Source: an uncultured Dokdonia sp. (GTDB taxonomy: Bacteria > Bacteroidota > Bacteroidia > Flavobacteriales > Flavobacteriaceae). From it: DNA of 64,000 nucleotides. The first letter of the stretch is position 1. Every line of letters starts with the position of its first letter. Below are positions 1-64,000 of this stretch, piece after piece. A program made the translations under genes and the position numbers. The stretch lies in NCBI GenBank assembly GCA_947503305.1, contig CANNDF010000004.1, forward strand, positions 62,001 through 126,000. The letters run 5' to 3'. The notes under the pieces were generated by a model that was given only the letters and a program-made list of their open reading frames with translations, did not search any database and was not told where the DNA came from.

Positions 1-38
1 GAGCCAAAAAAATAATAATAGATATACACAATCTACTT

Positions 39-68
39 AAAACCCTCGCATATAGCGAGGGTTTTTTT
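39..68 (+). terminator. Rho-independent terminator of an upstream gene
   Basis: A 7 bp stem CCCTCGC/GCGAGGG (43-49 with 55-61), extended by A-T pairs, is followed by a run of seven T. It would end a plus-strand gene lying left of the window. The first 15 bases can be read as three codons and a TAA, which may be the tail of that gene, but this is too short to assert. Confidence 0.75.
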
Positions 69-267
69 ATGATTTACAATTTTAGATATTAATAAAATGC
101 AGTAATATTATTATAACATATTGCAAATTAAGTGATTGAATTTATTTTTTTGTATGTATTTATTTGCAAAATCATTATTTTTTTAAAAAAATATATGTAT
201 TTTGTCGGACTTTTAAGCTTTTTGTCGATGAAATTGTAAATCCTAACTCTATTAAACATACCGAAAA

Positions 268-3200
268 ATGAAGCAAATTACTTTCTTGTGTATTCTATTG
301 TTTACAATAAGTACACTCTTTGCACAAAAAAGGCCAGCTGGCAGTCAACCAACGCCTCAATCACAAATCAACTTACCAGATGGTTTTTTTGATACAGAAC
401 AAAAAACATCATCATCTACTCCATCAGATAGAGTAGAAGTCCGTTCATTGTTATCTTCTATGGTAACTCAAAATCTTTTAACAGATCAGGATACTGATTA
501 TGTTATTACTAGTGAGCATACGAGTAGTATAAGCGGTATTCATCATGTGTATTACCGTCAGGCTATTAATGGAATTGAAATACAAGGAACTGAATCAAGT
601 GTTCATCTAAAGAGTGATGGTTCACTTTTTAGATCTACAGATAGAAATCTTATTAAAAATATTTCTAGCAAAGTAAAGAGCAACGGAGGTTCAATGACTG
701 CATCTCAGGCTATACAAGGGATCACTAGTCAAAAGAATTATAAATCACCCTCAAATCTCAAGGAAGATCTATCTGCACGCGTACCTGGGTATAAGGTATA
801 CACGGATTATAGTATTGCTAGTGGAGAAATACTAGTAAAAGAAGCCTATTATGTATTGTCGGATGGAATGATTACCAAAGCATGGGAAGTGATTTTTCCA
901 GAAAAAACATCACCATCTGTATGGAGCTATTGGATAGATTCCAGTACAGGAGAAATTATAGATTCATTTGACCTTACAGTCTCATGTAACATTATGGGAG
1001 CGCATGATCATACCCATGCTGGTGAACATACAAATAAATTTGTAACAATAGAAGATGATAATTGTGAGGAACTTATAGTAGAAGCACCACTTTCTAGTCC
1101 ATCAGTAGATGATATGACTTTTATGGACGGTACTTATAGAGTATATGCATTACCATTGGAGAGTCCATTTTTTGGTAATCGTACGTTAGTTACAAATCCT
1201 GCAGATGCTACAGCATCTCCTTTTGGATGGCATGATACCAATGGAGCGGCAGGTGCTGAGTTTACCATTACAAGAGGTAATAACACCCATACCTATGATG
1301 ATATAGCAAATAATAATGATCTTCCAGGGGATACAAACCCTTCAAGTGATATTCCAGGCACAAGTCCGGATGGGGGTGCATCTCTTACGTTTGATTATGC
1401 GTTTGATCTAACTGCTTTTGATGCGGCTTCTGGGTTTACATTACCCCGTTTTAATACAAGTAATAGATCATTAAATGCAGCTACTACAAATACTTTTTAT
1501 TGGACGAATATTATTCATGATATAGCTTATCAGTATGGATTTGATGAAGCCAGTGGAAATTTTCAAGAAAATAACTATGGAAATGGTGGTTCTGGAAGTG
1601 ATAGTGTGAATGCTGAGGTTCAAGATGGAGGAAGTACCTGTAATGCCAACTTTTTTACACTTCCCGATGGAACTAATGCAAGAATGCAAATGTATGTATG
1701 TGATATTGCAACTCCAGGGTACGACGGAGATTATGATAACTTAGTGATTGTACATGAATATGCACATGGTATTTCTACACGTTTGACAGGAGGTGCTGCA
1801 AATTCAGGATCCTTGAATAATGCAGAACAAATGGGAGAAGGATGGAGTGATTTTTATGGCTATATGCTTACCATGGATGGGTCTAATTTTGATCAGGATA
1901 GAGCTGTAGGTACGTTCCTTTTTGGAGGTAGTATTTTAGGAGGGATTAATGGTCCAGGAATACGAGATGCATTATATACAGCCGATAGAAATGTAGCTGG
2001 AGCAAATCAATTTGTACATACATCTATTAATATTCTTCCGGGAAATGCAACACCAAATCCTAATAATATACCACATTCTTGGGGTCAAGTATGGGCTACT
2101 TTTTTATATGACCTTGCTCAAAATCTTATTGATGAACATGGTTTTGATGCAGACCTATATAGTGGAACAGGAGGAAATAATATAGCACTGGCTCTCGTAA
2201 CTGAGGGGCTTAAATTACAGCCTTCTAGTCCAGGTTTTGTAGATGGTAGGGATGCAATCCTTGCGGCAGATGAAGCCTTGTATAATGGAGCAAACCAGTG
2301 TATAATCTGGGAGACTTTTGCAAATCGTGGTTTAGGATTTAGCGCTACTCAAGGATCTTCTAATGACAGAACTGATAACACCGATGCTTTTGATGTACCA
2401 CCTATTACTCTAGCCATTACAAATACAAATTTATGCTTAGCTAGTGGTATGACTTCTTTAAGTGGAGGTGTAATTTCAGGCGGTACATATAGCGGTCCTG
2501 GTGTTACAGATGATGGAAATGGTTCTACATTTACGTTTGACCCTGTGACAGCAGGAATAGGAGTACATACAATTACCTATAATGCCACAGATTGTGATGG
2601 TGTAATGAATTCTGATACAGATACTATTACGGTGACAGAAATTCTACCAGAGATTTCTGCTTGTCCAGATGTTACCATTGCATTAGGTGTAGATGGAACA
2701 GCAATTTACGATCCTTTTGAAGGAGGTTTGGATGTCGATATGGTAGGAGGAAATAATGGAAGTGGTTCACAAGGATTTACCATATTTTTTGTTCCAGGAG
2801 CTTCTATTACAGAAACAACAACGGTTTCTTTTGATTGGGAAATCATTACGGCAGGTACAGATTTACCTGCATTTGATTCTTTTGGATATGTTATTGGGAC
2901 TACAGTATTTACAATTTCCCCTGATGTAGCTGCTACTGAAAACGGAACTTTTAGTATTGAGGTCCCTGCGGGGCAGAATTTTGGTTTTGCAATCATTACT
3001 GCCGATAATACTTTTGGAGCAGCTACAGCGACGGTAAGTAATTTTTCTCCTGGATATAGTGGCCAATTTGCAACTGCTAACTGGCAACTATCTAATCAAA
3101 CAGCAGATGGAAGTGCTAATTTTTCTGGAACTCCAACACCTTCTCTAGTTTCTTGTGGAGATATTACAACCAGTTTGAGTCAGAGTGTTTTTACTTGTCA

Positions 3201-5028
3201 GGATTTAGGAACTAATACAGTTACAGTTACGGTTACTGATAGTCTAGGAAATGAAGATACTTGTACTGCGCAAGTAACCGTTACAGGAAATGCTTTAACT
3301 ACAACTGAGTTTATAGGTGGTGCATGGAATAACGGAGACCCTACGGGAACTTCTATGGCTATGATACGCGATGATTATGATAGTTCGGCTCCGGGATTAG
3401 GTGATTTAATTGCTTGTTCTTGTGAAGTAGATGCTGGACGAACAGTTACCATACGTGATGGTAATTCTATGACTATAGCAGGTAATATTGTTAATAATGG
3501 TTCTATTATAGTTGAGAATGAAGGAAGTATTGTACAGATAGATGAAGATGCAGTTACTACAAATGCTGGTACTATTAATATCAGTAAAATAACGCCTACT
3601 ATAGACGATCGTAATTTTGTAGCAATGAGTAGTCCGGTTACAGCAGAGGCTAGAGATAGAGCTTATGGAAATTCTAGAGCTGTTTTTGGAATCATACCTG
3701 CAAATTTTGTTCCTTTTGTGATTGATTTTGGAACCTTTCCAGAGTTTGAATTTTCTGAAAATTTCCTAGATGATGATGGCGATTATTTATCAGAAGCTAC
3801 GGGTAGTGATCCACTTCCTGCAGCAGGTATCGGACAGTTGGTATTTCCTCAACCAGCTCCTAATGTAGGCGATGGTGCATATACGATTACCTATACTCAG
3901 AACCCTACAAATCCAGGAACATTAAATTCAGGAACTATCACAGTACCTATAAATTATAATGGACCTGCTACGGTTAATAACTATAACCTCTTAGGAAACC
4001 CATATGCATCTGCTATAGATGTTACAGCCTTTATAAATGCAAATGATGCAGTTAATGAGGTTTATTATTGGGATCATATTACAAACCCTACATCAACATT
4101 ACCTGGTTTTGGAACTAGTAACTTCTCTATGAATGATATTTCTATGCGAAATGCTATGATGGGTGTAGCTGCTCTTAATGGAGGTACCGCTCCAGGCCAG
4201 TATATGGCTTCTGGACAAGGGTTTGGTATAAAAGCAGACCAAGACGAAATGGGTAGCAATACTCCAGTCGTATTTACAAATAGTATTCGTATCGCAGGAA
4301 ATAATGATGGGTTTAGAAGTTCTATTATTGAAAATAACCTTGATAAGTTATGGTTAAATCTTGAAACCATAAGTTTTGAAGAGGCTGTAGCACAAACAGC
4401 TATCGGATTTACAGAAAATGCGACTCAAGGTTTTGATAAAGGCTATGATAGTCAGAGATTGGGAACATTCCTTTCTTTGTTCACCACTTTAGATTCGGGA
4501 GAATATCTAGCTATACAAGGAAGAGAAGTCTTTGATTCTACTATGGAAATAGGGCTAGGTTTTTCTTCTACTATAGAAGAAGATACACAATATAGTATCA
4601 GTATTGATAGACTAGAAGGGATAAATATGGAAGAAACGCCAGTCTTTTTAATCGATAATTTGCTAAATACAATTATAAATTTAAAAGAAGAGTCATATAC
4701 GTTTACGTCTAATAGAACGATACAACCAGATCGATTTACTATAGTCTTTGAAGAAAGAGAGCTATTAGATGTAGATAGCTTTAACCAAAGTGATATTGCA
4801 CTTTATCCTAACCCAACATCACATCAGGTAACCTTAGCATATGCAGGGCAAAAACAATTGAGAGGCGCTATGATAATTGATGTAAATGGAAAATTAATAC
4901 AAGAAATCGATCTTAAAAGTTTTAATCAAACCCAGCAAATAGACGTCAGTTTACTTGCAAAAGGAATGTATTTTGTACAAGTCATAAGTGATGATAGTAC
5001 AATTGTAAAGAAGTTAATTATTCAATAA
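268..5028 (+). CDS. Secreted M36 (fungalysin-type) metalloprotease with T9SS sorting domain
   Basis: Extracellular zinc endopeptidase of 1586 residues. The leader MKQITFLCIL...LFAQ is a signal peptide. Residues about 45-230 resemble the FTP/propeptide region of M36 enzymes. The catalytic domain carries HEYAHG (H496, E497, H500) and the downstream EGWSD motif (E524), which together supply the zinc ligands and general base. After about residue 710 come Ig/HYR-like segments (one begins ISACPDVTIAL) and other beta-rich repeats. The end (LYPNP at about 1512, closing with KKLIIQ) is a type A T9SS sorting domain, so the protein should be exported and then cleaved or anchored at the cell surface. It is far longer than fungal M36 enzymes because of the C-terminal repeats. 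It stands alone, with terminators on both sides. The family call is firm; the substrate is unknown. Confidence 0.93.
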   Translation: MKQITFLCILLFTISTLFAQKRPAGSQPTPQSQINLPDGFFDTEQKTSSSTPSDRVEVRSLLSSMVTQNLLTDQDTDYVITSEHTSSISGIHHVYYRQAINGIEIQGTESSVHLKSDGSLFRSTDRNLIKNISSKVKSNGGSMTASQAIQGITSQKNYKSPSNLKEDLSARVPGYKVYTDYSIASGEILVKEAYYVLSDGMITKAWEVIFPEKTSPSVWSYWIDSSTGEIIDSFDLTVSCNIMGAHDHTHAGEHTNKFVTIEDDNCEELIVEAPLSSPSVDDMTFMDGTYRVYALPLESPFFGNRTLVTNPADATASPFGWHDTNGAAGAEFTITRGNNTHTYDDIANNNDLPGDTNPSSDIPGTSPDGGASLTFDYAFDLTAFDAASGFTLPRFNTSNRSLNAATTNTFYWTNIIHDIAYQYGFDEASGNFQENNYGNGGSGSDSVNAEVQDGGSTCNANFFTLPDGTNARMQMYVCDIATPGYDGDYDNLVIVHEYAHGISTRLTGGAANSGSLNNAEQMGEGWSDFYGYMLTMDGSNFDQDRAVGTFLFGGSILGGINGPGIRDALYTADRNVAGANQFVHTSINILPGNATPNPNNIPHSWGQVWATFLYDLAQNLIDEHGFDADLYSGTGGNNIALALVTEGLKLQPSSPGFVDGRDAILAADEALYNGANQCIIWETFANRGLGFSATQGSSNDRTDNTDAFDVPPITLAITNTNLCLASGMTSLSGGVISGGTYSGPGVTDDGNGSTFTFDPVTAGIGVHTITYNATDCDGVMNSDTDTITVTEILPEISACPDVTIALGVDGTAIYDPFEGGLDVDMVGGNNGSGSQGFTIFFVPGASITETTTVSFDWEIITAGTDLPAFDSFGYVIGTTVFTISPDVAATENGTFSIEVPAGQNFGFAIITADNTFGAATATVSNFSPGYSGQFATANWQLSNQTADGSANFSGTPTPSLVSCGDITTSLSQSVFTCQDLGTNTVTVTVTDSLGNEDTCTAQVTVTGNALTTTEFIGGAWNNGDPTGTSMAMIRDDYDSSAPGLGDLIACSCEVDAGRTVTIRDGNSMTIAGNIVNNGSIIVENEGSIVQIDEDAVTTNAGTINISKITPTIDDRNFVAMSSPVTAEARDRAYGNSRAVFGIIPANFVPFVIDFGTFPEFEFSENFLDDDGDYLSEATGSDPLPAAGIGQLVFPQPAPNVGDGAYTITYTQNPTNPGTLNSGTITVPINYNGPATVNNYNLLGNPYASAIDVTAFINANDAVNEVYYWDHITNPTSTLPGFGTSNFSMNDISMRNAMMGVAALNGGTAPGQYMASGQGFGIKADQDEMGSNTPVVFTNSIRIAGNNDGFRSSIIENNLDKLWLNLETISFEEAVAQTAIGFTENATQGFDKGYDSQRLGTFLSLFTTLDSGEYLAIQGREVFDSTMEIGLGFSSTIEEDTQYSISIDRLEGINMEETPVFLIDNLLNTIINLKEESYTFTSNRTIQPDRFTIVFEERELLDVDSFNQSDIALYPNPTSHQVTLAYAGQKQLRGAMIIDVNGKLIQEIDLKSFNQTQQIDVSLLAKGMYFVQVISDDSTIVKKLIIQ

Positions 5029-5052
5029 GATTTAATACATCTATCTATACTC

Positions 5053-5086
5053 AAAAGAAGTTGTTGTAAAAGGCAACTTCTTTTTT
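5053..5086 (+). terminator. Terminator of the M36 protease gene
   Basis: An 11 bp stem AAAAGAAGTTG/CAACTTCTTTT around a 10-base loop runs into a T tract, 25 bases after the protease stop codon. Confidence 0.8.
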
Positions 5087-5156
5087 ATGACTAATTTTTA
5101 CAGTAGTTTTAATAAAGGATTCACATTAATTTAGAATATTTTGTTGTGAGAACTTT

Positions 5157-5164
5157 TACATTTG
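5157..5164 (+). promoter_or_regulatory. TAnnTTTG -10-like box immediately before an ATG
   Basis: TACATTTG matches the Bacteroidota -7/-10 consensus exactly and ends only four bases before the ATG at 5169. No TTTG lies at the usual 19-21 bp upstream. If the box is used, the mRNA would start at or next to the ATG, so it would be leaderless or nearly so. Confidence 0.4.
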
Positions 5165-5168
5165 ATAC

Positions 5169-5729
5169 ATGAAAGAATTCTTGTCTAAAATACATAAGGT
5201 AGATGATGAGATATTGACACATTATATCTCACATTGGTCAGAATATGTTGTCCCCAAAAAAACCATTATGACTGCTCCTGGGGAGACAGAACGATATTGG
5301 TATTATGTGCAGGATGGGTTACAAAAGTCATATTACTTCAATGAGGGTAAACAGCATATAATTGCATTTACATATACTCCTTCTTTTAGTGGTATTCCAG
5401 AATCTTTTTTTACTCAGACTCCATCAAAGTATTTTTTAGAAACAATTACAGATAGTAGGTTTTTAAGGATCTCTTTTGAAAAACATCAACAGTTGATGCA
5501 TGAACATAGACAGATTGAAACGTTATTCCGTATTGGTACTGAACGTATTCTTATAGGTGTATTGGAACGTTATTATGAACTCATGGCTTTTGATATAGAA
5601 ACTCGTTTTAAAAATTTTGTAACGCGCAGTCCACATTTATTAAAAATTCTTTCTCAAAAAGATCTTTCTTCATATTTACGGATAGACGCTACTAATTTTA
5701 GTAAGCTTATTAATAATGTTCGTATTTGA
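5169..5729 (+). CDS. Crp/Fnr-family transcriptional regulator
   Basis: 186 residues. Residues about 20-115 form a cyclic-nucleotide-binding-type beta roll (PGETERYWYYVQDGLQKSYY...AFTYTPSFSGIPESFF). The C-terminal 30 residues hold a short helix-turn-helix (LSQKDLSSYLRIDATNFSKL), as is common for the small Crp-like regulators of Bacteroidota. The effector cannot be inferred because the residues that contact cAMP in Crp are not recognisable. The HTH is close to the C-terminus, which fits this subfamily. The next gene is on the same strand 84 bp downstream, so the two may be co-transcribed. Confidence 0.85.
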   Translation: MKEFLSKIHKVDDEILTHYISHWSEYVVPKKTIMTAPGETERYWYYVQDGLQKSYYFNEGKQHIIAFTYTPSFSGIPESFFTQTPSKYFLETITDSRFLRISFEKHQQLMHEHRQIETLFRIGTERILIGVLERYYELMAFDIETRFKNFVTRSPHLLKILSQKDLSSYLRIDATNFSKLINNVRI

Positions 5730-5813
5730 ATCTTGGTGTAAACCAATATTTTTTTTTGAATTACTTCTCAACTTTGTATTAAACCTTTTAAGTATACAAT
5801 AGCATTATTATCT

Positions 5814-6368
5814 ATGAAGAATTTTGAAGAACAAATCGATATAAATACAATGGCATTTATGGAGCATTTTGATACATTGTCAAATGAAGAATTACGTTGG
5901 AAACCAGATTCCGATACATGGAGTATTGCTCAAAATATAGAACATCTCATTATCATTAATGAATCTTATTTTCCATTAATATCAAAATTAAGAACGATCC
6001 CTATTGAAGAGGTAGGTGTTACAGATAATATATCTCAAGTTATAGAAACGGGAGCATTTATTTTAAGTGCTGTAGCTCCGGATCGAATCAATAAAATAAA
6101 AACATTTCCAATATGGGTACCTAACTCAAAAGAGATGAGAGGAGATGTATTACATATATTTTCTAACCATCACGATAGGCTTAAAGATGAAATAAAAAAA
6201 TCCGAACAACTCCTTATGCATGGCGCTATTATTACATCTCCTGCAAATGCGACATATACCTATACACTTGCAACTGCTTTTGAGATTATAATTACTCATG
6301 AAAAAAGGCATTTAGAACAGGCAAAAGAAGTGCTAGATAAGTTAAAGGAAACGTCAATTGATAATTAA
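5814..6368 (+). CDS. DinB-fold protein (DinB_2 type)
   Basis: 184 residues, all-helical. It opens with the pattern typical of DinB-like four-helix bundles (LSNEELRWKPDSDTWSIAQNIEHL). A His in NIEHL, one near the middle (SNHHDRL) and one in ITHEKRHLEQ are the likely metal-binding set. Family members include thiol-dependent transferases and damage-associated proteins of unknown activity, so no reaction is assigned. It lies 84 bp after the Crp/Fnr gene and ends at a strong hairpin, so the two genes may form one unit. Confidence 0.8.
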   Translation: MKNFEEQIDINTMAFMEHFDTLSNEELRWKPDSDTWSIAQNIEHLIIINESYFPLISKLRTIPIEEVGVTDNISQVIETGAFILSAVAPDRINKIKTFPIWVPNSKEMRGDVLHIFSNHHDRLKDEIKKSEQLLMHGAIITSPANATYTYTLATAFEIIITHEKRHLEQAKEVLDKLKETSIDN

Positions 6369-6392
6369 TCGTTTTTATGCGCATAAAAATCA

Positions 6393-6424
6393 AAAACCAA
6401 ACCTCTTATATGAGGTTTGGTTTT
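6393..6424. terminator. Bidirectional terminator
   Basis: A perfect 13 bp stem (AAAACCAAACCTC paired with its complement at 6412-6424) around a six-base loop, with A/T tracts on both sides. It separates the plus-strand DinB gene from the minus-strand gene at 6515-6817. Confidence 0.85.
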
Positions 6425-6514
6425 ATTCCTTTGCTATACTATCGCTAGTTCTAGTTTCAAATACCACTTGGATTACAAATCACTCACAATTATTAACCAA
6501 GTATTTTGAGTGTG

Positions 6515-6817
6515 TTAGAAATAACATAGGACTCCGGAATCATTAACATTTATGGAGCGTCCCTCTGGACAAGAACAAAATCTTGTAACGTTTTTTCCAT
6601 CAGGGGAAACTATAGAAACAATAATGGCAAAGGATTTAGGTTTACCAGGACAGGGATCTATAAACGTTGTATTATTTACAGGAATAATCCCTTTATTTTC
6701 TGAATCATTAAGTATACTTTGTACAAGTTCTGTGACATTATAGGCTGGAAGGGTAGGAGATTCAGAGGTATTCCATGAATAAATAGCTGAGTGTACTTTG
6801 TATTTGTAGGCGTTCAT
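6515..6817 (-). CDS. Hypothetical protein, 100 aa
   Basis: I recognise no family. The ATG at 6817 follows an A-rich leader typical of this genome, and the gene ends about 90 bp from a bidirectional terminator, which supports a real minus-strand gene. The protein has no signal peptide or membrane segment. It contains four Cys (in DPCPGK, RFCSCPEG and VLCYF) and a central hydrophobic beta strand (FAIIVSIVSPDG). The 63-codon plus-strand frame across it looks like a shadow. Its neighbour is a LytTR response regulator on the same strand. No function is assigned. Confidence 0.55.
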   Translation of the reverse strand: MNAYKYKVHSAIYSWNTSESPTLPAYNVTELVQSILNDSENKGIIPVNNTTFIDPCPGKPKSFAIIVSIVSPDGKNVTRFCSCPEGRSINVNDSGVLCYF

Positions 6818-7125
6818 ATTTTTTATTTTTAGTTGAGGCAGAAATACATTTAATCTGTAGGTTTATTTCTGACATAAAACTATATAAATACAACACCTGT
6901 TTTTTTAAAAATGGCATAAAACCGTGTTTTTTATGCATAAGATGGGAATACGAATGCATGAGTTTTTTTGTGTATAAATCAATATTGTTTAACTATCTGA
7001 TTTTCAATATTTTGAATTTTATATTCAAAGATAAAATATACCTTGATAGGGTATTATATAAGTATTCCAAGAGCAGGAGTACTTCGTATTGAAGTTATGT
7101 GTAAATTATTATCGAATGGAAAAAG
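6818..7125. other. 308 bp intergenic region, no gene seen
   Basis: AT-rich spacer between the LytTR response regulator and the 100-residue hypothetical gene. I find no convincing ORF, terminator or consensus promoter. The short frames present lack coding character. Confidence 0.5.
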
Positions 7126-7872
7126 TTATTTTAAGGTACGTACTTTTTTTATAATGTTTTTATACGTATCACTTAGAGTGACTTTATGGTTTCCTGAGAG
7201 TATGATAAGATTGTCAGCGGGGATGATCTCCTGAATTTTTTCTGTATTTACAATATAATTTCTATGGGTTCTACAGAACATCTGTTCATCAAGTAGCTTG
7301 AGCATTTTTGTAAGTGATATCAAGATGACAAATTTTTCTTTTTCAGTAATAATATTACAGTATTTTTCCTCAACCTCTATATAAATAATTTCATCGAGAT
7401 TTACTTTCTTTAATGCCTTTCCTTTTTTTATGAATAGATAATCATCACTTATTACGGTATCTTCTTCATCGCCTAGAAAAACATCTGTTTGGGCATAAAA
7501 TTTTTCTATAGCCATCTCCATCGCATATAGAATTTCCAGTTCATTAAAGGGCTTTAACAGGTAACTAAAGGGTTGTGTTAATTTTGCTCTTTCAAAAATT
7601 TGACGATCTGTGGAACTAGTCAAAAAAACAAAAGGCTTTACGGCATTAGGCACAATATTAATCGTTTCTGCAAAATAGATACCATCTGGAGAACCATTTA
7701 AAAAAATGTCTACTATAACTATATCTGGTTTTGTACTATAAAATAACTCCAGTGCATCTTTAAAGTTTGTAGCAACGCCTAGTATAGAATAATGATGTGC
7801 TTTTAATACCTTTACTAAGGCATCACTCTCACTAGGAGTATCTTCTATAATGAGGACATTAATTGTATCCAT
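7126..7872 (-). CDS. LytTR-family response regulator
   Basis: 248 residues. An N-terminal receiver domain (residues 1-about 125) has the acidic pair in LIIEDT, phosphoacceptor Asp55 (IVIVDIF), a Thr/Ser in FLTSS and a Lys in LLKPF. The C-terminal LytTR DNA-binding domain (about 145-245) contains IIYIEVEEKYCNI and MFCRTHRNYIVN. It overlaps the end of the sensor-kinase gene by 14 bases, so the two form a coupled two-component pair. The targets are unknown. LytTR proteins bind direct repeats upstream of promoters, but none stands out here. Confidence 0.92.
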   Translation of the reverse strand: MDTINVLIIEDTPSESDALVKVLKAHHYSILGVATNFKDALELFYSTKPDIVIVDIFLNGSPDGIYFAETINIVPNAVKPFVFLTSSTDRQIFERAKLTQPFSYLLKPFNELEILYAMEMAIEKFYAQTDVFLGDEEDTVISDDYLFIKKGKALKKVNLDEIIYIEVEEKYCNIITEKEKFVILISLTKMLKLLDEQMFCRTHRNYIVNTEKIQEIIPADNLIILSGNHKVTLSDTYKNIIKKVRTLK

Positions 7873-9610
7873 TGGGGGATGTTTTAGATAAAGATACGAT
7901 CATTTTGGTCCCTTTTCCTAATTCACTTTCAATAGAAAATTTCCCATGATTTTTTTTGATCATAGATTTACATAATTGCATTCCCAATCCAGTCCCTATA
8001 ATATCTTCATTTTCTTTTTTTGAAAGTAAAACCGAATCTTTAAGAAGCTCTACCCGTGTACTATCTTTCATCCCCATACCAGTATCTTCAACTATTAGAT
8101 CACAATAACTTAGGTCTTTATGTTGGGTATATATTTTAATTTTTCCATCAGTATTAGAAAACTTAATCGCATTATCTATTAAGTTTCTTAAAATTATTTT
8201 TATCGATTCTTGATCTGCAAAAACTTTATCACTTTTGGATACCTTATTTTCAAAATAGATTTGTTTTTCTAACATCAGTGCTTGATAATTATGCGCAACT
8301 TGTTCTACAATAAAATATAAACGCATTTCGGCAATTTCAAAATACGATTGCTTGGTTTGTAATAAAGCCCAGTTTAACAAATTATCTAATAAATTATAGG
8401 CCCCATTTACAATGGCACTATTAGTATGTAAGACGGTATCTATTTTTTTTAAATCTTTAGCTGCTACGGTATCAATTAGTGTCGTATGGCTTGTTTTTAA
8501 TGCATGAACAGAAGACCGTAGATCATGACTTACTATTGAAAAGAGTTTATCTTTAGTTGCATTTAACTCATCCAGAGTCTCTTTTTGTGCTACTATAATC
8601 TTATTGCTTTTAATTTTTTCTTTATAAAAATAGATTCCAGTTCCTAGTAATATTAATAGCACTATTGAAGAATATAATAAACCATTACGTTCGGCTACTT
8701 TTATCTCATTTTCTGCTTGGAGAAGGCTTACTTCTTTTTGTTTTTGTTTTACTGCAAATTGCTTTTCTAGTTGTGCAACTTCATAGATTTTATTTTGATC
8801 GTTTAATGAATCCTTCCATTGTTCGTATTCCTTTCTATAGGTAAGGGATAAAGGGTATTTTTTGCGATTTTCTTCTACAACAGCCATATTAAGAGCTGTC
8901 GTTGTTTTTAATTCTACATCTTTTACCTTTTTTGATAGGTCATAAGCTTTTTGAAAGAAAGGAATCGCTAGCTCATCTTTGTATTGTTCATAATATAAGT
9001 TTGCTATATTTCCATAAGTGCCTATAAGAGAGATAGTATCTTTTTTCTGTTCTTGAAATTGTATGGTTTTTTTTAAGTAGGTCTCGGCCTGATCAAACTC
9101 CCCCAGATACATATAACAAAGACCTATGTTTTCTTCAATATTATTTTTTTCAATGCCTTGAAGTTCGCTGGGACTATAATTTTCAATTTTTTTAAAATAA
9201 TCTAAGGCTTTTTTATATTCATTTTGCTCTAGTGCAATGGTCCCCAGATTCAATTGTGTGTGCTTATAAAATGAAAAATCTTTAGAAATTACAGAAAATT
9301 CTTCCTTTGCCTCTTTAAAAATTTTCTTTTGTTTGAAAGAATATCCTCTAAAAAAATGACAAAAATCTTCTAGTTCTTTGGTGTTTGAAGGAGTGCTTAA
9401 TTGTTGAGTAGTATATACAAGGGTTGAATCCCATTCTTTTTGTAAGAAGAAGGATTGCGCTTTCGCGAAAGCGAACTCATCCTTATAAGGATCACTCATT
9501 TTTTTGATTTGGTCATCAAAATATGTAGTTTCCGTATGTTGTTGCGCATATAGTATGGCTGGGATCATAAAAAAGAACGCTAGTGCCAGGAAGGACGTCT
9601 TAACTCGCAT
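7859..9610 (-). CDS. TPR-containing sensor histidine kinase
   Basis: 583 residues. A signal peptide (ending LYAQ) precedes a periplasmic region of TPR-like helices (about 35-270, with a coiled coil at about 270-300). One membrane helix at about 307-330 is followed by a cytoplasmic kinase. The H-box is SIVSHDLRSS with His362. The ATPase domain has LRNLIDNAIKFS (N box), VEDTGMGM and GTGLGMQLC. It is the partner of the overlapping LytTR regulator gene. Residues near 46 (FAFAKA) are encoded by one of the window's recurrent GCTTTCGCGAAAGC palindromes. The signal sensed is unknown; the periplasmic TPRs suggest a protein or envelope cue (inference). Confidence 0.92.
   Translation of the reverse strand: MRVKTSFLALAFFFMIPAILYAQQHTETTYFDDQIKKMSDPYKDEFAFAKAQSFFLQKEWDSTLVYTTQQLSTPSNTKELEDFCHFFRGYSFKQKKIFKEAKEEFSVISKDFSFYKHTQLNLGTIALEQNEYKKALDYFKKIENYSPSELQGIEKNNIEENIGLCYMYLGEFDQAETYLKKTIQFQEQKKDTISLIGTYGNIANLYYEQYKDELAIPFFQKAYDLSKKVKDVELKTTTALNMAVVEENRKKYPLSLTYRKEYEQWKDSLNDQNKIYEVAQLEKQFAVKQKQKEVSLLQAENEIKVAERNGLLYSSIVLLILLGTGIYFYKEKIKSNKIIVAQKETLDELNATKDKLFSIVSHDLRSSVHALKTSHTTLIDTVAAKDLKKIDTVLHTNSAIVNGAYNLLDNLLNWALLQTKQSYFEIAEMRLYFIVEQVAHNYQALMLEKQIYFENKVSKSDKVFADQESIKIILRNLIDNAIKFSNTDGKIKIYTQHKDLSYCDLIVEDTGMGMKDSTRVELLKDSVLLSKKENEDIIGTGLGMQLCKSMIKKNHGKFSIESELGKGTKMIVSLSKTSPNGYN
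9459..9472. repeat. GCTTTCGCGAAAGC palindrome, copy 1
   Basis: Perfect 14 bp palindrome, extending to 16 bp as CGCTTTCGCGAAAGCG. It lies inside the kinase gene and encodes AFAKA in frame. Confidence 0.9.
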
Positions 9611-9642
9611 ATGCTAATTTTCTAAGCAATGTAAGTATTTTT

Positions 9643-9679
9643 AAAATAAAAAGAGCAGTACGTTAAACGTACTGCTCTT
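9643..9679 (-). terminator. Terminator of the 158-residue hypothetical gene
   Basis: A 14 bp inverted repeat, AAGAGCAGTACGTT and its complement around a single base (9651-9679). On the minus strand it is followed by TTTATTTT. It sits between the hypothetical gene (ends 9724) and the kinase start, so the two are probably separate transcripts. Confidence 0.8.
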
Positions 9680-9723
9680 GGTATATGTAAGTACTCATTA
9701 GTATGAGTTGTGGAATACAAAAA

Positions 9724-10200
9724 TTATTGGGTAGGTGGTTTTACCGTTGTTTTTGTGCCACGGGAGCCTACTGGATCTTCATCCCATAAATACAGCTCAA
9801 TTGAGTTTATTGTTCCAAGACGTGATTCTGCTGGAATTTCAAAATTAAAACTATAAGGAACGAGAGCTTCAGGAATCTCCTCATAGTAATCATATGCGGC
9901 ATACAAAGATTTTACAATAGTTCCGTCAGGATTTTGTATTACAGGACTTTCAAAGAAATCTAAGTTATTAGAATTAATAGAAACGTTTGCATCAATTAAG
10001 ATTACAGCGTACACTATAATATTCCTCCCATCTTGACTAAATTGTGCATCAACAATAGGAGATAAGGGTGTCGTAGATCTCTGTGTAGAAGGTCTAATAA
10101 GAGCTCCTTGTAAAAAATCAGATAGTGTCACAGTTAGCGGTGATGTACCTGGTGGCGGGGTTGAAACCAGATTGGTCTTTTTTGAATTTGTTGTGTTCAT
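9724..10200 (-). CDS. Hypothetical protein, 158 aa
   Basis: No recognisable family. There is no signal peptide. The N-terminus is polar and Ser/Thr/Pro-rich (STPPPGTSPLTVTLSDFLQG), followed by alternating beta-type segments (NIIVYAVILIDANVSINS; TINSIELYLWDEDP) that suggest a soluble beta-sandwich. It has its own terminator and lies directly upstream of the TPR kinase/LytTR pair, but is probably transcribed separately. Its size and position recall the 147-residue protein upstream of the other sensor kinase at 29771, but I see no sequence similarity between the two. Confidence 0.65.
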   Translation of the reverse strand: MNTTNSKKTNLVSTPPPGTSPLTVTLSDFLQGALIRPSTQRSTTPLSPIVDAQFSQDGRNIIVYAVILIDANVSINSNNLDFFESPVIQNPDGTIVKSLYAAYDYYEEIPEALVPYSFNFEIPAESRLGTINSIELYLWDEDPVGSRGTKTTVKPPTQ

Positions 10201-10429
10201 AATACATGTAGATTTTGGGTTAATACTATTTTATGAAATAATTCTTGTATAAAGAGATCACTTAATAGCATATGTAGGTTAAAAAAAGTAATAAGATAGA
10301 AAACTATGGGTATAAAACCATAAAAAGCAGGAACAAAAGGGATATTTTTTTGTTATGTTTTTAACTTCTCTTTCAGTTATATCGGATATTACCGTAATTT
10401 TAAATGGTTATACCTTACTTTCTCTTGGC

Positions 10430-10812
10430 TTATGGAGATGTTTCCATAAGATCACTGTATGCTATTTTCTTATAAGTCCTACTGATTGTCAAATGAATAT
10501 TTTCAACATGAACCGTATTTTTAGTAAACGAAGTAATGGTATTCTTATTGACAATATAAGAGCTGTGAATTCTAATAAAAGTATTGGGTAATTGGTCTGC
10601 TAACTTGCTAATTTTCTCTTTGGTAACTATAGGCGGTTGATTTTTGATATGAATTTTTACATAATCACTTAAGCTTTCTATGTATAAAATATGTACTAGT
10701 GGTATCGTTTTTATTTTTCGGTCAGATCTCACTTTTAAGTGTACTTCTGTATTTTCTTCTTTTAAGAAGTCAATAGGTATATCGAATGTTCTTTTTCTCG
10801 GTTTTTTATCAT
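10430..10812 (-). pseudogene. LytTR DNA-binding domain gene, apparently frameshifted in an A6 tract
   Basis: The open frame encodes a complete LytTR domain (HILYIESLSDYVKIHI, FIRIHSSYIVN, ISRTYKKI) but has no ATG. Its first usable start is a GTG at 10732, inside the usual linker. Upstream of that GTG the same frame stays open for 41 codons with clear protein character (RTFDIPIDFLKEENTEVHLK). An ATG at 10812 is in the other frame, immediately before a run of six A (10807-10802 on the minus strand). One extra A would give MIKKPRKRTFDIPIDF joined to the LytTR domain, about 127 residues. This could be a slippage pseudogene, a phase-variable start, or a base-calling error; alternatively a 100-residue protein starts at the GTG. 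The AcrB terminator ends just upstream, which fits a start at 10812. Confidence 0.6.
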
Positions 10813-10823
10813 TAAACGGAGTT

Positions 10824-10866
10824 ATAAAAAAACTAACACATAGGGGGCGAATGCCCTATGTGTTAG
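10824..10866 (-). terminator. Terminator of the RND efflux operon
   Basis: A perfect 13 bp stem CTAACACATAGGG (10833-10845 with 10854-10866) and an eight-base loop. On the minus strand it is followed by TTTTTTTAT. It lies 31 bases after the pump gene's stop codon. Confidence 0.88.
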
Positions 10867-10897
10867 AAATAAAAATGGGGGATGCTACGATTAGTAT

Positions 10898-13800
10898 TTA
10901 AAGAGGTTTGTTTTCTCTGATATCTTGAGGTGTTTTTACCTTAGTAAGCCAGTTATATAAAATAGGAACGACCAGTAATGTTAGGAATGTAGAGGATATC
11001 ATTCCTCCAATCAATGTCCATCCAAGAGGAGACCAAAGTGAGGTTCCAGAAACGGTGAGTGGCATTAATCCTAAGATGGTCGTTAGAGATGTAAGTACAA
11101 TAGGAGTAAAACGTCTTTTTGCTGCTATTTTAATAGCTTCCAACTTTTCATTTCCTTCGGCTATAAGTTGATTGGTATAATCGACTAGAATGATTGAGTT
11201 ATTCACGACAATACCTTGTAAACTTATAAAACCTACAAAAGCAAAAAATGAAAAGGACCAGTTTGATAGAAATAAAGCAATAAACGAACCACTCAACGCA
11301 AGAGGAATAGCAGAAAAAACAATGAGAGGTTGTGTAATACTTTTAAACTGCAATACAAGTACAGCAAAGATCAGAATAAGAGCTGTTGCAAGTAGAATTC
11401 CTAAATCACCAAAACTCTTATTTTGAGTTTCATACTCTCCTCCAAGGTAATACGAATAACCTTCTGGCCATTTATATGTATCTAATTTGGGTATAATAGC
11501 TTCTGTATAATCTTTTGTCTTATCTGGATTTACAACATTTGCTGTAATGGCAGTATTCATTTTTGTATTAAAATGATTTAATTTTGCATAATTCTGCTCA
11601 AATTGTATGGTAGCTACCTGTTTTAGAGGGATATCTTTCCCTTTTGTATTTGTTACATATACTTTTTCAAAATCTTCTATTGTTGCTTCATCTTTTAGTG
11701 GCATTCTTATAACTAAAGGATATTTTTCGTCATCATTATCAATCTGAACTTGATCTATAGTAAGTCCATTAAGTGTAGCTCTTATGGTTTGATCTATAGT
11801 TACTAATGGAACATTATAGAGTATTGCTTTTTCTCGATGTATATTAACATTAATATCCGTTTTTGCAATAGCCAGTGGATTGTTGATATCCAATACACCT
11901 TCAGTAGTTTTCATCATCTTTTCTACATCGTGGGATATTTTTTTTAGCGTATCAACATTTTCTCCTATTAATAAGATCTCGATTGGAGCTTCAAAGGGGG
12001 CTCCATTTTTTAATTCTCTAAAAGAAATTTGCGCATCAGGATAATCAGCAAATGCGATTCTAAAGGCATCTAGAGTATTATAAAATTTTTCTGGATTCCA
12101 TTCTTTAAAGTTTACCAAGACTTCTCCATGGTAGGACTTATATTCTTCTGGGATACGATTGTAATATACTTGTGGGTTACCGTGACCTGCATTAACCGTA
12201 TAATTTTTTACAAAATCAGTAGTATCTAAAACAGATTCGATATAGGTTACCGTTTTATCTGTGTGATTTATATTACTGGTATAGGGTAGGTCTATATCAA
12301 TTAATAGTATAGGTTTATCTGCAGTCGGGAAAAAGCTTATACCTATACTTGGAAATAAAGCAGCTGCGCCTCCTAGTAAACCAAAAGCAAGTAGTAAAAT
12401 AAAGACGCCCTTTTTTAGAGCAAAATTGAGCAAAGGTGCATATCGCTTTTCAACAAATGATTCTATCTTTTTTGTAATATAAGAAGGGGCATTTTCTTTC
12501 TTTTTTTTGAGGACTTTACTGGCCAGGATAGGGGTAAAAGTTAATGCTAATAGTAAGGATGCTATAAGTACAAAAATAACTGTTAAGGGTAGTGTTTTTA
12601 AAAATTCACCAGGTCCACTTTCCAATAATGCTAAGGGTAGAAACGACAGTATAGTTGTAATTGTTGAGCTTATAATAGCATAGCCTACTTCACTCGTTCC
12701 CATAGCCGCAGCTTGTAATAATGAATGTCCTTCTCTTTTAAACCTGACAATATTTTCAATCACTACAATCCCATTATCTACTAAGAGCCCTAAAGCAATG
12801 ACCAAAGCAGCAATAGAAATTTGTTGCAAAGCATATCCAGAAATATCTAGCACTGCGAGTGCTATAAGAATAGAAAGTGGAATTACAACAATGATTACAA
12901 CAGAAGAACGCCACCCTAAAAAGATTAATATAATAATACCTACTAATAAAATCCCTTGCAATAGGTTTGAGATAAAGTCATTAATACGCATTTTTACGGC
13001 AGGAGCTTGTTCAAAAGCAGTTTCTAGTTGGATCACATTGGGTAGCGTAGTTTTAAAATCAGTTGCAGCATCATTGATATGCTCTGCAAGCTTTATAATA
13101 TTGGTCCCTCGTTTTTGAGTGACATTAATATAAACCGCCTTTTTATTATTATGACGAGCGATCCATCGTATGTCTTCATAATTAAAGTTAACTGTTGCAA
13201 TATCTCTTAAAAATACAATATGATCATCATCAGACAGAACCGCTGTATTTCGTAACTCTTCCAAGGATTCATAATTTCCAGAAGTCTGTATTGTAAATCC
13301 CAGATTTCCAGATTTTAAAGTTCCACCAGGTATGTTACGATTATTGTTTTGTAATGTTTGTATAATACCATTCAGGTTAAGACCTAAGTTTGCTATTTTT
13401 TCAAAGTCAAGTTCTATACGTACTTCCTCTTGTGGGTTTGCTTCTATTTCTACTTTTTTTATCCCTTCTATGGTTTCAAGTACATCTTCAAAATCTTCTG
13501 CGGTATCATTGAGTATAGAATAGGGAACAGATTCGGAGACAAGTGCAAACTGATGAATAACAACACGATCTTCGGGTTTGTATTGATCAATATCTAATTG
13601 GATAATACCTGAAGGTAACTCTGCTCTGATGCTATTGACTTCAGAGACGATATCGTCATATACTTCATCGTAATCGATTCCAAAAGCGGCTTCGATTTTA
13701 ATAATTGCGAGGCTGTTTGCCATTTCCGTTTTGATCTCATTGATGTTATCTATCTCATCAACTACTTCTTCGATAGGGTCGACGATCAATTCTTCCATAT

Positions 13801-13972
13801 CTTCTGGGTTTGCACCTGGATATACAACGATGATTGTATAATTAGGCAAACTTAAAAAGGGATCTTCTGCCCTCGGCATTGTATTAAAACTACGCACTCC
13901 TAAAAAAATAGCAAGTACAATAGTGGTCAATACAAACAAATAGTTTTTTAAAGCAAGCTGTGGTAGTCTCAT
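10898..13972 (-). CDS. RND-family efflux transporter, inner-membrane pump subunit
   Basis: 1024 residues, the full length of an AcrB/MexB-type subunit. An N-terminal membrane helix, two large periplasmic loops (about 35-330 and 560-860) and two clusters of membrane helices follow the family plan. TM4 has ALGLLVDNGIVVIENI: the first of the two acidic relay residues is Asp, but the second position is Asn. TM10 has GIVVNNSIILVDY, with Asn where AcrB has Lys, a pattern I associate with Bacteroidota pumps. The gene overlaps the adaptor gene by 4 bases (ATGA) and ends at a strong terminator. It should work with the adaptor and the outer-membrane factor encoded upstream. The substrate is not predictable. 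Confidence 0.95.
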   Translation of the reverse strand: MRLPQLALKNYLFVLTTIVLAIFLGVRSFNTMPRAEDPFLSLPNYTIIVVYPGANPEDMEELIVDPIEEVVDEIDNINEIKTEMANSLAIIKIEAAFGIDYDEVYDDIVSEVNSIRAELPSGIIQLDIDQYKPEDRVVIHQFALVSESVPYSILNDTAEDFEDVLETIEGIKKVEIEANPQEEVRIELDFEKIANLGLNLNGIIQTLQNNNRNIPGGTLKSGNLGFTIQTSGNYESLEELRNTAVLSDDDHIVFLRDIATVNFNYEDIRWIARHNNKKAVYINVTQKRGTNIIKLAEHINDAATDFKTTLPNVIQLETAFEQAPAVKMRINDFISNLLQGILLVGIIILIFLGWRSSVVIIVVIPLSILIALAVLDISGYALQQISIAALVIALGLLVDNGIVVIENIVRFKREGHSLLQAAAMGTSEVGYAIISSTITTILSFLPLALLESGPGEFLKTLPLTVIFVLIASLLLALTFTPILASKVLKKKKENAPSYITKKIESFVEKRYAPLLNFALKKGVFILLLAFGLLGGAAALFPSIGISFFPTADKPILLIDIDLPYTSNINHTDKTVTYIESVLDTTDFVKNYTVNAGHGNPQVYYNRIPEEYKSYHGEVLVNFKEWNPEKFYNTLDAFRIAFADYPDAQISFRELKNGAPFEAPIEILLIGENVDTLKKISHDVEKMMKTTEGVLDINNPLAIAKTDINVNIHREKAILYNVPLVTIDQTIRATLNGLTIDQVQIDNDDEKYPLVIRMPLKDEATIEDFEKVYVTNTKGKDIPLKQVATIQFEQNYAKLNHFNTKMNTAITANVVNPDKTKDYTEAIIPKLDTYKWPEGYSYYLGGEYETQNKSFGDLGILLATALILIFAVLVLQFKSITQPLIVFSAIPLALSGSFIALFLSNWSFSFFAFVGFISLQGIVVNNSIILVDYTNQLIAEGNEKLEAIKIAAKRRFTPIVLTSLTTILGLMPLTVSGTSLWSPLGWTLIGGMISSTFLTLLVVPILYNWLTKVKTPQDIRENKPL

Positions 13973-15018
13973 CGTATAATTTGTATTGAATCGTTCATAG
14001 TTAAAAATGGTGCTCCTTCATTAATGATTTTTGCATTTTTAGGAAGCGCATTTGCCTTTACCGTAAAATATGTGTCCTTCAGATCTAGAACTTCAACTTC
14101 AGTTTCTAAAACGGTTCTATCATCTAATGAATAAAAAACACGTGCGCTTCTATCTTGACCTTCTACAAGAGCATTCATTGGGATTTTTAGCGTTTGTATA
14201 CCTAAACTTGGAAAAATTTCTACGGTTCCTATAAAACCATTTTTAAGCTCAGGGAAATACTCTTTAAGTGTAATTTCTATGGTATATAATCCGGTATCTT
14301 GATTTGCAATTTGCGCTATTTGAGTGATGACACCTTGGTATTCCGCTTTCGCGAAAGCATCAAAAACAATATGAGCAGTATCATTTAATTGCATCTTGAC
14401 AATATCTTTGTCTACGATACCTGCTTTGATAATTTGTGCCCCTTTTTCTCCAGATCTCCCTACTAAATATACCGGTTGCCCAGGCGCTATAAGTTGCCCT
14501 TCTTCTACAAACTTTTTTAAAACCAAACCTTTAAAAGGGGCATTAATAACCGAATATTGTTTGTTAAAATTTACAATCTCTAGTGCTGATCTGGCAATAT
14601 CTAAGCCTGTTTTTGCATTCTGCTTTTGCTCCAAAGTGGCTACTGTATCTTTATATAGATTTGATACTCGTTCATAATCTCTAGATGCTTTGTCATAATT
14701 GTTTTTTGTACTTCGTACTTGCGCATTAATTTCGGATAGATTTAAACTCCCTATACGATTGTTTTTATCTATTTTCTCGCCTTCATTTACATTTAATTTC
14801 TGTATGATTCCACCCGTTTTAAATGATAATAAGACTTCGTCTTTCGAACCTAAAGTACCAGTTGCGATTACAGTATTTATGTCATTTTGATCTTTAATAG
14901 TGGTGACTCGTACTTTTTTTACTGTATTTTTTTCTCGTTGCTCAGAAGTGTTATATTCTTTTTTACATGAGAAGAATCCCAAAAAGAATACTGAGATTAT
15001 ATAGATTGACTTTTTCAT
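13969..15018 (-). CDS. RND periplasmic adaptor (membrane fusion protein), lipoprotein
   Basis: 349 residues. The leader ends GFFSC, a lipobox, so Cys18 should be lipidated. The order is HlyD/AcrA-like: a barrel-sandwich half (VLLSFKTGGIIQKLNVNEGEKI), a coiled-coil hairpin (NNYDKASRDYERVSNLYKD), the second half (VLKKFVEEGQLIAPGQPVY), a beta barrel and a membrane-proximal domain. It bridges the pump and the TolC-like channel. One base separates it from the TolC-like gene and it overlaps the pump gene by four. AFAKA near residue 220 is encoded by a GCTTTCGCGAAAGC palindrome. Confidence 0.93.
   Translation of the reverse strand: MKKSIYIISVFFLGFFSCKKEYNTSEQREKNTVKKVRVTTIKDQNDINTVIATGTLGSKDEVLLSFKTGGIIQKLNVNEGEKIDKNNRIGSLNLSEINAQVRSTKNNYDKASRDYERVSNLYKDTVATLEQKQNAKTGLDIARSALEIVNFNKQYSVINAPFKGLVLKKFVEEGQLIAPGQPVYLVGRSGEKGAQIIKAGIVDKDIVKMQLNDTAHIVFDAFAKAEYQGVITQIAQIANQDTGLYTIEITLKEYFPELKNGFIGTVEIFPSLGIQTLKIPMNALVEGQDRSARVFYSLDDRTVLETEVEVLDLKDTYFTVKANALPKNAKIINEGAPFLTMNDSIQIIR
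14345..14358. repeat. GCTTTCGCGAAAGC palindrome, copy 2
   Basis: Perfect 14 bp palindrome inside the adaptor gene, encoding AFAKA. Confidence 0.9.
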
Positions 15019-15019
15019 A

Positions 15020-16378
15020 TTAATTTGTAGTTTGAAGAGTTTTTTTAAGATTTGCTTTGGCTATTGCAATATTGAATTTTGCAATAGAGGTATTTATCTG
15101 AGAGGTTGTTAAGTTATTTCTGGCTTCATTAAATTGTACAAGTAGTACTTGATTGACGTGATATTTCTGACTAATAATTTTAAAGTTTTCCTCTACATTT
15201 TTCAATTGTGAGCGTCTCGATTCATATATTTTAAGGGCTTCTTCCAATTCATAAAATGCAGTAGTAACTTCTAATTGAATTTGTTTTGTGACTAATGTAT
15301 AATCTGCAGAAAGTTGCTCTTTTTGAAGTTGTGCTTTTCTAATTTTAGACTTGTTTCTACCACCTTTAAAAATGGACCATTTGAGATTAAAGTTTACTAA
15401 GTAATAATCCTGGTTATCTCTGAAAGTATATCCAAACCCTTGGTACCCAATTTCAGAACCTACTGCAATATCTGGGATTAGATAGTTTTTTTCTTTTTTT
15501 ACAAGATATTCTTGTGCTTCTATACCAGCGCTTATTTGTTGTAATTCACTTCTGTTTTTAAGAGCACTATCTTTTGCAAACTCTAACGATAATTCACTAG
15601 AGGTTACTGTAATAATTTCTGGAGTAATAGGGATAATTTTTTCTTCAAGATTTCTATTAAGTAGAAAATTGAAAAATGTGCGGGAGGTGTTAATATTTTT
15701 ATGAACTGTGGCTATACTTGCATTGAGAGCATCTAGTTGCGCTTTTGCATTATAGAGTACTTCTTTGGTAGCAATATCATATTTTACAAATTTTTTGTTT
15801 ACACGTACTAATTCTTTTAATACTATTCTTGTACTGTCTAATATAGTCCTTTGTTCAAGAAGCTGTAAGTGATTGTAGTACGCTTTTGTAATTTCAAATA
15901 CCAGCTCATTTTCATAACTTTTTTGTTTGGCCTGAGCGCTAGTAATATTTGCCTTACTAGCTTTATATCCATAATATATATCTGTATTTAGGATAGGTTG
16001 CAATACCCTTATTTTAGTTTCATGAAAATCATTAGGTAATAGTTGTACACTTACATTTTGAATATCTGTTGGGAATTGATTGGACTCGGTAAGTTGATTT
16101 AAAGCAGTATACGCAGGGTTAAAAAGGTCCCCTAATGGAAAATCAATGGTTCTCCCCCCATCTGCAAGGGTGTAACTTGCATCAAAAGTAACATCTGGAA
16201 AGAAAAGACTCTTAGCACTTTTACTATCTTCAATAGCAATTTTAGTTTGTAAGGTTTCTTTTAGATAGGTCTGATTATTTCTTATTCCTAATGAAATATA
16301 TTCTTCTAATATAGATTGTGAGATACCACTATAAGACACTAGGAAACTAGTAATAATTAAGGATGTTATTTTTTTCAT
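15020..16378 (-). CDS. TolC-family outer-membrane efflux protein
   Basis: About 452 residues from the ATG at 16378 (MKKITSLIITSF, a normal signal peptide). An in-frame ATG four codons upstream would overlap the preceding gene and give a poorer leader. The long helical hairpins are repeated twice, as in TolC (SAQAKQKSYENELVFEITKAYYNH and YTLVTKQIQLEVTTAFYELEEA, each with the FeitkAYyn signature). It forms the outer-membrane channel of the tripartite pump. It sits between the SDR and adaptor genes with almost no spacing. Confidence 0.93.
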   Translation of the reverse strand: MKKITSLIITSFLVSYSGISQSILEEYISLGIRNNQTYLKETLQTKIAIEDSKSAKSLFFPDVTFDASYTLADGGRTIDFPLGDLFNPAYTALNQLTESNQFPTDIQNVSVQLLPNDFHETKIRVLQPILNTDIYYGYKASKANITSAQAKQKSYENELVFEITKAYYNHLQLLEQRTILDSTRIVLKELVRVNKKFVKYDIATKEVLYNAKAQLDALNASIATVHKNINTSRTFFNFLLNRNLEEKIIPITPEIITVTSSELSLEFAKDSALKNRSELQQISAGIEAQEYLVKKEKNYLIPDIAVGSEIGYQGFGYTFRDNQDYYLVNFNLKWSIFKGGRNKSKIRKAQLQKEQLSADYTLVTKQIQLEVTTAFYELEEALKIYESRRSQLKNVEENFKIISQKYHVNQVLLVQFNEARNNLTTSQINTSIAKFNIAIAKANLKKTLQTTN

Positions 16379-16382
16379 AGTA

Positions 16383-17162
16383 CTATACATTAGCCATTTT
16401 TTTCATAATCATGCGCATTACATTTATTTTTGCAAAACGAGGAAGAAGCATAAGGGAATAGGTAAGGATTTTGGTTATTTTACCTGGATATGTAGTTTTT
16501 GTCTTACCTATATTTTTAAGTACATCTCGCGCAATTTCTTCAGGCTGCATTGCATTTTTCATTTGCATCTTTGCTCTATGACTAAATCCTGTTTCTGTTG
16601 GGCCTGGTGCGGCTACCTGGATAGCGATATTATGATGTGCAAATTCTTTTCCTAAAGCTTCAGAGAGACTTTGTATATATGCTTTAGTTGCTGCATAATT
16701 TGCACTATATGGAGTTCCCTGAAAGGCTAGGATAGAGCTAAAAAGGACAATAGCTCCTTTATTTTTTAGTTTAAACCGTTGTCCAAACTCATAGGTCAAA
16801 ACCATTGCAGCCTCACAATTGAGATGTATCATATTTCTTTCAATGGCAATAGGGTTATCTAAAAAATAACCCGAAGATCCATAGCCGGCTGCATTAATTA
16901 ATATTCCTATATCTAGTTGTTTTGTATCTTCTAATAGCTTTTGAATCCCCTGATTTGATGATAAATCTGTAGCGATAGTAATTACTTTGATTTTGTAATT
17001 CTTTTGTAATTCTGACGCAAGTTTACTAAGTGTATCTTCTGAACGTGCTACGAGGATAAGATCAATTCCTTCATTTGCTAATTGTAATGCAATTGCTTTT
17101 CCAATTCCAGAAGTTCCACCTGTAATTAGAATATACGTTCCATATGATTTTAATTTTTCCAT
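16383..17162 (-). CDS. Short-chain dehydrogenase/reductase, first gene of the efflux operon
   Basis: 259 residues from the ATG at 17162. A TTG frame ten codons upstream runs into the operator and is rejected as the start. The Rossmann motif is TGGTSGIG, with INAAGYG (NAG-like), a Ser in LFSSILA and YAATKA as the YxxxK motif. The C-terminal 40 residues include a hydrophobic stretch (ILTYSLMLLPRFAKINVMRM), as in membrane-associated SDRs of the DltE/HSD type. It probably reduces or oxidises an unknown NAD(P)-linked substrate. Its place as first gene behind a TetR-type dyad suggests modification of the same compound class the pump exports (inference). Confidence 0.88.
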   Translation of the reverse strand: MEKLKSYGTYILITGGTSGIGKAIALQLANEGIDLILVARSEDTLSKLASELQKNYKIKVITIATDLSSNQGIQKLLEDTKQLDIGILINAAGYGSSGYFLDNPIAIERNMIHLNCEAAMVLTYEFGQRFKLKNKGAIVLFSSILAFQGTPYSANYAATKAYIQSLSEALGKEFAHHNIAIQVAAPGPTETGFSHRAKMQMKNAMQPEEIARDVLKNIGKTKTTYPGKITKILTYSLMLLPRFAKINVMRMIMKKMANV

Positions 17163-17182
17163 GTGTATTAAATATGTTTCAA

Positions 17183-17202
17183 AAAAGACCAATCGGTCTT
17201 TT
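17183..17202 (-). promoter_or_regulatory. Putative TetR operator upstream of the SDR-efflux operon
   Basis: AAAAGACC-AATC-GGTCTTTT is a perfect 8+4+8 dyad, 21 bp before the SDR ATG and just after the tetR stop codon. Its core (AGACC-N4-GGTCT) has the geometry known for NemR-like TetR operators. A degenerate copy lies upstream of the tetR gene. Confidence 0.75.
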
Positions 17203-17217
17203 ATTGGTTAAAAAAAA

Positions 17218-17811
17218 TTAGAGCATGGATTTAATGTTATTTTCCAGATATTCCATATTGCTCTTTATTACTTTATAATCTTCTAGAGATTGTACCATTG
17301 CTATAGACCCTTCTATAGTAGCTACCATATACTGTGATAATTTACGAGGATTGATATGATCTCCAATAGTATTATTGGTCTGGGCAGTTGTAATAGCTAG
17401 CTCAATCAAAGATCTCATTTCTATAAAGGCTTTACTTGATAATTTTTTTAATATAGGATGTGTATCGTCCGCTTCGATAGATGTATTGAGAATTGGGCAT
17501 CCTCCTTTCATAAAATTATTTTCTTTAATATTTTTATAGAAACGAGGAACAGCAAAAATGCGATCCATATCATTTGTAGCACTTTGATATGCATTTTTAA
17601 GCTGAGTTTTCATGAGCCCATAATTATGAGAAAAAGCGGCAACAGCTAGTTCGTCTTTATCTTTGAAAACTCTATATAATGCTCCTTTACTGTATCCTGC
17701 AGCCGATAAAATATCAGAAATAGAAGTCCCCGAATACCCTTTAGTATTAAACAAGTTTGCACTCACTCTAATAAAATGATCTTTGGTCTGTTGTCCTTTT
17801 TCTGAATACAT
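17218..17811 (-). CDS. TetR/AcrR-family transcriptional regulator
   Basis: 197 residues. The N-terminal HTH is typical (FIRVSANLFNTKGYSGTSISDILSAAGYSKGALYRVFKDKDEL, residues about 12-55). The C-terminal ligand domain resembles the LmrA/YxaF-type regulators (FMKGGCPILNTSIEADD). It should repress the downstream efflux operon and itself, since matching dyads sit before both. An inducer would bind the C-terminal domain; its identity is unknown. Confidence 0.9.
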   Translation of the reverse strand: MYSEKGQQTKDHFIRVSANLFNTKGYSGTSISDILSAAGYSKGALYRVFKDKDELAVAAFSHNYGLMKTQLKNAYQSATNDMDRIFAVPRFYKNIKENNFMKGGCPILNTSIEADDTHPILKKLSSKAFIEMRSLIELAITTAQTNNTIGDHINPRKLSQYMVATIEGSIAMVQSLEDYKVIKSNMEYLENNIKSML

Positions 17812-17829
17812 AAAACATCATATTTAAGA

Positions 17830-17837
17830 CAAATATA
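17830..17837 (-). promoter_or_regulatory. -10 box of the tetR promoter
   Basis: TATATTTG on the minus strand matches TAnnTTTG exactly, 18 bp before the tetR ATG. The -33 position, about 20 bp upstream, falls inside the dyad at 17854-17871, so repressor binding there would occlude RNA polymerase. Confidence 0.6.
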
Positions 17838-17853
17838 GTAAAAATAATTTAAA

Positions 17854-17871
17854 AAAGACCGAATGGTATTT
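17854..17871 (-). promoter_or_regulatory. Putative TetR operator at the tetR promoter
   Basis: AAAGACC-GAAT-GGTATTT has the same 7-4-7 layout as the dyad before the SDR gene, with one arm mismatch. It overlaps the -33 region of the tetR promoter, as expected for autoregulation. Confidence 0.6.
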
Positions 17872-18204
17872 TTTTCTTAAATTGTATACTACTTAAAGAT
17901 CACAAAAATTCAGATATAAGATTTTTAGAATAATTAAAAACATACAATAGGGGTAGACTTCGTCTAAAGATATCAATCATTATTGAGTTGCTTTACCAAA
18001 GAGTAATCTTTCTGTAAAGATCTCAAAGCGTTGATAAATAATATTCACTATTTGAAATAGATTGTTCATTCATGTTTTGATACTTACTCTCGTAGTCGTT
18101 ATCATATATGCTATTAGTAGTCTATATACATTGTATGTTTTTATATGAGGGGAAATAAAACCAATAGCTTCCCCTTATATGCTGTATTATCCAATCATTA
18201 ATTC
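17872..18204. other. Intergenic region, no gene seen
   Basis: AT-rich spacer between the tetR promoter and the possible small ORF at 18205. The only structure noted is an imperfect stem at 18143-18180 (ATATGAGGGGAA against TTCCCCTTATAT, one G-U pair, 14-base loop) without a T tract. I see no credible ORF. Confidence 0.45.
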
Positions 18205-18351
18205 TTAAAACCCACCTTTAAATAAGGTATAATAGAGTCCCTTGAATCCTCTTTCTTTTTTTGAATCATTCGTTTTTATCTTCTTACAGGTATCTTTTTT
18301 ACAATCGCATTTTAATAAATAGAACGTGCATTTTTTTTTAATTCTCACCAT
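18205..18351 (-). CDS. Possible 48-residue Cys/Lys-rich small protein
   Basis: An ATG at 18351 follows the SDR stop codon by three bases and opens a 48-codon frame ending in TAA at 18205. The product is basic and carries four Cys in 15 residues (C8, C15, C17, C22; LKCDCKKDTCKK), a spacing that could bind metal. It would be the second gene of the SDR transcript. I recognise no family, and chance occurrence of such a frame in AT-rich DNA is possible. Confidence 0.35.
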   Translation of the reverse strand: MVRIKKKCTFYLLKCDCKKDTCKKIKTNDSKKERGFKGLYYTLFKGGF

Positions 18352-18354
18352 ATC

Positions 18355-19104
18355 TTACACTTGACTGTATCCTCCATCTGCATAAATTGCCGATGCATTT
18401 ACATAGGAACTTTCATTTGATGCTAGAAATAATATTGTGCTTGCCATTTCTTCAGGCTTTCCTATACGCCCTGATGGAATGACAGATTTAAATTTTTTAA
18501 ATGCTTGTTCCATTTGCTCAATGAGAAGTCCTTGTTTTCTCATAATAGGTGTTGTTATAGGCCCAGGAGCCACTGTATTTACACGAATTCCTCTTGGGGC
18601 AAGTTCTAGAGCAAATGAACGGGCAAGAGATCGCACAGCTGCTTTTGATGCTGCATATATAGAATATCCCGATGCAGCTTTAATGTCTAAGCCTGTTGAT
18701 ATTAGAATTACAGAACTGTTCTCATTTAATACACCTAGTCCTTTTTGTATCGTAAAGTAGGTACCTTTTATGTTTATATCAATGATGTAGTCAAAAGCTT
18801 CTTCATTTGCATTTTCTAGCGGTATCACTTTTGCAACACCTGCATTAGCCACAAGAATATCTATTTTTCCATAACGTTCTAGAATTGTATCATATAGTCT
18901 ATTTAAGTCATCAAGTTGAGATATATCGCCTTGTATACATAGTGTTTTATCTCCTCCAATAATAGCGGCAACACGTTTAAGGTCATTCATCGTTCTCCCA
19001 AATAGGATAACGGTTGCTCCTTCTATAGCAAATCGCTTAGCAGTTGCTTCACCTATACCACTTCCAGCACCTGTGATTACGGCTATTTTATTAATTAATT
19101 TCAT
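18355..19104 (-). CDS. SDR family oxidoreductase
   Basis: 249 residues, a classical SDR. It has TGAGSGIG for cofactor binding, LVANAGVA (NAG motif), a Ser in ILISTG, YAASK as the YxxxK motif, and the C-terminal SGRIGKPEEMASTILFLASNES...ADGGYS signature of glucose-1-dehydrogenase/FabG-like members. An NAD(P)-dependent alcohol/ketone interconversion is expected, with no specific substrate. It has its own promoter and is not part of the efflux operon 0.5 kb downstream. Confidence 0.9.
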   Translation of the reverse strand: MKLINKIAVITGAGSGIGEATAKRFAIEGATVILFGRTMNDLKRVAAIIGGDKTLCIQGDISQLDDLNRLYDTILERYGKIDILVANAGVAKVIPLENANEEAFDYIIDINIKGTYFTIQKGLGVLNENSSVILISTGLDIKAASGYSIYAASKAAVRSLARSFALELAPRGIRVNTVAPGPITTPIMRKQGLLIEQMEQAFKKFKSVIPSGRIGKPEEMASTILFLASNESSYVNASAIYADGGYSQV

Positions 19105-19164
19105 ATTTTTTTCAAATTTCTATTGTAATATCATCTGCTTTTCATTTATACAGAGGGAATCGGA

Positions 19165-19196
19165 CAAATCTATTTGAATATCTATTTTATAGTAAA
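19165..19196 (-). promoter_or_regulatory. Promoter of the SDR gene
   Basis: On the minus strand TAGATTTG (19165-19172) matches TAnnTTTG, with TTTA 20 bp upstream at the -33 position. It lies 60 bp before the ATG. Confidence 0.5.
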
Positions 19197-19267
19197 TAGA
19201 ATTGGTATGTTATAATGCTCAAAACAATCAAAGCCCCTTAAGTAGCACCATTTTATAGATTAGTAGA

Positions 19268-19301
19268 AAAGCGATAGTAATTTGTTAATTGCTATCGCTT
19301 T
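19268..19301 (-). terminator. Terminator of the double-domain exported protein gene
   Basis: A 13-base inverted repeat AAAGCGATAGTAA/TTGCTATCGCTTT with one non-Watson-Crick pair and an eight-base loop, 12 bp after the stop codon of the gene at 19313. Confidence 0.7.
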
Positions 19302-19312
19302 CTTTGAAGATA

Positions 19313-20188
19313 TTATTTTGATGAAGCCATATAAAGAGTAAGATTTTTTATATTATGAATTTGATCTCTGAATTCTATATTGGCTTGATACTCTGTATCA
19401 CTACCTAATGCTTTCATACTTGCAGGGCTATCCATTTCCCAAATATTAACTTCTAAAACTCCATTGATTTGACCTCCTAGTTTTTGTAATACATCAAAGG
19501 AGGAGACCATCTCTATACCGTGCTTTTTTGCAATTTCTTTTGTCTTTTGATTATAAATAGAACGTTGCAATGCACCAGCTCCCTCATTCATAATTACAAA
19601 ATCCAAAAGGTACGTTTTACCTTCATTTGGAGTAAAACTACTATAACCCACTTTTGGACGAGCTAAGAAAAGCGTAAGTGCTTCCATATCATGAATTTTA
19701 TCACGATTAGGTACATTTGCTTGATACTCTGTATCACCGCTTAATGCTACCATTGCGGTAGGTGAAGGCATTGTCCATAAGTTAAACTCTAATGCATTTT
19801 TAGGCCCCATTCCTGCAATATGAGTACCAATCTTATAACTTTGTGCCATATCTATACCATACTTAGAAGCTATTTTTACAGTTTTTTTACTGTAAGAAGC
19901 TCTATCCGTTTCAGTAAAACCTGCATTTAATACAACTAAATCGATTAATACATAATCACTGTCTTTGATTTTCTTTTGCTTCCTTACATTTTCTACCATT
20001 CCCATATGAGATGTCATTGTGCTCAACATCATTTTATCATTTTCCATGACGATATCAATACTGTCATCAGATATCGTCATTGTAGTATTTTTTGAAGAGA
20101 GACACGCAGTAGGGTCACATTTTTGTGCAGATATAGTAATCGAACCAAACAGCATTACGATTATAATTATCATTTGAACTTTTTTCAT
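19313..20188 (-). CDS. Exported protein with two tandem dimeric alpha/beta-barrel-like domains
   Basis: 291 residues with a signal peptide (ending ISAQ). After a short Cys-containing linker, two homologous halves of about 95 residues follow. Both have a strand like YVLIDLVVLN/YLLDFVIMN, then RASYSKKTVKIASKYGI/RSIYNQKTKEIAKKHGI, a strand EFNLWTM/EVNIWEM, then SGDTEYQAN/GSDTEYQAN...RDKIH/RDQIH. The pattern resembles DUF1330/NIPSNAP-type ferredoxin-like barrels fused in tandem to make an intramolecular dimer. No activity is assigned. The gene lies directly downstream of a TPR-LytTR regulator and has two copies of a motif shared with that regulator's own upstream region, so it is the likely target. 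Confidence 0.7.
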   Translation of the reverse strand: MKKVQMIIIIVMLFGSITISAQKCDPTACLSSKNTTMTISDDSIDIVMENDKMMLSTMTSHMGMVENVRKQKKIKDSDYVLIDLVVLNAGFTETDRASYSKKTVKIASKYGIDMAQSYKIGTHIAGMGPKNALEFNLWTMPSPTAMVALSGDTEYQANVPNRDKIHDMEALTLFLARPKVGYSSFTPNEGKTYLLDFVIMNEGAGALQRSIYNQKTKEIAKKHGIEMVSSFDVLQKLGGQINGVLEVNIWEMDSPASMKALGSDTEYQANIEFRDQIHNIKNLTLYMASSK

Positions 20189-20252
20189 TTTTATGTTTTT
20201 TTAAAATTAATACAGTCCAAATGTCTTGTTGAATAGCTATTTTTTTATTGAA

Positions 20253-20310
20253 TTGTGGTAAATGGGTAGTGATACATAATGATGATACTAAAGTTTGTTG
20301 TAAATGGGTA
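20253..20310 (-). promoter_or_regulatory. Two direct repeats of a putative LytTR-regulator site
   Basis: TTGTGGTAAATGGGTA (20253-20268) and TTGTTGTAAATGGGTA (20295-20310) lie 42 bp apart, four helical turns, upstream of the gene at 20188. A related copy lies before the adjacent LytTR regulator gene. A weak -10-like box (GACATTTG on the minus strand, 20218-20225) is 27 bp downstream of the nearer copy. Confidence 0.5.
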
Positions 20311-20311
20311 A

Positions 20312-22045
20312 TTATTCTGCTTTTGTGTAGAGTAACTTCAGCAATTCGTTAGATAATGATCTACTAACAGTCAGTTCATAATCATATTGGATAAGTCGTA
20401 CAATTCGTGTTTTAGAGTTTCCGGATATTGAAAATCGTTGCTCAGTATTTAATACAGTACTTTTATGAATACGTATAAACTGAGTAGGAGGGAGTTGTAT
20501 GGTAACTTTTTGAAGGGTAGCACGAATTAGCTTTTGTTCTATTCTAAAGTTCTGATAAAAGAATAGTCGGGTATAATTATCTTCGGCTTTTGCAAATAAT
20601 AGACTGTTTAAATTTATTCGTAAGGTTTCTTTTAAATCTGTCTGGAGTGTTATATAATGTACATTTTCAACTTTTGATGGAAACTGTATTTGACCCACCA
20701 ATGCTTGGTATCGTTTCCATTTTCGAATAGGTTCCCACTGTGGATCTGTTAAAATAAAGAGTAAGCCTGTACGTGCCTCCCAACCTTTTTCAATAAGTGA
20801 CATCGCTTTATCCCAATTGCCTAATCCTGAATATACTTGCGCTTTAAAATTATGAATGACACGATTAGGGTTCTTTTTTTCTAACTCGTTATAATAATCC
20901 AGATAATCATGAGCTTCTTTTACCATTCCAAATTTCCCATAGGCATATGCCATTCTTGGAACATATTTTTCTTCTTCGGGTAATAGCTTTTTTAATTTAT
21001 TTAAGTAATAAAAGCATCTCTGTTTACTATTTCTTAGGGCTGCTATATATAAAAGGTTTTCTAATGATGAGGTATCATTAGGAACCATTTTTAAAATGGA
21101 TTTAAAAGTTTTTTCAGAGGCATCGTATCGTCTGGCACTTAATTGTACATCCCCTATCATATTTAATATTCCTGTAGATATAGGGTCATACTCCAAGGCA
21201 GAGTATAATGCATCCAGTGCAGCATCATATTCTCTTAACCCATACCAAAAAAAGGAAAGTTGTTGATAAGCTTCTGAAGCATCTACATAATTCTCAAGAC
21301 CTTTTTCAATACTTGTGTAGATATATCGCCAGTCAAGATGAAAGAAAAAGTTAATTAGATTTTGATCTATGATGGCTTCGCCAGAATTTGGATTAATTTT
21401 TAAGGCAGTTTCTATAGCTCTCATAGCAAGCGGATATACGGTCATCGGTTTTTCATACCCACGACCCGCTTGATACATATAAGATTTAGCTAGTTTGAGA
21501 TATGCTGGAACAAATTGTGGTTCTTTTGTAATAACCTCTTTATAAAGTTGTACGGCTTCAACAATATTATTTTTTGTCCATCTATTAAAATGGTAGTTTG
21601 CTAGAATAAATTTACGGTACAATTGAGGGTTTTGAAGTTTTGGGACTTCCTGTACATTTTTACTGTTTGTTAACCCAAGGACTTGATGTACCATATTAAG
21701 GCATATATCACCTAAGTGAAGAATATCTTTTTTATCTATGATGCTTTTCTGTTCCCTTGCTTTCTTATTTTTTTTAGAATATAAAGTAAGGATAAGCTCA
21801 AATTCATTTTCTCTTTCAGAAAGATACCCTGTTAGCACTATAGAACAATGTAGACTTTTGAAAATGTACCCGAGATCATGAGTAGCTAGGTATTGTGATG
21901 ATGAATCTTTTGAGATAACCTCATAACTAGGACTTGATGTAATGACAGAAAAAATAGTTTCATATACTGCTTGACCTAATGAATTTGAAGTCTCGGAATT
22001 TGTTTGAAATGGCAGTATGGCTAGTCTATTATTCAATGTACTCAC
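20312..22045 (-). CDS. Soluble TPR-LytTR one-component regulator
   Basis: 577 residues, no signal peptide or membrane segment. Residues 1-about 125 resemble the N-terminal domain found before TPRs in adenylate-cyclase/TolB-like proteins (RLAILPFQTNSETSNSLGQAVYETI...VLTGYL). Residues about 140-450 are TPR repeats (AYLKLAKSYMYQ; AIETALKINPNSGEAII; LDALYSALEYDPISTG). The end (about 475-577) is a LytTR DNA-binding domain (SLLFAKAEDNYTRLFF, FIRIHKSTVLN, LTVSRSLSNELLKLL). It has no receiver domain, so any signal must enter by ligand or protein contact. Likely targets are its own gene and the downstream exported protein gene, both preceded by the same 16-base motif. Confidence 0.85.
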   Translation of the reverse strand: MSTLNNRLAILPFQTNSETSNSLGQAVYETIFSVITSSPSYEVISKDSSSQYLATHDLGYIFKSLHCSIVLTGYLSERENEFELILTLYSKKNKKAREQKSIIDKKDILHLGDICLNMVHQVLGLTNSKNVQEVPKLQNPQLYRKFILANYHFNRWTKNNIVEAVQLYKEVITKEPQFVPAYLKLAKSYMYQAGRGYEKPMTVYPLAMRAIETALKINPNSGEAIIDQNLINFFFHLDWRYIYTSIEKGLENYVDASEAYQQLSFFWYGLREYDAALDALYSALEYDPISTGILNMIGDVQLSARRYDASEKTFKSILKMVPNDTSSLENLLYIAALRNSKQRCFYYLNKLKKLLPEEEKYVPRMAYAYGKFGMVKEAHDYLDYYNELEKKNPNRVIHNFKAQVYSGLGNWDKAMSLIEKGWEARTGLLFILTDPQWEPIRKWKRYQALVGQIQFPSKVENVHYITLQTDLKETLRINLNSLLFAKAEDNYTRLFFYQNFRIEQKLIRATLQKVTIQLPPTQFIRIHKSTVLNTEQRFSISGNSKTRIVRLIQYDYELTVSRSLSNELLKLLYTKAE

Positions 22046-22061
22046 TATGGTTTGTTACATA

Positions 22062-22111
22062 CAAAAGTAGTACTTCGCAATGAGGGCTTATATATTTGTG
22101 GTGAATGGGAA
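22062..22111 (-). promoter_or_regulatory. Promoter region of the TPR-LytTR gene with a putative autoregulatory site
   Basis: On the minus strand TACTTTTG (22062-22069) fits TAnnTTTG. After a 26 bp gap lies TTGTGGTGAATGGGAA (22096-22111, plus-strand sense), close to the two sites before the 20188 gene and at nearly the same distance from the -10-like box (26 versus 27 bp). Confidence 0.45.
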
Positions 22112-22404
22112 GGGCGTAAATAATTAAGTACGTTTATACTTGACATAGTATACTCTATACCTTTCTAGGCAAAGAGGGCGTGTGCGATATTGGAAATTAG
22201 TTTGAATGGAATGTCATATAAAAATTAGCTAAATTAGAGAATGTATTTTCCATATAAAAGGAGATATGTTTTTGGAGTTATTTTGAGAATGGACTCTAAG
22301 AGATGAACATAAAGAGAACACTATATCAGAAATTAAATAGATTAAAAAGTTCTTTATAACCTCCTTAAAAAGCAAAAACCTTTGGTTTTTCACACTTCAA
22401 TAAA

Positions 22405-22436
22405 CAACAAAACCCTGCATTTTCATACAGGGTTTG
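22405..22436 (-). terminator. Terminator of tRNA-Arg
   Basis: An 8 bp stem AAACCCTG/CAGGGTTT (22410-22417 with 22428-22435) around a 10-base loop. On the minus strand it ends in GGGTTTTGTTGTTT. It begins 10 bases after the tRNA 3' end. Confidence 0.7.
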
Positions 22437-22445
22437 TGCTTTAAG

Positions 22446-22519
22446 TGACCTCGACAGGATTCAAACCTGTAACCTTCTGAGCCGTAATCAGATGCGCTAT
22501 TCAGTTGCGCCACGAGGCC
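22446..22519 (-). tRNA. tRNA-Arg (anticodon ACG)
   Basis: A 74-base cloverleaf read on the minus strand. The acceptor stem is GGCCTCG/CGAGGTC with discriminator A, the D arm contains GCGCAACTGAATAGCGC, the anticodon stem is TCTGA/TCAGA with loop TTACGGC, and the T arm is ACAGG-TTTGAATC-CTGT. The CCA end is not encoded. ACG reads CGN arginine codons after deamination to inosine. A consensus promoter and a terminator flank it. Confidence 0.95.
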
Positions 22520-22565
22520 TTTATTAACTCAAAACAAAAAAGAATATCTTCTTTGTTTCGGGGTG

Positions 22566-22596
22566 CAAATATATTTCTTTTTATCTTGCTACCAAA
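22566..22596 (-). promoter_or_regulatory. Consensus promoter of tRNA-Arg
   Basis: TTTG (22593-22596) and TATATTTG (22566-22573) on the minus strand are separated by exactly 19 bp, a full match to the Bacteroidota TTTG-N19-TAnnTTTG promoter. The tRNA 5' end lies 46 bp downstream. Confidence 0.8.
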
Positions 22597-22612
22597 TACT
22601 TTTTTACAAAAA

Positions 22613-23125
22613 ATGAGACTATCTGATTACATTAGAGATATAGAAAATTTTCCAAAACCTGGAATTCTATTTAAAGACATAACCCCTTTGCTGGGAGATG
22701 CTTCTGCTTTTGCAAAAGCAACATCAGAAATACTAGCACTTATTGGGGATCAAAAGATTGATAAAGTAGTAGGGGTAGAGTCTAGAGGGTTTTTCTTTGG
22801 AGGCATTATCGCCGAAAAATTAGATGCTGGATTTGTTCCTGTACGTAAATCAGGAAAATTACCTTATAAGACAGTACATGAAACGTATGCACTTGAGTAT
22901 GGAACCGATACGCTAGAAATTCATGAGGATGCTATTTCTCCTGGAGATAAGGTCTTATTACATGATGATGTTTTGGCCACTGGTGGTACTGCAGCTGCTG
23001 TGGTAAAACTTATAGAACGTTGTGGAGGGGAAGTTGTGCAATGTAATTTTTTAATTGAATTGCTTTTTCTCAATGGACGAAAGAATTTAAAAAATCATAA
23101 CATTGCTGCTGTGATTACGTATTAA
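22613..23125 (+). CDS. apt: Adenine phosphoribosyltransferase
   Basis: 170 residues from the ATG at 22613. The open frame extends to 22505 but that part overlaps the tRNA and is not used. It converts adenine and PRPP to AMP in purine salvage. It has the family N-terminus (DYIRDIENFPKPGILFKDITPLL), a central GVESRGFFFG, and the PRPP-binding loop HDDVLATGGTA (residues 117-127). Its length fits the family. SAFAKA near residue 34 is encoded by GCTTTTGCAAAAGC (22706-22719), a variant of the recurrent palindrome. It is convergent with the fumarylacetoacetase gene across a shared terminator. Confidence 0.96.
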   Translation: MRLSDYIRDIENFPKPGILFKDITPLLGDASAFAKATSEILALIGDQKIDKVVGVESRGFFFGGIIAEKLDAGFVPVRKSGKLPYKTVHETYALEYGTDTLEIHEDAISPGDKVLLHDDVLATGGTAAAVVKLIERCGGEVVQCNFLIELLFLNGRKNLKNHNIAAVITY

Positions 23126-23148
23126 GTATATCTATTACTATAAAAACA

Positions 23149-23182
23149 AAATGCCCATCAGCCTATGTGTTGATGGGCATTT
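23149..23182. terminator. Bidirectional terminator between apt and fumarylacetoacetase
   Basis: A 12 bp stem AAATGCCCATCA/TGATGGGCATTT around a 10-base loop, placed between two convergent genes. Confidence 0.85.
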
Positions 23183-23198
23183 ATAATTATATGCTTAC

Positions 23199-24491
23199 TT
23201 ATTTTGTTTTTGGTTCAAAAACAGGTAATAATTTTGTAGAAACCTCTCCAAAACCTATGCGAGGATGTTCATTGGATTTACTAAACCCTCGTATGATTAC
23301 TGTATCATTGTCTTCAATAAACTTACGATCTCCACCTTCTTTAAGTTTTACAGGTTTTTCTCCACGCCATGATAACTCTAGCATAGATCCATACGTACTA
23401 GGCGTAGGTCCGGAAAGTGTCCCACTACCCATCATATCTCCCGCATTTACAGGACATCCATTGACTGTATGATGTGCCAATTGCTGACTCATATTCCAGT
23501 ACATATATTTAAAATTGGATTTTGAAATTACGGTTTCTTTTTTTCCTTCGGGTTGTAAAGCGACTTCGAGATTTATATCAAAACTCTTCTTTCCAGACGA
23601 TTGTAGATAGGGGAGTAGTTCTTTCTTTTGCTCAGGACTATCTACTCTAAAAGGCTCTAAAGCATCGAGTGTCACGATCCATGGAGAAATAGAAGAAGCA
23701 AAGTTTTTTGCAAGGAATGGGCCTAGTGGCACATATTCCCATTTTTGTATATCACGTGCACTCCAATCATTAAAGAGCACCAATCCAAAAATATATTCTT
23801 CGGCTTCATTTACAGGAATGGATTCTCCTAGTTGGTTTGCAGCCGTGGTGATAAATGCCATTTCTAGTTCAAAATCTACCAGACGCGACGGACCAAAAAT
23901 AGGGGCTGTAGCACCATTAGGTAATTTTTGACCTTGGGGTCTATGTACAGGGATACCCGAAGGGATGATAGACGAGCTACGTCCATGGTAGGCGACAGGA
24001 AGATGTAACCAGTTAGGCATAAGAGCATTTTCTTTTCCTCGGAACATCGTACCTACATTAGTAGCATGTTCTATACTAGAATAAAAATCAGTATAATCTC
24101 CTATTTGTACAGGCAATTGCATTTCGACTTCATCCAGTCCAAAAATAACAATGTCTCTATGTTTTTTGTTTTCACGTAAAGCGGGATTACTTTCTTCAAA
24201 AATTTCAGATATACGATTACGGACAAGTCGCCATGTTTTACGACCATCTGCTATAAAATCATTGAGTGTGTCCTGAAGAAAAATGTCATCTGTAAGTGGG
24301 ATACCATCAAAATATCCTAGCTGATGTAAAGCACCTAAATCTATGGCATAATTACCAATACGTGTACCGATAGTAATGACATCGTCACGAGTAAGAAATA
24401 CACCAAAGGGTATATTCTGGATTGGAAAATCTGTTTGCTTGGGTGTTTCTAGCCAAGTTTTTCGGGTGGGGTTATTTGCAGATAGTGGCAT
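23199..24491 (-). CDS. fahA: Fumarylacetoacetase
   Basis: 430 residues. It hydrolyses fumarylacetoacetate to fumarate and acetoacetate, the last step of tyrosine catabolism. The N-terminal SH3-like part (FPIQNIPFGVFLTRDD) and the C-terminal catalytic fold are both present, with DFYSSIEHATNVGTMFRG, LPVAYHGRSSS, LVDFELEMAF, FNDWSARDIQKWEYVPLGPF and the metal-site region around GDMMGSGTLSGP. Length is normal for the two-domain enzyme. Other tyrosine-degradation genes are not in the window. Confidence 0.95.
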   Translation of the reverse strand: MPLSANNPTRKTWLETPKQTDFPIQNIPFGVFLTRDDVITIGTRIGNYAIDLGALHQLGYFDGIPLTDDIFLQDTLNDFIADGRKTWRLVRNRISEIFEESNPALRENKKHRDIVIFGLDEVEMQLPVQIGDYTDFYSSIEHATNVGTMFRGKENALMPNWLHLPVAYHGRSSSIIPSGIPVHRPQGQKLPNGATAPIFGPSRLVDFELEMAFITTAANQLGESIPVNEAEEYIFGLVLFNDWSARDIQKWEYVPLGPFLAKNFASSISPWIVTLDALEPFRVDSPEQKKELLPYLQSSGKKSFDINLEVALQPEGKKETVISKSNFKYMYWNMSQQLAHHTVNGCPVNAGDMMGSGTLSGPTPSTYGSMLELSWRGEKPVKLKEGGDRKFIEDNDTVIIRGFSKSNEHPRIGFGEVSTKLLPVFEPKTK

Positions 24492-24526
24492 AGTATTCTT
24501 AATAAGGTGTTGGTAATTTCACTATT

Positions 24527-24534
24527 CAAATATA
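24527..24534 (-). promoter_or_regulatory. -10 box of the fumarylacetoacetase promoter
   Basis: TATATTTG on the minus strand, 35 bp before the ATG, matches TAnnTTTG. A TTG lies 15 bp upstream, shorter than the usual spacing, so the -33 element is uncertain. Confidence 0.45.
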
Positions 24535-24600
24535 GGATTTATAGCGTAGCAATAGACAGTTTATCTTATTTTTACGATCTCTTTTAACAAACCTTGTAGT

Positions 24601-25875
24601 ATGCAACGCGACACAACCATTTTTGACCTTATCCAAGAAGAAAAAGAACGCCAGATTGATGGCTTAGAATTAATAGCCTCAGAAAATTTTGTAAGCGACC
24701 AGGTAATGGAAGCTGCAGGTTCGGTATTAACCAATAAATATGCCGAAGGGTATCCAGGAAAACGATATTATGGAGGATGCGAAGTTGTAGATGAAGTTGA
24801 GACAATAGCAATAGAACGTGCCAAAGAGCTCTTTGGAGCGGCCTATGCCAATGTACAGCCTCATTCAGGATCACAGGCAAATACAGCAGTTTTTCATGCA
24901 TGTTTGAAACCTGGAGATACATTCTTAGGATTTGATTTATCACATGGAGGGCACTTAACACATGGTTCTCCGGTTAATTTTTCCGGAAGATTATATACTC
25001 CTGTTTTTTATGGAGTTGAGAAAGAGACAGGACGTCTTAACTACGATCAGATTCAAGAAATTGCAACTCGTGAACAGCCTAAGTTGATTATAGCTGGAGC
25101 TAGTGCATACTCTCGTGAGATTGATTATGCTCGCTTTCGCGAAATTGCAGACAGTGTCAATGCAATTTTAATGGCAGATATTGCACATCCAGCTGGTTTG
25201 ATTGCCAAAGGAATTATATCAGATCCTATTCCTCATTGTCATGTTGTAACGACAACAACTCATAAGACATTACGAGGACCAAGAGGTGGACTTATTTTAA
25301 TGGGGAAAGATTTTGAAAACCCATTTGGCATTACTCTTAAAAGTGGAAAATTACGTATGATGTCTTCCTTACTGGATAGTGGTATATTTCCTGGAAATCA
25401 AGGTGGGCCTTTAGAACATATTATTGCAGCTAAGGCAATTGCTTTTGGAGAAGCTCTTACAGATGAATTCTTACACTATATGGTACAGGTAAAGAAGAAT
25501 GCAAGCGTCATGGCCGAGGCTTTTGTTGCAAAAGGATATGATATCATATCTGGAGGGACAGATAATCATATGATGCTTATTGATCTTCGTAATAAGGATA
25601 TAACAGGGAAAGCTGCAGAAGCCGCCTTAGGCAAAGCTGATATCACTGTCAATAAAAATATGGTTCCTTTTGATGATAAATCGCCATTTGTTACTTCAGG
25701 GATTCGCATTGGTACCGCAGCAATTACGACCAGAGGACTTATAGAAAGTGATATGCAAGCTATTGTAGATTTTATAGATGAGGCTATTCTAAGCCATGAA
25801 GATGATACGGCATTAGAAGCAATTGCAGGTAAAGTAAATGCAATGATGAGTGACAAGCCTTTGTTTGTAGCTTAA
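24601..25875 (+). CDS. glyA: Serine hydroxymethyltransferase
   Basis: 424 residues. A PLP enzyme that converts serine and tetrahydrofolate to glycine and methylene-THF. The PLP-binding Lys is K222 in [16 protein letters not shown]. Other signatures are [35 protein letters not shown] near the N-terminus, HSGSQAN, and [27 protein letters not shown] at 25133 is a partly matching version of the recurrent palindrome (12 of 14 bases). It is divergent from fahA and ends at a strong bidirectional terminator. Confidence 0.97.
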
Positions 25876-25891
25876 TTGTAAATATGAATAC

Positions 25892-25919
25892 AAAAAAGCC
25901 CCAACATGGGGCTTTTTTT
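25892..25919. terminator. Bidirectional terminator after glyA
   Basis: A perfect 12 bp stem AAAAAAGCCCCA and its complement around a three-base loop, with T tracts on both strands. It also ends the minus-strand gene at 25951. Confidence 0.9.
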
Positions 25920-25950
25920 GTTATATCAAAAGATAGTATTAACTATTACC

Positions 25951-26832
25951 TTAGCTTTTCTTTTGTGCTTTCTCCTGTTGCTTTTTTGCCTTCTTTTCCA
26001 TTTTTTCTAATTTTTGTGCAGCTACAGTAGAGGATTCTTGAGTAGCAAATACCTTATAGCCTAGACCAACACCTAACCAAGGTTTCCCTTGATATACCCA
26101 TGTTCTACCTACACTACCACTTATGTGATCCCATCCATAAAAAATACCTAACTCAAAATCGTTATACTCATATAAAACTCCTAAAAATGGAGTTAAGATG
26201 CTTGCGTTTGTTTCTGTCGCGACTTCTGCGGTATCACTATTAATTTTTGAAGCTCCTATGCTGATACCTCCTAAGAAATTAAAAAAATCGGTTCCGCTTT
26301 TTGATGCTTTAATTCTTAAACCAGCGGCTACCCCCACATTTACATTTCCTTCAAAATCTGAAAATCGCCTTCTGTTTCCATTTTCATCCATTATATCAGT
26401 ACCATCACTTCCGTCTCCAAAACGTATTTTTATAGGTATCGTAATAGCACTGCTCACAAAGCCTATATCTTGTATATCTCCTCGTAATGATTGAGTATAC
26501 TGTTGTTTTTGCAATGATGTCAACACAAAATACTTACCTTCTACCGCACTATCTTCATTTGCAATTGTAATGATAGTGAGCTCATCTTGTATTGTATACA
26601 CTTTAAACACCCATTTCTCTTTTACAGTAGCCGTATTTCCATTAAGTTGGAATGTATCATCTGTTTTAATGTCATTCATAGTCAGTGAAGCTGCACCTGC
26701 TTTTGGTTTTTTTATTGCTTCGTAAATAGTAAATGCATCTGTAAATTCATAATACTGTCCAACTGTTAAAGGTCCTTGGGCATAAGATGCATGAAATAAA
26801 AACGAAAAAATAAGAATGTATAATAGCTTCAT
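25951..26832 (-). CDS. Exported protein of unknown function, member of the 7-2-7 regulon
   Basis: 293 residues with a signal peptide (ending ASYAQ). I recognise no family. The C-terminal half has alternating Gly/aromatic strands (LGGISIGASKI, FLGVLYEYNDFELGIFYGW, PWLGVGLGYKVFA) reminiscent of small outer-membrane beta barrels. It ends in a Lys/Glu-rich tail (KLEKMEKKAKKQQEKAQKKS), which would be odd for a barrel C-terminus. Its promoter carries the same palindrome, at the same distance, as those of the HTH gene and the protease operon upstream, so it is probably controlled by the NarL-type regulator of that cluster. Confidence 0.7.
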   Translation of the reverse strand: MKLLYILIFSFLFHASYAQGPLTVGQYYEFTDAFTIYEAIKKPKAGAASLTMNDIKTDDTFQLNGNTATVKEKWVFKVYTIQDELTIITIANEDSAVEGKYFVLTSLQKQQYTQSLRGDIQDIGFVSSAITIPIKIRFGDGSDGTDIMDENGNRRRFSDFEGNVNVGVAAGLRIKASKSGTDFFNFLGGISIGASKINSDTAEVATETNASILTPFLGVLYEYNDFELGIFYGWDHISGSVGRTWVYQGKPWLGVGLGYKVFATQESSTVAAQKLEKMEKKAKKQQEKAQKKS

Positions 26833-26854
26833 GATGAATAGTTTTTGATTTATT

Positions 26855-26901
26855 CAAATCTATTCATGTTCCTTACAGAGAAACATACCCATTACTGGGT
26901 A
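26855..26901 (-). promoter_or_regulatory. Promoter with 7-2-7 palindrome, site 1
   Basis: On the minus strand the -10 box is TAGATTTG (26855-26862). Exactly 23 bp upstream lies TACCCAT-TA-CTGGGTA (26886-26901, plus-strand reading). This puts the palindrome centre near -45, the place of an activator next to the -33 region. Confidence 0.7.
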
Positions 26902-26919
26902 TTTTAAGGAGTAGGAATT

Positions 26920-27303
26920 TTAATCTAGCTCTTTTTTATTTGAGTAGCTATATGCCATTTTCAATAACGCTCCTGATCCAGATAGCTGTAATTTTTTAAT
27001 CATATTTTTACGATGTGTACTTACAGTTGCTTCACTAATTACCAGCATATCTGCAATTTCTTTTGAAGAAAAATCAAGACCTATCAAATTAAATATTTGG
27101 TTTTGTCTAGGCGATAGTAGCTTAGAATATTGCTCTTGCTTGCTATACATTTTAATGAGATGTATAATTTTGTCAATTAATTCTGGATCATCAGAAATAG
27201 CACGGTATGCAGTAATGATTTTTAGAGTTTGTTCGGTGCTTAATTTTTGGTTTTTTAGGGATATACGTTCAATATTTGAGATAATTTCTAGAGTACTGTT
27301 CAT
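26920..27303 (-). CDS. Orphan LuxR/GerE-type HTH protein
   Basis: 127 residues. The C-terminal 65 residues are a LuxR-type HTH (LLSPRQNQIFNLIGLDFSSKEIADMLVISEATVSTHRKNMIKKL). The N-terminal 60 residues are helical and are not a receiver domain. The HTH resembles that of the neighbouring response regulator (STVEKHRKNMMRKLGLSGKGELLK against ATVSTHRKNMIKKLQLSGSGALLK), so it may bind the same sites, as a co-regulator or competitor. Its promoter carries the 7-2-7 palindrome, 69 bp separate it from the response-regulator gene, and it is the next gene on that strand. Confidence 0.8.
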   Translation of the reverse strand: MNSTLEIISNIERISLKNQKLSTEQTLKIITAYRAISDDPELIDKIIHLIKMYSKQEQYSKLLSPRQNQIFNLIGLDFSSKEIADMLVISEATVSTHRKNMIKKLQLSGSGALLKMAYSYSNKKELD

Positions 27304-27307
27304 TTCT

Positions 27308-27354
27308 CAAATCTAAGTGTGCAATTTCTGATTTAAAATACCCGTCAGTGGGTA
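27308..27354 (-). promoter_or_regulatory. Promoter with 7-2-7 palindrome, site 2
   Basis: The -10 box TAGATTTG (27308-27315, minus strand) and the palindrome TACCCGT-CA-GTGGGTA (27339-27354) are separated by exactly 23 bp, the same layout as site 1. It drives the orphan HTH gene. Confidence 0.7.
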
Positions 27355-27372
27355 ATTTATATACGAAATAAT

Positions 27373-27999
27373 TTAGAACTCATATTTGCGTTCTATGGCA
27401 TATTTTAAGAGTTCGCCTTTACCGCTCAATCCTAATTTTCGCATCATGTTTTTACGATGTTTCTCTACGGTAGAAATAGCTGTAAATCGTATATCTGCTA
27501 TTTCTGAGGAAGTTTTATTTTGGGCAATAAGTTTTAGAATTTCGCGCTCACTTTTGGATAAGATAGATTTGGGAGTTTTTGCTTTTGCGAAAGCATCATC
27601 AAACAACTGTTGATCAATCCCAGCGTCATAATATATGCCTTGCATAACAGCATGAATGGCTTTTAAAAGTTCTTCTAAAGGGCTGTTTTTTAGTATGTAC
27701 CCTTTGGCACCTGCATCACGCATCTGAATAACAGCCTGATCTTGATCAAACATAGAAAATGCAATTACTTTGATATGTGGAAATTCTTTGGTAATAATTT
27801 TGGTCGCTTCTATGCCATCAAGTCTAGGCATACGGATGTCCATAATCACCACTTTAGGTTGTTTTAACCGTACAATGTCTAGAAGGTTTTTTCCATCATT
27901 TGAAGTCCCTATAATGGAAATCCCTTCTTCGTATTTTAAAAGCAAAGTGATCCCGTCTATAAGAGATTGATGGTCTTCGGCAATGGCTACAGTGATCAT
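27373..27999 (-). CDS. NarL/FixJ-family response regulator
   Basis: 208 residues. The receiver domain has the acidic pair in IAEDH, phosphoacceptor Asp54 (VVIMDIRMP), a Ser in AFSMF and a Lys in YILKNSP. The GerE HTH at about 140-205 reads SEREILKLIAQNKTSSEIADI...STVEKHRKNMMRKL. It is encoded 14 bp after the sensor kinase gene and is the best candidate for binding the three 7-2-7 palindromes in this block, since NarL-type regulators recognise heptamers of this type. AFAKA near residue 138 is encoded by GCTTTTGCGAAAGC (27581-27594), one base off the recurrent palindrome. Confidence 0.93.
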   Translation of the reverse strand: MITVAIAEDHQSLIDGITLLLKYEEGISIIGTSNDGKNLLDIVRLKQPKVVIMDIRMPRLDGIEATKIITKEFPHIKVIAFSMFDQDQAVIQMRDAGAKGYILKNSPLEELLKAIHAVMQGIYYDAGIDQQLFDDAFAKAKTPKSILSKSEREILKLIAQNKTSSEIADIRFTAISTVEKHRKNMMRKLGLSGKGELLKYAIERKYEF

Positions 28000-28013
28000 A
28001 ATATGAGTTGTAT

Positions 28014-29774
28014 TTATAAAGGGATGTCTATGCTTATATTGGTTCCTCGGCCTAAAGCGCTATCTACTTCCATGCTACCTTCAAGATGTTCTACACGGCG
28101 TTCTATATTGCCGAGTCCCATGCCATCTTTTTCTTCTAGTTTTCCTACTTTAAACCCTTTCCCATTGTCTTCTATCATCATATTGAGTTCGCTATCATGT
28201 TGTGTCAGTGATATACTAGCTTCTGTGGCTTGGGCATGTTTTACAATATTAGTCACTAATTCTTGTATAATTCTAAAGATAGTAATCTCCATATCATTAG
28301 AAATTCTGTTTTCCAGTCCAAAATCTTGCACTTCTATCTGTAGGTTATTGTTTGAAGACACGGTACGTGCTAGTTTTTGAATAGCGGGTAAAAGGCCTTC
28401 TTTGGCAATCACTCCACTATTGCGTTCATGAGAGATCGTACGTACTTTTGTATAGGCTTCATTGACAAGTGCATTGGTTTTTTTGAGTAAGGCTTTAGGA
28501 TCTTCTACCTTATCAAGATTACGCTCTAAGTTTTCTACCTGCATACGCACGGTAGCTAGTGTGCTTCCTAGATTATCATGCAATTCTCCAGCAAGACGAA
28601 GGCGTTCTTTTTCTTGTCCAGACACCATGGCATTGATGGTTTCCAGTTCTTTTTCTTTAAGAATAGTTTCTGTTTTTTGGATTTGGAGTTCACGATCTTG
28701 CTCAGCAATACGTTGTTTACGTTTGGTATTGCGGTAGACGAGGAAGGCGATGATGGAGCCGAGGAGAAGGGTTGCAGTAAGTCCTATGGTGATTTGTCTT
28801 GTTTTGGCTTTTTGGACTAAGGCTTCTTTTTCTTTTTCTGCAGTTTGATATTTTATGAATGCTTCCTGTTGTGATTGATAATCAATACTATCTTTGATAG
28901 AAATTAGTAATTCTAAATATTTAATAATGCTATCTTGTTCTTTGTTTTTTTGATATGAGCCTATTTTGTTGTTATATATAATTTCTTGTGTTTTTAGAGG
29001 TAGTTTACTGATTTTAACCCCTTTTTTTTCTAAATAGATTTTAGCCATTAGGCTATCTCCCATCTTTTTATAAAGTTCACTTTGATTATTATAGTTTATT
29101 GTTATCAATGCTTTTTTATCTAATTCAATGAACTTATTTAAACTTACAGAATAATAATGACATGCTGAATCATTTTGAGTAGTTTTATCTTTGTAGAGCA
29201 GGCCTATATTCATTTGTATTCGAGCAATTTTTTCTTTGCTATGAATTTTTTTTAATTCATTGATGCAATTTTTATAGTGTTCTAATACGATTTCAATAGA
29301 ATCTTTTTCCCAGGAAAAGTCTGCTTTAATTAAGTGTGCTCTGGCTCTAAAGAGTGAAGATTTATTTTTTGAGGATAAAGCGTAATTAATGAATTTTTCT
29401 CCGTATTCTTTTGGGTCAATATCCAGTTTATTTTGTCTACTAACTAAATCATAGATATGATACGTTGCAAAAGCTTGAGAATGTATGCTATCTAATTTTG
29501 TAAATGTTTCTAAAGAGTTTAAGAGATACGTAAAAGACTCTTGACTTTTTTTATCATCTGTTTTATAGACTAAACCATGAATTAGGTTTTTCTTTCCCAC
29601 AAAATAATAGTTGTCACTTGAAATTTGATTTAACCTAGACAAGGCTATTTCATATAGGTTAGCTTCAATTAAGCTATCTATTTCTTTAATATTCTTATTT
29701 TGAGAAACACCAATACCAGTAATAAAAAATACTACTGGTATAAAAATTTTTGGTATGTATAATTGCTTTTTTAT
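28014..29774 (-). CDS. Sensor histidine kinase (NarX/HisKA_3 type) with probable ATA start
   Basis: The kinase core is clear: HisKA_3 box RLRLAGELHDNLGSTLATVR (His399 in full-length numbering), ATPase motifs LVTNIVKHAQAT and IEDNGKGF, and DGMGLGNIERRVEHLEG. The first conventional start (TTG, 29642) begins inside the sensor domain. The frame continues upstream to an ATA at 29774 and then reads as a proper signal peptide (MKKQLYIPKIF...GIGVSQ), giving 586 residues. The ATA overlaps the preceding gene's TAA as ATAA, the same geometry as the common ATGA overlap. TPR-like helices fill the periplasmic region (about 30-310), and a membrane helix (GLTATLLLGSIIAFLVY) and coiled coil follow. It is the partner of the NarL-type regulator 14 bp downstream. 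Confidence 0.85.
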   Translation of the reverse strand: MKKQLYIPKIFIPVVFFITGIGVSQNKNIKEIDSLIEANLYEIALSRLNQISSDNYYFVGKKNLIHGLVYKTDDKKSQESFTYLLNSLETFTKLDSIHSQAFATYHIYDLVSRQNKLDIDPKEYGEKFINYALSSKNKSSLFRARAHLIKADFSWEKDSIEIVLEHYKNCINELKKIHSKEKIARIQMNIGLLYKDKTTQNDSACHYYSVSLNKFIELDKKALITINYNNQSELYKKMGDSLMAKIYLEKKGVKISKLPLKTQEIIYNNKIGSYQKNKEQDSIIKYLELLISIKDSIDYQSQQEAFIKYQTAEKEKEALVQKAKTRQITIGLTATLLLGSIIAFLVYRNTKRKQRIAEQDRELQIQKTETILKEKELETINAMVSGQEKERLRLAGELHDNLGSTLATVRMQVENLERNLDKVEDPKALLKKTNALVNEAYTKVRTISHERNSGVIAKEGLLPAIQKLARTVSSNNNLQIEVQDFGLENRISNDMEITIFRIIQELVTNIVKHAQATEASISLTQHDSELNMMIEDNGKGFKVGKLEEKDGMGLGNIERRVEHLEGSMEVDSALGRGTNISIDIPL

Positions 29775-30214
29775 ATCCCTACTAATATACTTCCATCCTT
29801 GTCTTTAGGTGTACCATTTGGGTCATTTGAACATACGGGGCCATCATATTTCTTTTGATTCTCTTGCGTACGAATCCACATATTAGCTTCACCACCTACT
29901 CTGAGACTAAAACCTTTTAAATCTACATCTGTTAGGTAATATTTCTTTTGATTAAAAGTTCGATGTCGTGTGATATGTATTTCTAATCTATCGAGTCTTT
30001 TACAATATTTAGCAGAATGTAATTTCCATTTGCTGTTTATACCAGTATTTACATTTGTTAAGGTGATATCGGCAGAAATGATATCTTCATTATTGCCATT
30101 CCAAAAGAAAGTTGCGTGTAATGATATTTCATTAGTATCACTTTTGTCTTCAAAAATAAGTTGTTCAACAGGAGGGTTGTCTCCTACAACTATGTCATGT
30201 CGCTCTGTAGCCAT
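29771..30214 (-). CDS. Hypothetical beta-rich protein, 147 aa
   Basis: No recognised family. It has no signal peptide or membrane segment. It alternates hydrophobic beta strands (EISLHATFFWNG, ISADITLTNVNTG, RLEIHITRH, GFSLRVGGEANMWIRT), suggesting a beta-sandwich or jelly-roll fold. It sits between the protease gene (15 bp gap) and the sensor kinase (4-base overlap), so it is made from the same mRNA. It could be a substrate, inhibitor or ligand-sensing partner of the protease or kinase; this is inference from position only. Confidence 0.75.
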   Translation of the reverse strand: MATERHDIVVGDNPPVEQLIFEDKSDTNEISLHATFFWNGNNEDIISADITLTNVNTGINSKWKLHSAKYCKRLDRLEIHITRHRTFNQKKYYLTDVDLKGFSLRVGGEANMWIRTQENQKKYDGPVCSNDPNGTPKDKDGSILVGI

Positions 30215-30229
30215 ATTATTTAGTTTAAA

Positions 30230-31261
30230 TTAGTAAAAAGAATCGAATTCGAGTTTATTTATAGAAGTTTTGTTATTCTCATGATCTATAAAGGTAGTTT
30301 GACAAAATTCATTGTTGAATATATAATCTATTCTGTTTGCATAAGAAAAAGAGTTTTGTTCTTTATCATCAGCAGCGAATAGTAGCCCTACGACATTTCT
30401 GTTTTTGTTAAATAAAACGGAACCACTATCTCCATCTTCAGACATTTTTTTTAATTGAATTTGTTTTTTGAAAATTTCATTATATCCTTTGGCAATAAAT
30501 GCTTTTACAGTTACATTATTACTTCTAATAACTCCTTCCTTCTTTTCAGAATTAAATCCACGTTTATATATTTTCTTCCCCATTTTTGGTTTTTCAATTC
30601 CCATTAATTTGTTTCTAACTTCAGGGTCTTTAGTAATTAATTTTTTATTCTCAATTCTAAAAAGACCTACTTCAATGTTTTTATTTATAATACCAAAAAC
30701 TACTTTTCCGAAGAATGTTTCTTCTTTTCGCTGACGAGTTTTGACGCCATGTAACCTCGGACGAAAAATTTTATCTAAGAGTTCTCCGTTTTTATTTAAT
30801 AACACATGCCAATTTGAAATCCCAAAAAGCCCTTTTTGATTTTTTAACTTTATAATAGCACCTAAAGTTCCACCTAAAGGCATTTCTTCATGAGAAATAC
30901 TTCCTCCGAAGTTTTCATAATTATTATTATTATCAGGGACGCATGCTATTTTGCTGGTTTTTTTTATTGTAGTTCTTATCTTTCTATTTTGTATTTGACT
31001 TCCTGAACGAGTAGCTCCTTTTTCTTCTTTGCTTTTATCACTGTTGATTGCCAAAAACTCTGGGATATCAATACTTGTAGGAGTTCCTTTTTCAAAATTT
31101 ACGGAATCAGAATAACCAAATTCTAATTTGTATTGGTACATTGAAAAGTAGTTTCGTACAACTGCAATGTATTCAATACCCTCTTTATATATGTAATCTT
31201 CGTCATATTGCTCTAATGCCAGATCGGCTTCTTTTTTGGTAATAAACAATGAATTAAACAT
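30230..31261 (-). CDS. Trypsin-fold (Nal1-like) serine protease
   Basis: 343 residues, no signal peptide. The N-terminal 110 residues are a poorly conserved leader domain. From about 129 (GGTLGAIIKL) the chymotrypsin fold follows: His152 in ISNWHVL, Ser279 in EDGDSGS, and VGLLFAADD after it. This order resembles the bacterial relatives of plant NAL1. At the place of the usual acidic residue (DVAL-type motif) the sequence reads NIEVGL, so the third member of the triad appears to be Glu197. It is the first gene of an operon with an unknown protein, a sensor kinase and a response regulator, and is driven by a 7-2-7 palindrome promoter. Likely a cytoplasmic or conditionally active protease; the substrate is unknown. 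Confidence 0.75.
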   Translation of the reverse strand: MFNSLFITKKEADLALEQYDEDYIYKEGIEYIAVVRNYFSMYQYKLEFGYSDSVNFEKGTPTSIDIPEFLAINSDKSKEEKGATRSGSQIQNRKIRTTIKKTSKIACVPDNNNNYENFGGSISHEEMPLGGTLGAIIKLKNQKGLFGISNWHVLLNKNGELLDKIFRPRLHGVKTRQRKEETFFGKVVFGIINKNIEVGLFRIENKKLITKDPEVRNKLMGIEKPKMGKKIYKRGFNSEKKEGVIRSNNVTVKAFIAKGYNEIFKKQIQLKKMSEDGDSGSVLFNKNRNVVGLLFAADDKEQNSFSYANRIDYIFNNEFCQTTFIDHENNKTSINKLEFDSFY

Positions 31262-31310
31262 CTATATAACTTTTAAAGGTTAACATATTTCTGGACTTGA
31301 TTGAATATTA

Positions 31311-31357
31311 CAAATTTCAACACCTATGTGATAAAAAACCATACCCACTAAAGGGTA
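31311..31357 (-). promoter_or_regulatory. Promoter with 7-2-7 palindrome, site 3
   Basis: On the minus strand GAAATTTG (31311-31318) fits the -10 box except for its first base. Exactly 23 bp upstream lies TACCCAC-TA-AAGGGTA (31342-31357). It should drive the protease-kinase-regulator operon, making the regulator self-controlled. Confidence 0.65.
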
Positions 31358-31435
31358 TATTTCTCTTTACAAGCTAAATCAAATTTACAAGTACAAAAAA
31401 TAAAATCGATAAGAAACAATAATTGACGATCAAGG

Positions 31436-31624
31436 TTACCCTTTGAGGGTATACTTAATTACAAAAAGAAGTGCCACAAAAGTGATAAAGCCTACTAGGA
31501 TCCATTTTGAACCCTTGTATTCTTTGTTATGAAGTCGAGCATCTTTACGATAAGAGATGATCATTAATGCTATAAAAGCGATCACAAAAAAAATGACAAA
31601 AATAAGCTGACCTGTACTAAACAT
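31436..31624 (-). CDS. Small two-helix membrane protein
   Basis: 62 residues from the ATG at 31624 (MFSTGQLIFVIFF). An in-frame ATG eight codons upstream overlaps a -10-like box and is less likely. There are two membrane helices (about 7-24 and 41-59) joined by a basic loop (SYRKDARLHNKEYKGSK). No function is recognised; I believe similar short proteins occur in other flavobacteria. Confidence 0.7.
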   Translation of the reverse strand: MFSTGQLIFVIFFVIAFIALMIISYRKDARLHNKEYKGSKWILVGFITFVALLFVIKYTLKG

Positions 31625-31645
31625 TTTGTGGTATTTTAGAGACTT

Positions 31646-31653
31646 CAAAAATA
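31646..31653 (-). promoter_or_regulatory. -10 box of the small membrane protein gene
   Basis: TATTTTTG on the minus strand fits TAnnTTTG, 21 bp before the ATG at 31624. No good -33 element is visible. Confidence 0.35.
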
Positions 31654-31694
31654 CGATATCTATTGTATAGTTACGAACGAATTATTAATAAGAT

Positions 31695-31733
31695 ACCTAT
31701 ATTTAGGTTTTAAAAAGATACCCGTATATACGG
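31695..31733 (+). promoter_or_regulatory. Two dyads directly upstream of the MazG-like gene
   Basis: ACCTA-TATT-TAGGT (31695-31708) and the perfect 12 bp palindrome CCGTATATACGG (31722-31733) lie side by side, the second ending 7 bp before the ATG. They could be operator sites or structures in the leader. Confidence 0.4.
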
Positions 31734-31740
31734 ACACATT

Positions 31741-32127
31741 ATGAAAAACAAAATAGCAGCAGTACATGCCTTTCACAATGCTTTTGGGTTAGGAATAGAA
31801 GAGACACCTACGGCACAGTTAACCAAAGAAAAAAATTTACTTCGTTTTAACTTAATGAAAGAAGAAAACGAAGAGTATCTGGAAGCGGCTAATGAAGGAG
31901 ATCTTGTTGAGGTAGCCGATGCACTAGGGGATATGCTGTATATTTTATGTGGTACCATTATCGAGCATGGGATGCAAGATAAAATAGAAGAAGTTTTTAA
32001 TGAGATTCAACGGTCTAATATGAGTAAATTGGGAGCCGATGGAAAACCGATATACCGCGAGGATGGAAAAGTACTTAAAGGTCCTAACTATTTTAAACCA
32101 AATATTAAAGAAATTTTAGATAAGTGA
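31741..32127 (+). CDS. MazG-like/PRA-PH-superfamily nucleotide pyrophosphohydrolase
   Basis: 128 residues, helical. The metal-binding pattern of the all-alpha NTP pyrophosphatases is present: EENEEYLEA (ExxE) followed by LVEVADALGDMLYIL (ExxD). Members hydrolyse nucleoside triphosphates or phosphoribosyl-ATP to the monophosphate. The C-terminal part (GADGKPIYREDGKVLKGPNYFKPNI) is typical of stand-alone MazG-like proteins in Bacteroidota and phages. The natural substrate cannot be told. It is a single-gene unit with dyads before it and a strong terminator after it. Confidence 0.85.
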   Translation: MKNKIAAVHAFHNAFGLGIEETPTAQLTKEKNLLRFNLMKEENEEYLEAANEGDLVEVADALGDMLYILCGTIIEHGMQDKIEEVFNEIQRSNMSKLGADGKPIYREDGKVLKGPNYFKPNIKEILDK

Positions 32128-32149
32128 TTGTATCTAAAGTAAGAAATTA

Positions 32150-32188
32150 AAAGAGGCCGTCTTTATAGTATAAGGACGGCCTCTTTTT
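32150..32188. terminator. Bidirectional terminator
   Basis: A 12 bp GC-rich stem AAAGAGGCCGTC/GACGGCCTCTTT (32150-32161 with 32175-32186) with T tracts, between the convergent MazG-like and OmpH genes. Confidence 0.88.
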
Positions 32189-32207
32189 CTTAATTTTTAT
32201 GGGTATG

Positions 32208-32717
32208 TTACTCTACTTTGATCCCCATTTTTGTCATCACTGCTACTGTAATATCAAAAGCAGGATCAATATAGGCTAGATTGTTATTGTTACCTACATT
32301 AAGTATTTGTGTATATTTCTGTTCTTTAGCAACTACACTTACTACTTCAGCAATTTTTGTATATAGTGGTTGCACTACTTCGCTTTGTTTGAGTTGTAAT
32401 AATTGAGCCCCGTTATTACGAAATTTTGTGATATCGTCTTCAAGTTCTGCAAGCTCTTTTTGTTTTGCTTCCTTCTGAGCATCGGTCATAGTTGCGATCG
32501 CATCTTGAGCAGCTTTTAACGTAGTTTCATAGGTAGAAAGTTTTGTTTTAAGTTGGTCTTCAAGATCAAGATTGTAATTTTTGAGAGCTTCATTTGCGTC
32601 TGTAAGCTCAGGCATTTTGGAAAGAATAAAATCGGCATCTACAGTTCCTACTTTCGTTTGTGCACCCATTGTCACTGTAAAAAGCGCAACAAGGGCAACT
32701 AGCATAATTTTTTTCAT
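32208..32717 (-). CDS. OmpH/Skp-family periplasmic chaperone
   Basis: 169 residues from the ATG at 32717, which gives the signal peptide MKKIMLVALVALFTVTMGAQ. The longer frame upstream adds 17 unlikely residues and crosses the promoter. The family core is present: KVGTVDADFILSKMPE, long charged helices (about 55-120) and the closing YIDPAFDIT. Skp-like proteins hold unfolded outer-membrane proteins in the periplasm. It is monocistronic. Confidence 0.92.
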   Translation of the reverse strand: MKKIMLVALVALFTVTMGAQTKVGTVDADFILSKMPELTDANEALKNYNLDLEDQLKTKLSTYETTLKAAQDAIATMTDAQKEAKQKELAELEDDITKFRNNGAQLLQLKQSEVVQPLYTKIAEVVSVVAKEQKYTQILNVGNNNNLAYIDPAFDITVAVMTKMGIKVE

Positions 32718-32750
32718 CGTTTTTGATTTAATGTGTTCATTTTGCGCGTG

Positions 32751-32758
32751 CAAATATA
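32751..32758 (-). promoter_or_regulatory. -10 box of the OmpH gene
   Basis: TATATTTG on the minus strand, 33 bp before the ATG at 32717. The upstream -33 element is not clear. Confidence 0.5.
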
Positions 32759-32789
32759 TAAGTTCCAATTCAATATTTGTGCCGAAGCG

Positions 32790-33029
32790 TTAATTTTCGG
32801 AATAGAGTTGTCCTCTATGCGGTTTTAGAGCATCTCTTACTGGAGGCATTTCATCCTCATTTACGATGAGATATGCGATACTATGCAACTCACTGAGTAC
32901 TTCATTACCAGTTATTTGTGATGATAATGCTTTTGCGAAAGCGTACTCTTTTAAATGTTTTTCATGATGTACAGCAGTTTGTGCGGCGGCAGGACCTCTA
33001 AAATCCCATATCAATTTTAATTGTCTCAT
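32790..33029 (-). CDS. Small conserved-looking hypothetical protein
   Basis: 79 residues, beginning MRQLKLIWDFRGPAA and rich in His (AVHHEKHLKEY). No domain is assigned. The ATG overlaps the preceding SRPBCC gene's stop as ATGA, so the two are translationally coupled and may act together. AFAKA near residue 30 is encoded by GCTTTTGCGAAAGC (32929-32942), one base off the recurrent palindrome. Confidence 0.75.
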   Translation of the reverse strand: MRQLKLIWDFRGPAAAQTAVHHEKHLKEYAFAKALSSQITGNEVLSELHSIAYLIVNEDEMPPVRDALKPHRGQLYSEN

Positions 33030-33484
33030 GCTTTCTGTTGTACAGAAATTCCTTTTTCAGCAAATGCTTTAAAGTCATCCATGAATTTTTTGGATTGTTT
33101 TTTAAATACACCCGGTAGCAAGAATGCCATTGCTCTCATAATAAAACTTTCAAATTTAAAAGTTGCATTGGATGTCCATTTTGTTTTCCCATCACTAGTA
33201 GCTTCAAATGTATTTTTTTGAAGGTTATATACATTTTTTGTTTCATAAGTAGCATCAAATGCATTTGGAAAATCATTCTTTAGAATGGTCTCTGTAAGGG
33301 TCATTTCTTTTTTACCAAAGAGGTAATTTAATTCCATTTTTGCACCTACAGCACCTGGCTCTCCAGAAATTTGCTTATATGAAACCAAGCCTTTTTGCCA
33401 GTGTATCATATTTTCTGCATTGTCCATTTTTTTAATAGTTTCTTCTAAAGGAAGGTCAATGAGTATGTCTAGTTGATATTTCAT
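33026..33484 (-). CDS. SRPBCC (START/polyketide-cyclase-like) family protein
   Basis: 152 residues with the pattern of this helix-grip fold: an N-terminal strand and helix (YQLDILIDLPLEETIKKMDNAENMIHWQKGL), central antiparallel strands (GAKMELNYLFGKKEMTLTETIL) and a long C-terminal helix (SKKFMDDFKAFAEKG). Members bind hydrophobic ligands; no specific role is seen. It is coupled to the 79-residue gene downstream. Confidence 0.85.
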   Translation of the reverse strand: MKYQLDILIDLPLEETIKKMDNAENMIHWQKGLVSYKQISGEPGAVGAKMELNYLFGKKEMTLTETILKNDFPNAFDATYETKNVYNLQKNTFEATSDGKTKWTSNATFKFESFIMRAMAFLLPGVFKKQSKKFMDDFKAFAEKGISVQQKA

Positions 33485-33653
33485 AGTGATAATTTTTAGG
33501 GATATATCTACTTTAATCGATTGTATATGTATCTTATACTACAAGAAATAGTATTGCAATGTACTATTATTCCATTAAATATAGTATTGGTTTTGATCTG
33601 GAGTATACCATGGTTTATTTTTTTTAAGGATTTTGTAACCGATATAAGTAATT

Positions 33654-34256
33654 ATGCGTCTTACACTAACAATGACCCATCAAGATGACCAATTGTATAT
33701 CGACCAAACCCTGGCTGGCAATGTAAATGCATTTGCTGTGCTAGTAGAGCGGTATAAAAATATGGTATATACGCTTTGTATTCGGATGATGAAAAACGCA
33801 GAGGATGGTGAAGAAATTGCTCAGGATGTTTTTGTAAAAGCATTCCAGAAGCTTACGACGTTTAGGGGTACATCCAAGTTTAGTACGTGGTTGTATAGGA
33901 TTGCCTATAATCGATGTCTGGATAAGCTAGCACAAAGGCGTATACAGCCTACCCATTATGCCATTGAAATCAATGAAGAGATTACAGGAGGTCATGCTGC
34001 AAATATTCTAGATGTAATTGATAATGAAGTTGTAAAATCAGAATTGGAAACGTGTATCGGTTTATTAAAAGAGGAAGAAGGGTTTTTAGTTACATTGTAT
34101 TATCTTGAAGAGCAAACTCTTGAAGAAATTGCTACGATTACTGGATTGTCAAAAAATACTATTAAAGTGAAGATATTCCGAAGTCGAAAAAAATTATATG
34201 AAATCATGGTAACTCGATTACCTAAAGAACTAGTAGCTCGTTATGAAAGAACATGA
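33654..34256 (+). CDS. RNA polymerase ECF-type sigma factor
   Basis: About 200 residues; an in-frame ATG at 33675 is an equally good start and is closer to family length. Sigma region 2 (NAFAVLVERYKNMVYTLCIRMM...EEIAQDVFVKAFQKL...FRGTSKFSTWLYRIAYNRCLDKL) and region 4 (EEQTLEEIATITGLSKNTIKVKIFRSRKKLYEIM) are both complete. It overlaps by 14 bases a small membrane protein gene that is probably its regulator. The regulon is unknown. Confidence 0.93.
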   Translation: MRLTLTMTHQDDQLYIDQTLAGNVNAFAVLVERYKNMVYTLCIRMMKNAEDGEEIAQDVFVKAFQKLTTFRGTSKFSTWLYRIAYNRCLDKLAQRRIQPTHYAIEINEEITGGHAANILDVIDNEVVKSELETCIGLLKEEEGFLVTLYYLEEQTLEEIATITGLSKNTIKVKIFRSRKKLYEIMVTRLPKELVARYERT

Positions 34257-34650
34257 AGATAAAATTTGGGATGAGGTTAGTGCTAAAATACTTCAAAAGG
34301 CAGGAGAGAAGACACCTCCTGTAGATTTTACACAGCTTGTAATGGACAAAATAGAAGCAGAGAATATCATACAATCTGTAACTACTTATAAGCCTCTTAT
34401 ATCTAAAAATGTTTGGGGAGTTATTGCAATTGCAGTCATGATGACTATTGCATACATTTTTTATATAGACATAGATATCGCTATTCTTGATAATATATCT
34501 TTCAACCCTGAGTCGTTATTTCCAAAATGGGAGGTTCCTTCATTAACTACAAATAAGGTGATCCCCAAGCCAATGATTTATGGAGTGGTAATACTCGCTT
34601 TATTAGTGGCTATAGAAATCCCGTTATTAAAGCGTAAATTTTTGAAATAG
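34243..34650 (+). CDS. Membrane protein, probable partner of the ECF sigma factor
   Basis: 135 residues. A soluble N-terminus of about 55 residues (KIWDEVSAKILQKAGEKTPPVDFTQLVMDKI) is followed by two membrane helices (about 58-75 and 110-127). No zinc-finger HxxxCxxC anti-sigma motif is present. The 14-base overlap with the sigma gene suggests it binds and holds the sigma factor at the membrane; this is inferred from position and topology. Confidence 0.75.
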   Translation: MKEHEDKIWDEVSAKILQKAGEKTPPVDFTQLVMDKIEAENIIQSVTTYKPLISKNVWGVIAIAVMMTIAYIFYIDIDIAILDNISFNPESLFPKWEVPSLTTNKVIPKPMIYGVVILALLVAIEIPLLKRKFLK

Positions 34651-34652
34651 TC

Positions 34653-35996
34653 TTAAATACCGGTATAATTCTCTGGAGTAATCGCTTTAAGTTCTGCTTT
34701 GATCACTTCGTTTACATCTAAGGTGTCTATAAATGTAGCGATAGATTCTTGAGTGATACGTTCGTTTACGCGTGTTAACGCTTTTAAAGCTTCATAGGGG
34801 TTAGGATACCCTTCTCGACGAAGTATGGTTTGTATAGCTTCTGCAACAACGGCCCAATTGTTTTCTAAGTCGGCGGCAATTTTTTGCTCGTTTATTAATA
34901 GCTTGTTTAGTCCTTTTAAGGTAGATTGCAAACCTATTACTGTATGTCCAATAGGGACTCCTATGTTACGTAATACAGTACTGTCTGTAAGATCGCGTTG
35001 TAATCTTGAGATAGGTAACTTTGCGGCAAGATGTTCATAGATAGCATTTGCAATACCAAGATTCCCTTCACTATTTTCAAAATCAATAGGGTTTACTTTA
35101 TGTGGCATAGCACTGGATCCTACTTCTCCTTTTTTAATTTTCTGTTTAAAATAATCCATGGAGATATAGGTCCAGAAATCACGATTTAAATCTATGATAA
35201 TGGTATTGATTCTTTTTAATCCATCAAAGAGTGCTGCCATATGATCATAATGCTCTATCTGGGTTGTAGGAAAAGAATGGTGCAATTTTAAGGTGTCGTG
35301 TACAAAACTATGTCCAAATGCTTTCCAGTCTATCATAGGATAGGCTACTTTATGTGCATTAAAATTACCAGTTGCTCCTCCAAATTTTGCAGCACTTGGA
35401 ATGTCATTTAATAAGTTAAGTTGTTCTTCTATACGTACAACAAAGACTTGGATTTCTTTTCCTAATCGGGTAGGAGATGCTGGTTGTCCATGCGTACGCG
35501 CAAGTAATGAGATCATTGCCCATTCATCTACAAGTTGTTTTAAATGATCTACAACTTCTAATAATTGAGGGATATATGATTGGTTTATCGCATCTTTTAA
35601 ACTTAACGGAATCGCAGTATTATTGATATCTTGAGAGGTTAATCCAAAATGAATGAACTCTTTATATTGACTCAAATCGATACTGTCAAATTTTTCTTTG
35701 ATAAAATATTCAACAGCTTTTACGTCGTGATTTGTGATTTTTTCAATCTCTTTTATCGCTTGTGCATCTGCAGTAGTGAAGTCTAGGTATATTTCGCGTA
35801 AAGCAATATAAGAATGCTTATCTATGGTTTCTAGTTGTGGTAACGGGAGTTCACAAAGTGCAATAAAATATTCTATTTCTACTTTTACTCGGTACTTGAT
35901 CAGGGCTTCTTCAGAAAAGAATGGAATAAGTGATTCTGTTTTTGAAGCATAGCGTCCATCTATAGGAGAAATAGCTTGAAGTGGTGACAACGACAT
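34653..35996 (-). CDS. purB: Adenylosuccinate lyase
   Basis: 447 residues. It cleaves SAICAR and adenylosuccinate, releasing fumarate, in purine synthesis. The fumarase/ASL signature GSSAMPHKVNPIDFEN is at about residue 293-308 (catalytic-loop Ser294/Ser295). THDVKAVEYFIK-type (NHDVKAVEYFIKEKF), HFGLTSQDINNTA and ARTHGQPASPT motifs are present. It is convergent with the sigma-partner gene, only 2 bp apart, with no terminator between them. Confidence 0.97.
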   Translation of the reverse strand: MSLSPLQAISPIDGRYASKTESLIPFFSEEALIKYRVKVEIEYFIALCELPLPQLETIDKHSYIALREIYLDFTTADAQAIKEIEKITNHDVKAVEYFIKEKFDSIDLSQYKEFIHFGLTSQDINNTAIPLSLKDAINQSYIPQLLEVVDHLKQLVDEWAMISLLARTHGQPASPTRLGKEIQVFVVRIEEQLNLLNDIPSAAKFGGATGNFNAHKVAYPMIDWKAFGHSFVHDTLKLHHSFPTTQIEHYDHMAALFDGLKRINTIIIDLNRDFWTYISMDYFKQKIKKGEVGSSAMPHKVNPIDFENSEGNLGIANAIYEHLAAKLPISRLQRDLTDSTVLRNIGVPIGHTVIGLQSTLKGLNKLLINEQKIAADLENNWAVVAEAIQTILRREGYPNPYEALKALTRVNERITQESIATFIDTLDVNEVIKAELKAITPENYTGI

Positions 35997-36018
35997 AATT
36001 CGTGTTTTTATAAGGGGG

Positions 36019-36049
36019 CAAAGATAAATAATCGGTTATGCTTTGACAA
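36019..36049 (-). promoter_or_regulatory. Promoter of purB
   Basis: TTG (36047-36049) and TATCTTTG (36019-36026) on the minus strand with a 20 bp spacer, a near-full Bacteroidota consensus, 23 bp before the ATG. Confidence 0.65.
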
Positions 36050-36059
36050 TTATACTACC

Positions 36060-36088
36060 ATAAAAAAAGGGGTGCTTTTACACCCCTA
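36060..36088 (-). terminator. Terminator of the Kelch lipoprotein gene
   Basis: A 7 bp stem AGGGGTG/CACCCCT with a six-base loop. On the minus strand it is followed by seven T. Confidence 0.82.
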
Positions 36089-36115
36089 ATTATATATGCA
36101 AATGACAGTAATTTT

Positions 36116-37555
36116 TTAATTCAAAGCGGCCTCATAAATTGTCATCCCAAATAAATTATTTGTACCTGAACCTTGAATTGCAAAATAGATATGTGAATCC
36201 GATACGGTCATGTCTCTCATGATGGTTGTATTTGATAGTATCGTATTTGTAAGGTCTATTTCCTGAAAACTATTATCTAGTAGATTGTAAACGGTTAAAT
36301 AGGGTGTTATTGCTAGACCTTCCCCATTGTCTTTACGACCTGCTATATAGATTAAATTCTCATGTCTAGCAGAGAATGTACTATACATACGGGCAGGGAG
36401 TGGCACTGTTTGTACACTCATATCTGATAAATTGTAAATAGTCATTTCTTCAGAAAAATTAGAATTTCCCATGCTATCTACATATAAACCTCCGATTACG
36501 TAGAGGTGATTATTTATAATTTCAGCTCCTACACGCGCTCTATCTGTATCCATTGTAATTACCTGCGTAAATTCGATGTCTCCTGGGCTAATAACGCCAA
36601 TAGCTCTAGGACCTAATGCATCATAGCCTCCTATCTTATAGATCTTATCGTCAAGAGACGCAGTTCTAAAATCAAAAGAGCCTGTAAGCAGTGCTGATGA
36701 TTGTACCTCTCCAGACAAATCAGCATTACTGATATCAAGCTGTAAACTTGATACTGTATATATTTTAGTATCGATAAATGATAGTTGTTGTGCTAGAAGA
36801 CTATTTCCTAATATATTTTGAGTGATATCATTTCCAGTATTTGTATCATATTTTATGAGTTGTTGTTCTCCTACCTCCTTTCTACTCACCATATATATGC
36901 TTTCTGTTGTAAAAGAATATTTCATGTCAAGAACGGGTTGGAATGCCTCGTAATAATAGACTTCTGTTAATGAAGAAATAGTTGATGGAGGCATAAGATA
37001 ATTATCTACCGTCTTTTCTGAAAGCTGTAAGTTAAGCTGTGTATTTTCATTTATAGTAACTAGTGCAGTTATGCTATTATCTTCATTTAATTTAAAAGAA
37101 TAATTACCTGACGATGAAAGAAAAGGGTCATTGACATTTGTTGCTGTAAGGCTTATATTTTCTGATGAGCGGTTGGTGTCACTCTCCACCGATTGTAAAT
37201 CTAGAGCCTCTGTATTTATTGCATATCCCTTATTGTAGTTAAGATCAATAGATGTATTTGTTGCAGATGTAAATATAAATTCATCATCTTGTACATTAAA
37301 AAGTGAAGTAATATCAAGATCTGTTATGTTTGTATTTGTAAGTAACGCAGATTGTATTTCCCATGTGTTTTCACCTCCTCCTGTTATAACTTCTATGATT
37401 GCAGAAAGGTCTGTATCATCACTTTGTTCTTCACTTTGTTCCTCTCCTTCTTGAATTGTTACTGGTGCTAAGGCATCATCATCATTATTACAACTGCTTA
37501 TTATTACAATAGTAGCAATAAGTACTAGAAATATATACTGTGTTTTTTTCATCAT
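36116..37555 (-). CDS. Lipoprotein with Kelch-like beta-propeller repeats
   Basis: 479 residues. The leader ends VIISSC, a lipobox, followed by an acidic stretch (NNDDDALAP, EEQSEEQSDDTD) of the type that can act as a surface-export signal in Bacteroidota. Residues about 45-190 form a domain of unknown type. From about 195 there are repeated Kelch-type blades (KIYKIGGYDALGPRAI; HLYVIGGLYVDSMGN; LIYIAGRKDNGEG). Probably a surface-exposed protein-binding propeller. It is a single gene with its own terminator. Confidence 0.75.
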   Translation of the reverse strand: MMKKTQYIFLVLIATIVIISSCNNDDDALAPVTIQEGEEQSEEQSDDTDLSAIIEVITGGGENTWEIQSALLTNTNITDLDITSLFNVQDDEFIFTSATNTSIDLNYNKGYAINTEALDLQSVESDTNRSSENISLTATNVNDPFLSSSGNYSFKLNEDNSITALVTINENTQLNLQLSEKTVDNYLMPPSTISSLTEVYYYEAFQPVLDMKYSFTTESIYMVSRKEVGEQQLIKYDTNTGNDITQNILGNSLLAQQLSFIDTKIYTVSSLQLDISNADLSGEVQSSALLTGSFDFRTASLDDKIYKIGGYDALGPRAIGVISPGDIEFTQVITMDTDRARVGAEIINNHLYVIGGLYVDSMGNSNFSEEMTIYNLSDMSVQTVPLPARMYSTFSARHENLIYIAGRKDNGEGLAITPYLTVYNLLDNSFQEIDLTNTILSNTTIMRDMTVSDSHIYFAIQGSGTNNLFGMTIYEAALN

Positions 37556-37653
37556 CTGGATTGTTATAGTTATACTTAACTATCTAGATATATGAAAAAA
37601 GGTTGCGTTTAGAACGTAAAATAATTTTAAAATGAGAGGTAGAATATCCCATT

Positions 37654-38994
37654 TTATAAGAGTCCTCTTGCTTTGATTTCTAAATACTTGTTTATCGTAT
37701 TTACAGTGAGATCTTCTGGTTTGGTAAGTATGGTCTGGATTCCGTATTTCTCTAGAGTAGATACCATTATTTTTTTGTCATAATCGGCTTTTTGAGCGAT
37801 GGTTTTATGATATACGGTTGCAAGGTCTTTGGCTTCTGATGTAATAAGATGCTCCAATTCTGTATTTTGAAAAAAGATGACTACAAGTACATGCTTTCGC
37901 GAAAGCGCTTTTAGATACATCATCTGTCGTTCCATCGCAGAGATATGTTCAAAATTGGTATATAACAATAGTAAACTACGTTGTGTTACTTTACGTTTTA
38001 CCTGATTATATAATGCGCCAAAATCTCCATCTAAAAACTTCGTATTAATATTATAGAGTACTTCGAGAATAGTAGTAAGATGTGTCTTTTTACTACTTGC
38101 TGGCAAATGCTTTTTAATCGTCTCTGCAAAAGAGATTACACCTACTTTATCTTTTTTCTTTAATGCTATATTTGAAAAAGCCAAGGTGCTATTGATTGCA
38201 TAATCAAGAAGGGTGAGCCCTTTAAATGGCATTTTCATCACACGACTGGCATCGATAATTGTATAAATGGGTTGTGACTTTTCATCCTGAAATTGATTAA
38301 CCATTAGGTTTGCTCTTTTGGCTGTAGCCTTCCAGTTAATAGTTCGTACATCATCTCCTACAACATAGTCTTTGATTTGTTCAAACTCCATAGTATGCCC
38401 TATACGCCGTATTTTTTTCATCCCATGTAACGAGAGTCTATTGTCAAGAGCTAAAAAAGAATATTTACGCATCTGTATAAAAGAGGGGTATACTTTTACC
38501 ATTTGGTCTTTTTTAAAACGATAGCGTCTTTTGACAAGTCTTATTTTACTACTGACATAGAGATTAAGATGTCCAAAAATATATTCTCCGCGTTCTACAG
38601 GTCGTAAGGTATAAACAAAGCCTTTAAAACTTTTTGAAGGGATTTGAAGTTCCTTTTTAAAATTACGATTCTGAAACTGAAAAGGGATTTCATCTATAAT
38701 ATCAATATGTATTTTAAAGGGATATTTATTTTGGATCTGTATGGGGACTTCATTTGAATCACTATTTGAAAATTTTTCTGGAAGTTGTCTTTCTGCAGTA
38801 AGATGATCTTTCCCTCGGAATAATACAAGACAGTCTATAAAGAAGAAAACGGCGAGCACTAACGCCAATAATCCTCCTATTGGAAACAGGGAATGAAACC
38901 AAAAAGAGAGAAGATATACAACGCCTATAACTGCTAGCGCATAGAACAGCCTATCGTGTACAAAAAGTGCTTTTATAAATTTGATACTACGCAA
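37654..38994 (-). CDS. DUF58 domain-containing protein
   Basis: 446 residues. Two N-terminal membrane helices (about 14-55) precede a beta-rich region and the DUF58 core (DDVRTINWKATAKRANLMVNQF), which leads into a von Willebrand A-like fold (IYTIIDASRVM). It is the partner of the MoxR ATPase encoded one base upstream. This set is thought to act in chaperone-like activation or envelope stress, but no substrate is known. The KALSRKH segment is encoded by a GCTTTCGCGAAAGC palindrome. Confidence 0.9.
   Translation of the reverse strand: MRSIKFIKALFVHDRLFYALAVIGVVYLLSFWFHSLFPIGGLLALVLAVFFFIDCLVLFRGKDHLTAERQLPEKFSNSDSNEVPIQIQNKYPFKIHIDIIDEIPFQFQNRNFKKELQIPSKSFKGFVYTLRPVERGEYIFGHLNLYVSSKIRLVKRRYRFKKDQMVKVYPSFIQMRKYSFLALDNRLSLHGMKKIRRIGHTMEFEQIKDYVVGDDVRTINWKATAKRANLMVNQFQDEKSQPIYTIIDASRVMKMPFKGLTLLDYAINSTLAFSNIALKKKDKVGVISFAETIKKHLPASSKKTHLTTILEVLYNINTKFLDGDFGALYNQVKRKVTQRSLLLLYTNFEHISAMERQMMYLKALSRKHVLVVIFFQNTELEHLITSEAKDLATVYHKTIAQKADYDKKIMVSTLEKYGIQTILTKPEDLTVNTINKYLEIKARGLL
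37893..37906. repeat. GCTTTCGCGAAAGC palindrome, copy 3
   Basis: Perfect palindrome inside the DUF58 gene. It is read in a different frame from most copies and encodes ALSRKH. Confidence 0.9.
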
Positions 38995-38995
38995 A

Positions 38996-40087
38996 CTACC
39001 TAGGAATTTCTACAGCATGAACAATCATATCTATCACCTGTTCTGTTGTCATCCCTTCCATCTCACGTTCTGGAGATAGAATTAACCGATGACGCATTAC
39101 TGGTGTAACGGCGCGTTTGACATCTTCTGGAATTACAAAATCGCGACCACTTATAGCAGCAAATGCTTTGGAAGTATTCATAATTGCTAAGGATGCGCGA
39201 GGAGATCCTCCTAAATACAAATGTGGGTGTGTACGTGATTTTACAACAATCTCAGCGATATAGTTTAAGATTTTTTCTTCTATAATTACTTCTTGTGTCT
39301 GCTTTCTAAATGTAGCTAGTGTATTAGGGTTTAATACAGCAGCTATTGTAGATTGAGGCGACTCTCCTTTGCGTTCGTGATGATTTTTTAGAATATCTAT
39401 TTCCTGATCTAGGGTTGGGTAATCTACTTTAATTTTAAATAAAAAGCGGTCTAGTTGTGCTTCAGGCAGGGCATAGGTCCCTTCTTGTTCTACTGGATTC
39501 TGTGTGGCAAGTACCATAAACGGAGGATCCATTGTGTATTTTGTACCGTCTATAGTAATTTGCCGTTCTTCCATTACTTCAAAAAGTGCGGCTTGTGTTT
39601 TTGCAGGTGCGCGATTGATCTCATCAATGAGTACAATATTTGAAAAAATAGGACCTTTTTTAAACTCAAACTCGCTCGTCTTCATGTTAAGTATAGATGT
39701 TCCTAACACATCACTCGGCATTAAATCAGGAGTGAATTGTAATCGACTAAAGTGAGTGTCTAGTGTTTTTGCAAATAGTTTTGCAGTCACTGTTTTTGCA
39801 ATACCTGGGACTCCTTCTATAAGAACATGTCCGTCAGAAAGGAGTGCTACAATAAGAAGTTCTATAAATTCATGCTGTCCGACAATACTCTTTGCAAGTT
39901 CTTCTTTTATACGTGTTGCCGCATTGCGTAATTCTTCTAATGGAATTCGGTTCTCAAAAGAAATGGCTTCGTTTGTTATTGCCGTATCATCTATAATTTC
40001 TTCTGGAGTTGCTGCGGGTTGATCTTGAGGTAAAAGATCATTTGCACCTTCTTCTTCTGGATTTCCGGCATTATTTATATCGTCCAT
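38996..40087 (-). CDS. MoxR-family AAA+ ATPase
   Basis: 363 residues. An acidic N-terminal extension of about 45 residues precedes the AAA+ core: Walker A GVPGIAKT, Walker B NIVLIDEINRAPAKTQ, sensor region MVLATQNPVEQEGTYALPEAQLDRF, and a C-terminal lid (YLGGSPRASLAIMNTSKAFAA). It should remodel or load cofactors onto the DUF58/vWA-type partners of the cluster. Spacing is tight on both sides (1 and 2 bases). Confidence 0.95.
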   Translation of the reverse strand: MDDINNAGNPEEEGANDLLPQDQPAATPEEIIDDTAITNEAISFENRIPLEELRNAATRIKEELAKSIVGQHEFIELLIVALLSDGHVLIEGVPGIAKTVTAKLFAKTLDTHFSRLQFTPDLMPSDVLGTSILNMKTSEFEFKKGPIFSNIVLIDEINRAPAKTQAALFEVMEERQITIDGTKYTMDPPFMVLATQNPVEQEGTYALPEAQLDRFLFKIKVDYPTLDQEIDILKNHHERKGESPQSTIAAVLNPNTLATFRKQTQEVIIEEKILNYIAEIVVKSRTHPHLYLGGSPRASLAIMNTSKAFAAISGRDFVIPEDVKRAVTPVMRHRLILSPEREMEGMTTEQVIDMIVHAVEIPR

Positions 40088-40089
40088 AT

Positions 40090-41304
40090 TTATAGCGTTT
40101 TAAAAGCTTCTATGAGCTTATTTAATTTTAATAGTTCTTCTTTTGTTATTGGATATTTCTGACTTATAGAAGTAATATAATCTATAAGTTTTTTGGTATC
40201 TTCTTGTGTATTATTACTTTTTGAAGCAAGCCGTTCTATAAAATTGAGCCCTCTGTCTGCTGTAGGTATCGCATACTCACTTCGTATGTGCTCCATGAAA
40301 TGATTAATCTGATGTAAAGCAATACTTTTATGATCTCCTTTTTCTAAATACATCCCAGCAATGGTCTTTGTAAAAGCAATCGTTTGGTTAGGTAACGGAT
40401 CAATTATAGGAATGGCTCGTTGTTTGCGTTTTCCTTCAAAAAACACCCACAATACAACACCAATCAAAAGGGTATAATAGGCCCATTTTAAATACTTGTT
40501 TTTAAATAACAGATATAGGGGAGACGTTTGAATTGTTTTTCCATTCTTATAGTGATTATCCCATAGTAGAATGTCCTCCTCAGGGATATATCTTAAGGCA
40601 CTTTCTGTGTAGGCATAATTGTTTTCACGTAGCATAAAATAATTAGTAAAAACATCTGGCATTAAATGTATTATGATGGTGCCTTCTCCAAAACGGTGTC
40701 GTACAAAATGCAATTTAGGTTCTTCAATAGATAAGGTGTCATTATCTTTTGTTAAGTCATACGCTCCAAGAACTACGGTTTGTAAGGTGTCAATTTCATT
40801 AAAATAGGAGGTTTGAATTTCAATATCTAAGACATACGGATTTGTAGTACGTAGATCTGGATGTACTAGCTGGAGTAAAGGTTTTCGTTCAAGATTATTT
40901 AAGTCGTACAATGCTTCTGTACGCAAGGAAAGTGTATCAAGGATAGTTTTACCTATTCCTCGTGCACTTATGTATAAGGTATTCCCTTTTGATACCCAGT
41001 CAAGTAATTTTATAGATTCTGCTTCATCAAAATTTATATAGTCATTTACAAAAAAATACGTTCCTTTTTGATCACTGCTATCTGCAAGATATTCATAAGG
41101 GGGTTGTTCAATTTCTTTAAATTTTTCGGAGGCTTTACTCTCTTTTAGTGTATTGTATAACACAAAAGTTCCATAGGGTATTTTGTCTTTTTTGTTATAA
41201 CTAGCGTACCAATTAATAGGGTCTTCTTCACTGGACTCCATATAAATTAAGACTGCAAGCGATAGGAGTAATAGCCCGGCAAGTATTTTGAACTTAGTAC
41301 TCAT
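40090..41304 (-). CDS. DUF4350 domain-containing membrane protein
   Basis: 404 residues. An N-terminal membrane helix (FKILAGLLLLSLAVLIYM), then the DUF4350-type domain (PYGTFVLYNTLKESKASEKF; YFFVNDYINFDEAESIKLLDWVSKGNTLYIS), a second helix near 275 (WAYYTLLIGVVLWVFFEG) and a C-terminal helical region. It overlaps the DUF4129 gene by 4 bases. It is a standard member of the Bacteroidota MoxR/DUF58 cluster; its role is unknown. Confidence 0.87.
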   Translation of the reverse strand: MSTKFKILAGLLLLSLAVLIYMESSEEDPINWYASYNKKDKIPYGTFVLYNTLKESKASEKFKEIEQPPYEYLADSSDQKGTYFFVNDYINFDEAESIKLLDWVSKGNTLYISARGIGKTILDTLSLRTEALYDLNNLERKPLLQLVHPDLRTTNPYVLDIEIQTSYFNEIDTLQTVVLGAYDLTKDNDTLSIEEPKLHFVRHRFGEGTIIIHLMPDVFTNYFMLRENNYAYTESALRYIPEEDILLWDNHYKNGKTIQTSPLYLLFKNKYLKWAYYTLLIGVVLWVFFEGKRKQRAIPIIDPLPNQTIAFTKTIAGMYLEKGDHKSIALHQINHFMEHIRSEYAIPTADRGLNFIERLASKSNNTQEDTKKLIDYITSISQKYPITKEELLKLNKLIEAFKTL

Positions 41305-42068
41305 AGTTGTGTGCTAAGGGTTGTGAAGGTTGTTTGCGCTTTCGCGAAAGCGGTCTCATCTACTTCAAAATTACCATACCATATATAGTCATATAGATCT
41401 GTCACTTTCTGAAATTGCATACGTATATGGTTATCTTTTATCTCATATATATACTCGTGATTTGTTTTTTGTACTTGCCATTCTATATACTCTTTTGTAC
41501 TTAACTTCTGAAGTACAAAAAGGTAGTAAAACCTTATCGCAAGTCTATAATTACCCGATGCTAAGGCTTTGTCTATAAGTGATTGTATATCTTCATGTTG
41601 TATGAGCTCTTCATCATCAGATAGTGTAGCCTTTCCCAACGCCTGTTTTTCTAGTAGTAAATTACCGCTATCTATTTTTAGAAAAATCCATACAATCAAG
41701 GCTATAAGACCGGCAATAAGTAAATAGGGTAATAATCGAATAAGTACAGCCCAAAATCCAGTCGCTTGATCTCCTCCTAAGATCCATCGTAAAAAACTAC
41801 TCCAGATATCATTAATCCATTGCTTGAGACGTGTCCACCAGTTATCTTCTGGTAAGGCTTCTACATAATTAAAGGCATCATCAGATTGATATTCTCTTAT
41901 TTTGTTTTCGTCAAGCGCAAGAGGCGATATCGTTGTTTTGTCATACTGTATTTCTTGAGGTGCTATATGAGTACTATCCTGAACACTATGAAATGGTATA
42001 GTTGCGTAGGTGTTTTTTATACCTAGCATAAACAGAAAAAAAATAAATCCCCAAACTCTATTCTCCAT
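41301..42068 (-). CDS. DUF4129 domain-containing protein
   Basis: 255 residues. Signal peptide (to TYA), a periplasmic linker, a membrane helix at about 108-129 and a cytoplasmic DUF4129 domain (ALASGNYRLAIRFYYLFVLQKLSTKEYIEWQVQKTN). DUF4129 is also found at the end of some transglutaminase-like proteins. The C-terminal TAFAKAQ is encoded by a GCTTTCGCGAAAGC palindrome. It overlaps the upstream membrane-protein gene by 11 bases. Confidence 0.87.
   Translation of the reverse strand: MENRVWGFIFFLFMLGIKNTYATIPFHSVQDSTHIAPQEIQYDKTTISPLALDENKIREYQSDDAFNYVEALPEDNWWTRLKQWINDIWSSFLRWILGGDQATGFWAVLIRLLPYLLIAGLIALIVWIFLKIDSGNLLLEKQALGKATLSDDEELIQHEDIQSLIDKALASGNYRLAIRFYYLFVLQKLSTKEYIEWQVQKTNHEYIYEIKDNHIRMQFQKVTDLYDYIWYGNFEVDETAFAKAQTTFTTLSTQL
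41338..41351. repeat. GCTTTCGCGAAAGC palindrome, copy 4
   Basis: Perfect palindrome near the 3' end of the DUF4129 gene, encoding AFAKA. Confidence 0.9.
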
Positions 42069-43002
42069 CTGTGTTTCCTATAGTATTTATTTTTTCCAAA
42101 GAACCTGTTTGATTCTTACGTTCATTAAGATTAAAGTATATAAAGTTTATAGCTACAGCTAGAATTATATATAATAAGTAGTTTATAGCGCTACCTATAG
42201 TTTGTAATGTAATAGTAATACCATCATATAAGGTACTTGGATCACTAAGGGTTCCTTCCTGAACACTGGTAAATGCTTTTACAGCACCATATATAGCTGC
42301 AGGCAACTGAAAAACAAAACCAATAACACCTATGAGTAATCCTATGACAAATAGCGTAAAAAATGTATTCCACCATTCATCTTTTATAAGTTTACCACTA
42401 GTAATAAAACTTTCAAAAATACTACTGCTCTTATTTACGATAGCTGGAAAAATCAAAGAGAATCTTACATATAGATAGATGAGTGGTATAAATGCAATAA
42501 GTATGAATAGGATTCCCAAAAAATTACCTGTATTAGAAATGATTAAAATACCAGGGATAGCAAGTATGATGAATACAAGAATGACGATTACCATATTTGC
42601 AAAAGCAAGTCCTATATACCGAATAGCATTTATACGTACCTCTTTCAAAACGATATTTATATCTGGAATCCCATTAGTTTGATTATAAGCTTTAATGTAT
42701 TCGGAGATGGATCCATATAGAATGGCATTGTATAGAATTCCCGCTATAGCCAGTGATGAAAATGCAATTAAAAATTCGGCAATATCAAAACTATCATACC
42801 CCAAAAAGTTAAATGGATCTGCTACAGCAGATACCTTACTGTAAAATGCGACAGCAACTACAAGTAAAATAAACGGAATAAATAGCGTTCTGATTAGAAC
42901 TTTAAATATTGGTTTTATGTTTTTACGTATAAATGAAAAAGTACCAGAAATGATTTCACCTAACTCCCTTTTCTTTTTTAATTGGATAAATTGAGATTGC
43001 AT
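42058..43002 (-). CDS. Multi-pass membrane protein of the MoxR cluster
   Basis: 314 residues with about six membrane helices (for example IKPIFKVLIRTLFIPFILLVVAVAF, YIGLAFANMVIVILVFIILAIPGIL, FFTLFVIGLLIGVIGFVF, AINYLLYIILAVAINFIYF). The architecture resembles the membrane domain often annotated with DUF4013 or glycerophosphodiesterase membrane-domain labels; I do not assign one. It lies between the SpoIIM-like and DUF4129 genes in the usual cluster order. Confidence 0.8.
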   Translation of the reverse strand: MQSQFIQLKKKRELGEIISGTFSFIRKNIKPIFKVLIRTLFIPFILLVVAVAFYSKVSAVADPFNFLGYDSFDIAEFLIAFSSLAIAGILYNAILYGSISEYIKAYNQTNGIPDINIVLKEVRINAIRYIGLAFANMVIVILVFIILAIPGILIISNTGNFLGILFILIAFIPLIYLYVRFSLIFPAIVNKSSSIFESFITSGKLIKDEWWNTFFTLFVIGLLIGVIGFVFQLPAAIYGAVKAFTSVQEGTLSDPSTLYDGITITLQTIGSAINYLLYIILAVAINFIYFNLNERKNQTGSLEKINTIGNTDGE

Positions 43003-43007
43003 AGTGT

Positions 43008-44000
43008 TTAAAGTTTTGGAATTTCAGGTAGTCCTAGGGTTGCTAATTGCTGTTTTTTAAATTGTTGTCTAGGGTAGATAACATAATAAAATATAATTAA
43101 TGCAAGTGAGCCTCCTATAATACAGATAGCAAGCCAATCAGGCATTTCTGTATGACGAGTTACAAAGCCTTCGAGAAAGCCTGCTATAATAAAAAAAGGA
43201 ATCGTACTTACTACAATTTTAAGTCCGTTTTTCATTCCCCTTTTAAATGAAGCTAGACGTGTATAGGTGCCTGGAAATAGAATGCTATTTCCCAAAACCA
43301 TTCCTGCACAACCAGCAATAATAATTACTGAAATTTCTATAGTTCCATGTATCCATATTGTACGAGCAGATTCCCATCCTAACCCTTCTGCAAAAAAGAA
43401 ATATTGAAAACTACCTAACATAACTGCATTTTGCATAATAATAACAAGGGATCCTATTGTAAAAAAAATACCAAAAATAAATGCATATAAGGAGACTTTA
43501 ATATTATTAATAGTAATTCCTAGGAACATGTTTAACTCTCCCTGTTCCTTATATACAGCCATTGGATCTCCTTTCTCAATATTACTCAATGTCATGTTTA
43601 CATATCCATCTCCTAGTATAGATCGTATAAATGCGCCATCATTTGCAGCACTATACGCACCAATTAAGACAAAAAGTAAAAAAGTCAAAAAGGCTATCAG
43701 TAATTGCTTTTGGTAACTATACATAAGCAATGGAAATTCTTTTGTAAAAAAAGTAATGAACCGTTTACTAGACTCTCTTTTTGTTTTGTAAATGACTTGA
43801 TGTGACTGAGAAGCTATATAGTTAAGATATTCTAGTGTTTTACTTTCTGGATAGAAAGTTTGTGCATAACTTAGATGATCCGTAACCTCCATGTAGAGAT
43901 TAGATAACTCATCAGGATCTATCTGACTTTTGTTAACGAGAACATTTTCAAACTTCAACCATTTATCCTTATTTTGCTTAATAAAAGCAGCTTCGCGCAT
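43008..44000 (-). CDS. Stage II sporulation protein M-like membrane protein
   Basis: 330 residues. A soluble N-terminus (REAAFIKQNKDKWLKFENVL...DELSNLYMEVTDHLSYAQTFYP) is followed by a SpoIIM-type set of five or six helices, with the characteristic NNIKVSLYAFIFGIFFTIGSL and IHGTIEISVIIIAGCAGMVLG. In non-sporulating Bacteroidota this gene opens the MoxR/DUF58 operon. Only 36 bp separate its ATG from the divergent RDD gene. Confidence 0.9.
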   Translation of the reverse strand: MREAAFIKQNKDKWLKFENVLVNKSQIDPDELSNLYMEVTDHLSYAQTFYPESKTLEYLNYIASQSHQVIYKTKRESSKRFITFFTKEFPLLMYSYQKQLLIAFLTFLLFVLIGAYSAANDGAFIRSILGDGYVNMTLSNIEKGDPMAVYKEQGELNMFLGITINNIKVSLYAFIFGIFFTIGSLVIIMQNAVMLGSFQYFFFAEGLGWESARTIWIHGTIEISVIIIAGCAGMVLGNSILFPGTYTRLASFKRGMKNGLKIVVSTIPFFIIAGFLEGFVTRHTEMPDWLAICIIGGSLALIIFYYVIYPRQQFKKQQLATLGLPEIPKL

Positions 44001-44036
44001 TTAGTAAAAAATTAGAAAAGTAAAGAAAAAGAATTA

Positions 44037-44759
44037 ATGGATAACTTTCAAATAGAAACCGCTCAAAATGTAAGTATTTATCAAAATGTAGCAGGCATAG
44101 GGGATCGCCTTCTCGCATATTTGGTAGATGTACTTATTATGTTTACATATTGGATAATATCTCTGTTTCTTCTAGCCTCTTTTGGAATTGAATCTTCAGA
44201 CCCCGGAGATCTTTGGACTTTTTACATGGTACTAGGGCTACCTACTTTTTTGTATCCCTTATTTTTTGAAACATTTTGGGACGGAAGAACTCTTGGGAAA
44301 TCAGCTATGAAGCTTCGAGTCGTAAAACTTGATGGTTCAAAACCTGGTTTTGGAAGCTATTTTGTACGATGGATTATGCGTATTGTAGATATAACAATGA
44401 CTAGTGGAGGTGTAGCTGTAGTATGTATCTTGATGTCAGATAAAGGACAACGGTTAGGGGATATAGCTGCGGGAACTACAGTTATAAGCGAAAAAAAACG
44501 TGTTCGTTTATCAGAGAATTTATTGGTTCAGATTCCAGATAATTATGTACCCACTTATCCACAAGTTACTGTTTTTAATGATCAAGATTTGCAGACAATT
44601 AAGACATTGTTTACAGATGCCAAACGGAATAGTAACCATAATGTTATTGTAAAACTTGCAGAACGGCTTAAACAAAAAATGGGAGTAAATCCTGAAGAAA
44701 CGAACATTCAATTTGTAGAGCGAGTTATTTCTGACTATAATTTTTACACCCAACAATAA
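44037..44759 (+). CDS. RDD family membrane protein
   Basis: 240 residues. RDD motif GIGDRLLAYLVDVLIMFTYWI in the first helix, and TLGKSAMKLRVVKLDG with FVRWIMRIVD downstream, are typical. Three or four membrane helices are followed by a soluble tail of about 80 residues. It is divergent from the SpoIIM-like gene, as in other Bacteroidota MoxR clusters, and overlaps the next gene by one base (TAATG). Confidence 0.92.
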   Translation: MDNFQIETAQNVSIYQNVAGIGDRLLAYLVDVLIMFTYWIISLFLLASFGIESSDPGDLWTFYMVLGLPTFLYPLFFETFWDGRTLGKSAMKLRVVKLDGSKPGFGSYFVRWIMRIVDITMTSGGVAVVCILMSDKGQRLGDIAAGTTVISEKKRVRLSENLLVQIPDNYVPTYPQVTVFNDQDLQTIKTLFTDAKRNSNHNVIVKLAERLKQKMGVNPEETNIQFVERVISDYNFYTQQ

Positions 44760-45367
44760 TGAATGTCCTTACATTAATAGATATTCTAGGGACAATTGCT
44801 TTTGCAATTTCAGGAGTACTTACTGCAATGCATAAACGCATGGATGCTTTTGGGATTCTTATTATAGCATTGATTACGTCTGTAGGAGGAGGAACTTTAC
44901 GTGATCTTCTTATCGGTAAAACTCCAGTTACATGGATGGAAGGGGCTATTTTTCCATATGTTATATTTAGTACAGCAGTTGTTGCTGTGTTGTTTAGAAA
45001 ACAGCTTAAATATGTGAGGAGATCATTGTTTTTATTTGATACTATAGGGATAGGTTTATATACAATAACAGGGGTTCAAATAAGCTTAGCAGCTGGACTT
45101 GACCCTATTATTTGTGTTATATTAGGAACTGTGTCTGCTTGTTTTGGAGGAGTATTACGAGATATTCTTTGTAATGAAATACCTATTATTTTCCATAAAG
45201 AAATTTATGCTACTGCTTGTATAGTAGGAGCAATAACATATTTGTTGTTAATTCAATTACCTGTTCATCAAACACTTGTAATGATTCTGGCGGGTGTCAT
45301 TATTATGGTTATACGTATTCTAGCAGTTATTTTTAAGTGGCAACTACCTAGTTTATATAAAACCTAA
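44759..45367 (+). CDS. TRIC-type (trimeric intracellular cation) channel family protein, UPF0126
   Basis: 202 residues with about seven membrane helices in two homologous halves. The family motifs are AISGVLTAMHKRMDAFG, ALITSVGGGTLRDLLIG and, in the second half, GTVSACFGGVLRDILCNEIP. Relatives form homotrimeric potassium-permeable channels. It is coupled to the RDD gene through TAATG. A palindromic terminator follows. Confidence 0.9.
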   Translation: MNVLTLIDILGTIAFAISGVLTAMHKRMDAFGILIIALITSVGGGTLRDLLIGKTPVTWMEGAIFPYVIFSTAVVAVLFRKQLKYVRRSLFLFDTIGIGLYTITGVQISLAAGLDPIICVILGTVSACFGGVLRDILCNEIPIIFHKEIYATACIVGAITYLLLIQLPVHQTLVMILAGVIIMVIRILAVIFKWQLPSLYKT

Positions 45368-45384
45368 GAAAAGAAGAAAAGACA

Positions 45385-45410
45385 AAAGGCTCTCCATATG
45401 GAGAGCCTTT
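45385..45410 (+). terminator. Terminator of the RDD/TRIC unit
   Basis: A 26-base perfect inverted repeat AAAGGCTCTCC-ATAT-GGAGAGCCTTT. The T tract after it is short (TTTGTAT). Confidence 0.75.
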
Positions 45411-45449
45411 GTATAACCTAATAGACTTCTATAGTAAAATAGGTTATAC
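45411..45449. repeat. 10 bp inverted repeat directly after the terminator
   Basis: GTATAACCTA (45411-45420) and TAGGTTATAC (45440-45449) are separated by 19 bases that contain a small inner dyad (CTATAG). It abuts the preceding terminator hairpin without a gap. Confidence 0.6.
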
Positions 45450-45577
45450 AAATATTTTGACGGCTAATTCAAATAATTTCTAAACCTTTCTTCGTTTCTG
45501 ATATCGAAGCTATTACACTACTATAGACGTAATTTTTTTGCAAATGTTTCACTTACGTCGTTTAATTAACAATTAAT

Positions 45578-45791
45578 TAACCCTAGAAAGCTATTTAGTG
45601 CTGTGTTATAAATTAGCATTCCGTTTTGATTAGTTCCTGGATTAGTAGAAGGAAAGTACTAACTTCATTTGTCGATGCAGTGCTATTAAAGGCTTCTATA
45701 TCTAAGCTTGCATTAGGAGAGGTGTGTTAATACCAACCTGAGCATTAACTAAAACCATATGTAATAAGTGGACTAATACAGATAATTATAC
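45578..45791 (-). pseudogene. Remnant of a secreted repeat protein gene (decayed)
   Basis: Translated on the minus strand, three frames in succession give parts of one familiar flavobacterial sequence: an N-terminus ending VLVNAQVGINTP (from 45758), then PNASLDIEAFNSTASTNEVSTF, then PSTNPGTNQNGMLIYNTALN. This is the start found in many secreted collagen-like or S74-tail proteins of the family. Two frameshifts, an apparent small deletion after TNE (a GLLIPR-like segment is missing), and loss of everything after NSFLG show decay. No intact paralog lies in the window. Confidence 0.7.
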
Positions 45792-45858
45792 ATCTTGTTT
45801 TACAACGGTTTTAATTCTGTATCTAAGTATTTTCCAAGTTTAATCTTTTATATAAAAC

Positions 45859-45889
45859 AAAACCCCAAGATCCGGAACCTTGGGGTTTT
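45859..45889. terminator. Strong bidirectional hairpin
   Basis: An 11 bp stem AAAACCCCAAG/CTTGGGGTTTT around a nine-base loop, symmetric A/T tracts. No intact gene ends here. It lies just upstream of the decayed gene and may be a leftover or an attenuator. Confidence 0.65.
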
Positions 45890-45890
45890 A

Positions 45891-45947
45891 GTTAAACACT
45901 TCTTTTAATTAACACTAACCATCAAAACGAATTAAAAGGTGTTTAAC
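45891..45947. repeat. Long imperfect inverted repeat
   Basis: 45891-45910 (GTTAAACACTTCTTTTAATT) pairs with 45930-45947 (AATTAAAAGGTGTTTAAC), 18 pairs with a two-base bulge and a 19-base loop. It directly follows the hairpin at 45859-45889. Confidence 0.6.
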
Positions 45948-46012
45948 TGTTAAGTTAACTTGTTACCCTATAGACGTGCAATTTGTGTTACTGTTACAGC
46001 ATTTTTATTTTT

Positions 46013-46020
46013 TAACTTTG
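46013..46020 (+). promoter_or_regulatory. TAnnTTTG box immediately before an ATG
   Basis: TAACTTTG matches the -10 consensus and ends four bases before the ATG at 46025, the same spacing as at 5157-5169. Its use would give a leaderless mRNA. A TTTG lies 27 bp upstream, which is longer than usual. Confidence 0.4.
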
Positions 46021-46024
46021 TTTT

Positions 46025-46408
46025 ATGTTAAAAAAGACTTTGGTACTTGGAGTATCCCTTAAACCACATCGCTATTCTCATCTAGCTGTACATCGATTAC
46101 ATATGTATCACCATCCTATTATTGCTGTAGGACTAGTCGCTGGAGAAGTTGCTGGAGAAGAGGTTATTACGTTTGAGTCTGCTTTCGCGAAAGCGGAAAC
46201 TCATAAAAACACGATAGACACAATTACCTTATATCTTAATCCAAAACGACAGCAAGCTTACTATGCATATATACTATCTTTACTACCTAAACGGGTGGTT
46301 TTTAATCCTGGGACAGAAAATCCTGAATTATATAAGATGCTTCGTGAGCATAAGATTGATTATGAAGTAGCTTGCACCTTAGTTCTTTTGGGTACGAATC
46401 AATATTAA
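46025..46408 (+). CDS. CoA-binding domain protein (CoA_binding_2 / YccU-like)
   Basis: 127 residues, Rossmann-like. TLVLGVSLKPHRYSHLAVHRL corresponds to the nucleotide-binding loop, VGLVAGEV to the second strand, and VFNPGTENPELYKMLREHKIDYEVACTLVLL to the conserved C-terminus. Members bind CoA; the role is unclear. ESAFAKAE is encoded by a GCTTTCGCGAAAGC palindrome. The 3' end overlaps the convergent symporter gene by 30 bases. Confidence 0.88.
   Translation: MLKKTLVLGVSLKPHRYSHLAVHRLHMYHHPIIAVGLVAGEVAGEEVITFESAFAKAETHKNTIDTITLYLNPKRQQAYYAYILSLLPKRVVFNPGTENPELYKMLREHKIDYEVACTLVLLGTNQY
46181..46194. repeat. GCTTTCGCGAAAGC palindrome, copy 5
   Basis: Perfect palindrome inside the CoA-binding protein gene, encoding AFAKA. 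Confidence 0.9.
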
Positions 46409-47824
46409 CCCTAGGTACGTAAGGAAACCATTGAGGATAAGGATAAAAAATCCAAACTCAAATGCAAGATATGTACTACAGAGATAACTTATAATACCTG
46501 CTAAAACAGGAGAAAGAAGTGCGATGATAGGCACATAGGTATCGTGTATTTTCCATTTTGTAAACAATCCAAAAGCATATAATCCTAGGAGTGGGCCATA
46601 AGTATATCCAGCAAACGTAAAGAGTTTGGCAATGACGGTAGCATCTGCAATCACATATTTAAAGAGGATAATAACAGCCATCAGTACAAGCGACATATAA
46701 ATATGAATGCGTTTACGGATTTTTACCTGTTTTTCTTGAGAATATTTTTTTTCGATATCTAGAATATCAATACTAAATGACGTTGTTAATGCAGTAAGAG
46801 CACTATCTGCACTAGAGTAAGCAGCCGCTATAAGACCCAGTAAAAAGACTAATGCCAATCCAATACCTAAACCACTTTGTACTGCAATAGTCGGAAAAAG
46901 TTGATCTTTATGAGCATCAATCCCATTTTGAGATGCATACATAGTAAGAAGCACTCCTAGTACAAGAAATACCATGTTTACAATAGTAAGAACTATCGTA
47001 AACCAGAACATATTCTTTTGAGCATCTTTTTGTGTACGACACGTAAGGTTCTTTTGCATCATGTCTTGATCTAACCCTGTCATTACAATAGCTATAAATG
47101 CTCCTGAAAGAAATTGCTTTATAAAATAATCTCCGCTTTTCCAATCTTCAAAAAAGAAGATTTGAGACAAATCACTATCCCCTACATAAGATAGAATTTC
47201 TCCGCCAGAAAGTCCAAGTTCGTTAGATACATAATAAATGGCTACCCCCACAGCAATAAGCATAAATAATGTCTGTAAAGTATCTGTCCATACGATAGTT
47301 TTTATGCCTCCTTTAAATGTGTACAACCATATTAATAAAATGGTAATAGCCACAGTGACCCAAAATGGTATACCCATAGTGTCAAAAACGAGTAACTGTA
47401 AAACATTGGCTACGAGATATAATCTAAAACTAGCTCCTATAATCCTGCTCAATAAAAAGAAAGAAGCCCCTGTTTTATAGGATTTTACACCAAAACGACT
47501 CTCTAGATAGGTATAAATAGATGTGAGATTTAAACGATAGTAGAGTGGCAGTAAAACAAGTCCAATCACAGCATATCCTACGGTATACCCCAAGACTACT
47601 TGAAAATAACTAAACTGTGATGCTTCTATCCATCCGGGTACAGATATAAATGTAACACCCGATAAGGAGGTGCCTATCATCCCAAAAGCAACAAGATACC
47701 AGGGTGATTGTTTTCCAGCTTTAAAAAAATCAGAATTAGAACCACTTTTACCAGTAAAATAACTAATGAGCATTAGCACACCAAAATAACCAGCAATCAA
47801 AAGTAAAATGTGAATGGGCTGCAT
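46379..47824 (-). CDS. Sodium:solute symporter (SSS family)
   Basis: 481 residues with about 13 membrane helices. Family markers are GKSGSNSDFFKAGKQSPWYLVAFGMIGTSLSGVTFISVPGW in the first helices, a TGLDQDMMQKNLTCRTQKDAQKN cytoplasmic stretch and LLGLIAAAYSSADSALTALTTSFSIDI, which holds the conserved sodium-site Ser residues. The substrate is not predictable. It is convergent with, and overlaps, the CoA-binding protein gene. Confidence 0.93.
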   Translation of the reverse strand: MQPIHILLLIAGYFGVLMLISYFTGKSGSNSDFFKAGKQSPWYLVAFGMIGTSLSGVTFISVPGWIEASQFSYFQVVLGYTVGYAVIGLVLLPLYYRLNLTSIYTYLESRFGVKSYKTGASFFLLSRIIGASFRLYLVANVLQLLVFDTMGIPFWVTVAITILLIWLYTFKGGIKTIVWTDTLQTLFMLIAVGVAIYYVSNELGLSGGEILSYVGDSDLSQIFFFEDWKSGDYFIKQFLSGAFIAIVMTGLDQDMMQKNLTCRTQKDAQKNMFWFTIVLTIVNMVFLVLGVLLTMYASQNGIDAHKDQLFPTIAVQSGLGIGLALVFLLGLIAAAYSSADSALTALTTSFSIDILDIEKKYSQEKQVKIRKRIHIYMSLVLMAVIILFKYVIADATVIAKLFTFAGYTYGPLLGLYAFGLFTKWKIHDTYVPIIALLSPVLAGIISYLCSTYLAFEFGFFILILNGFLTYLGLILIRTQKN

Positions 47825-48002
47825 AGGATTAGATTTGTCTATACGAATATAGGGTTTTTGAATATTAGGTATTAAAAAGTAATTGCAGGAATCATAAATT
47901 TAGGATATGAAAGATAACATGATATCTTCTATACTAAGAATTAACAAAATAGTAGGTGTTATTAGTCGTTGTTATAGCACTCTTTTTCCTATTTTTAAAG
48001 CA

Positions 48003-49079
48003 ATGAAACAACATCGAAAATTACTCATTGTAGGTCTCCTTTTATTTGTACAAATGGGTATTGTTCGTATACTAGCTTTATTTCCTAATGCAATAGAACA
48101 GTATTATAGTAATGGTATATATCCTTTTATCTCTAAAGGATTTCGGTATGCATTTGGGTGGTTGCCCTTTTCTTTTGGAGATATCATGTATGCGGTTTTG
48201 ATTATAATTGCTTTGCGCGAAATAGTCTTACTTTTTAAATCTCGATTTAGAAACATAAAACGATTTGGGATTCAAATACTAGCGCTTGCCTCTGTTGTAT
48301 ATTTTGCATTTCATATACTATGGGGGATGAATTATTACCGATTACCATTACATGAATCCCTTCATATAGACCATGAATATACAACTGATGAACTTCTACA
48401 GTTAACAGAAGAATTGATTAAAAAAAGCAATGATTTACATAAAGAACTTGCTCTAAATGATTCTACAGCAGTAGATATGAACATGAGTAGATCTGCTATC
48501 TTTTCTCAAACGATCAATGGCTATCAAGCCTTAAAGGAACAATTTCCTAAACTTAACTACCCACCTAATAGTATAAAAACATCTTTATTGAGTTACCCGC
48601 TATCTATAATGGGGTATAGTGGTTATTTAAACCCTATAACAAATGAAGCTCAAATCAATGGATTAGTCCCTGACTATAGACATCCGGTTATTAGTTGTCA
48701 TGAGCAGGCTCACCAATTAGGGTATGCAAAAGAAAATGAAGCAAATTTTATAGGCGTACTTTCTACACTTAATAATGAGAATGTTTACTTTCAATATTCA
48801 GGGAGTATTTTTGCTTTGCGATATTGTTTGAATGATGTGTATCGTCGTGATAAGGAATTAGGAAAAACTTTAAGAGATCAAATACGTCCTGGTATTTTTG
48901 CAAACTACAAAGAATCTCGAGATTTTTGGGATGGTATGGATAATCCATTAGAACCTCTTTTTGAGATATTCTACAATAATTATTTAAAGGCAAATAATCA
49001 ACCAGACGGAATGAAAAGTTATAGTTATATGGTGGCACTTCTTGTAAATTATAACAAGACATTTCCTACATCAATTTGA
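48003..49079 (+). CDS. DUF3810 domain-containing membrane protein
   Basis: 358 residues from the ATG at 48003 (MKQHRKLLIVGLLLF). The frame starts 32 codons earlier, but that segment is not membrane-like in the expected way. There are three N-terminal membrane helices, then a soluble domain with CHEQAHQLGYAKENEANF: His233-Glu234-x-x-His237 looks like a zincin site, with a downstream Glu. This is a hallmark of DUF3810, whose peptidase activity is unproven to my knowledge. Confidence 0.85.
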   Translation: MKQHRKLLIVGLLLFVQMGIVRILALFPNAIEQYYSNGIYPFISKGFRYAFGWLPFSFGDIMYAVLIIIALREIVLLFKSRFRNIKRFGIQILALASVVYFAFHILWGMNYYRLPLHESLHIDHEYTTDELLQLTEELIKKSNDLHKELALNDSTAVDMNMSRSAIFSQTINGYQALKEQFPKLNYPPNSIKTSLLSYPLSIMGYSGYLNPITNEAQINGLVPDYRHPVISCHEQAHQLGYAKENEANFIGVLSTLNNENVYFQYSGSIFALRYCLNDVYRRDKELGKTLRDQIRPGIFANYKESRDFWDGMDNPLEPLFEIFYNNYLKANNQPDGMKSYSYMVALLVNYNKTFPTSI

Positions 49080-49156
49080 TGTTAAAAAACTCTTAATTAA
49101 TAGTGTAGCCCATCAGGGATGAACGTATCTTTAAAAGCTAAATAATCATTAAACCT

Positions 49157-52117
49157 ATGTTTCTCAAAAAACTCCTTGTAGCAGGAGTCATTTTTTGTTC
49201 ATTTATTATGAATGGGCAAGACTACTTCCCTGCTAATGATGGTGTAAAATCTAAGAATGAAAATTACACTGTTTTTACCAATGCAACAATCCACACATCT
49301 CCATCGCAAACTATTAAAAATGGCACTTTGGTCATACAAGATGGAAAAATCACCAATGTCGGAAAATCGGTTGCCATTCCTAAGAATTCAATAACTATAG
49401 ATCTCAAAGGAAAACATGTCTATCCATCTTTCATAGATATGTATACAAGCTTTGGTATAAAAAAACCTGAGCGTCCCAGTGGTGGAGGTCGTGAATCTCA
49501 ATACGATAATACACGTGAAGGGTATTATTGGAATGATCATATCCGTTCAGAAACACGAGGTGTAGATGATTTTGAATACGATTCAAAAAGTGCAAAAGGG
49601 TTTATTAATGCAGGATTTGCAGTTGTTGCAACCCATCAGCACGATGGTATTGCAAGAGGGACAGGTGCTTTAATAGCACTTAATACAGACGGAAATAAAG
49701 CTCATAGAATGTTAGATAATAATCTGGCGCAACACTTTTCTTTTGATAAAAGTAGAAAGTCTAGACAATCATACCCTACATCAAAAATGGGCGCAATGTC
49801 ATTAATAAGACAACTACACCATGATTTAGACTGGTATGAAAAGGGTAACGTAAATACAACAGATCTTTCACTAGAAGCATTGACTCGTAATAAGTCACTT
49901 CCTCAGATTTTTGAAGGTGATGGTGTATATGATGCAATGCGTATAGATCGTATAGGAGATCAGTTTGGATTAAATTATATTATCGTAGGATCTGGAGATG
50001 AGTACAAGCGTATAGAAGATGTTAAAGCGCTCAATAGAACATTTATATTGCCTTTAGATTTTCCAGATGCTTATGATATGGAAAATCCTTATGCAGCTTC
50101 TTTTGTAGATTTAGGAGATATGCGTCATTGGAATCAAGCACCTACAAATCCAAAACATTTTGAAACAAATGGAATTGCTTTTGCATTGACGACATTCAAA
50201 TTAAAGTCACCAAAAGAGTTTAAAACACAATTAGCTAAAGCAATTAAACATGGTCTTTCCAAAAATAAAGCACTAGCAGCTCTTACAACAGTTCCTGCAG
50301 AACTATTAGGAAAAAGTAATGAGATAGGAAGTTTAAAAAACGGTAGCTGGGCAAATTTTATGATTACTTCAGGGGAGTTATTTGAAGAAAAGACAAAACT
50401 CCATGAACATTGGATTCAAGGTCGAAAGACCATTATTAATGATATGTCTATTAATGATATAGATGGATCATATGCAGTATCAATAGGAGGCATATCATAT
50501 GACTTAGAAATTAAAAATTCTACTACAAAAGTAAAAGGGACTCTTAAGAAAGGTACAGAAGATGTAAAAAGTGAAATGACCTATGCAGATGGTTGGGTGA
50601 ATATGACTTTTGCAGAAGGCGACAACAAATTTGTAAGAATCATAGGACAAGTAGTTAATGATAGACTTGCGGGAAAGGTTGTTCTATCTAATGGAGATGA
50701 ACAGTCTATCAGTGTAAACCGTATAAAAGGTAGTAATGGTACGGAGAAAGATAAGAAAGTAGATACTCCTAAAGCTCCAGTAGTTTTACCGATGACTTAC
50801 CCCAATACAGCATTTGGGTTTAAAGAACAACCTAAACAACAGGATTTACTAATTAAGAATGCTACTGTATGGACAAACGAAGCATCAGGTATTCTTACTG
50901 AAACAGATGTACTTATTAAAGATGGTAAAATTAGTAAAATAGGGAAGAACCTTTCAGGAGGTCGAGCCAAAGTTATAGATGGTACTGGGAAGCATGTTAC
51001 AGCAGGTATTATAGATGAGCATTCACATATAGCTGCTTTTTCTATAAATGAAGCAGGGCATAATTCTACAGCAGAAGTTCAAATGTCTGATGTGATTAAT
51101 CCTGATGATACTGATATCTATAGAAACCTTGCGGGTGGTGTAACATCTATTCAATTATTGCATGGATCTGCAAACCCTATAGGAGGGCAATCTGCAGTGA
51201 TGAAATTAAAATGGGGAGCATCTATCAATGAGATGCTACTTAAAGATAAAAAATTCATCAAGTTTGCTCTAGGTGAAAATGTAAAACAATCTAACTGGCA
51301 AAGTTTTAGTCGTTTTCCTCAAACCCGTATGGGAGTCGAACAGGTATTTGTAGATTATTTCTCCAGAGCTAAAGAATATGAAGCTCGAAAAAAAAGCGGA
51401 CAACCATACCGTATGGATGAAGAGATGGAGGCTATAGTAGATATTCTTAATGAAGAACGTTATATTTCTTGTCATTCATATGTCCAAAGTGAGATTAATA
51501 TGTTAATGAAAGTAGCAGAGCGTTTTGATTTCAAGATTAATACATTTACTCATATCCTCGAAGGCTATAAAGTAGCCGATAAGATGGCTGCTCACGGAGT
51601 AGGAGGATCTACATTTTCAGATTGGTGGGCCTATAAATATGAAGTAAATGACGCCATTCCATATAATGCAGCCATTATGCATAATGCAGGTGTTGTAGTA
51701 GCTATCAATAGTGATGATGGAGAAATGTCACGTCGTTTGAATCAAGAGGCTGCCAAGATCGTAAAGTATGGAGATATATCTGAAGAAGATGCATGGAAAA
51801 TGGTGACTCTTAACCCTGCAAAACTATTGCATATGGATGATCATACGGGAAGTCTTAAAGAAGGAAAAGATGGAGATGTTGTTATATGGTCAGACCATCC
51901 ATTATCAATTAAAGCGAAAGCAGAAAAAACAATTATTGAAGGCACGGTTTATTTTGATATAGAACGAGATTTACAAATGCGTAGGGAGGTAAAAGCAGAA
52001 AAAAACCAACTTACGGCAATGATGCTTGCCGTGAAGAAAAAAGGCTTAAAAACCCAACCTGCAAAAAAGAAAGAGAAACAACGTTTACATTGTGATACTG
52101 AACAAACAATACACTAA
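49157..52117 (+). CDS. Exported amidohydrolase with a degenerate N-terminal copy
   Basis: 986 residues. Signal peptide (to MNGQ), then two amidohydrolase-like halves. In the first (about 35-480) the metal motif region reads HVYPSFIDMYTSFG, so the HxH ligands are lost. The second (about 570-985) keeps IIDEHSHIA (His622, His624), SCHSYVQSE, THILEGY and the Asp in NSDDGEMSRR, so it should be the active metal-dependent hydrolase. The end is Lys-rich, with no T9SS domain. A second amidohydrolase gene starts one base after the stop. The substrate may be a cyclic amide or dipeptide (family knowledge, not specific). Confidence 0.88.
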   Translation: MFLKKLLVAGVIFCSFIMNGQDYFPANDGVKSKNENYTVFTNATIHTSPSQTIKNGTLVIQDGKITNVGKSVAIPKNSITIDLKGKHVYPSFIDMYTSFGIKKPERPSGGGRESQYDNTREGYYWNDHIRSETRGVDDFEYDSKSAKGFINAGFAVVATHQHDGIARGTGALIALNTDGNKAHRMLDNNLAQHFSFDKSRKSRQSYPTSKMGAMSLIRQLHHDLDWYEKGNVNTTDLSLEALTRNKSLPQIFEGDGVYDAMRIDRIGDQFGLNYIIVGSGDEYKRIEDVKALNRTFILPLDFPDAYDMENPYAASFVDLGDMRHWNQAPTNPKHFETNGIAFALTTFKLKSPKEFKTQLAKAIKHGLSKNKALAALTTVPAELLGKSNEIGSLKNGSWANFMITSGELFEEKTKLHEHWIQGRKTIINDMSINDIDGSYAVSIGGISYDLEIKNSTTKVKGTLKKGTEDVKSEMTYADGWVNMTFAEGDNKFVRIIGQVVNDRLAGKVVLSNGDEQSISVNRIKGSNGTEKDKKVDTPKAPVVLPMTYPNTAFGFKEQPKQQDLLIKNATVWTNEASGILTETDVLIKDGKISKIGKNLSGGRAKVIDGTGKHVTAGIIDEHSHIAAFSINEAGHNSTAEVQMSDVINPDDTDIYRNLAGGVTSIQLLHGSANPIGGQSAVMKLKWGASINEMLLKDKKFIKFALGENVKQSNWQSFSRFPQTRMGVEQVFVDYFSRAKEYEARKKSGQPYRMDEEMEAIVDILNEERYISCHSYVQSEINMLMKVAERFDFKINTFTHILEGYKVADKMAAHGVGGSTFSDWWAYKYEVNDAIPYNAAIMHNAGVVVAINSDDGEMSRRLNQEAAKIVKYGDISEEDAWKMVTLNPAKLLHMDDHTGSLKEGKDGDVVIWSDHPLSIKAKAEKTIIEGTVYFDIERDLQMRREVKAEKNQLTAMMLAVKKKGLKTQPAKKKEKQRLHCDTEQTIH

Positions 52118-52118
52118 G

Positions 52119-53417
52119 ATGAAAATAGTAAGAAAAAACATAGCACTCGTTATAGCTGTAGTATTGATTACTTCAGTAAGTATAGCGCAACAGACACCTG
52201 CTTCTAAGCAAATACAGACATATTCTATAGTGGGAGCTACAGCACATATAGGAAATGGTACTGTTATAGAAAATGCGACTATCATTTTTGAAAATGGGAA
52301 AATAACAAACGTTACATCAGGAAATACCGCAACAAAAGGAACAGTTATCCAAGCACAAGGAAAACATGTATATCCTGGATTTATAGCGACCAATACAACA
52401 TTAGGACTTGTAGAGGTAGGTGCAGTACGTCCGACAAGAGATAATGATGAGATAGGGGATATGATACCACATGTACGATCTATTATTGCATATAACGCAG
52501 AGTCAAAAGTTGTAGAAAGTATGCGCCCCAATGGAGTGCTTATGGCACAGATACGCCCTGTAGGAGGAAGGATTTCCGGGACATCATCCATTGTACAACT
52601 AGATGCATGGAATTGGGAAGATGCCGCTGTAAAAGTAGATAATGGAGTCTATCTTAACTGGCCACGTAGTATGACCAGAGGAAGATGGTGGTTAGGTGAA
52701 GAACCAGGATTTAAGCCTAATAAAAATTATATAAAGCAAACAGAGGAAGTAAAGGACTTTGTTCAAAATGCTAAGGCTTATACACATGGAAATGCTTCTA
52801 CAAATCTTCCTTACGAAGCTATGAAAGGTATTTTTAATGGAAATCAACGTTTATTTATTGAAGCACATGACGAACGACAGATACGAGATGTTATAAGATT
52901 TAAAAACGAAATGGGAATTCAACATGTAGTTCTAGTGGGCGGGTATCAAGCAGACAAAGTAGCTTCAGAATTAGTATCAAATGCTATACCAGTCATATTA
53001 CAGCGCGTGCAAGAATTACCAGCCATGGATGACCATGATTATGATTTGCCTTATAAATTGCCAAAATTATTAGTAGATGAAGGAGTACAAGTAGCACTAG
53101 GATATGACGGAGAGTACTGGCAAGTCCGTAATTTACCATTCTATGCAGGACAAGTCACACAATTTGGAATGAGTGATGCCGATGCATTGACACTGATAAC
53201 AAAGAATCCAGCAAAAATTCTTGGTATAGATAGTACAGCTGGAACTTTAGAAGTAGGAAAAGATGCTACTTTATTTATAAGTGACGGAAATGCACTAGAT
53301 ATGCGTGGAAATATACTGTCTAAAGCTTTTATACAAGGAAGAGATATCAGTTTAGAAAGTCATCAAACAAAACTCTGGAAACGATACTCAGAAAAGATAA
53401 CAGGAGATAAAAAATAG
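52119..53417 (+). CDS. Exported amidohydrolase-like protein lacking the HxH motif
   Basis: 432 residues from the ATG at 52119 (MKIVRKNIALVIAVVLITSVSIAQ, a signal peptide). An ATG at 52092 inside the previous gene is less likely. Fold motifs are present (GATAHIGNGTVIENATIIFENGKI; AQGKHVYPGFIATNTTLGLVEVG; ALTLITKNPAKILGID), but the HxH position reads ATNTT. FIEAHDERQIRDVI keeps one plausible ligand. It may be an inactive partner of the larger enzyme encoded one base upstream. Confidence 0.87.
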   Translation: MKIVRKNIALVIAVVLITSVSIAQQTPASKQIQTYSIVGATAHIGNGTVIENATIIFENGKITNVTSGNTATKGTVIQAQGKHVYPGFIATNTTLGLVEVGAVRPTRDNDEIGDMIPHVRSIIAYNAESKVVESMRPNGVLMAQIRPVGGRISGTSSIVQLDAWNWEDAAVKVDNGVYLNWPRSMTRGRWWLGEEPGFKPNKNYIKQTEEVKDFVQNAKAYTHGNASTNLPYEAMKGIFNGNQRLFIEAHDERQIRDVIRFKNEMGIQHVVLVGGYQADKVASELVSNAIPVILQRVQELPAMDDHDYDLPYKLPKLLVDEGVQVALGYDGEYWQVRNLPFYAGQVTQFGMSDADALTLITKNPAKILGIDSTAGTLEVGKDATLFISDGNALDMRGNILSKAFIQGRDISLESHQTKLWKRYSEKITGDKK

Positions 53418-53434
53418 TTTATTTATAATAATTT

Positions 53435-53468
53435 AAAAGGCCGACTTTCGTACGAAAGTCGGCCTTTT
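53435..53468. terminator. Bidirectional terminator after the amidohydrolase operon
   Basis: A 34-base perfect palindrome with 16 bp arms (AAAAGGCCGACTTTCG then TA), T tract after it, between convergent genes. Confidence 0.92.
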
Positions 53469-53490
53469 CTTTTCTTCTATAAAGTGTCTA

Positions 53491-54282
53491 TTACTCGGCA
53501 AATTCTCCGCTAGCAGGTTTTTCAAAAATACTAGATGGTAATTGAGTCTCTGATATTGTGGGTTTACTAAAAACTTGTTCGCTTCGTACAACTGTAGGAA
53601 CCCCTTCTTCTACTGTATACCATTGTAATTTACTTGGTAATTGAATACCATTTACATCGTTCCATTGATCGTATTTAATATAACTGAAACGATCACTCTT
53701 TTCATTCTTGCCATAAGTAACCGTATATGCTAGCCATGCCATCTGGTTTGTTTTAGGATCACGATATAAAATATACTCGTCATCAGGTGCATCACCTACA
53801 TCAGAGCCAAAGGATATTTTTGTTCCTGGATATATAATCCCCTCAAATGTTAACGGATCTACTTCTGAATACGTTATGCCATCATCTCCAAGGACAAAAG
53901 GCATTGCATAAAAATAAAAGTATAGATTATGATAAAAACGCGCGCGTTTAGGTTGGAAATACATAGAATCTTGATCTAACCATACTTTCTCTCCGTCAAA
54001 CCCAAGGGTATACTTATTGGTTTCTATAGTTACTTTTCTGGATTTTAAATCTACTTTTTGAGTTTCATTACCACTTTCTTTTTCTATGGTATAACAAAGG
54101 TTGTTCATGGCATTCCATGTATCGATACCTCCATGGGCTTTAAATACAGAAGCAATACTTTCTGGGTATTCTTTCTGAAGAATGGTAGTGGTTTGTTTTT
54201 CAGTTAATTCTTGTTTTTTTGCTGCTTGTTTACAAGAATACAATGCAATAGCAAGTACTGCTATCCAAAAGAAATTTTTCAT
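53491..54282 (-). CDS. Lipoprotein of the DUF6503-like type (intact copy)
   Basis: 263 residues. Lipobox in IALYSC. The conserved beginning is SIASVFKAHGGIDTWNAMNNLCYTIEK, then a beta-rich domain (TLGFDGEKVWLDQD; RFYHNLYFYFYAMPFVLGDDG; TYSEVDPLTFEG; FSYIKYDQWNDVNGIQLPSKLQWY). The fold resembles LolA/outer-membrane lipoprotein carriers. The DUF label is from memory. It lies downstream of a T9SS adhesin-like gene; the same gene pair is repeated, degraded, at 57460-59335. Confidence 0.8.
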   Translation of the reverse strand: MKNFFWIAVLAIALYSCKQAAKKQELTEKQTTTILQKEYPESIASVFKAHGGIDTWNAMNNLCYTIEKESGNETQKVDLKSRKVTIETNKYTLGFDGEKVWLDQDSMYFQPKRARFYHNLYFYFYAMPFVLGDDGITYSEVDPLTFEGIIYPGTKISFGSDVGDAPDDEYILYRDPKTNQMAWLAYTVTYGKNEKSDRFSYIKYDQWNDVNGIQLPSKLQWYTVEEGVPTVVRSEQVFSKPTISETQLPSSIFEKPASGEFAE

Positions 54283-54343
54283 GTTTGATGGTTTGGTTTA
54301 CATCAATGGTCGTTACAATTGTACTTTCCTTAACAAATAATCT

Positions 54344-57300
54344 TTATTTTTTTATGAATTTAAAGACTTGTTCACTTTCATTCATTTTTATAAAATAAAG
54401 CCCCTTAGATAGATTGCTTATATCCATGCGTTGCATAGTAGAAACTTCTTTTTCTAACAGATAGACTTTTTGTCCTAAACTATTGTAAATAGTAATCTTA
54501 GAAAATGGTAAGTCGCTATTAATCGTAAGTTGACTTTCAACAGGATTGGGATATATAGATACTTGTAAAGAAGCAAAGCTCTCTATATTAAGAGCTACAT
54601 CTGCATCAAGAAAGTCCGGGATATTATTATTATTTGTATCATCATCTAGTGGAGATCCACTACTATTATAGTCTTCATTTACAGTAAGAATTGTATCTCC
54701 ATCATCGTCATCATCCAGATAATTTTCAATCATATCATCATCAGTATCTATAAAATCAAATGTTGTGAGTCCAGCTCCTATTCCTGTAATTTCATCTATA
54801 GTCATGACAGAATCTCCATCATCATCATCGTCTAAATAATTAGGGATGGTATCTCCATCTGTATCATCATCATCTAGATTGCCATTACCATTAAGGTCTT
54901 CTTCTGTATCTGTAACACCATCATCATCAGAATCTATACAGTTTTCTTCTACGATAAGGTCTAGCGATGTAATTGTTTTACAAAACGTTGTCGTACTTTG
55001 TGATATATCTGTTACTGAAGCATAAACTGTAGCTGTGGTACTAACATAATTAAAAGGATCTGCAATAATTGGGAATCCAGCTTCTGCATCATCTATACTT
55101 ATGAACCAATCGATAGAAAAAGTAGTGGGATCTATACCATTAAGAATCTGTGCTTCTTGACTTGCTAGGTCAAATACCTCTATTCCATCCATTTCTTGAT
55201 CACATGCAGTTAATGGGGCAGGAGAGTTAATAATAGGTGTATCTAATACAACAAGATTAACAGGAACTATAGTAAAACATCCTGTATCAGAACTTACCAC
55301 TCTAGCATATATAGTTTGAAAAAGTATGATATTAGTATAAGGAATAGCTGGATCAATTTCAAAAACTGGATCACCATCATTAGCAATTTCTTCTGTTTCA
55401 AAATAGAAAATAGATAGATTAGGCTCTCCATTTATTATTTCATCATTTATCTCTGAAAGTAAAAAATCAGCAAATCCGTCATTATCGATATCACAAACTT
55501 CATAATCTAAAGATGTTACGGGACTTGGTAATGGAATAACAGCAATAGTTAACGTAATCAATTCATAACAACCAGTCATATTATCTTCTACTCGCACCCA
55601 AATAGTTTGAAAATCAGGAGTTACATTCTGATACATATCTGGTAGGGTAGCCGTACCTTCATCAGCATCGCTTTGAGTTAAATGATAACTCACTGTTAAA
55701 GTAGGGTCACTTCCAGTAATCTCGTCATCTCTAGTATGTAAATCAAAAATTGCTAACCCATCAGAATTACTACCACTTTCTATATCATCGCAAAGCTCAA
55801 AAATAGCAGGCTGAACAGGAATAGGAGTCGTATTTATAACAAGTGTAATTGTAGATATAGCTGAACAAGAAGTCGTGAGATCAGTTACTTTAACATATGT
55901 CAACTGAGGATTCGAAACATTTGCATAAGTTGTTGGATTAGGAATGGGGATATTAGCATTCAAATCATCCAATGAAGCAAAATGAGTAACTATAAGATTA
56001 AGATCACCTCCTGTAGCTACTGCATCAAATATGGTTAAATCAAATATTGCAAATGCACCATTTTCACTACAGAGTTCTATGCTTCCAAGCTCAGCAAGTA
56101 CAGTAGGAATTGGATTTACGATAATATTAAATACGCCTATTTGAAAAGTTCCATTAAGCACACTTTCTATACGAACAAATATAGTCAGAGGTGTAACGAT
56201 GCTATTTATATATAAATTAGGAGTAGGTATAGGGTTAGTTCCGTTATTTGCATCTATCTGACTTTCGTAATACGTTACCATAAGGAATGCAGGATCTTGG
56301 GTTCCTATAACAATAGGTGTATTTATGGTAAGATCAAAAACTCCAAAAGTATCACTACCACTTTCTTCGCATACTTCGAGATCAATAGGTGGATTTTCTA
56401 TGGTAGGCATATGAGTGACAGTTAGTGTTATAGGGATTGGTAGTATGCAGTCTTCATCATTAGTATTTATAGAGTTTTCATATGCTACAATCGCATAAAT
56501 AGTTTGAGAGAAAGGAGTACTATTTTGATAAAAATCTTCTAGTGGTGACACTTCATTTATTGCATCTTCTTCGGACTCATAATAGAAAACAGATGGGGAA
56601 GCTAGCGATGGAGATGTATGAATTATATTTTCTAGATTAGAATTAAAACTCTGTAAATCAAATGTGCTTATGCCATCTGTATTGCTTCCACTTTCTATAT
56701 CATCTGCTATTTCAAATACTTGAGATTGATCAGTAGCATTATCTGGTCTGACAAAAAATATGAAAGATTGACTTCCTCCTAAAAATGGACAATTAGGGGT
56801 ATACGTTCTTCTATATAGTACAGATTGTATAACATTTGTATTATTTACTAAAACATCATCTATAAACAAATCACCTACAGAGGGTTGTGTTTGCCCACTT
56901 ACGTTGGGATTAGGTTCTATAATTTCCCATTCTTCATCCTGAAGGCCTACAAAAAGTGGATCTGTAATTGTCATGCCTCCACTACACATAAACCGCCCCA
57001 GTGAAAGCCCTGGGATAGGAGGTACAGAAGGACATTCTTCTAGTGAAGTTGTAAATGACTCTTCAATACAATTCTGAGCATTTCCAGAGTCATTATAGGG
57101 AGTAATGCTTACATAAATAAATGTAGGGTCTGAAGCACTCGCAGAACCAGGAAGGTTTGTAGAAGGATTAAAACTTAACACATTACCTACATCCACTGCA
57201 TTTATGATCTCAGATCCTCCAGGAGAAGTACCTACAGTGAGTATATACCCTGTAGCACCGGTAACTTCATTCCAAACAAGATCAGCACTTAAAGGAACAC

Positions 57301-57436
57301 TAGAAGATCCATCCTGAGGGGAAATAAGTGATGTACATTCTGGCATAAAATCAATAATATTGACTGATTTGTAATGCGTAGCGTATGCCATCATTAAAAA
57401 ACCAAAAACAAAATAATAAAGTATAATTCTTTTCAT
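54344..57436 (-). CDS. T9SS-secreted repeat protein (large copy)
   Basis: 1030 residues with a signal peptide. An N-terminal Ig/Fn-like region (SSVPLSADLVWNEVTGATGYILTVG) is followed by repeated modules of about 90 residues of the type VCDIDNDGFADFLLSEINDEIINGEPNLSIFYFET, then a Ca-binding thrombospondin-type-3-like stretch (DSDDDGVTDTEEDLNGNG). The type A T9SS sorting domain (IYPNPVESQLTINS to VFKFIKK) closes it. It should be exported and anchored at the surface, probably an adhesin or gliding-associated protein. Its last 193 codons are almost identical in DNA to those of the paralog at 57791. Confidence 0.88.
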   Translation of the reverse strand: MKRIILYYFVFGFLMMAYATHYKSVNIIDFMPECTSLISPQDGSSSVPLSADLVWNEVTGATGYILTVGTSPGGSEIINAVDVGNVLSFNPSTNLPGSASASDPTFIYVSITPYNDSGNAQNCIEESFTTSLEECPSVPPIPGLSLGRFMCSGGMTITDPLFVGLQDEEWEIIEPNPNVSGQTQPSVGDLFIDDVLVNNTNVIQSVLYRRTYTPNCPFLGGSQSFIFFVRPDNATDQSQVFEIADDIESGSNTDGISTFDLQSFNSNLENIIHTSPSLASPSVFYYESEEDAINEVSPLEDFYQNSTPFSQTIYAIVAYENSINTNDEDCILPIPITLTVTHMPTIENPPIDLEVCEESGSDTFGVFDLTINTPIVIGTQDPAFLMVTYYESQIDANNGTNPIPTPNLYINSIVTPLTIFVRIESVLNGTFQIGVFNIIVNPIPTVLAELGSIELCSENGAFAIFDLTIFDAVATGGDLNLIVTHFASLDDLNANIPIPNPTTYANVSNPQLTYVKVTDLTTSCSAISTITLVINTTPIPVQPAIFELCDDIESGSNSDGLAIFDLHTRDDEITGSDPTLTVSYHLTQSDADEGTATLPDMYQNVTPDFQTIWVRVEDNMTGCYELITLTIAVIPLPSPVTSLDYEVCDIDNDGFADFLLSEINDEIINGEPNLSIFYFETEEIANDGDPVFEIDPAIPYTNIILFQTIYARVVSSDTGCFTIVPVNLVVLDTPIINSPAPLTACDQEMDGIEVFDLASQEAQILNGIDPTTFSIDWFISIDDAEAGFPIIADPFNYVSTTATVYASVTDISQSTTTFCKTITSLDLIVEENCIDSDDDGVTDTEEDLNGNGNLDDDDTDGDTIPNYLDDDDDGDSVMTIDEITGIGAGLTTFDFIDTDDDMIENYLDDDDDGDTILTVNEDYNSSGSPLDDDTNNNNIPDFLDADVALNIESFASLQVSIYPNPVESQLTINSDLPFSKITIYNSLGQKVYLLEKEVSTMQRMDISNLSKGLYFIKMNESEQVFKFIKK
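54351..54928. repeat. Near-identical tract, copy A
   Basis: 578 bp matching 57798-58375 at a fixed offset of 3447 bp. By eye only two differences (54407/57854 and 54806/58253), both silent. It covers the Asp-rich repeats and the sorting domain. Confidence 0.9.
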
Positions 57437-57459
57437 AACAATAGGTATATGATACTAAT

Positions 57460-57729
57460 CTATAAATGATATTTTTGTGGCAGGATACACCCCTCAAACG
57501 TTAAAGGATCTATTTCTGAATATGTTATGCCATCATCTCCAAGTACAAAAGGCATAGCATTCCATCCATCGATACCTCCATGCGCTTTAAATACTGAAGC
57601 GACACCCTCTGAGAATTCTTTTTGAAAAATAGTAGTAGTTTGATTTTCAGTAGTTTCTTTCTTGTCTTTTACTTTTTCACAAGAACTAATAGTAATCGTA
57701 AGAATAGCTATCCAAAGAAAATTTTTCAT
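57460..57729 (-). pseudogene. Degenerate second copy of the DUF6503-like lipoprotein gene
   Basis: 89 codons. It matches the 263-residue lipoprotein from its lipobox (ISSC) through FKAHGGIDGWNAM, jumps directly to PFVLGDDGITYSEIDPLTFEG, and then leaves the family frame and stops (CILPQKYHL). The jump equals a 204 bp in-frame deletion between two short GCAT-containing sites, and the C-terminal 110 residues are lost. Probably non-functional, though a lipidated fragment could still be made. Confidence 0.8.
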
Positions 57730-57790
57730 GTTTGATGATTTAATTTATGCTAATGATCGTTACTAACGTACTTTCCTTAACAAATAGCCT

Positions 57791-59335
57791 CTACTTTTTT
57801 ATGAATTTAAAGACTTGTTCACTTTCATTCATTTTTATAAAATAAAGCCCCTTGGATAGATTGCTTATATCCATGCGTTGCATAGTAGAAACTTCTTTTT
57901 CTAACAGATAGACTTTTTGTCCTAAACTATTGTAAATAGTAATCTTAGAAAATGGTAAGTCGCTATTAATCGTAAGTTGACTTTCAACAGGATTGGGATA
58001 TATAGATACTTGTAAAGAAGCAAAGCTCTCTATATTAAGAGCTACATCTGCATCAAGAAAGTCCGGGATATTATTATTATTTGTATCATCATCTAGTGGA
58101 GATCCACTACTATTATAGTCTTCATTTACAGTAAGAATTGTATCTCCATCATCGTCATCATCCAGATAATTTTCAATCATATCATCATCAGTATCTATAA
58201 AATCAAATGTTGTGAGTCCAGCTCCTATTCCTGTAATTTCATCTATAGTCATAACAGAATCTCCATCATCATCATCGTCTAAATAATTAGGGATGGTATC
58301 TCCATCTGTATCATCATCATCTAGATTGCCATTACCATTAAGGTCTTCTTCTGTATCTGTAACACCATCATCATCTGAGTCTATGCAGTTTTCTTCTACA
58401 ATAAGATCTAGAGATGTAATCGATTTACAGAAGGTCGTTGTACTTTGTGATATATCTGTTACTGAAGCATAAACTGTAGCTGTGGAACTAACATAATTAA
58501 AAGGATCTGCAATAATTGGGAATCCAGCTTCTGCATCATCTATACTTATGAACCAATCGATAGAAAAAGTAGTGGGATCTATACCATTAAGAATCTCTGT
58601 TTCTTTACTTCCAAGGTCAAATAGTTCAATTCCATCCATTTCTTCATCACATGCTGTTAATGGGGTAGGAGCGTTAATAATAGGTGTATCTAATACAACA
58701 AGATTAATAGGAACTATAGTAAAGCATCCTGTTATTGAACTTTCTACTCTTGCATATAGGGTTTGAAAAGACGTAATATTAGAATAAAGAACTGTTGGGT
58801 CAATTGCAAGAGTGGGGTCACCATTAGTAGCATTTTCTTCTGTTTCAAAATAGAAAATAGATAGATTTGGTTCTCCATTTATAATCTCATCATCTAATTG
58901 AGTAAGATCAAATGCTGCAAACCCATCATTATCATCATCGCATATTTCAAAATCAATGGGTGTGGTTGGAGATGGAGCGGGGTTTATAATAAGTGAAAAA
59001 ACGCCTATTTCAAAACTTCCATCTGTAAGATCATCTACACGTACAAATATGACTTGCGGGTTTATAGTATTTATATATGCTGTAGGATTTGCAATAGGAT
59101 TGCTTGCTGTATTTGCATCCTCTTGAGTAACATAATAAGCGACGATAAGTGATGTAGGGTCTTGACTTCCTATAACAATAGGTGTATTTATTGTAAGATT
59201 GAATACTCCTAACCCGTCCTCATCATCATCACATATTACGAGATCAATAGGCGGGTTTTCAATTGAAAAAAATGGAGTAGCTTTTAAAGAGATTGTACTC
59301 CCCAAAATAAGTAGGATTAGTAGTAATTTATTCAT
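57791..59335 (-). CDS. T9SS-secreted repeat protein (small copy)
   Basis: 514 residues with a signal peptide. It has two or three of the 90-residue modules (VICDDDEDGLGVFNLTINTPIVIGSQDP; FEICDDDNDGFAAFDLTQLDDEIINGEP), the DSDDDG Ca-binding stretch and a type A T9SS domain. Compared with the 1030-residue paralog it lacks the N-terminal Ig-like region and several modules. It is the first gene of the duplicated block: small adhesin, dead lipoprotein, large adhesin, lipoprotein, all co-oriented with short gaps. Confidence 0.87.
   Translation of the reverse strand: MNKLLLILLILGSTISLKATPFFSIENPPIDLVICDDDEDGLGVFNLTINTPIVIGSQDPTSLIVAYYVTQEDANTASNPIANPTAYINTINPQVIFVRVDDLTDGSFEIGVFSLIINPAPSPTTPIDFEICDDDNDGFAAFDLTQLDDEIINGEPNLSIFYFETEENATNGDPTLAIDPTVLYSNITSFQTLYARVESSITGCFTIVPINLVVLDTPIINAPTPLTACDEEMDGIELFDLGSKETEILNGIDPTTFSIDWFISIDDAEAGFPIIADPFNYVSSTATVYASVTDISQSTTTFCKSITSLDLIVEENCIDSDDDGVTDTEEDLNGNGNLDDDDTDGDTIPNYLDDDDDGDSVMTIDEITGIGAGLTTFDFIDTDDDMIENYLDDDDDGDTILTVNEDYNSSGSPLDDDTNNNNIPDFLDADVALNIESFASLQVSIYPNPVESQLTINSDLPFSKITIYNSLGQKVYLLEKEVSTMQRMDISNLSKGLYFIKMNESEQVFKFIKK
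57798..58375. repeat. Near-identical tract, copy B
   Basis: Partner of 54351-54928 (see there). Similarity drops on both sides of the tract. Confidence 0.9.
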
Positions 59336-59369
59336 AATGTGTAGTTTTAATCTCCTAATTTATAAATAA

Positions 59370-59377
59370 TATCTTTG
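59370..59377 (+). promoter_or_regulatory. -10 box of the rRNA methyltransferase gene
   Basis: TATCTTTG fits TAnnTTTG, with a T-rich -33 region 21 bp upstream. It lies 32 bp before the TTG start codon. Confidence 0.5.
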
Positions 59378-59409
59378 TTTATTAATACTTTAATCAAAAA
59401 TCAATTTAA

Positions 59410-60210
59410 TTGTCTCATAAACATATTTCTAGCCTTCAAAACCCTACTGTAAAATTGCTATTGCAATTACAAGAAAAGTCCCGCGCAAGACGAAGAGAAG
59501 GATATTTTATTATTGAAGGAATTCGTGAGATACAACTTGCTCTTCAAGGTGGTTATACAATTAAGACCTTATATTATCTGGAAGAACTAGTTTCGGCAGT
59601 TGCTTTGGAAGAATTATTTTCAGAGAGTACTATTGAAAAAGTGAGTTTGTCTAAAGATGTATATCAAAAGGTAGCCTATCGAGGGGGAACGGAAGGGGTG
59701 ATCGCTTTCGCGAAAGCAAAAAAAACAACACTCCAAGAATTAAAATTACCAGAAAACCCTCTACTACTTATTGCCGAGGCTCCTGAAAAACCGGGAAATA
59801 TAGGGGCTTTACTCCGTACAGCCGACGCCGCTCATGTAGATGCTGTAATTATTGCAAATCCTAAAACAGATCTATATAACCCTAATATTATACGTTCTAG
59901 TGTAGGGTGTGTATTTACAACCACAATTGCAATGGCTTCTACAGATGAGGTGATTTCTTTTTTAAAAAATAAAGGGATTGAAATCTATAGTGCCATTTTA
60001 CAAGAAGCACAATCATATCATGTACAAGACTATACAAAACCTACAGCAATTGTTGTAGGTACTGAAGCAACAGGACTTACAGAGGCATGGAGAGATGTTA
60101 GTACACAGAATATTAAAATCCCGATGAGGGGTGTTATTGATAGTATGAACGTAAGTGTGGCTGCAGGAATTCTTATCTTTGAAGCTAGAAGGCAACGAGA
60201 TTTTAAATAA
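59410..60210 (+). CDS. TrmH/SpoU-family RNA 2'-O-methyltransferase (TTG start)
   Basis: 266 residues. The start codon is TTG: an in-frame TAA directly precedes it and no ATG follows for most of the N-terminal domain, which is needed for the family. An N-terminal substrate-binding part (REGYFIIEGIREIQLAL) precedes the SPOUT knot with its motifs PGNIGALLRTADA, DLYNPNIIRSSVGCVF, VVGTEATGLT and IPMRGVIDSMNVSVAAGI. It methylates rRNA or tRNA ribose using SAM. VIAFAKAKK is encoded by a GCTTTCGCGAAAGC palindrome. Confidence 0.92.
   Translation: MSHKHISSLQNPTVKLLLQLQEKSRARRREGYFIIEGIREIQLALQGGYTIKTLYYLEELVSAVALEELFSESTIEKVSLSKDVYQKVAYRGGTEGVIAFAKAKKTTLQELKLPENPLLLIAEAPEKPGNIGALLRTADAAHVDAVIIANPKTDLYNPNIIRSSVGCVFTTTIAMASTDEVISFLKNKGIEIYSAILQEAQSYHVQDYTKPTAIVVGTEATGLTEAWRDVSTQNIKIPMRGVIDSMNVSVAAGILIFEARRQRDFK
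59704..59717. repeat. GCTTTCGCGAAAGC palindrome, copy 6
   Basis: Perfect palindrome inside the methyltransferase gene, encoding AFAKA. Confidence 0.9.
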
Positions 60211-60241
60211 GAATGTATAATCTCAAAGCATACATACCATT

Positions 60242-61477
60242 ATGACATCACAGATTATTTTTTACTGCATTATAGGCATATTGCTTCTTAACTATATCGT
60301 AGATCTTATTTTAGATTATTTAAATGCAAAACATTTTAATGATCCTATACCTGAATTACTGGAAGATGTCTATAATAAAGAAGAATACTTAAAGTCTCAA
60401 GCCTATAAAAAAACAAATGATCGTTTTGGAAATTATACGGCTACCTTTAGTCTTATACTAACTCTTGCTTTTTTCTTTTTTGATGGATTTGCTATAATTG
60501 ATCAATGGGCTCGTTCTATTACAGATCATCCTATAGGAATTGCATTACTATTTTTTGGAGTCATCATGTTAGGGAGTGATATCTTGTCTACTCCTTTTAG
60601 TTATTATAAAAATTTTGTAATTGAAGAAAAGTTTGGGTTTAATAAGATGAAACCAGCCACTTTTTTTATAGATAAACTAAAAGGATGGTTAATGAGCATT
60701 GTTATAGGAGGTGGATTGCTATCCTTAATTATATGGATTTATGAGGGAACTCAGGATTACTTTTGGTTATACGCATGGGGGGTCATAACTTTATTTTCAG
60801 TTTTTATGAATATGTTTTATGCTCGATTAATTGTCCCATTATTTAATAAGCAAGCCCCATTAGAAGATGGTGAATTACGATCAAAAATCGAAGAATATGC
60901 AGATAGAGTAGGATTCACCCTTAATAATATTTTTACCATAGATGGTTCTAAACGAAGTACAAAGGCTAATGCGTATTTTTCTGGGTTTGGTCGTGAGAAA
61001 CGTATTACTCTGTATGATACCTTAATTAACGACCTAGATGATACAGAAATTGTATCTGTATTGGCACATGAAGTAGGGCATTATAAAAGGAAACATATTA
61101 TCACAAATCTTGTATTGTCTATAGTTGTTACAGGAGTCACTTTATGGTTGTTTTCTTTGTTTGTAGGACAACCTATTGTAGCTGAGGCTTTAGGAGTTTC
61201 AATACCCTCATTTCATATCGGGTTGATTGCATTTGGGATTTTATATACCCCTATTTCTGCAGTGACAGGATTTTTGATGAGTGCGCTTTCGCGAAAGCAT
61301 GAGTACGAAGCCGATAATTATGCAGCATCTACATACAAAGCCGAACCTTTAATAAGTTCCCTAAAAAAGCTGTCTAAAAATAGTTTGAGTAATCTTACAC
61401 CGCATCCTTTGTATGTTAAACTTCATTACTCACATCCTACCTTATTACAGCGGGTAAAAAACCTGAAAACACAATAA
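60242..61477 (+). CDS. M48-family (Ste24-like) membrane metallopeptidase
   Basis: 411 residues. Membrane helices in the N-terminal half, then VLAHEVGHYKRKH (His276, Glu277, His280) and a third ligand, Glu354, in LSRKHEYEADNYA. The N-terminal part (DRFGNYTATFSLILTLAFF; SPFSYYKNFVIEEKFGFN) is typical of Ste24/CAAX-protease-like M48A enzymes. A GCTTTCGCGAAAGC palindrome encodes the ALSRKH immediately before the ligand, a sequence that is itself conserved in this family. Confidence 0.94.
   Translation: MTSQIIFYCIIGILLLNYIVDLILDYLNAKHFNDPIPELLEDVYNKEEYLKSQAYKKTNDRFGNYTATFSLILTLAFFFFDGFAIIDQWARSITDHPIGIALLFFGVIMLGSDILSTPFSYYKNFVIEEKFGFNKMKPATFFIDKLKGWLMSIVIGGGLLSLIIWIYEGTQDYFWLYAWGVITLFSVFMNMFYARLIVPLFNKQAPLEDGELRSKIEEYADRVGFTLNNIFTIDGSKRSTKANAYFSGFGREKRITLYDTLINDLDDTEIVSVLAHEVGHYKRKHIITNLVLSIVVTGVTLWLFSLFVGQPIVAEALGVSIPSFHIGLIAFGILYTPISAVTGFLMSALSRKHEYEADNYAASTYKAEPLISSLKKLSKNSLSNLTPHPLYVKLHYSHPTLLQRVKNLKTQ
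61285..61298. repeat. GCTTTCGCGAAAGC palindrome, copy 7
   Basis: Perfect palindrome inside the M48 protease gene, read in the same alternative frame as the DUF58 copy (ALSRKH). Confidence 0.9.
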
Positions 61478-61505
61478 TTATTTAGCGTATATATATATAT
61501 AGAAA

Positions 61506-62216
61506 TTATTCTATAATCTGAATACTCATATAGATATTTTCTAATGGCCACTCAGTACCATCTACAGCAACAGCGTTTATAATATCTACGATATCCATAC
61601 CTTTAGTAACACGACCAAAAACAGTATGCTCTCCATCTATATGATGCGCCCCTCTATGTGATTGAACAATAAAAAATTCAAAAGGCGAAGATGCTTTGCT
61701 TATGTTCTGCTCGCTGTACTTTGCTGCCGAAAAGGCGCCACGTACATGTCTATATTTTTTTAGGGCTTCATTAGGTAGTAAATAATTCCCCATGCTGGCA
61801 CGATTACGAGCCGTAGTTTGCGTATCGTTATTGCCGCCTTGGATAACAAACTCTGGTGACACCCGATGGAATTGTGTCGTATTAAAGTATTTATTTTTAA
61901 CTAACATAATAAAGTTGGCTCTATGTAATGGGGTATCTTTATAAAGCTCTATTTCTATATTTCCTAAACGTGTTTCTATACGCACTTTAGTCTCAGGGTT
62001 TTCTTTACCATATTGGGCTAGAAATGGTTTTAATTCGGCTTGAGAAGCGATCATAGGGTTTTCTGGAGTGCCTTTTGGGAATATTTTTTCTTTTGGAACT
62101 TCTGGTATTGTATCTACCTTAATTATGGGCTGAGGTATTTCTTTCTTTGCAGATTTAGTATCTTGACAACTAAAGCCTATAAAAGCCAAAACTAAAAGAA
62201 TAATATACCTACGCAT
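61506..62216 (-). CDS. Cyclophilin-type peptidyl-prolyl isomerase, lipoprotein
   Basis: 236 residues from the ATG at 62216, giving MRRYIILLVLAFIGFSC with a lipobox. The longer frame to 62270 adds 18 residues that overlap the divergent gene. The cyclophilin fold is complete (RLGNIEIELYKDTPLHRANFIMLVKNKYFNTTQFHRVSPEFVIQGG; GAFSAAKYSEQN; FEFFIVQSHRGAHHIDGEHTVFGRVTKGMDIV). It catalyses cis/trans proline isomerisation, here lipid-anchored in the envelope. Its ATG is only 2 bp from the ATG of the divergent NUDIX gene. Confidence 0.92.
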   Translation of the reverse strand: MRRYIILLVLAFIGFSCQDTKSAKKEIPQPIIKVDTIPEVPKEKIFPKGTPENPMIASQAELKPFLAQYGKENPETKVRIETRLGNIEIELYKDTPLHRANFIMLVKNKYFNTTQFHRVSPEFVIQGGNNDTQTTARNRASMGNYLLPNEALKKYRHVRGAFSAAKYSEQNISKASSPFEFFIVQSHRGAHHIDGEHTVFGRVTKGMDIVDIINAVAVDGTEWPLENIYMSIQIIE

Positions 62217-62218
62217 AA

Positions 62219-62863
62219 ATGAATTTTGAAAAATGTTTACGATTGCTTTCAAAAATAAGCAATTTGCCATTGCCAGGAAAAGAAGCTCAATTTATGATGG
62301 CTCCTATGGAGCGAGTCAAAGAACTTACAGATATCGATATAGAAAAAATGAATCCCAAACAAGCGGGAGTCATGGCTCTTTTTTACCCTGATCATGAGAA
62401 GGAAGCTCGCCTTATTTTAATGCTTAGAAAAACATATAAAGGAGTGCATTCTAATCAAGTTGGATTTCCAGGAGGTAAAGTAGAAAAGGAAGATATAAAT
62501 CTAGAAGCTACAGCTTTACGGGAAACCGAAGAAGAAATAGGAGTGGAGCGCTCAATGATTACAGTTGTAAAAAAAATGACAAACATTTTTATTCCTCCTA
62601 GTAATTTTAAAGTACAGGCCTTTATAGGATATATGACTCAGACACCTATATTTATTCCACAAGAAGATGAGGTAGAGGCATTGATAGAGGTCAAGCTAAA
62701 TGACTTTCTTTCTGATAATGCAATAATTACAAAAACGATTACAACTTCTTATGCTGTTGATATAGAAGTTCCTGCGTTCGAATTAAATGGGCACGTCGTC
62801 TGGGGTGCTACGGCTATGATGTTGAGCGAACTAAGGGTTCTTTTAGGAGAAGCCCATAAATAG
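62219..62863 (+). CDS. CoA pyrophosphatase, NUDIX family
   Basis: 214 residues. The Nudix box is GFPGGKVEKEDINLEATALRETEEEIGV, preceded by LRKTYKGVHSNQVGFPGG, the sequence typical of CoA-specific Nudix enzymes (NudL-like). It hydrolyses CoA or oxidised CoA to phosphopantetheine and adenosine bisphosphate. The N-terminus MNFEKCLRLLSKISNLPLPGKEAQFMMAPMER fits the flavobacterial family, so the ATG at 62219 is very likely right. Confidence 0.92.
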   Translation: MNFEKCLRLLSKISNLPLPGKEAQFMMAPMERVKELTDIDIEKMNPKQAGVMALFYPDHEKEARLILMLRKTYKGVHSNQVGFPGGKVEKEDINLEATALRETEEEIGVERSMITVVKKMTNIFIPPSNFKVQAFIGYMTQTPIFIPQEDEVEALIEVKLNDFLSDNAIITKTITTSYAVDIEVPAFELNGHVVWGATAMMLSELRVLLGEAHK

Positions 62864-62872
62864 ATGGGTTTT
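62849..62872 (+). terminator. Possible weak terminator overlapping the NUDIX stop codon
   Basis: An 8 bp stem AAGCCCAT/ATGGGTTT (one G-U pair) spans the TAG at 62861 and ends in TTTTG. Confidence 0.35.
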
Positions 62873-62873
62873 G

Positions 62874-62881
62874 TATATTTG
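62874..62881 (+). promoter_or_regulatory. -10 box of the acyltransferase gene
   Basis: TATATTTG, a full match to TAnnTTTG, 64 bp before the ATG. No clear -33 element. Confidence 0.45.
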
Positions 62882-62945
62882 TCATTCGCTTTTATACTAA
62901 CAGCTTATCTAGCTGAAACAAAAAGCACTCAACTTAAATGTTTAT

Positions 62946-63749
62946 ATGGGTTTATTTAAAACCAATCCTTTTGGTCATATTTTATTTTTAAAGCGTTGGC
63001 TTATTCGATTTGCTGGAGCAATGACCCATCGTCGTTATAGAGGATTTAATGAACTTCAAATTGAAGGTTCAGAACTTCTTAAAAACCTTCCAGATACAGG
63101 AGTTCTTTTTGTATCAAACCATCAGACCTATTTTGCAGATGTAGTGGCCATGTTTCATGTATTTAATGCTAGTTTAAGTGGACGTGAAGATTCTATAAAA
63201 AACATAGGATATTTATGGAAACCTAAATTGAATATGTATTATGTTGCCGCAGGAGAAACAATGAAAAGTGGATTACTCCCACGTATACTTGCCTATGCAG
63301 GAGCTATTACTGTAAGTAGAACCTGGCGAGAAAAAGGAAAAGAAATAGAAAGGCAGGTTAATTTTCAAGATACAGAAAATATAGGTGTTGCCTTAAATGA
63401 TGGATGGGTAATTACATTTCCTCAAGGAACTACTAAGCCCTGGAAACCTATCCGAAAAGGAACTGCACATATTATCAAGCAATATAAACCTATTGTTGTT
63501 CCTATAGTCATCGATGGCTTCAGACGTAGTTTTGATAAAAAAGGGCTACGTATAAAAAAACGAGGTATTCTTCAATCTTTTGAAGTTAAAGAACCATTGA
63601 ATATTGATTATGAAAATGATACAGTAGAAAAAATTGTAGAACAATTAGAATATGCTATTGAGCAACATCCATCCTTTCTAAAAGTAATTCCTCAGGAAGA
63701 AATTGAAAAAGAAGAAGAACTTAATAGAACACGTCAATGGGAATATTAG
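62946..63749 (+). CDS. 1-acyl-sn-glycerol-3-phosphate acyltransferase family protein
   Basis: 267 residues. It has the acyltransferase block I as VSNHQTYFADV (NHxxxxD, Gln-Thr instead of the common Gln-Ser) and block III as TFPQGTTKPWKPIRKGTAHI, where FPQGT replaces the usual FPEGT. It probably acylates lysophosphatidic acid or a related lipid at the membrane. The Glu-to-Gln change in block III is seen here and its effect is unknown. Confidence 0.88.
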   Translation: MGLFKTNPFGHILFLKRWLIRFAGAMTHRRYRGFNELQIEGSELLKNLPDTGVLFVSNHQTYFADVVAMFHVFNASLSGREDSIKNIGYLWKPKLNMYYVAAGETMKSGLLPRILAYAGAITVSRTWREKGKEIERQVNFQDTENIGVALNDGWVITFPQGTTKPWKPIRKGTAHIIKQYKPIVVPIVIDGFRRSFDKKGLRIKKRGILQSFEVKEPLNIDYENDTVEKIVEQLEYAIEQHPSFLKVIPQEEIEKEEELNRTRQWEY

Positions 63750-63758
63750 TCATATATT

Positions 63759-63968
63759 CTATTGAACAGCTGGATTAAAAAGTTCTCTATAATGTGCATT
63801 TACCCATACGAGTCCTTTGAAATATCCAAAATCTAATAATCTGGTACTAAAGGAAATTTCTATGGAGGTTTGATTCATAATTGGAGAAGGTGTTTGAGTG
63901 CATACGACAGTAGGTGCTTGATTCAAAAAATTATGAAATTCTAGTTTCTGATTAATTTCAAACACCAT
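63759..63968 (-). CDS. Hypothetical protein, 69 aa
   Basis: Convergent with the acyltransferase gene. It starts at an ATG at 63968 (MVFEINQKLEFHNFLNQAP) and reads as a plausible soluble beta-rich protein (TSIEISFSTRLLDFGYFKGLVWVN) ending in HYRELFNPAVQ. I recognise no family. It is close to the window edge, so its context and any upstream part cannot be judged. Confidence 0.5.
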   Translation of the reverse strand: MVFEINQKLEFHNFLNQAPTVVCTQTPSPIMNQTSIEISFSTRLLDFGYFKGLVWVNAHYRELFNPAVQ

Positions 63969-64000
63969 AAATATCCTGAATAGGAACTCAACCTTGAAGT

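Follow-up and report, generated by a model that had tools for sequence, protein, structure and literature searches.

A recurrent palindrome-promoter element at a putative NarL-type two-component operon of Dokdonia and other Flavobacteriaceae

Described systems and the Dokdonia locus

The closest described systems are the Escherichia coli promoters with 7-2-7 sites for NarL, such as ogt and yeaR-yoaG, which share with the locus considered here a NarL-type regulator, an inverted repeat and a short spacer. At ogt the NarL site lies at -44.5 and abuts the -35 element, and at yeaR-yoaG NarL is located just upstream of -35 and activates transcription (as given in part of PMC7419079). The locus is contained in a window of 64,000 nucleotides, the whole stretch of DNA analysed (positions 62,001 to 126,000 of contig CANNDF010000004.1, from an uncultured Dokdonia sp.), and its palindromes are centred at -43.5, abutting the -33 region. 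Unlike the E. coli NarL sites, they have another core, longer symmetric flanks and a TAnnTTTG promoter, and one exact spacing is kept across many genomes. The initial annotation had proposed the NarL heptamer, in the form TACYYMT, as the analogue; by eye only one of the six half-sites matches it (TACCCAT) and the other five do not, so the comparison holds as an analogy, not as an identity.

The local response regulator (27373..27999, minus strand, 208 aa) has the domain order of the NarL/FixJ type, that is, a receiver domain (PF00072, 2.5e-25) followed by a LuxR/GerE helix-turn-helix (HTH; PF00196, 1e-12). Its closest match is from Dokdonia pacifica (92%), and it scores below the curated cut-offs for both NarL (93.2 vs 250 bits) and NarP (85.9 vs 343 bits).

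Two other groups of described systems are related to parts of the locus. The sigma-A promoters of Flavobacteria, known from Flavobacterium psychrophilum, have the same TAnnTTTG -7 box as the window promoters; PMC9723704 describes the sigma motifs, and the terms palindrom, LuxR and response regulator do not occur in its main text. Peptidase-bearing conflict systems, as presented in parts of PMC7159879 and PMC8195603, have trypsin-, caspase- and subtilisin-type domains in their operons, as is the case here; in the Dokdonia locus, unlike these systems, the peptidase-type gene precedes a histidine kinase and a response regulator. In the same part of PMC7159879, the effectors associated with vWA domains include receiver domains and no histidine kinases.

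A search of open-licence papers found no description of the operator for Bacteroidia, no paper in which the motif occurs together with Flavobacterium and no account of a two-component operon with swapped peptidases; the conflict-system papers PMC7159879 and PMC8195603 do not describe one in the parts consulted. The class of mechanism is already known; as far as the searched literature goes, three things are apparently new, namely the operator-promoter code, the extent to which it has spread and the operon with swapped peptidases. Our main reading, to which we give a probability of about three in four, is that the palindromes are putative operators of the local NarL-type regulator, which would activate its own operon and genes for exported proteins at a rigid distance of 23 bp from the promoter box.

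The operator-promoter element

All three palindromes of the window (TACCC-N6-GGGTA) are oriented to genes of the minus strand. Operator 1 (26886..26901, 16-bp core, TACCCAGTAATGGGTA on the minus strand) is followed after exactly 23 bp by a perfect -7 box, TAGATTTG (26855..26862, minus strand), the register of which was taken from part of PMC9723704; it faces the gene of an exported protein of 293 aa (25951..26832, minus strand; signal peptide by eye), with no Pfam family above cut-off. Operator 2 (27339..27354, TACCCACTGACGGGTA on the minus strand) has an identical box, TAGATTTG, again perfect and exactly 23 bp away (27308..27315, minus strand), and precedes an orphan LuxR/GerE HTH protein of 127 aa (26920..27303, minus strand; PF00196, 1.3e-13). 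Operator 3 (31342..31357, TACCCTTTAGTGGGTA on the minus strand) precedes the peptidase/kinase/regulator operon, and its -7-like box, GAAATTTG (31311..31318, minus strand), agrees at five of the six fixed positions, also at exactly 23 bp. The positions of the palindromes, their 23-bp distance to a box and the three targets had been given in the initial annotation and are borne out; the boxes, which it had called -10-like, are better described as the TAnnTTTG -7 boxes of Bacteroidetes sigma-A promoters, perfect at two of the three sites. A look-alike with a gap of five nucleotides was noticed by eye at 31438, within the 3' end of a 70-aa open reading frame (ORF).

The absence of further palindromes from the window had likewise been reported correctly, since a search for TACCC-N6-GGGTA with at most one mismatch gave no fourth match. 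Shuffled sequences gave a mean of 0.79 matches and reached three in 5 of 100 shuffles; taken alone, the number of palindromes is therefore only weakly unusual, and the case is carried by their spacing, their clustering and their recurrence elsewhere. In the host genome (4.26 Mb, 57 contigs) five exact palindromes are present, three of them within 4.5 kb at the window locus; the pattern read backwards has three matches. The fourth palindrome (C4:357211) has the box TAGGTTTA at exactly 23 bp and lies upstream of a lipoprotein-like gene, and the fifth (C1:336420), with a poor box at 23 bp (TAATGTTA), lies upstream of an exported-looking protein. As these two lie elsewhere in the genome, the circuit extends beyond the window locus. 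A loosened search of the host genome (up to three mismatches), considered for naming the regulon, was dropped as noisy (16 matches vs 8 in the control); C1:237142 and C2:575050 are candidates only for further sites.

The bare palindrome was discarded as a marker, its count being near that of the reversed control in many genomes (5 vs 3 in G000 and 1 vs 6 in G015), and only the composite is informative, defined as the TACCC-N6-GGGTA palindrome followed by N23 and TAnnTTTR, with the reversed pattern as control. Scanning the host and related genomes for it, as the initial annotation had proposed, gave counts far above the controls: 98 matches in 52 of the 299 genomes of the family, against a single match of the reversed control. 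When the spacer was set to each of 21 other lengths, from 24 to 44 bp, the matches summed to 52, about 2.5 per spacing (reversed control 47), so that the 23-bp spacing is about 40 times commoner than their mean. Of 18 genomes of the genus, 9 carry the composite, the host included. A sample drawn at class level contained 197 genomes in addition to the host, and 20 of these have the composite (two matches of the reversed control); five of the 197 belong to the same family, and none of the five carries it.

A second set comprised 80 loci, kept from 115, that encode relatives of the window regulator. Here TACCC-N6-GGGTA occurs at 99 sites (198 when both orientations are counted), as compared with 12 oriented sites at most for any other gap from 0 to 12, and TAnnTTTR is located at offset 23 in 51 of the oriented gap-6 sites, with no more than two at any other offset between 0 and 79. 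That three AT-rich intergenic sites in the window resemble one another by chance, which the 5 shuffles in 100 with three matches would allow, is hardly credible next to these gap and offset peaks, the excess of 98 matches over one in the family and the recurrence at class level, to which the link with regulator orthologs and the variant composite, both described below, are added. The composite element is real, and the operator-promoter code recurs in related bacteria, often beside genes of one regulator family.

The conserved site, as derived from 82 non-identical composites, is AAAATACCC-N6-GGGTATTTT, longer than the 7-2-7 palindrome of the first description, which was nevertheless close. The sample comprised composites of the 54 loci of the type-A regulators described below and of 30 loci from the family-wide search; the search pattern had set ATACC, GGTAT and the box in advance and left free the inner C/G as well as the A and T runs on either side. 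The site is symmetric in its A-rich and T-rich flanks. When the -7 box is placed at -12 to -5, as in F. psychrophilum (part of PMC9723704), the operator core is computed to lie between -51 and -36, centred at -43.5; a single site of dimer size thus abuts the -33 region at one fixed distance, the promoter-proximal layout of NarL.

In 55 of 86 composites the box is followed, no more than 120 bp away, by the start of an ORF of 100 aa or longer, with the ATG at a median of 24 bp; the other 31 have no such start. Many of the targets are, by eye, exported or lipoprotein-like. In promoter 2 of the window the ATG is only 4 nt past the box, and for this reason the orphan-HTH transcript may be leaderless. 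The same distance is present in 4 of the 55 composites, and HTH genes are not the sole case, as the caspase-type gene of locus L037 has it too; at L039 a related orphan HTH gene shows it as well, the box there being imperfect.

An inverted repeat followed by a T-rich run might also be an intrinsic terminator, or another RNA hairpin, of the upstream gene. Indeed, the three window sites are terminator-like by score and have computed folding energies of -8.4 to -12.2 kcal/mol, and in 71 of 86 composites the nearest upstream gene within 600 bp is co-directional; in 14 of the 86, however, this gene is opposite or no gene is present, and one composite is inside an ORF. At L005 the distant site comes shortly after a hairpin that is far more stable (-24.3 kcal/mol), it is the -7 box on the downstream side to which the distance is fixed, and the symmetry of the A-rich and T-rich flanks does not favour a terminator either, which makes this explanation very improbable.

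The same regulator could instead use the site as a repressor operator, a reading that we regard as unlikely. Operators near -35 can repress, and a TTG is present 15 bp before the box in 19 of the 48 composites of the 80 loci, several of which are close relatives, so that some of these promoters could start unaided; among 166 other boxes the TTG is found at 15 bp in 2 and at 16 bp in 13. None of the three promoters of the window has a TTG 15 bp before the box, as judged by eye. Moreover, a repressor does not require a single exact spacing, yet the 23-bp form exceeds the mean of the other spacings by the factor given above, and NarL at the comparable positions, -44.5 and just upstream of -35, activates (part of PMC7419079). 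Activation is preferred because a spacing kept this exactly suggests that the bound regulator contacts RNA polymerase.

The predicted binding protein

Close orthologs of the window regulator, defined by an E value of at most 1e-60, are present in 59 of the 299 family genomes, one in each. They occur in 31 of the 52 genomes with the composite and in 28 of the 247 others (p=7.7e-13, a value that is overstated, related genomes being non-independent). In ortholog-bearing genomes, 26 of 60 composites lie within 6 kb of the ortholog gene, and all 26 are on its strand; the remaining 34 lie farther away. No close ortholog is found in 21 of the 52 composite genomes.

The regulators of the 80 loci were grouped by their recognition helix in type A (54), type B (20) and type C (6); the types correspond to clades, and the loci are thus non-independent. 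A word-enrichment test that did not presuppose the motif gave ATACC-N8-GGTAT as the top word of the type-A loci (112 sites in 50 of 54 loci) and ATCCC-N8-GGGAT as that of the type-B loci (21 sites in 14 of 20 loci); in the type-C loci the top word was ATGGT with gap 6, and ATACC-N8-GGTAT came third (5 of 6 loci). The offset of the box is identical in all types: it is found in 56 of 224 oriented sites in type A, in 4 of 18 in type C and, in type B, in 6 of 42 sites of the variant palindrome and in 5 of 24 of the standard one.

The variant composite, built on ATCCC-N8-GGGAT, has 27 matches in 21 of the 299 family genomes, and its reversed control has one; in ortholog-bearing genomes, 10 of its 16 matches lie within 6 kb of the ortholog, all ten co-directional. 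Recognition helices were read in regulators from 40 of the 59 ortholog genomes, which were picked with the sites already known: all 12 of the ortholog genomes with the variant composite carry a helix of the LFIG/LYIG type, and among the 18 genomes read that have the standard composite near the regulator the helix is type A in 10 and LFIG or LFIS in 8. As far as can be judged from sequence, the matching of helix to site is real but one-sided, because regulators of the LFI type also carry the standard site. One or the other composite is present in 42 of the 59 ortholog genomes and in 27 of the 240 without an ortholog (p=1.4e-19, likewise overstated by the non-independence of related genomes); 17 of the 59 have neither. 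The prediction that a NarL-type regulator is the binder gains from these data, the composite being often beside its orthologs and on the same strand, and the site shifting with some different helices; the response regulator (27373..27999) is most likely the putative binder of the operators.

The orphan HTH protein had been proposed as a second possible binder, and its HTH is related to that of the response regulator. It is found in 7 of the 299 family genomes, six of which carry the composite. Genome G313 has no close ortholog of the response regulator, and composites flank its orphan HTH gene on both sides; for this reason the orphan may be a putative binder. From 14 of the 21 composite genomes without a close ortholog, 20 stretches with 25 composites were sampled: seven of these composites have a LuxR-HTH gene no farther than 1.5 kb away (two at the G313 orphan, five at others), and the other 18 have none so close. 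These observations also speak for the alternative in which the orphan LuxR-HTH protein is the principal binder and the kinase-regulator pair is merely nearby. The seven genomes that have it are few, however, as compared with the 52 with composites, and at the Aquimarina loci L043, L047 and L050, where a composite comes right after the regulator gene, nothing but the HTH of the regulator itself matches the orphan HTH; we therefore consider this alternative improbable. Likewise, as sole binder the orphan is unlikely, and as a needed one it is dispensable in general. The operator design is probably common to several LuxR-HTH regulators, and the orphan, where present, probably shares the operator.

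Of the circuit first proposed, the shared promoters, the single operator, the autoregulation and the NarL-type regulator are retained. The term self-contained is not: two of the five palindromes of the host genome lie elsewhere, the composite also occurs in family genomes without a close ortholog and in the class-level sample, and other LuxR-HTH genes share the design.

With the response regulator as the binder, a signal received by the histidine kinase would lead to phosphorylation of the regulator, a dimer of which would occupy AAAATACCC-N6-GGGTATTTT at the computed position, contact RNA polymerase and activate transcription, as the fixed spacing to the -7 box suggests. The targets would include its own operon, coding for the peptidase-like protein, its partner, the kinase and the regulator, and thus creating a positive feedback; besides the orphan HTH gene, the regulator would also switch on the neighbouring gene for an exported protein and one or more such genes at a distance. 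If this is true, the combination of palindrome, 23 bp and -7 box is a readable code that ties a widespread clade of regulators to their targets from sequence; since one branch of regulators has a shifted palindrome, a rule linking helix and site also becomes testable.

The operon and its peptidase slot

The first gene of the operon (30230..31261, minus strand) codes for a trypsin-fold peptidase-like protein of 343 aa, with His152 and a GDSG motif (Ser279), both invariant in 11 aligned sequences that include the one from the window. It is followed by an all-beta partner protein of 147 aa (29771..30214, minus strand), with a conserved C-terminal tail (TPxTKDGSIIIG-like) that is common to its relatives; AlphaFold models of two partner types (mean pLDDT 74 and 86) gave no PDB match at an E value of 0.001 or below. 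The histidine kinase (stop-to-stop frame 28014..29804, minus strand; HisKA_3 and HATPase_c) has, by eye, an N-terminal signal-like segment and one transmembrane segment, together with helical repeats that show weak SNAP/TPR matches.

The genes that occupy the slot before the kinase code for 88 proteins, from 55 of the 80 loci plus the window; 53 of these loci were collected by script, and L036 and L039, where peptidase-type genes were already known, were added by hand. A trypsin-, papain-, subtilisin- or caspase-type gene is present in the slot of 26 of the 55 loci (24 of 53 without those added by hand). Trypsin-like proteins form a cluster of 10 loci plus the window, and papain-like proteins one of 9 loci, including L073, which has no peptidase Pfam match; the Pfam scores are weak in both clusters. 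Subtilases, with Pfam matches at 6e-31 or better, occur in 5 loci and caspases in 2 (5e-17 or better), and the remaining slots contain small beta-type proteins or ones without an assigned family. A strict check for the subtilase catalytic motifs found neither the Ser nor the His motif in the five subtilase-type proteins.

No NTPase core (STAND, MoxR-vWA) and no effector-associated domain of the conflict systems is included in the 19 Pfam families matched by the 88 slot proteins (E 0.01). The matches obtained with PADLOC are generic (weak HTH, trypsin-like, caspase and subtilase models), and no claim of anti-phage defence is made. We tentatively propose, as a possibility with the odds against it, that these are self-amplifying signalling operons of Flavobacteriaceae, in which unrelated peptidases are swapped in one slot, upstream of a small beta-type partner, the histidine kinase and a NarL-type regulator, and would set the state of the kinase, and in which one operator code would drive both the module and the exported outputs; that the peptidase acts by cutting the C-terminal tail of the partner is a guess. 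The occurrence of different peptidase folds in the same place, before a two-component system, would then indicate a type of operon.

Variable peptidase position and its neighbours

In the position before the 147-aa partner and the histidine kinase (30230-31261), relatives have a different gene, with four mutually unrelated kinds of peptidase represented (trypsin, papain, subtilisin and caspase); the swap is displayed by the window gene and by loci L036, L037, L039, L043, L061, L085, L091, L102 and L103. The partner (29771-30214) and its relatives share a conserved C-terminal tail, TPxTKDGSIIIG-like, which might represent a peptidase signal or a docking signal. By eye, the kinase frame at about 29768 contains no ATG, GTG or TTG before the signal-like segment; the initiation codon may be an ATA that overlaps the preceding gene's stop codon, or the frame may contain an assembly error. 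At L049:6907-11686, a second slot-plus-kinase block lies downstream of the regulator, and the composite, i.e., the palindrome TACCC-N6-GGGTA followed by 23 bp and the -7 box, is placed after this block and not after the first regulator, an arrangement that looks like a tandem duplication of the module.

Promoter and hairpin elements in the window

The gene of the 127-aa orphan LuxR-type HTH protein has its start codon 4 bp past the -7 box (27301-27315), and thus a leaderless transcript is predicted. A terminator-like hairpin (31718-31737; 3' end ACGGGTAT) directly precedes the PRA-PH-domain gene at 31741; its letters resemble those of the operator palindrome, but the palindrome is different.

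Composites in other contexts

LuxR-HTH regulators with composites immediately before or after them occur at L151:5578-7264 and L164:3389-4153, in genomes where the response regulator has no close ortholog. No receiver domain was matched in either protein; inspection by eye suggests that they possibly carry a PAS-like sensor part. Two class-level genomes of another family, G460 and G519, contain five and six composites, respectively; these mostly have similar, TACCCACTTWTGGGTATTTTTTG-like cores and spacers and perhaps represent a regulon of their own, built on the same plan.
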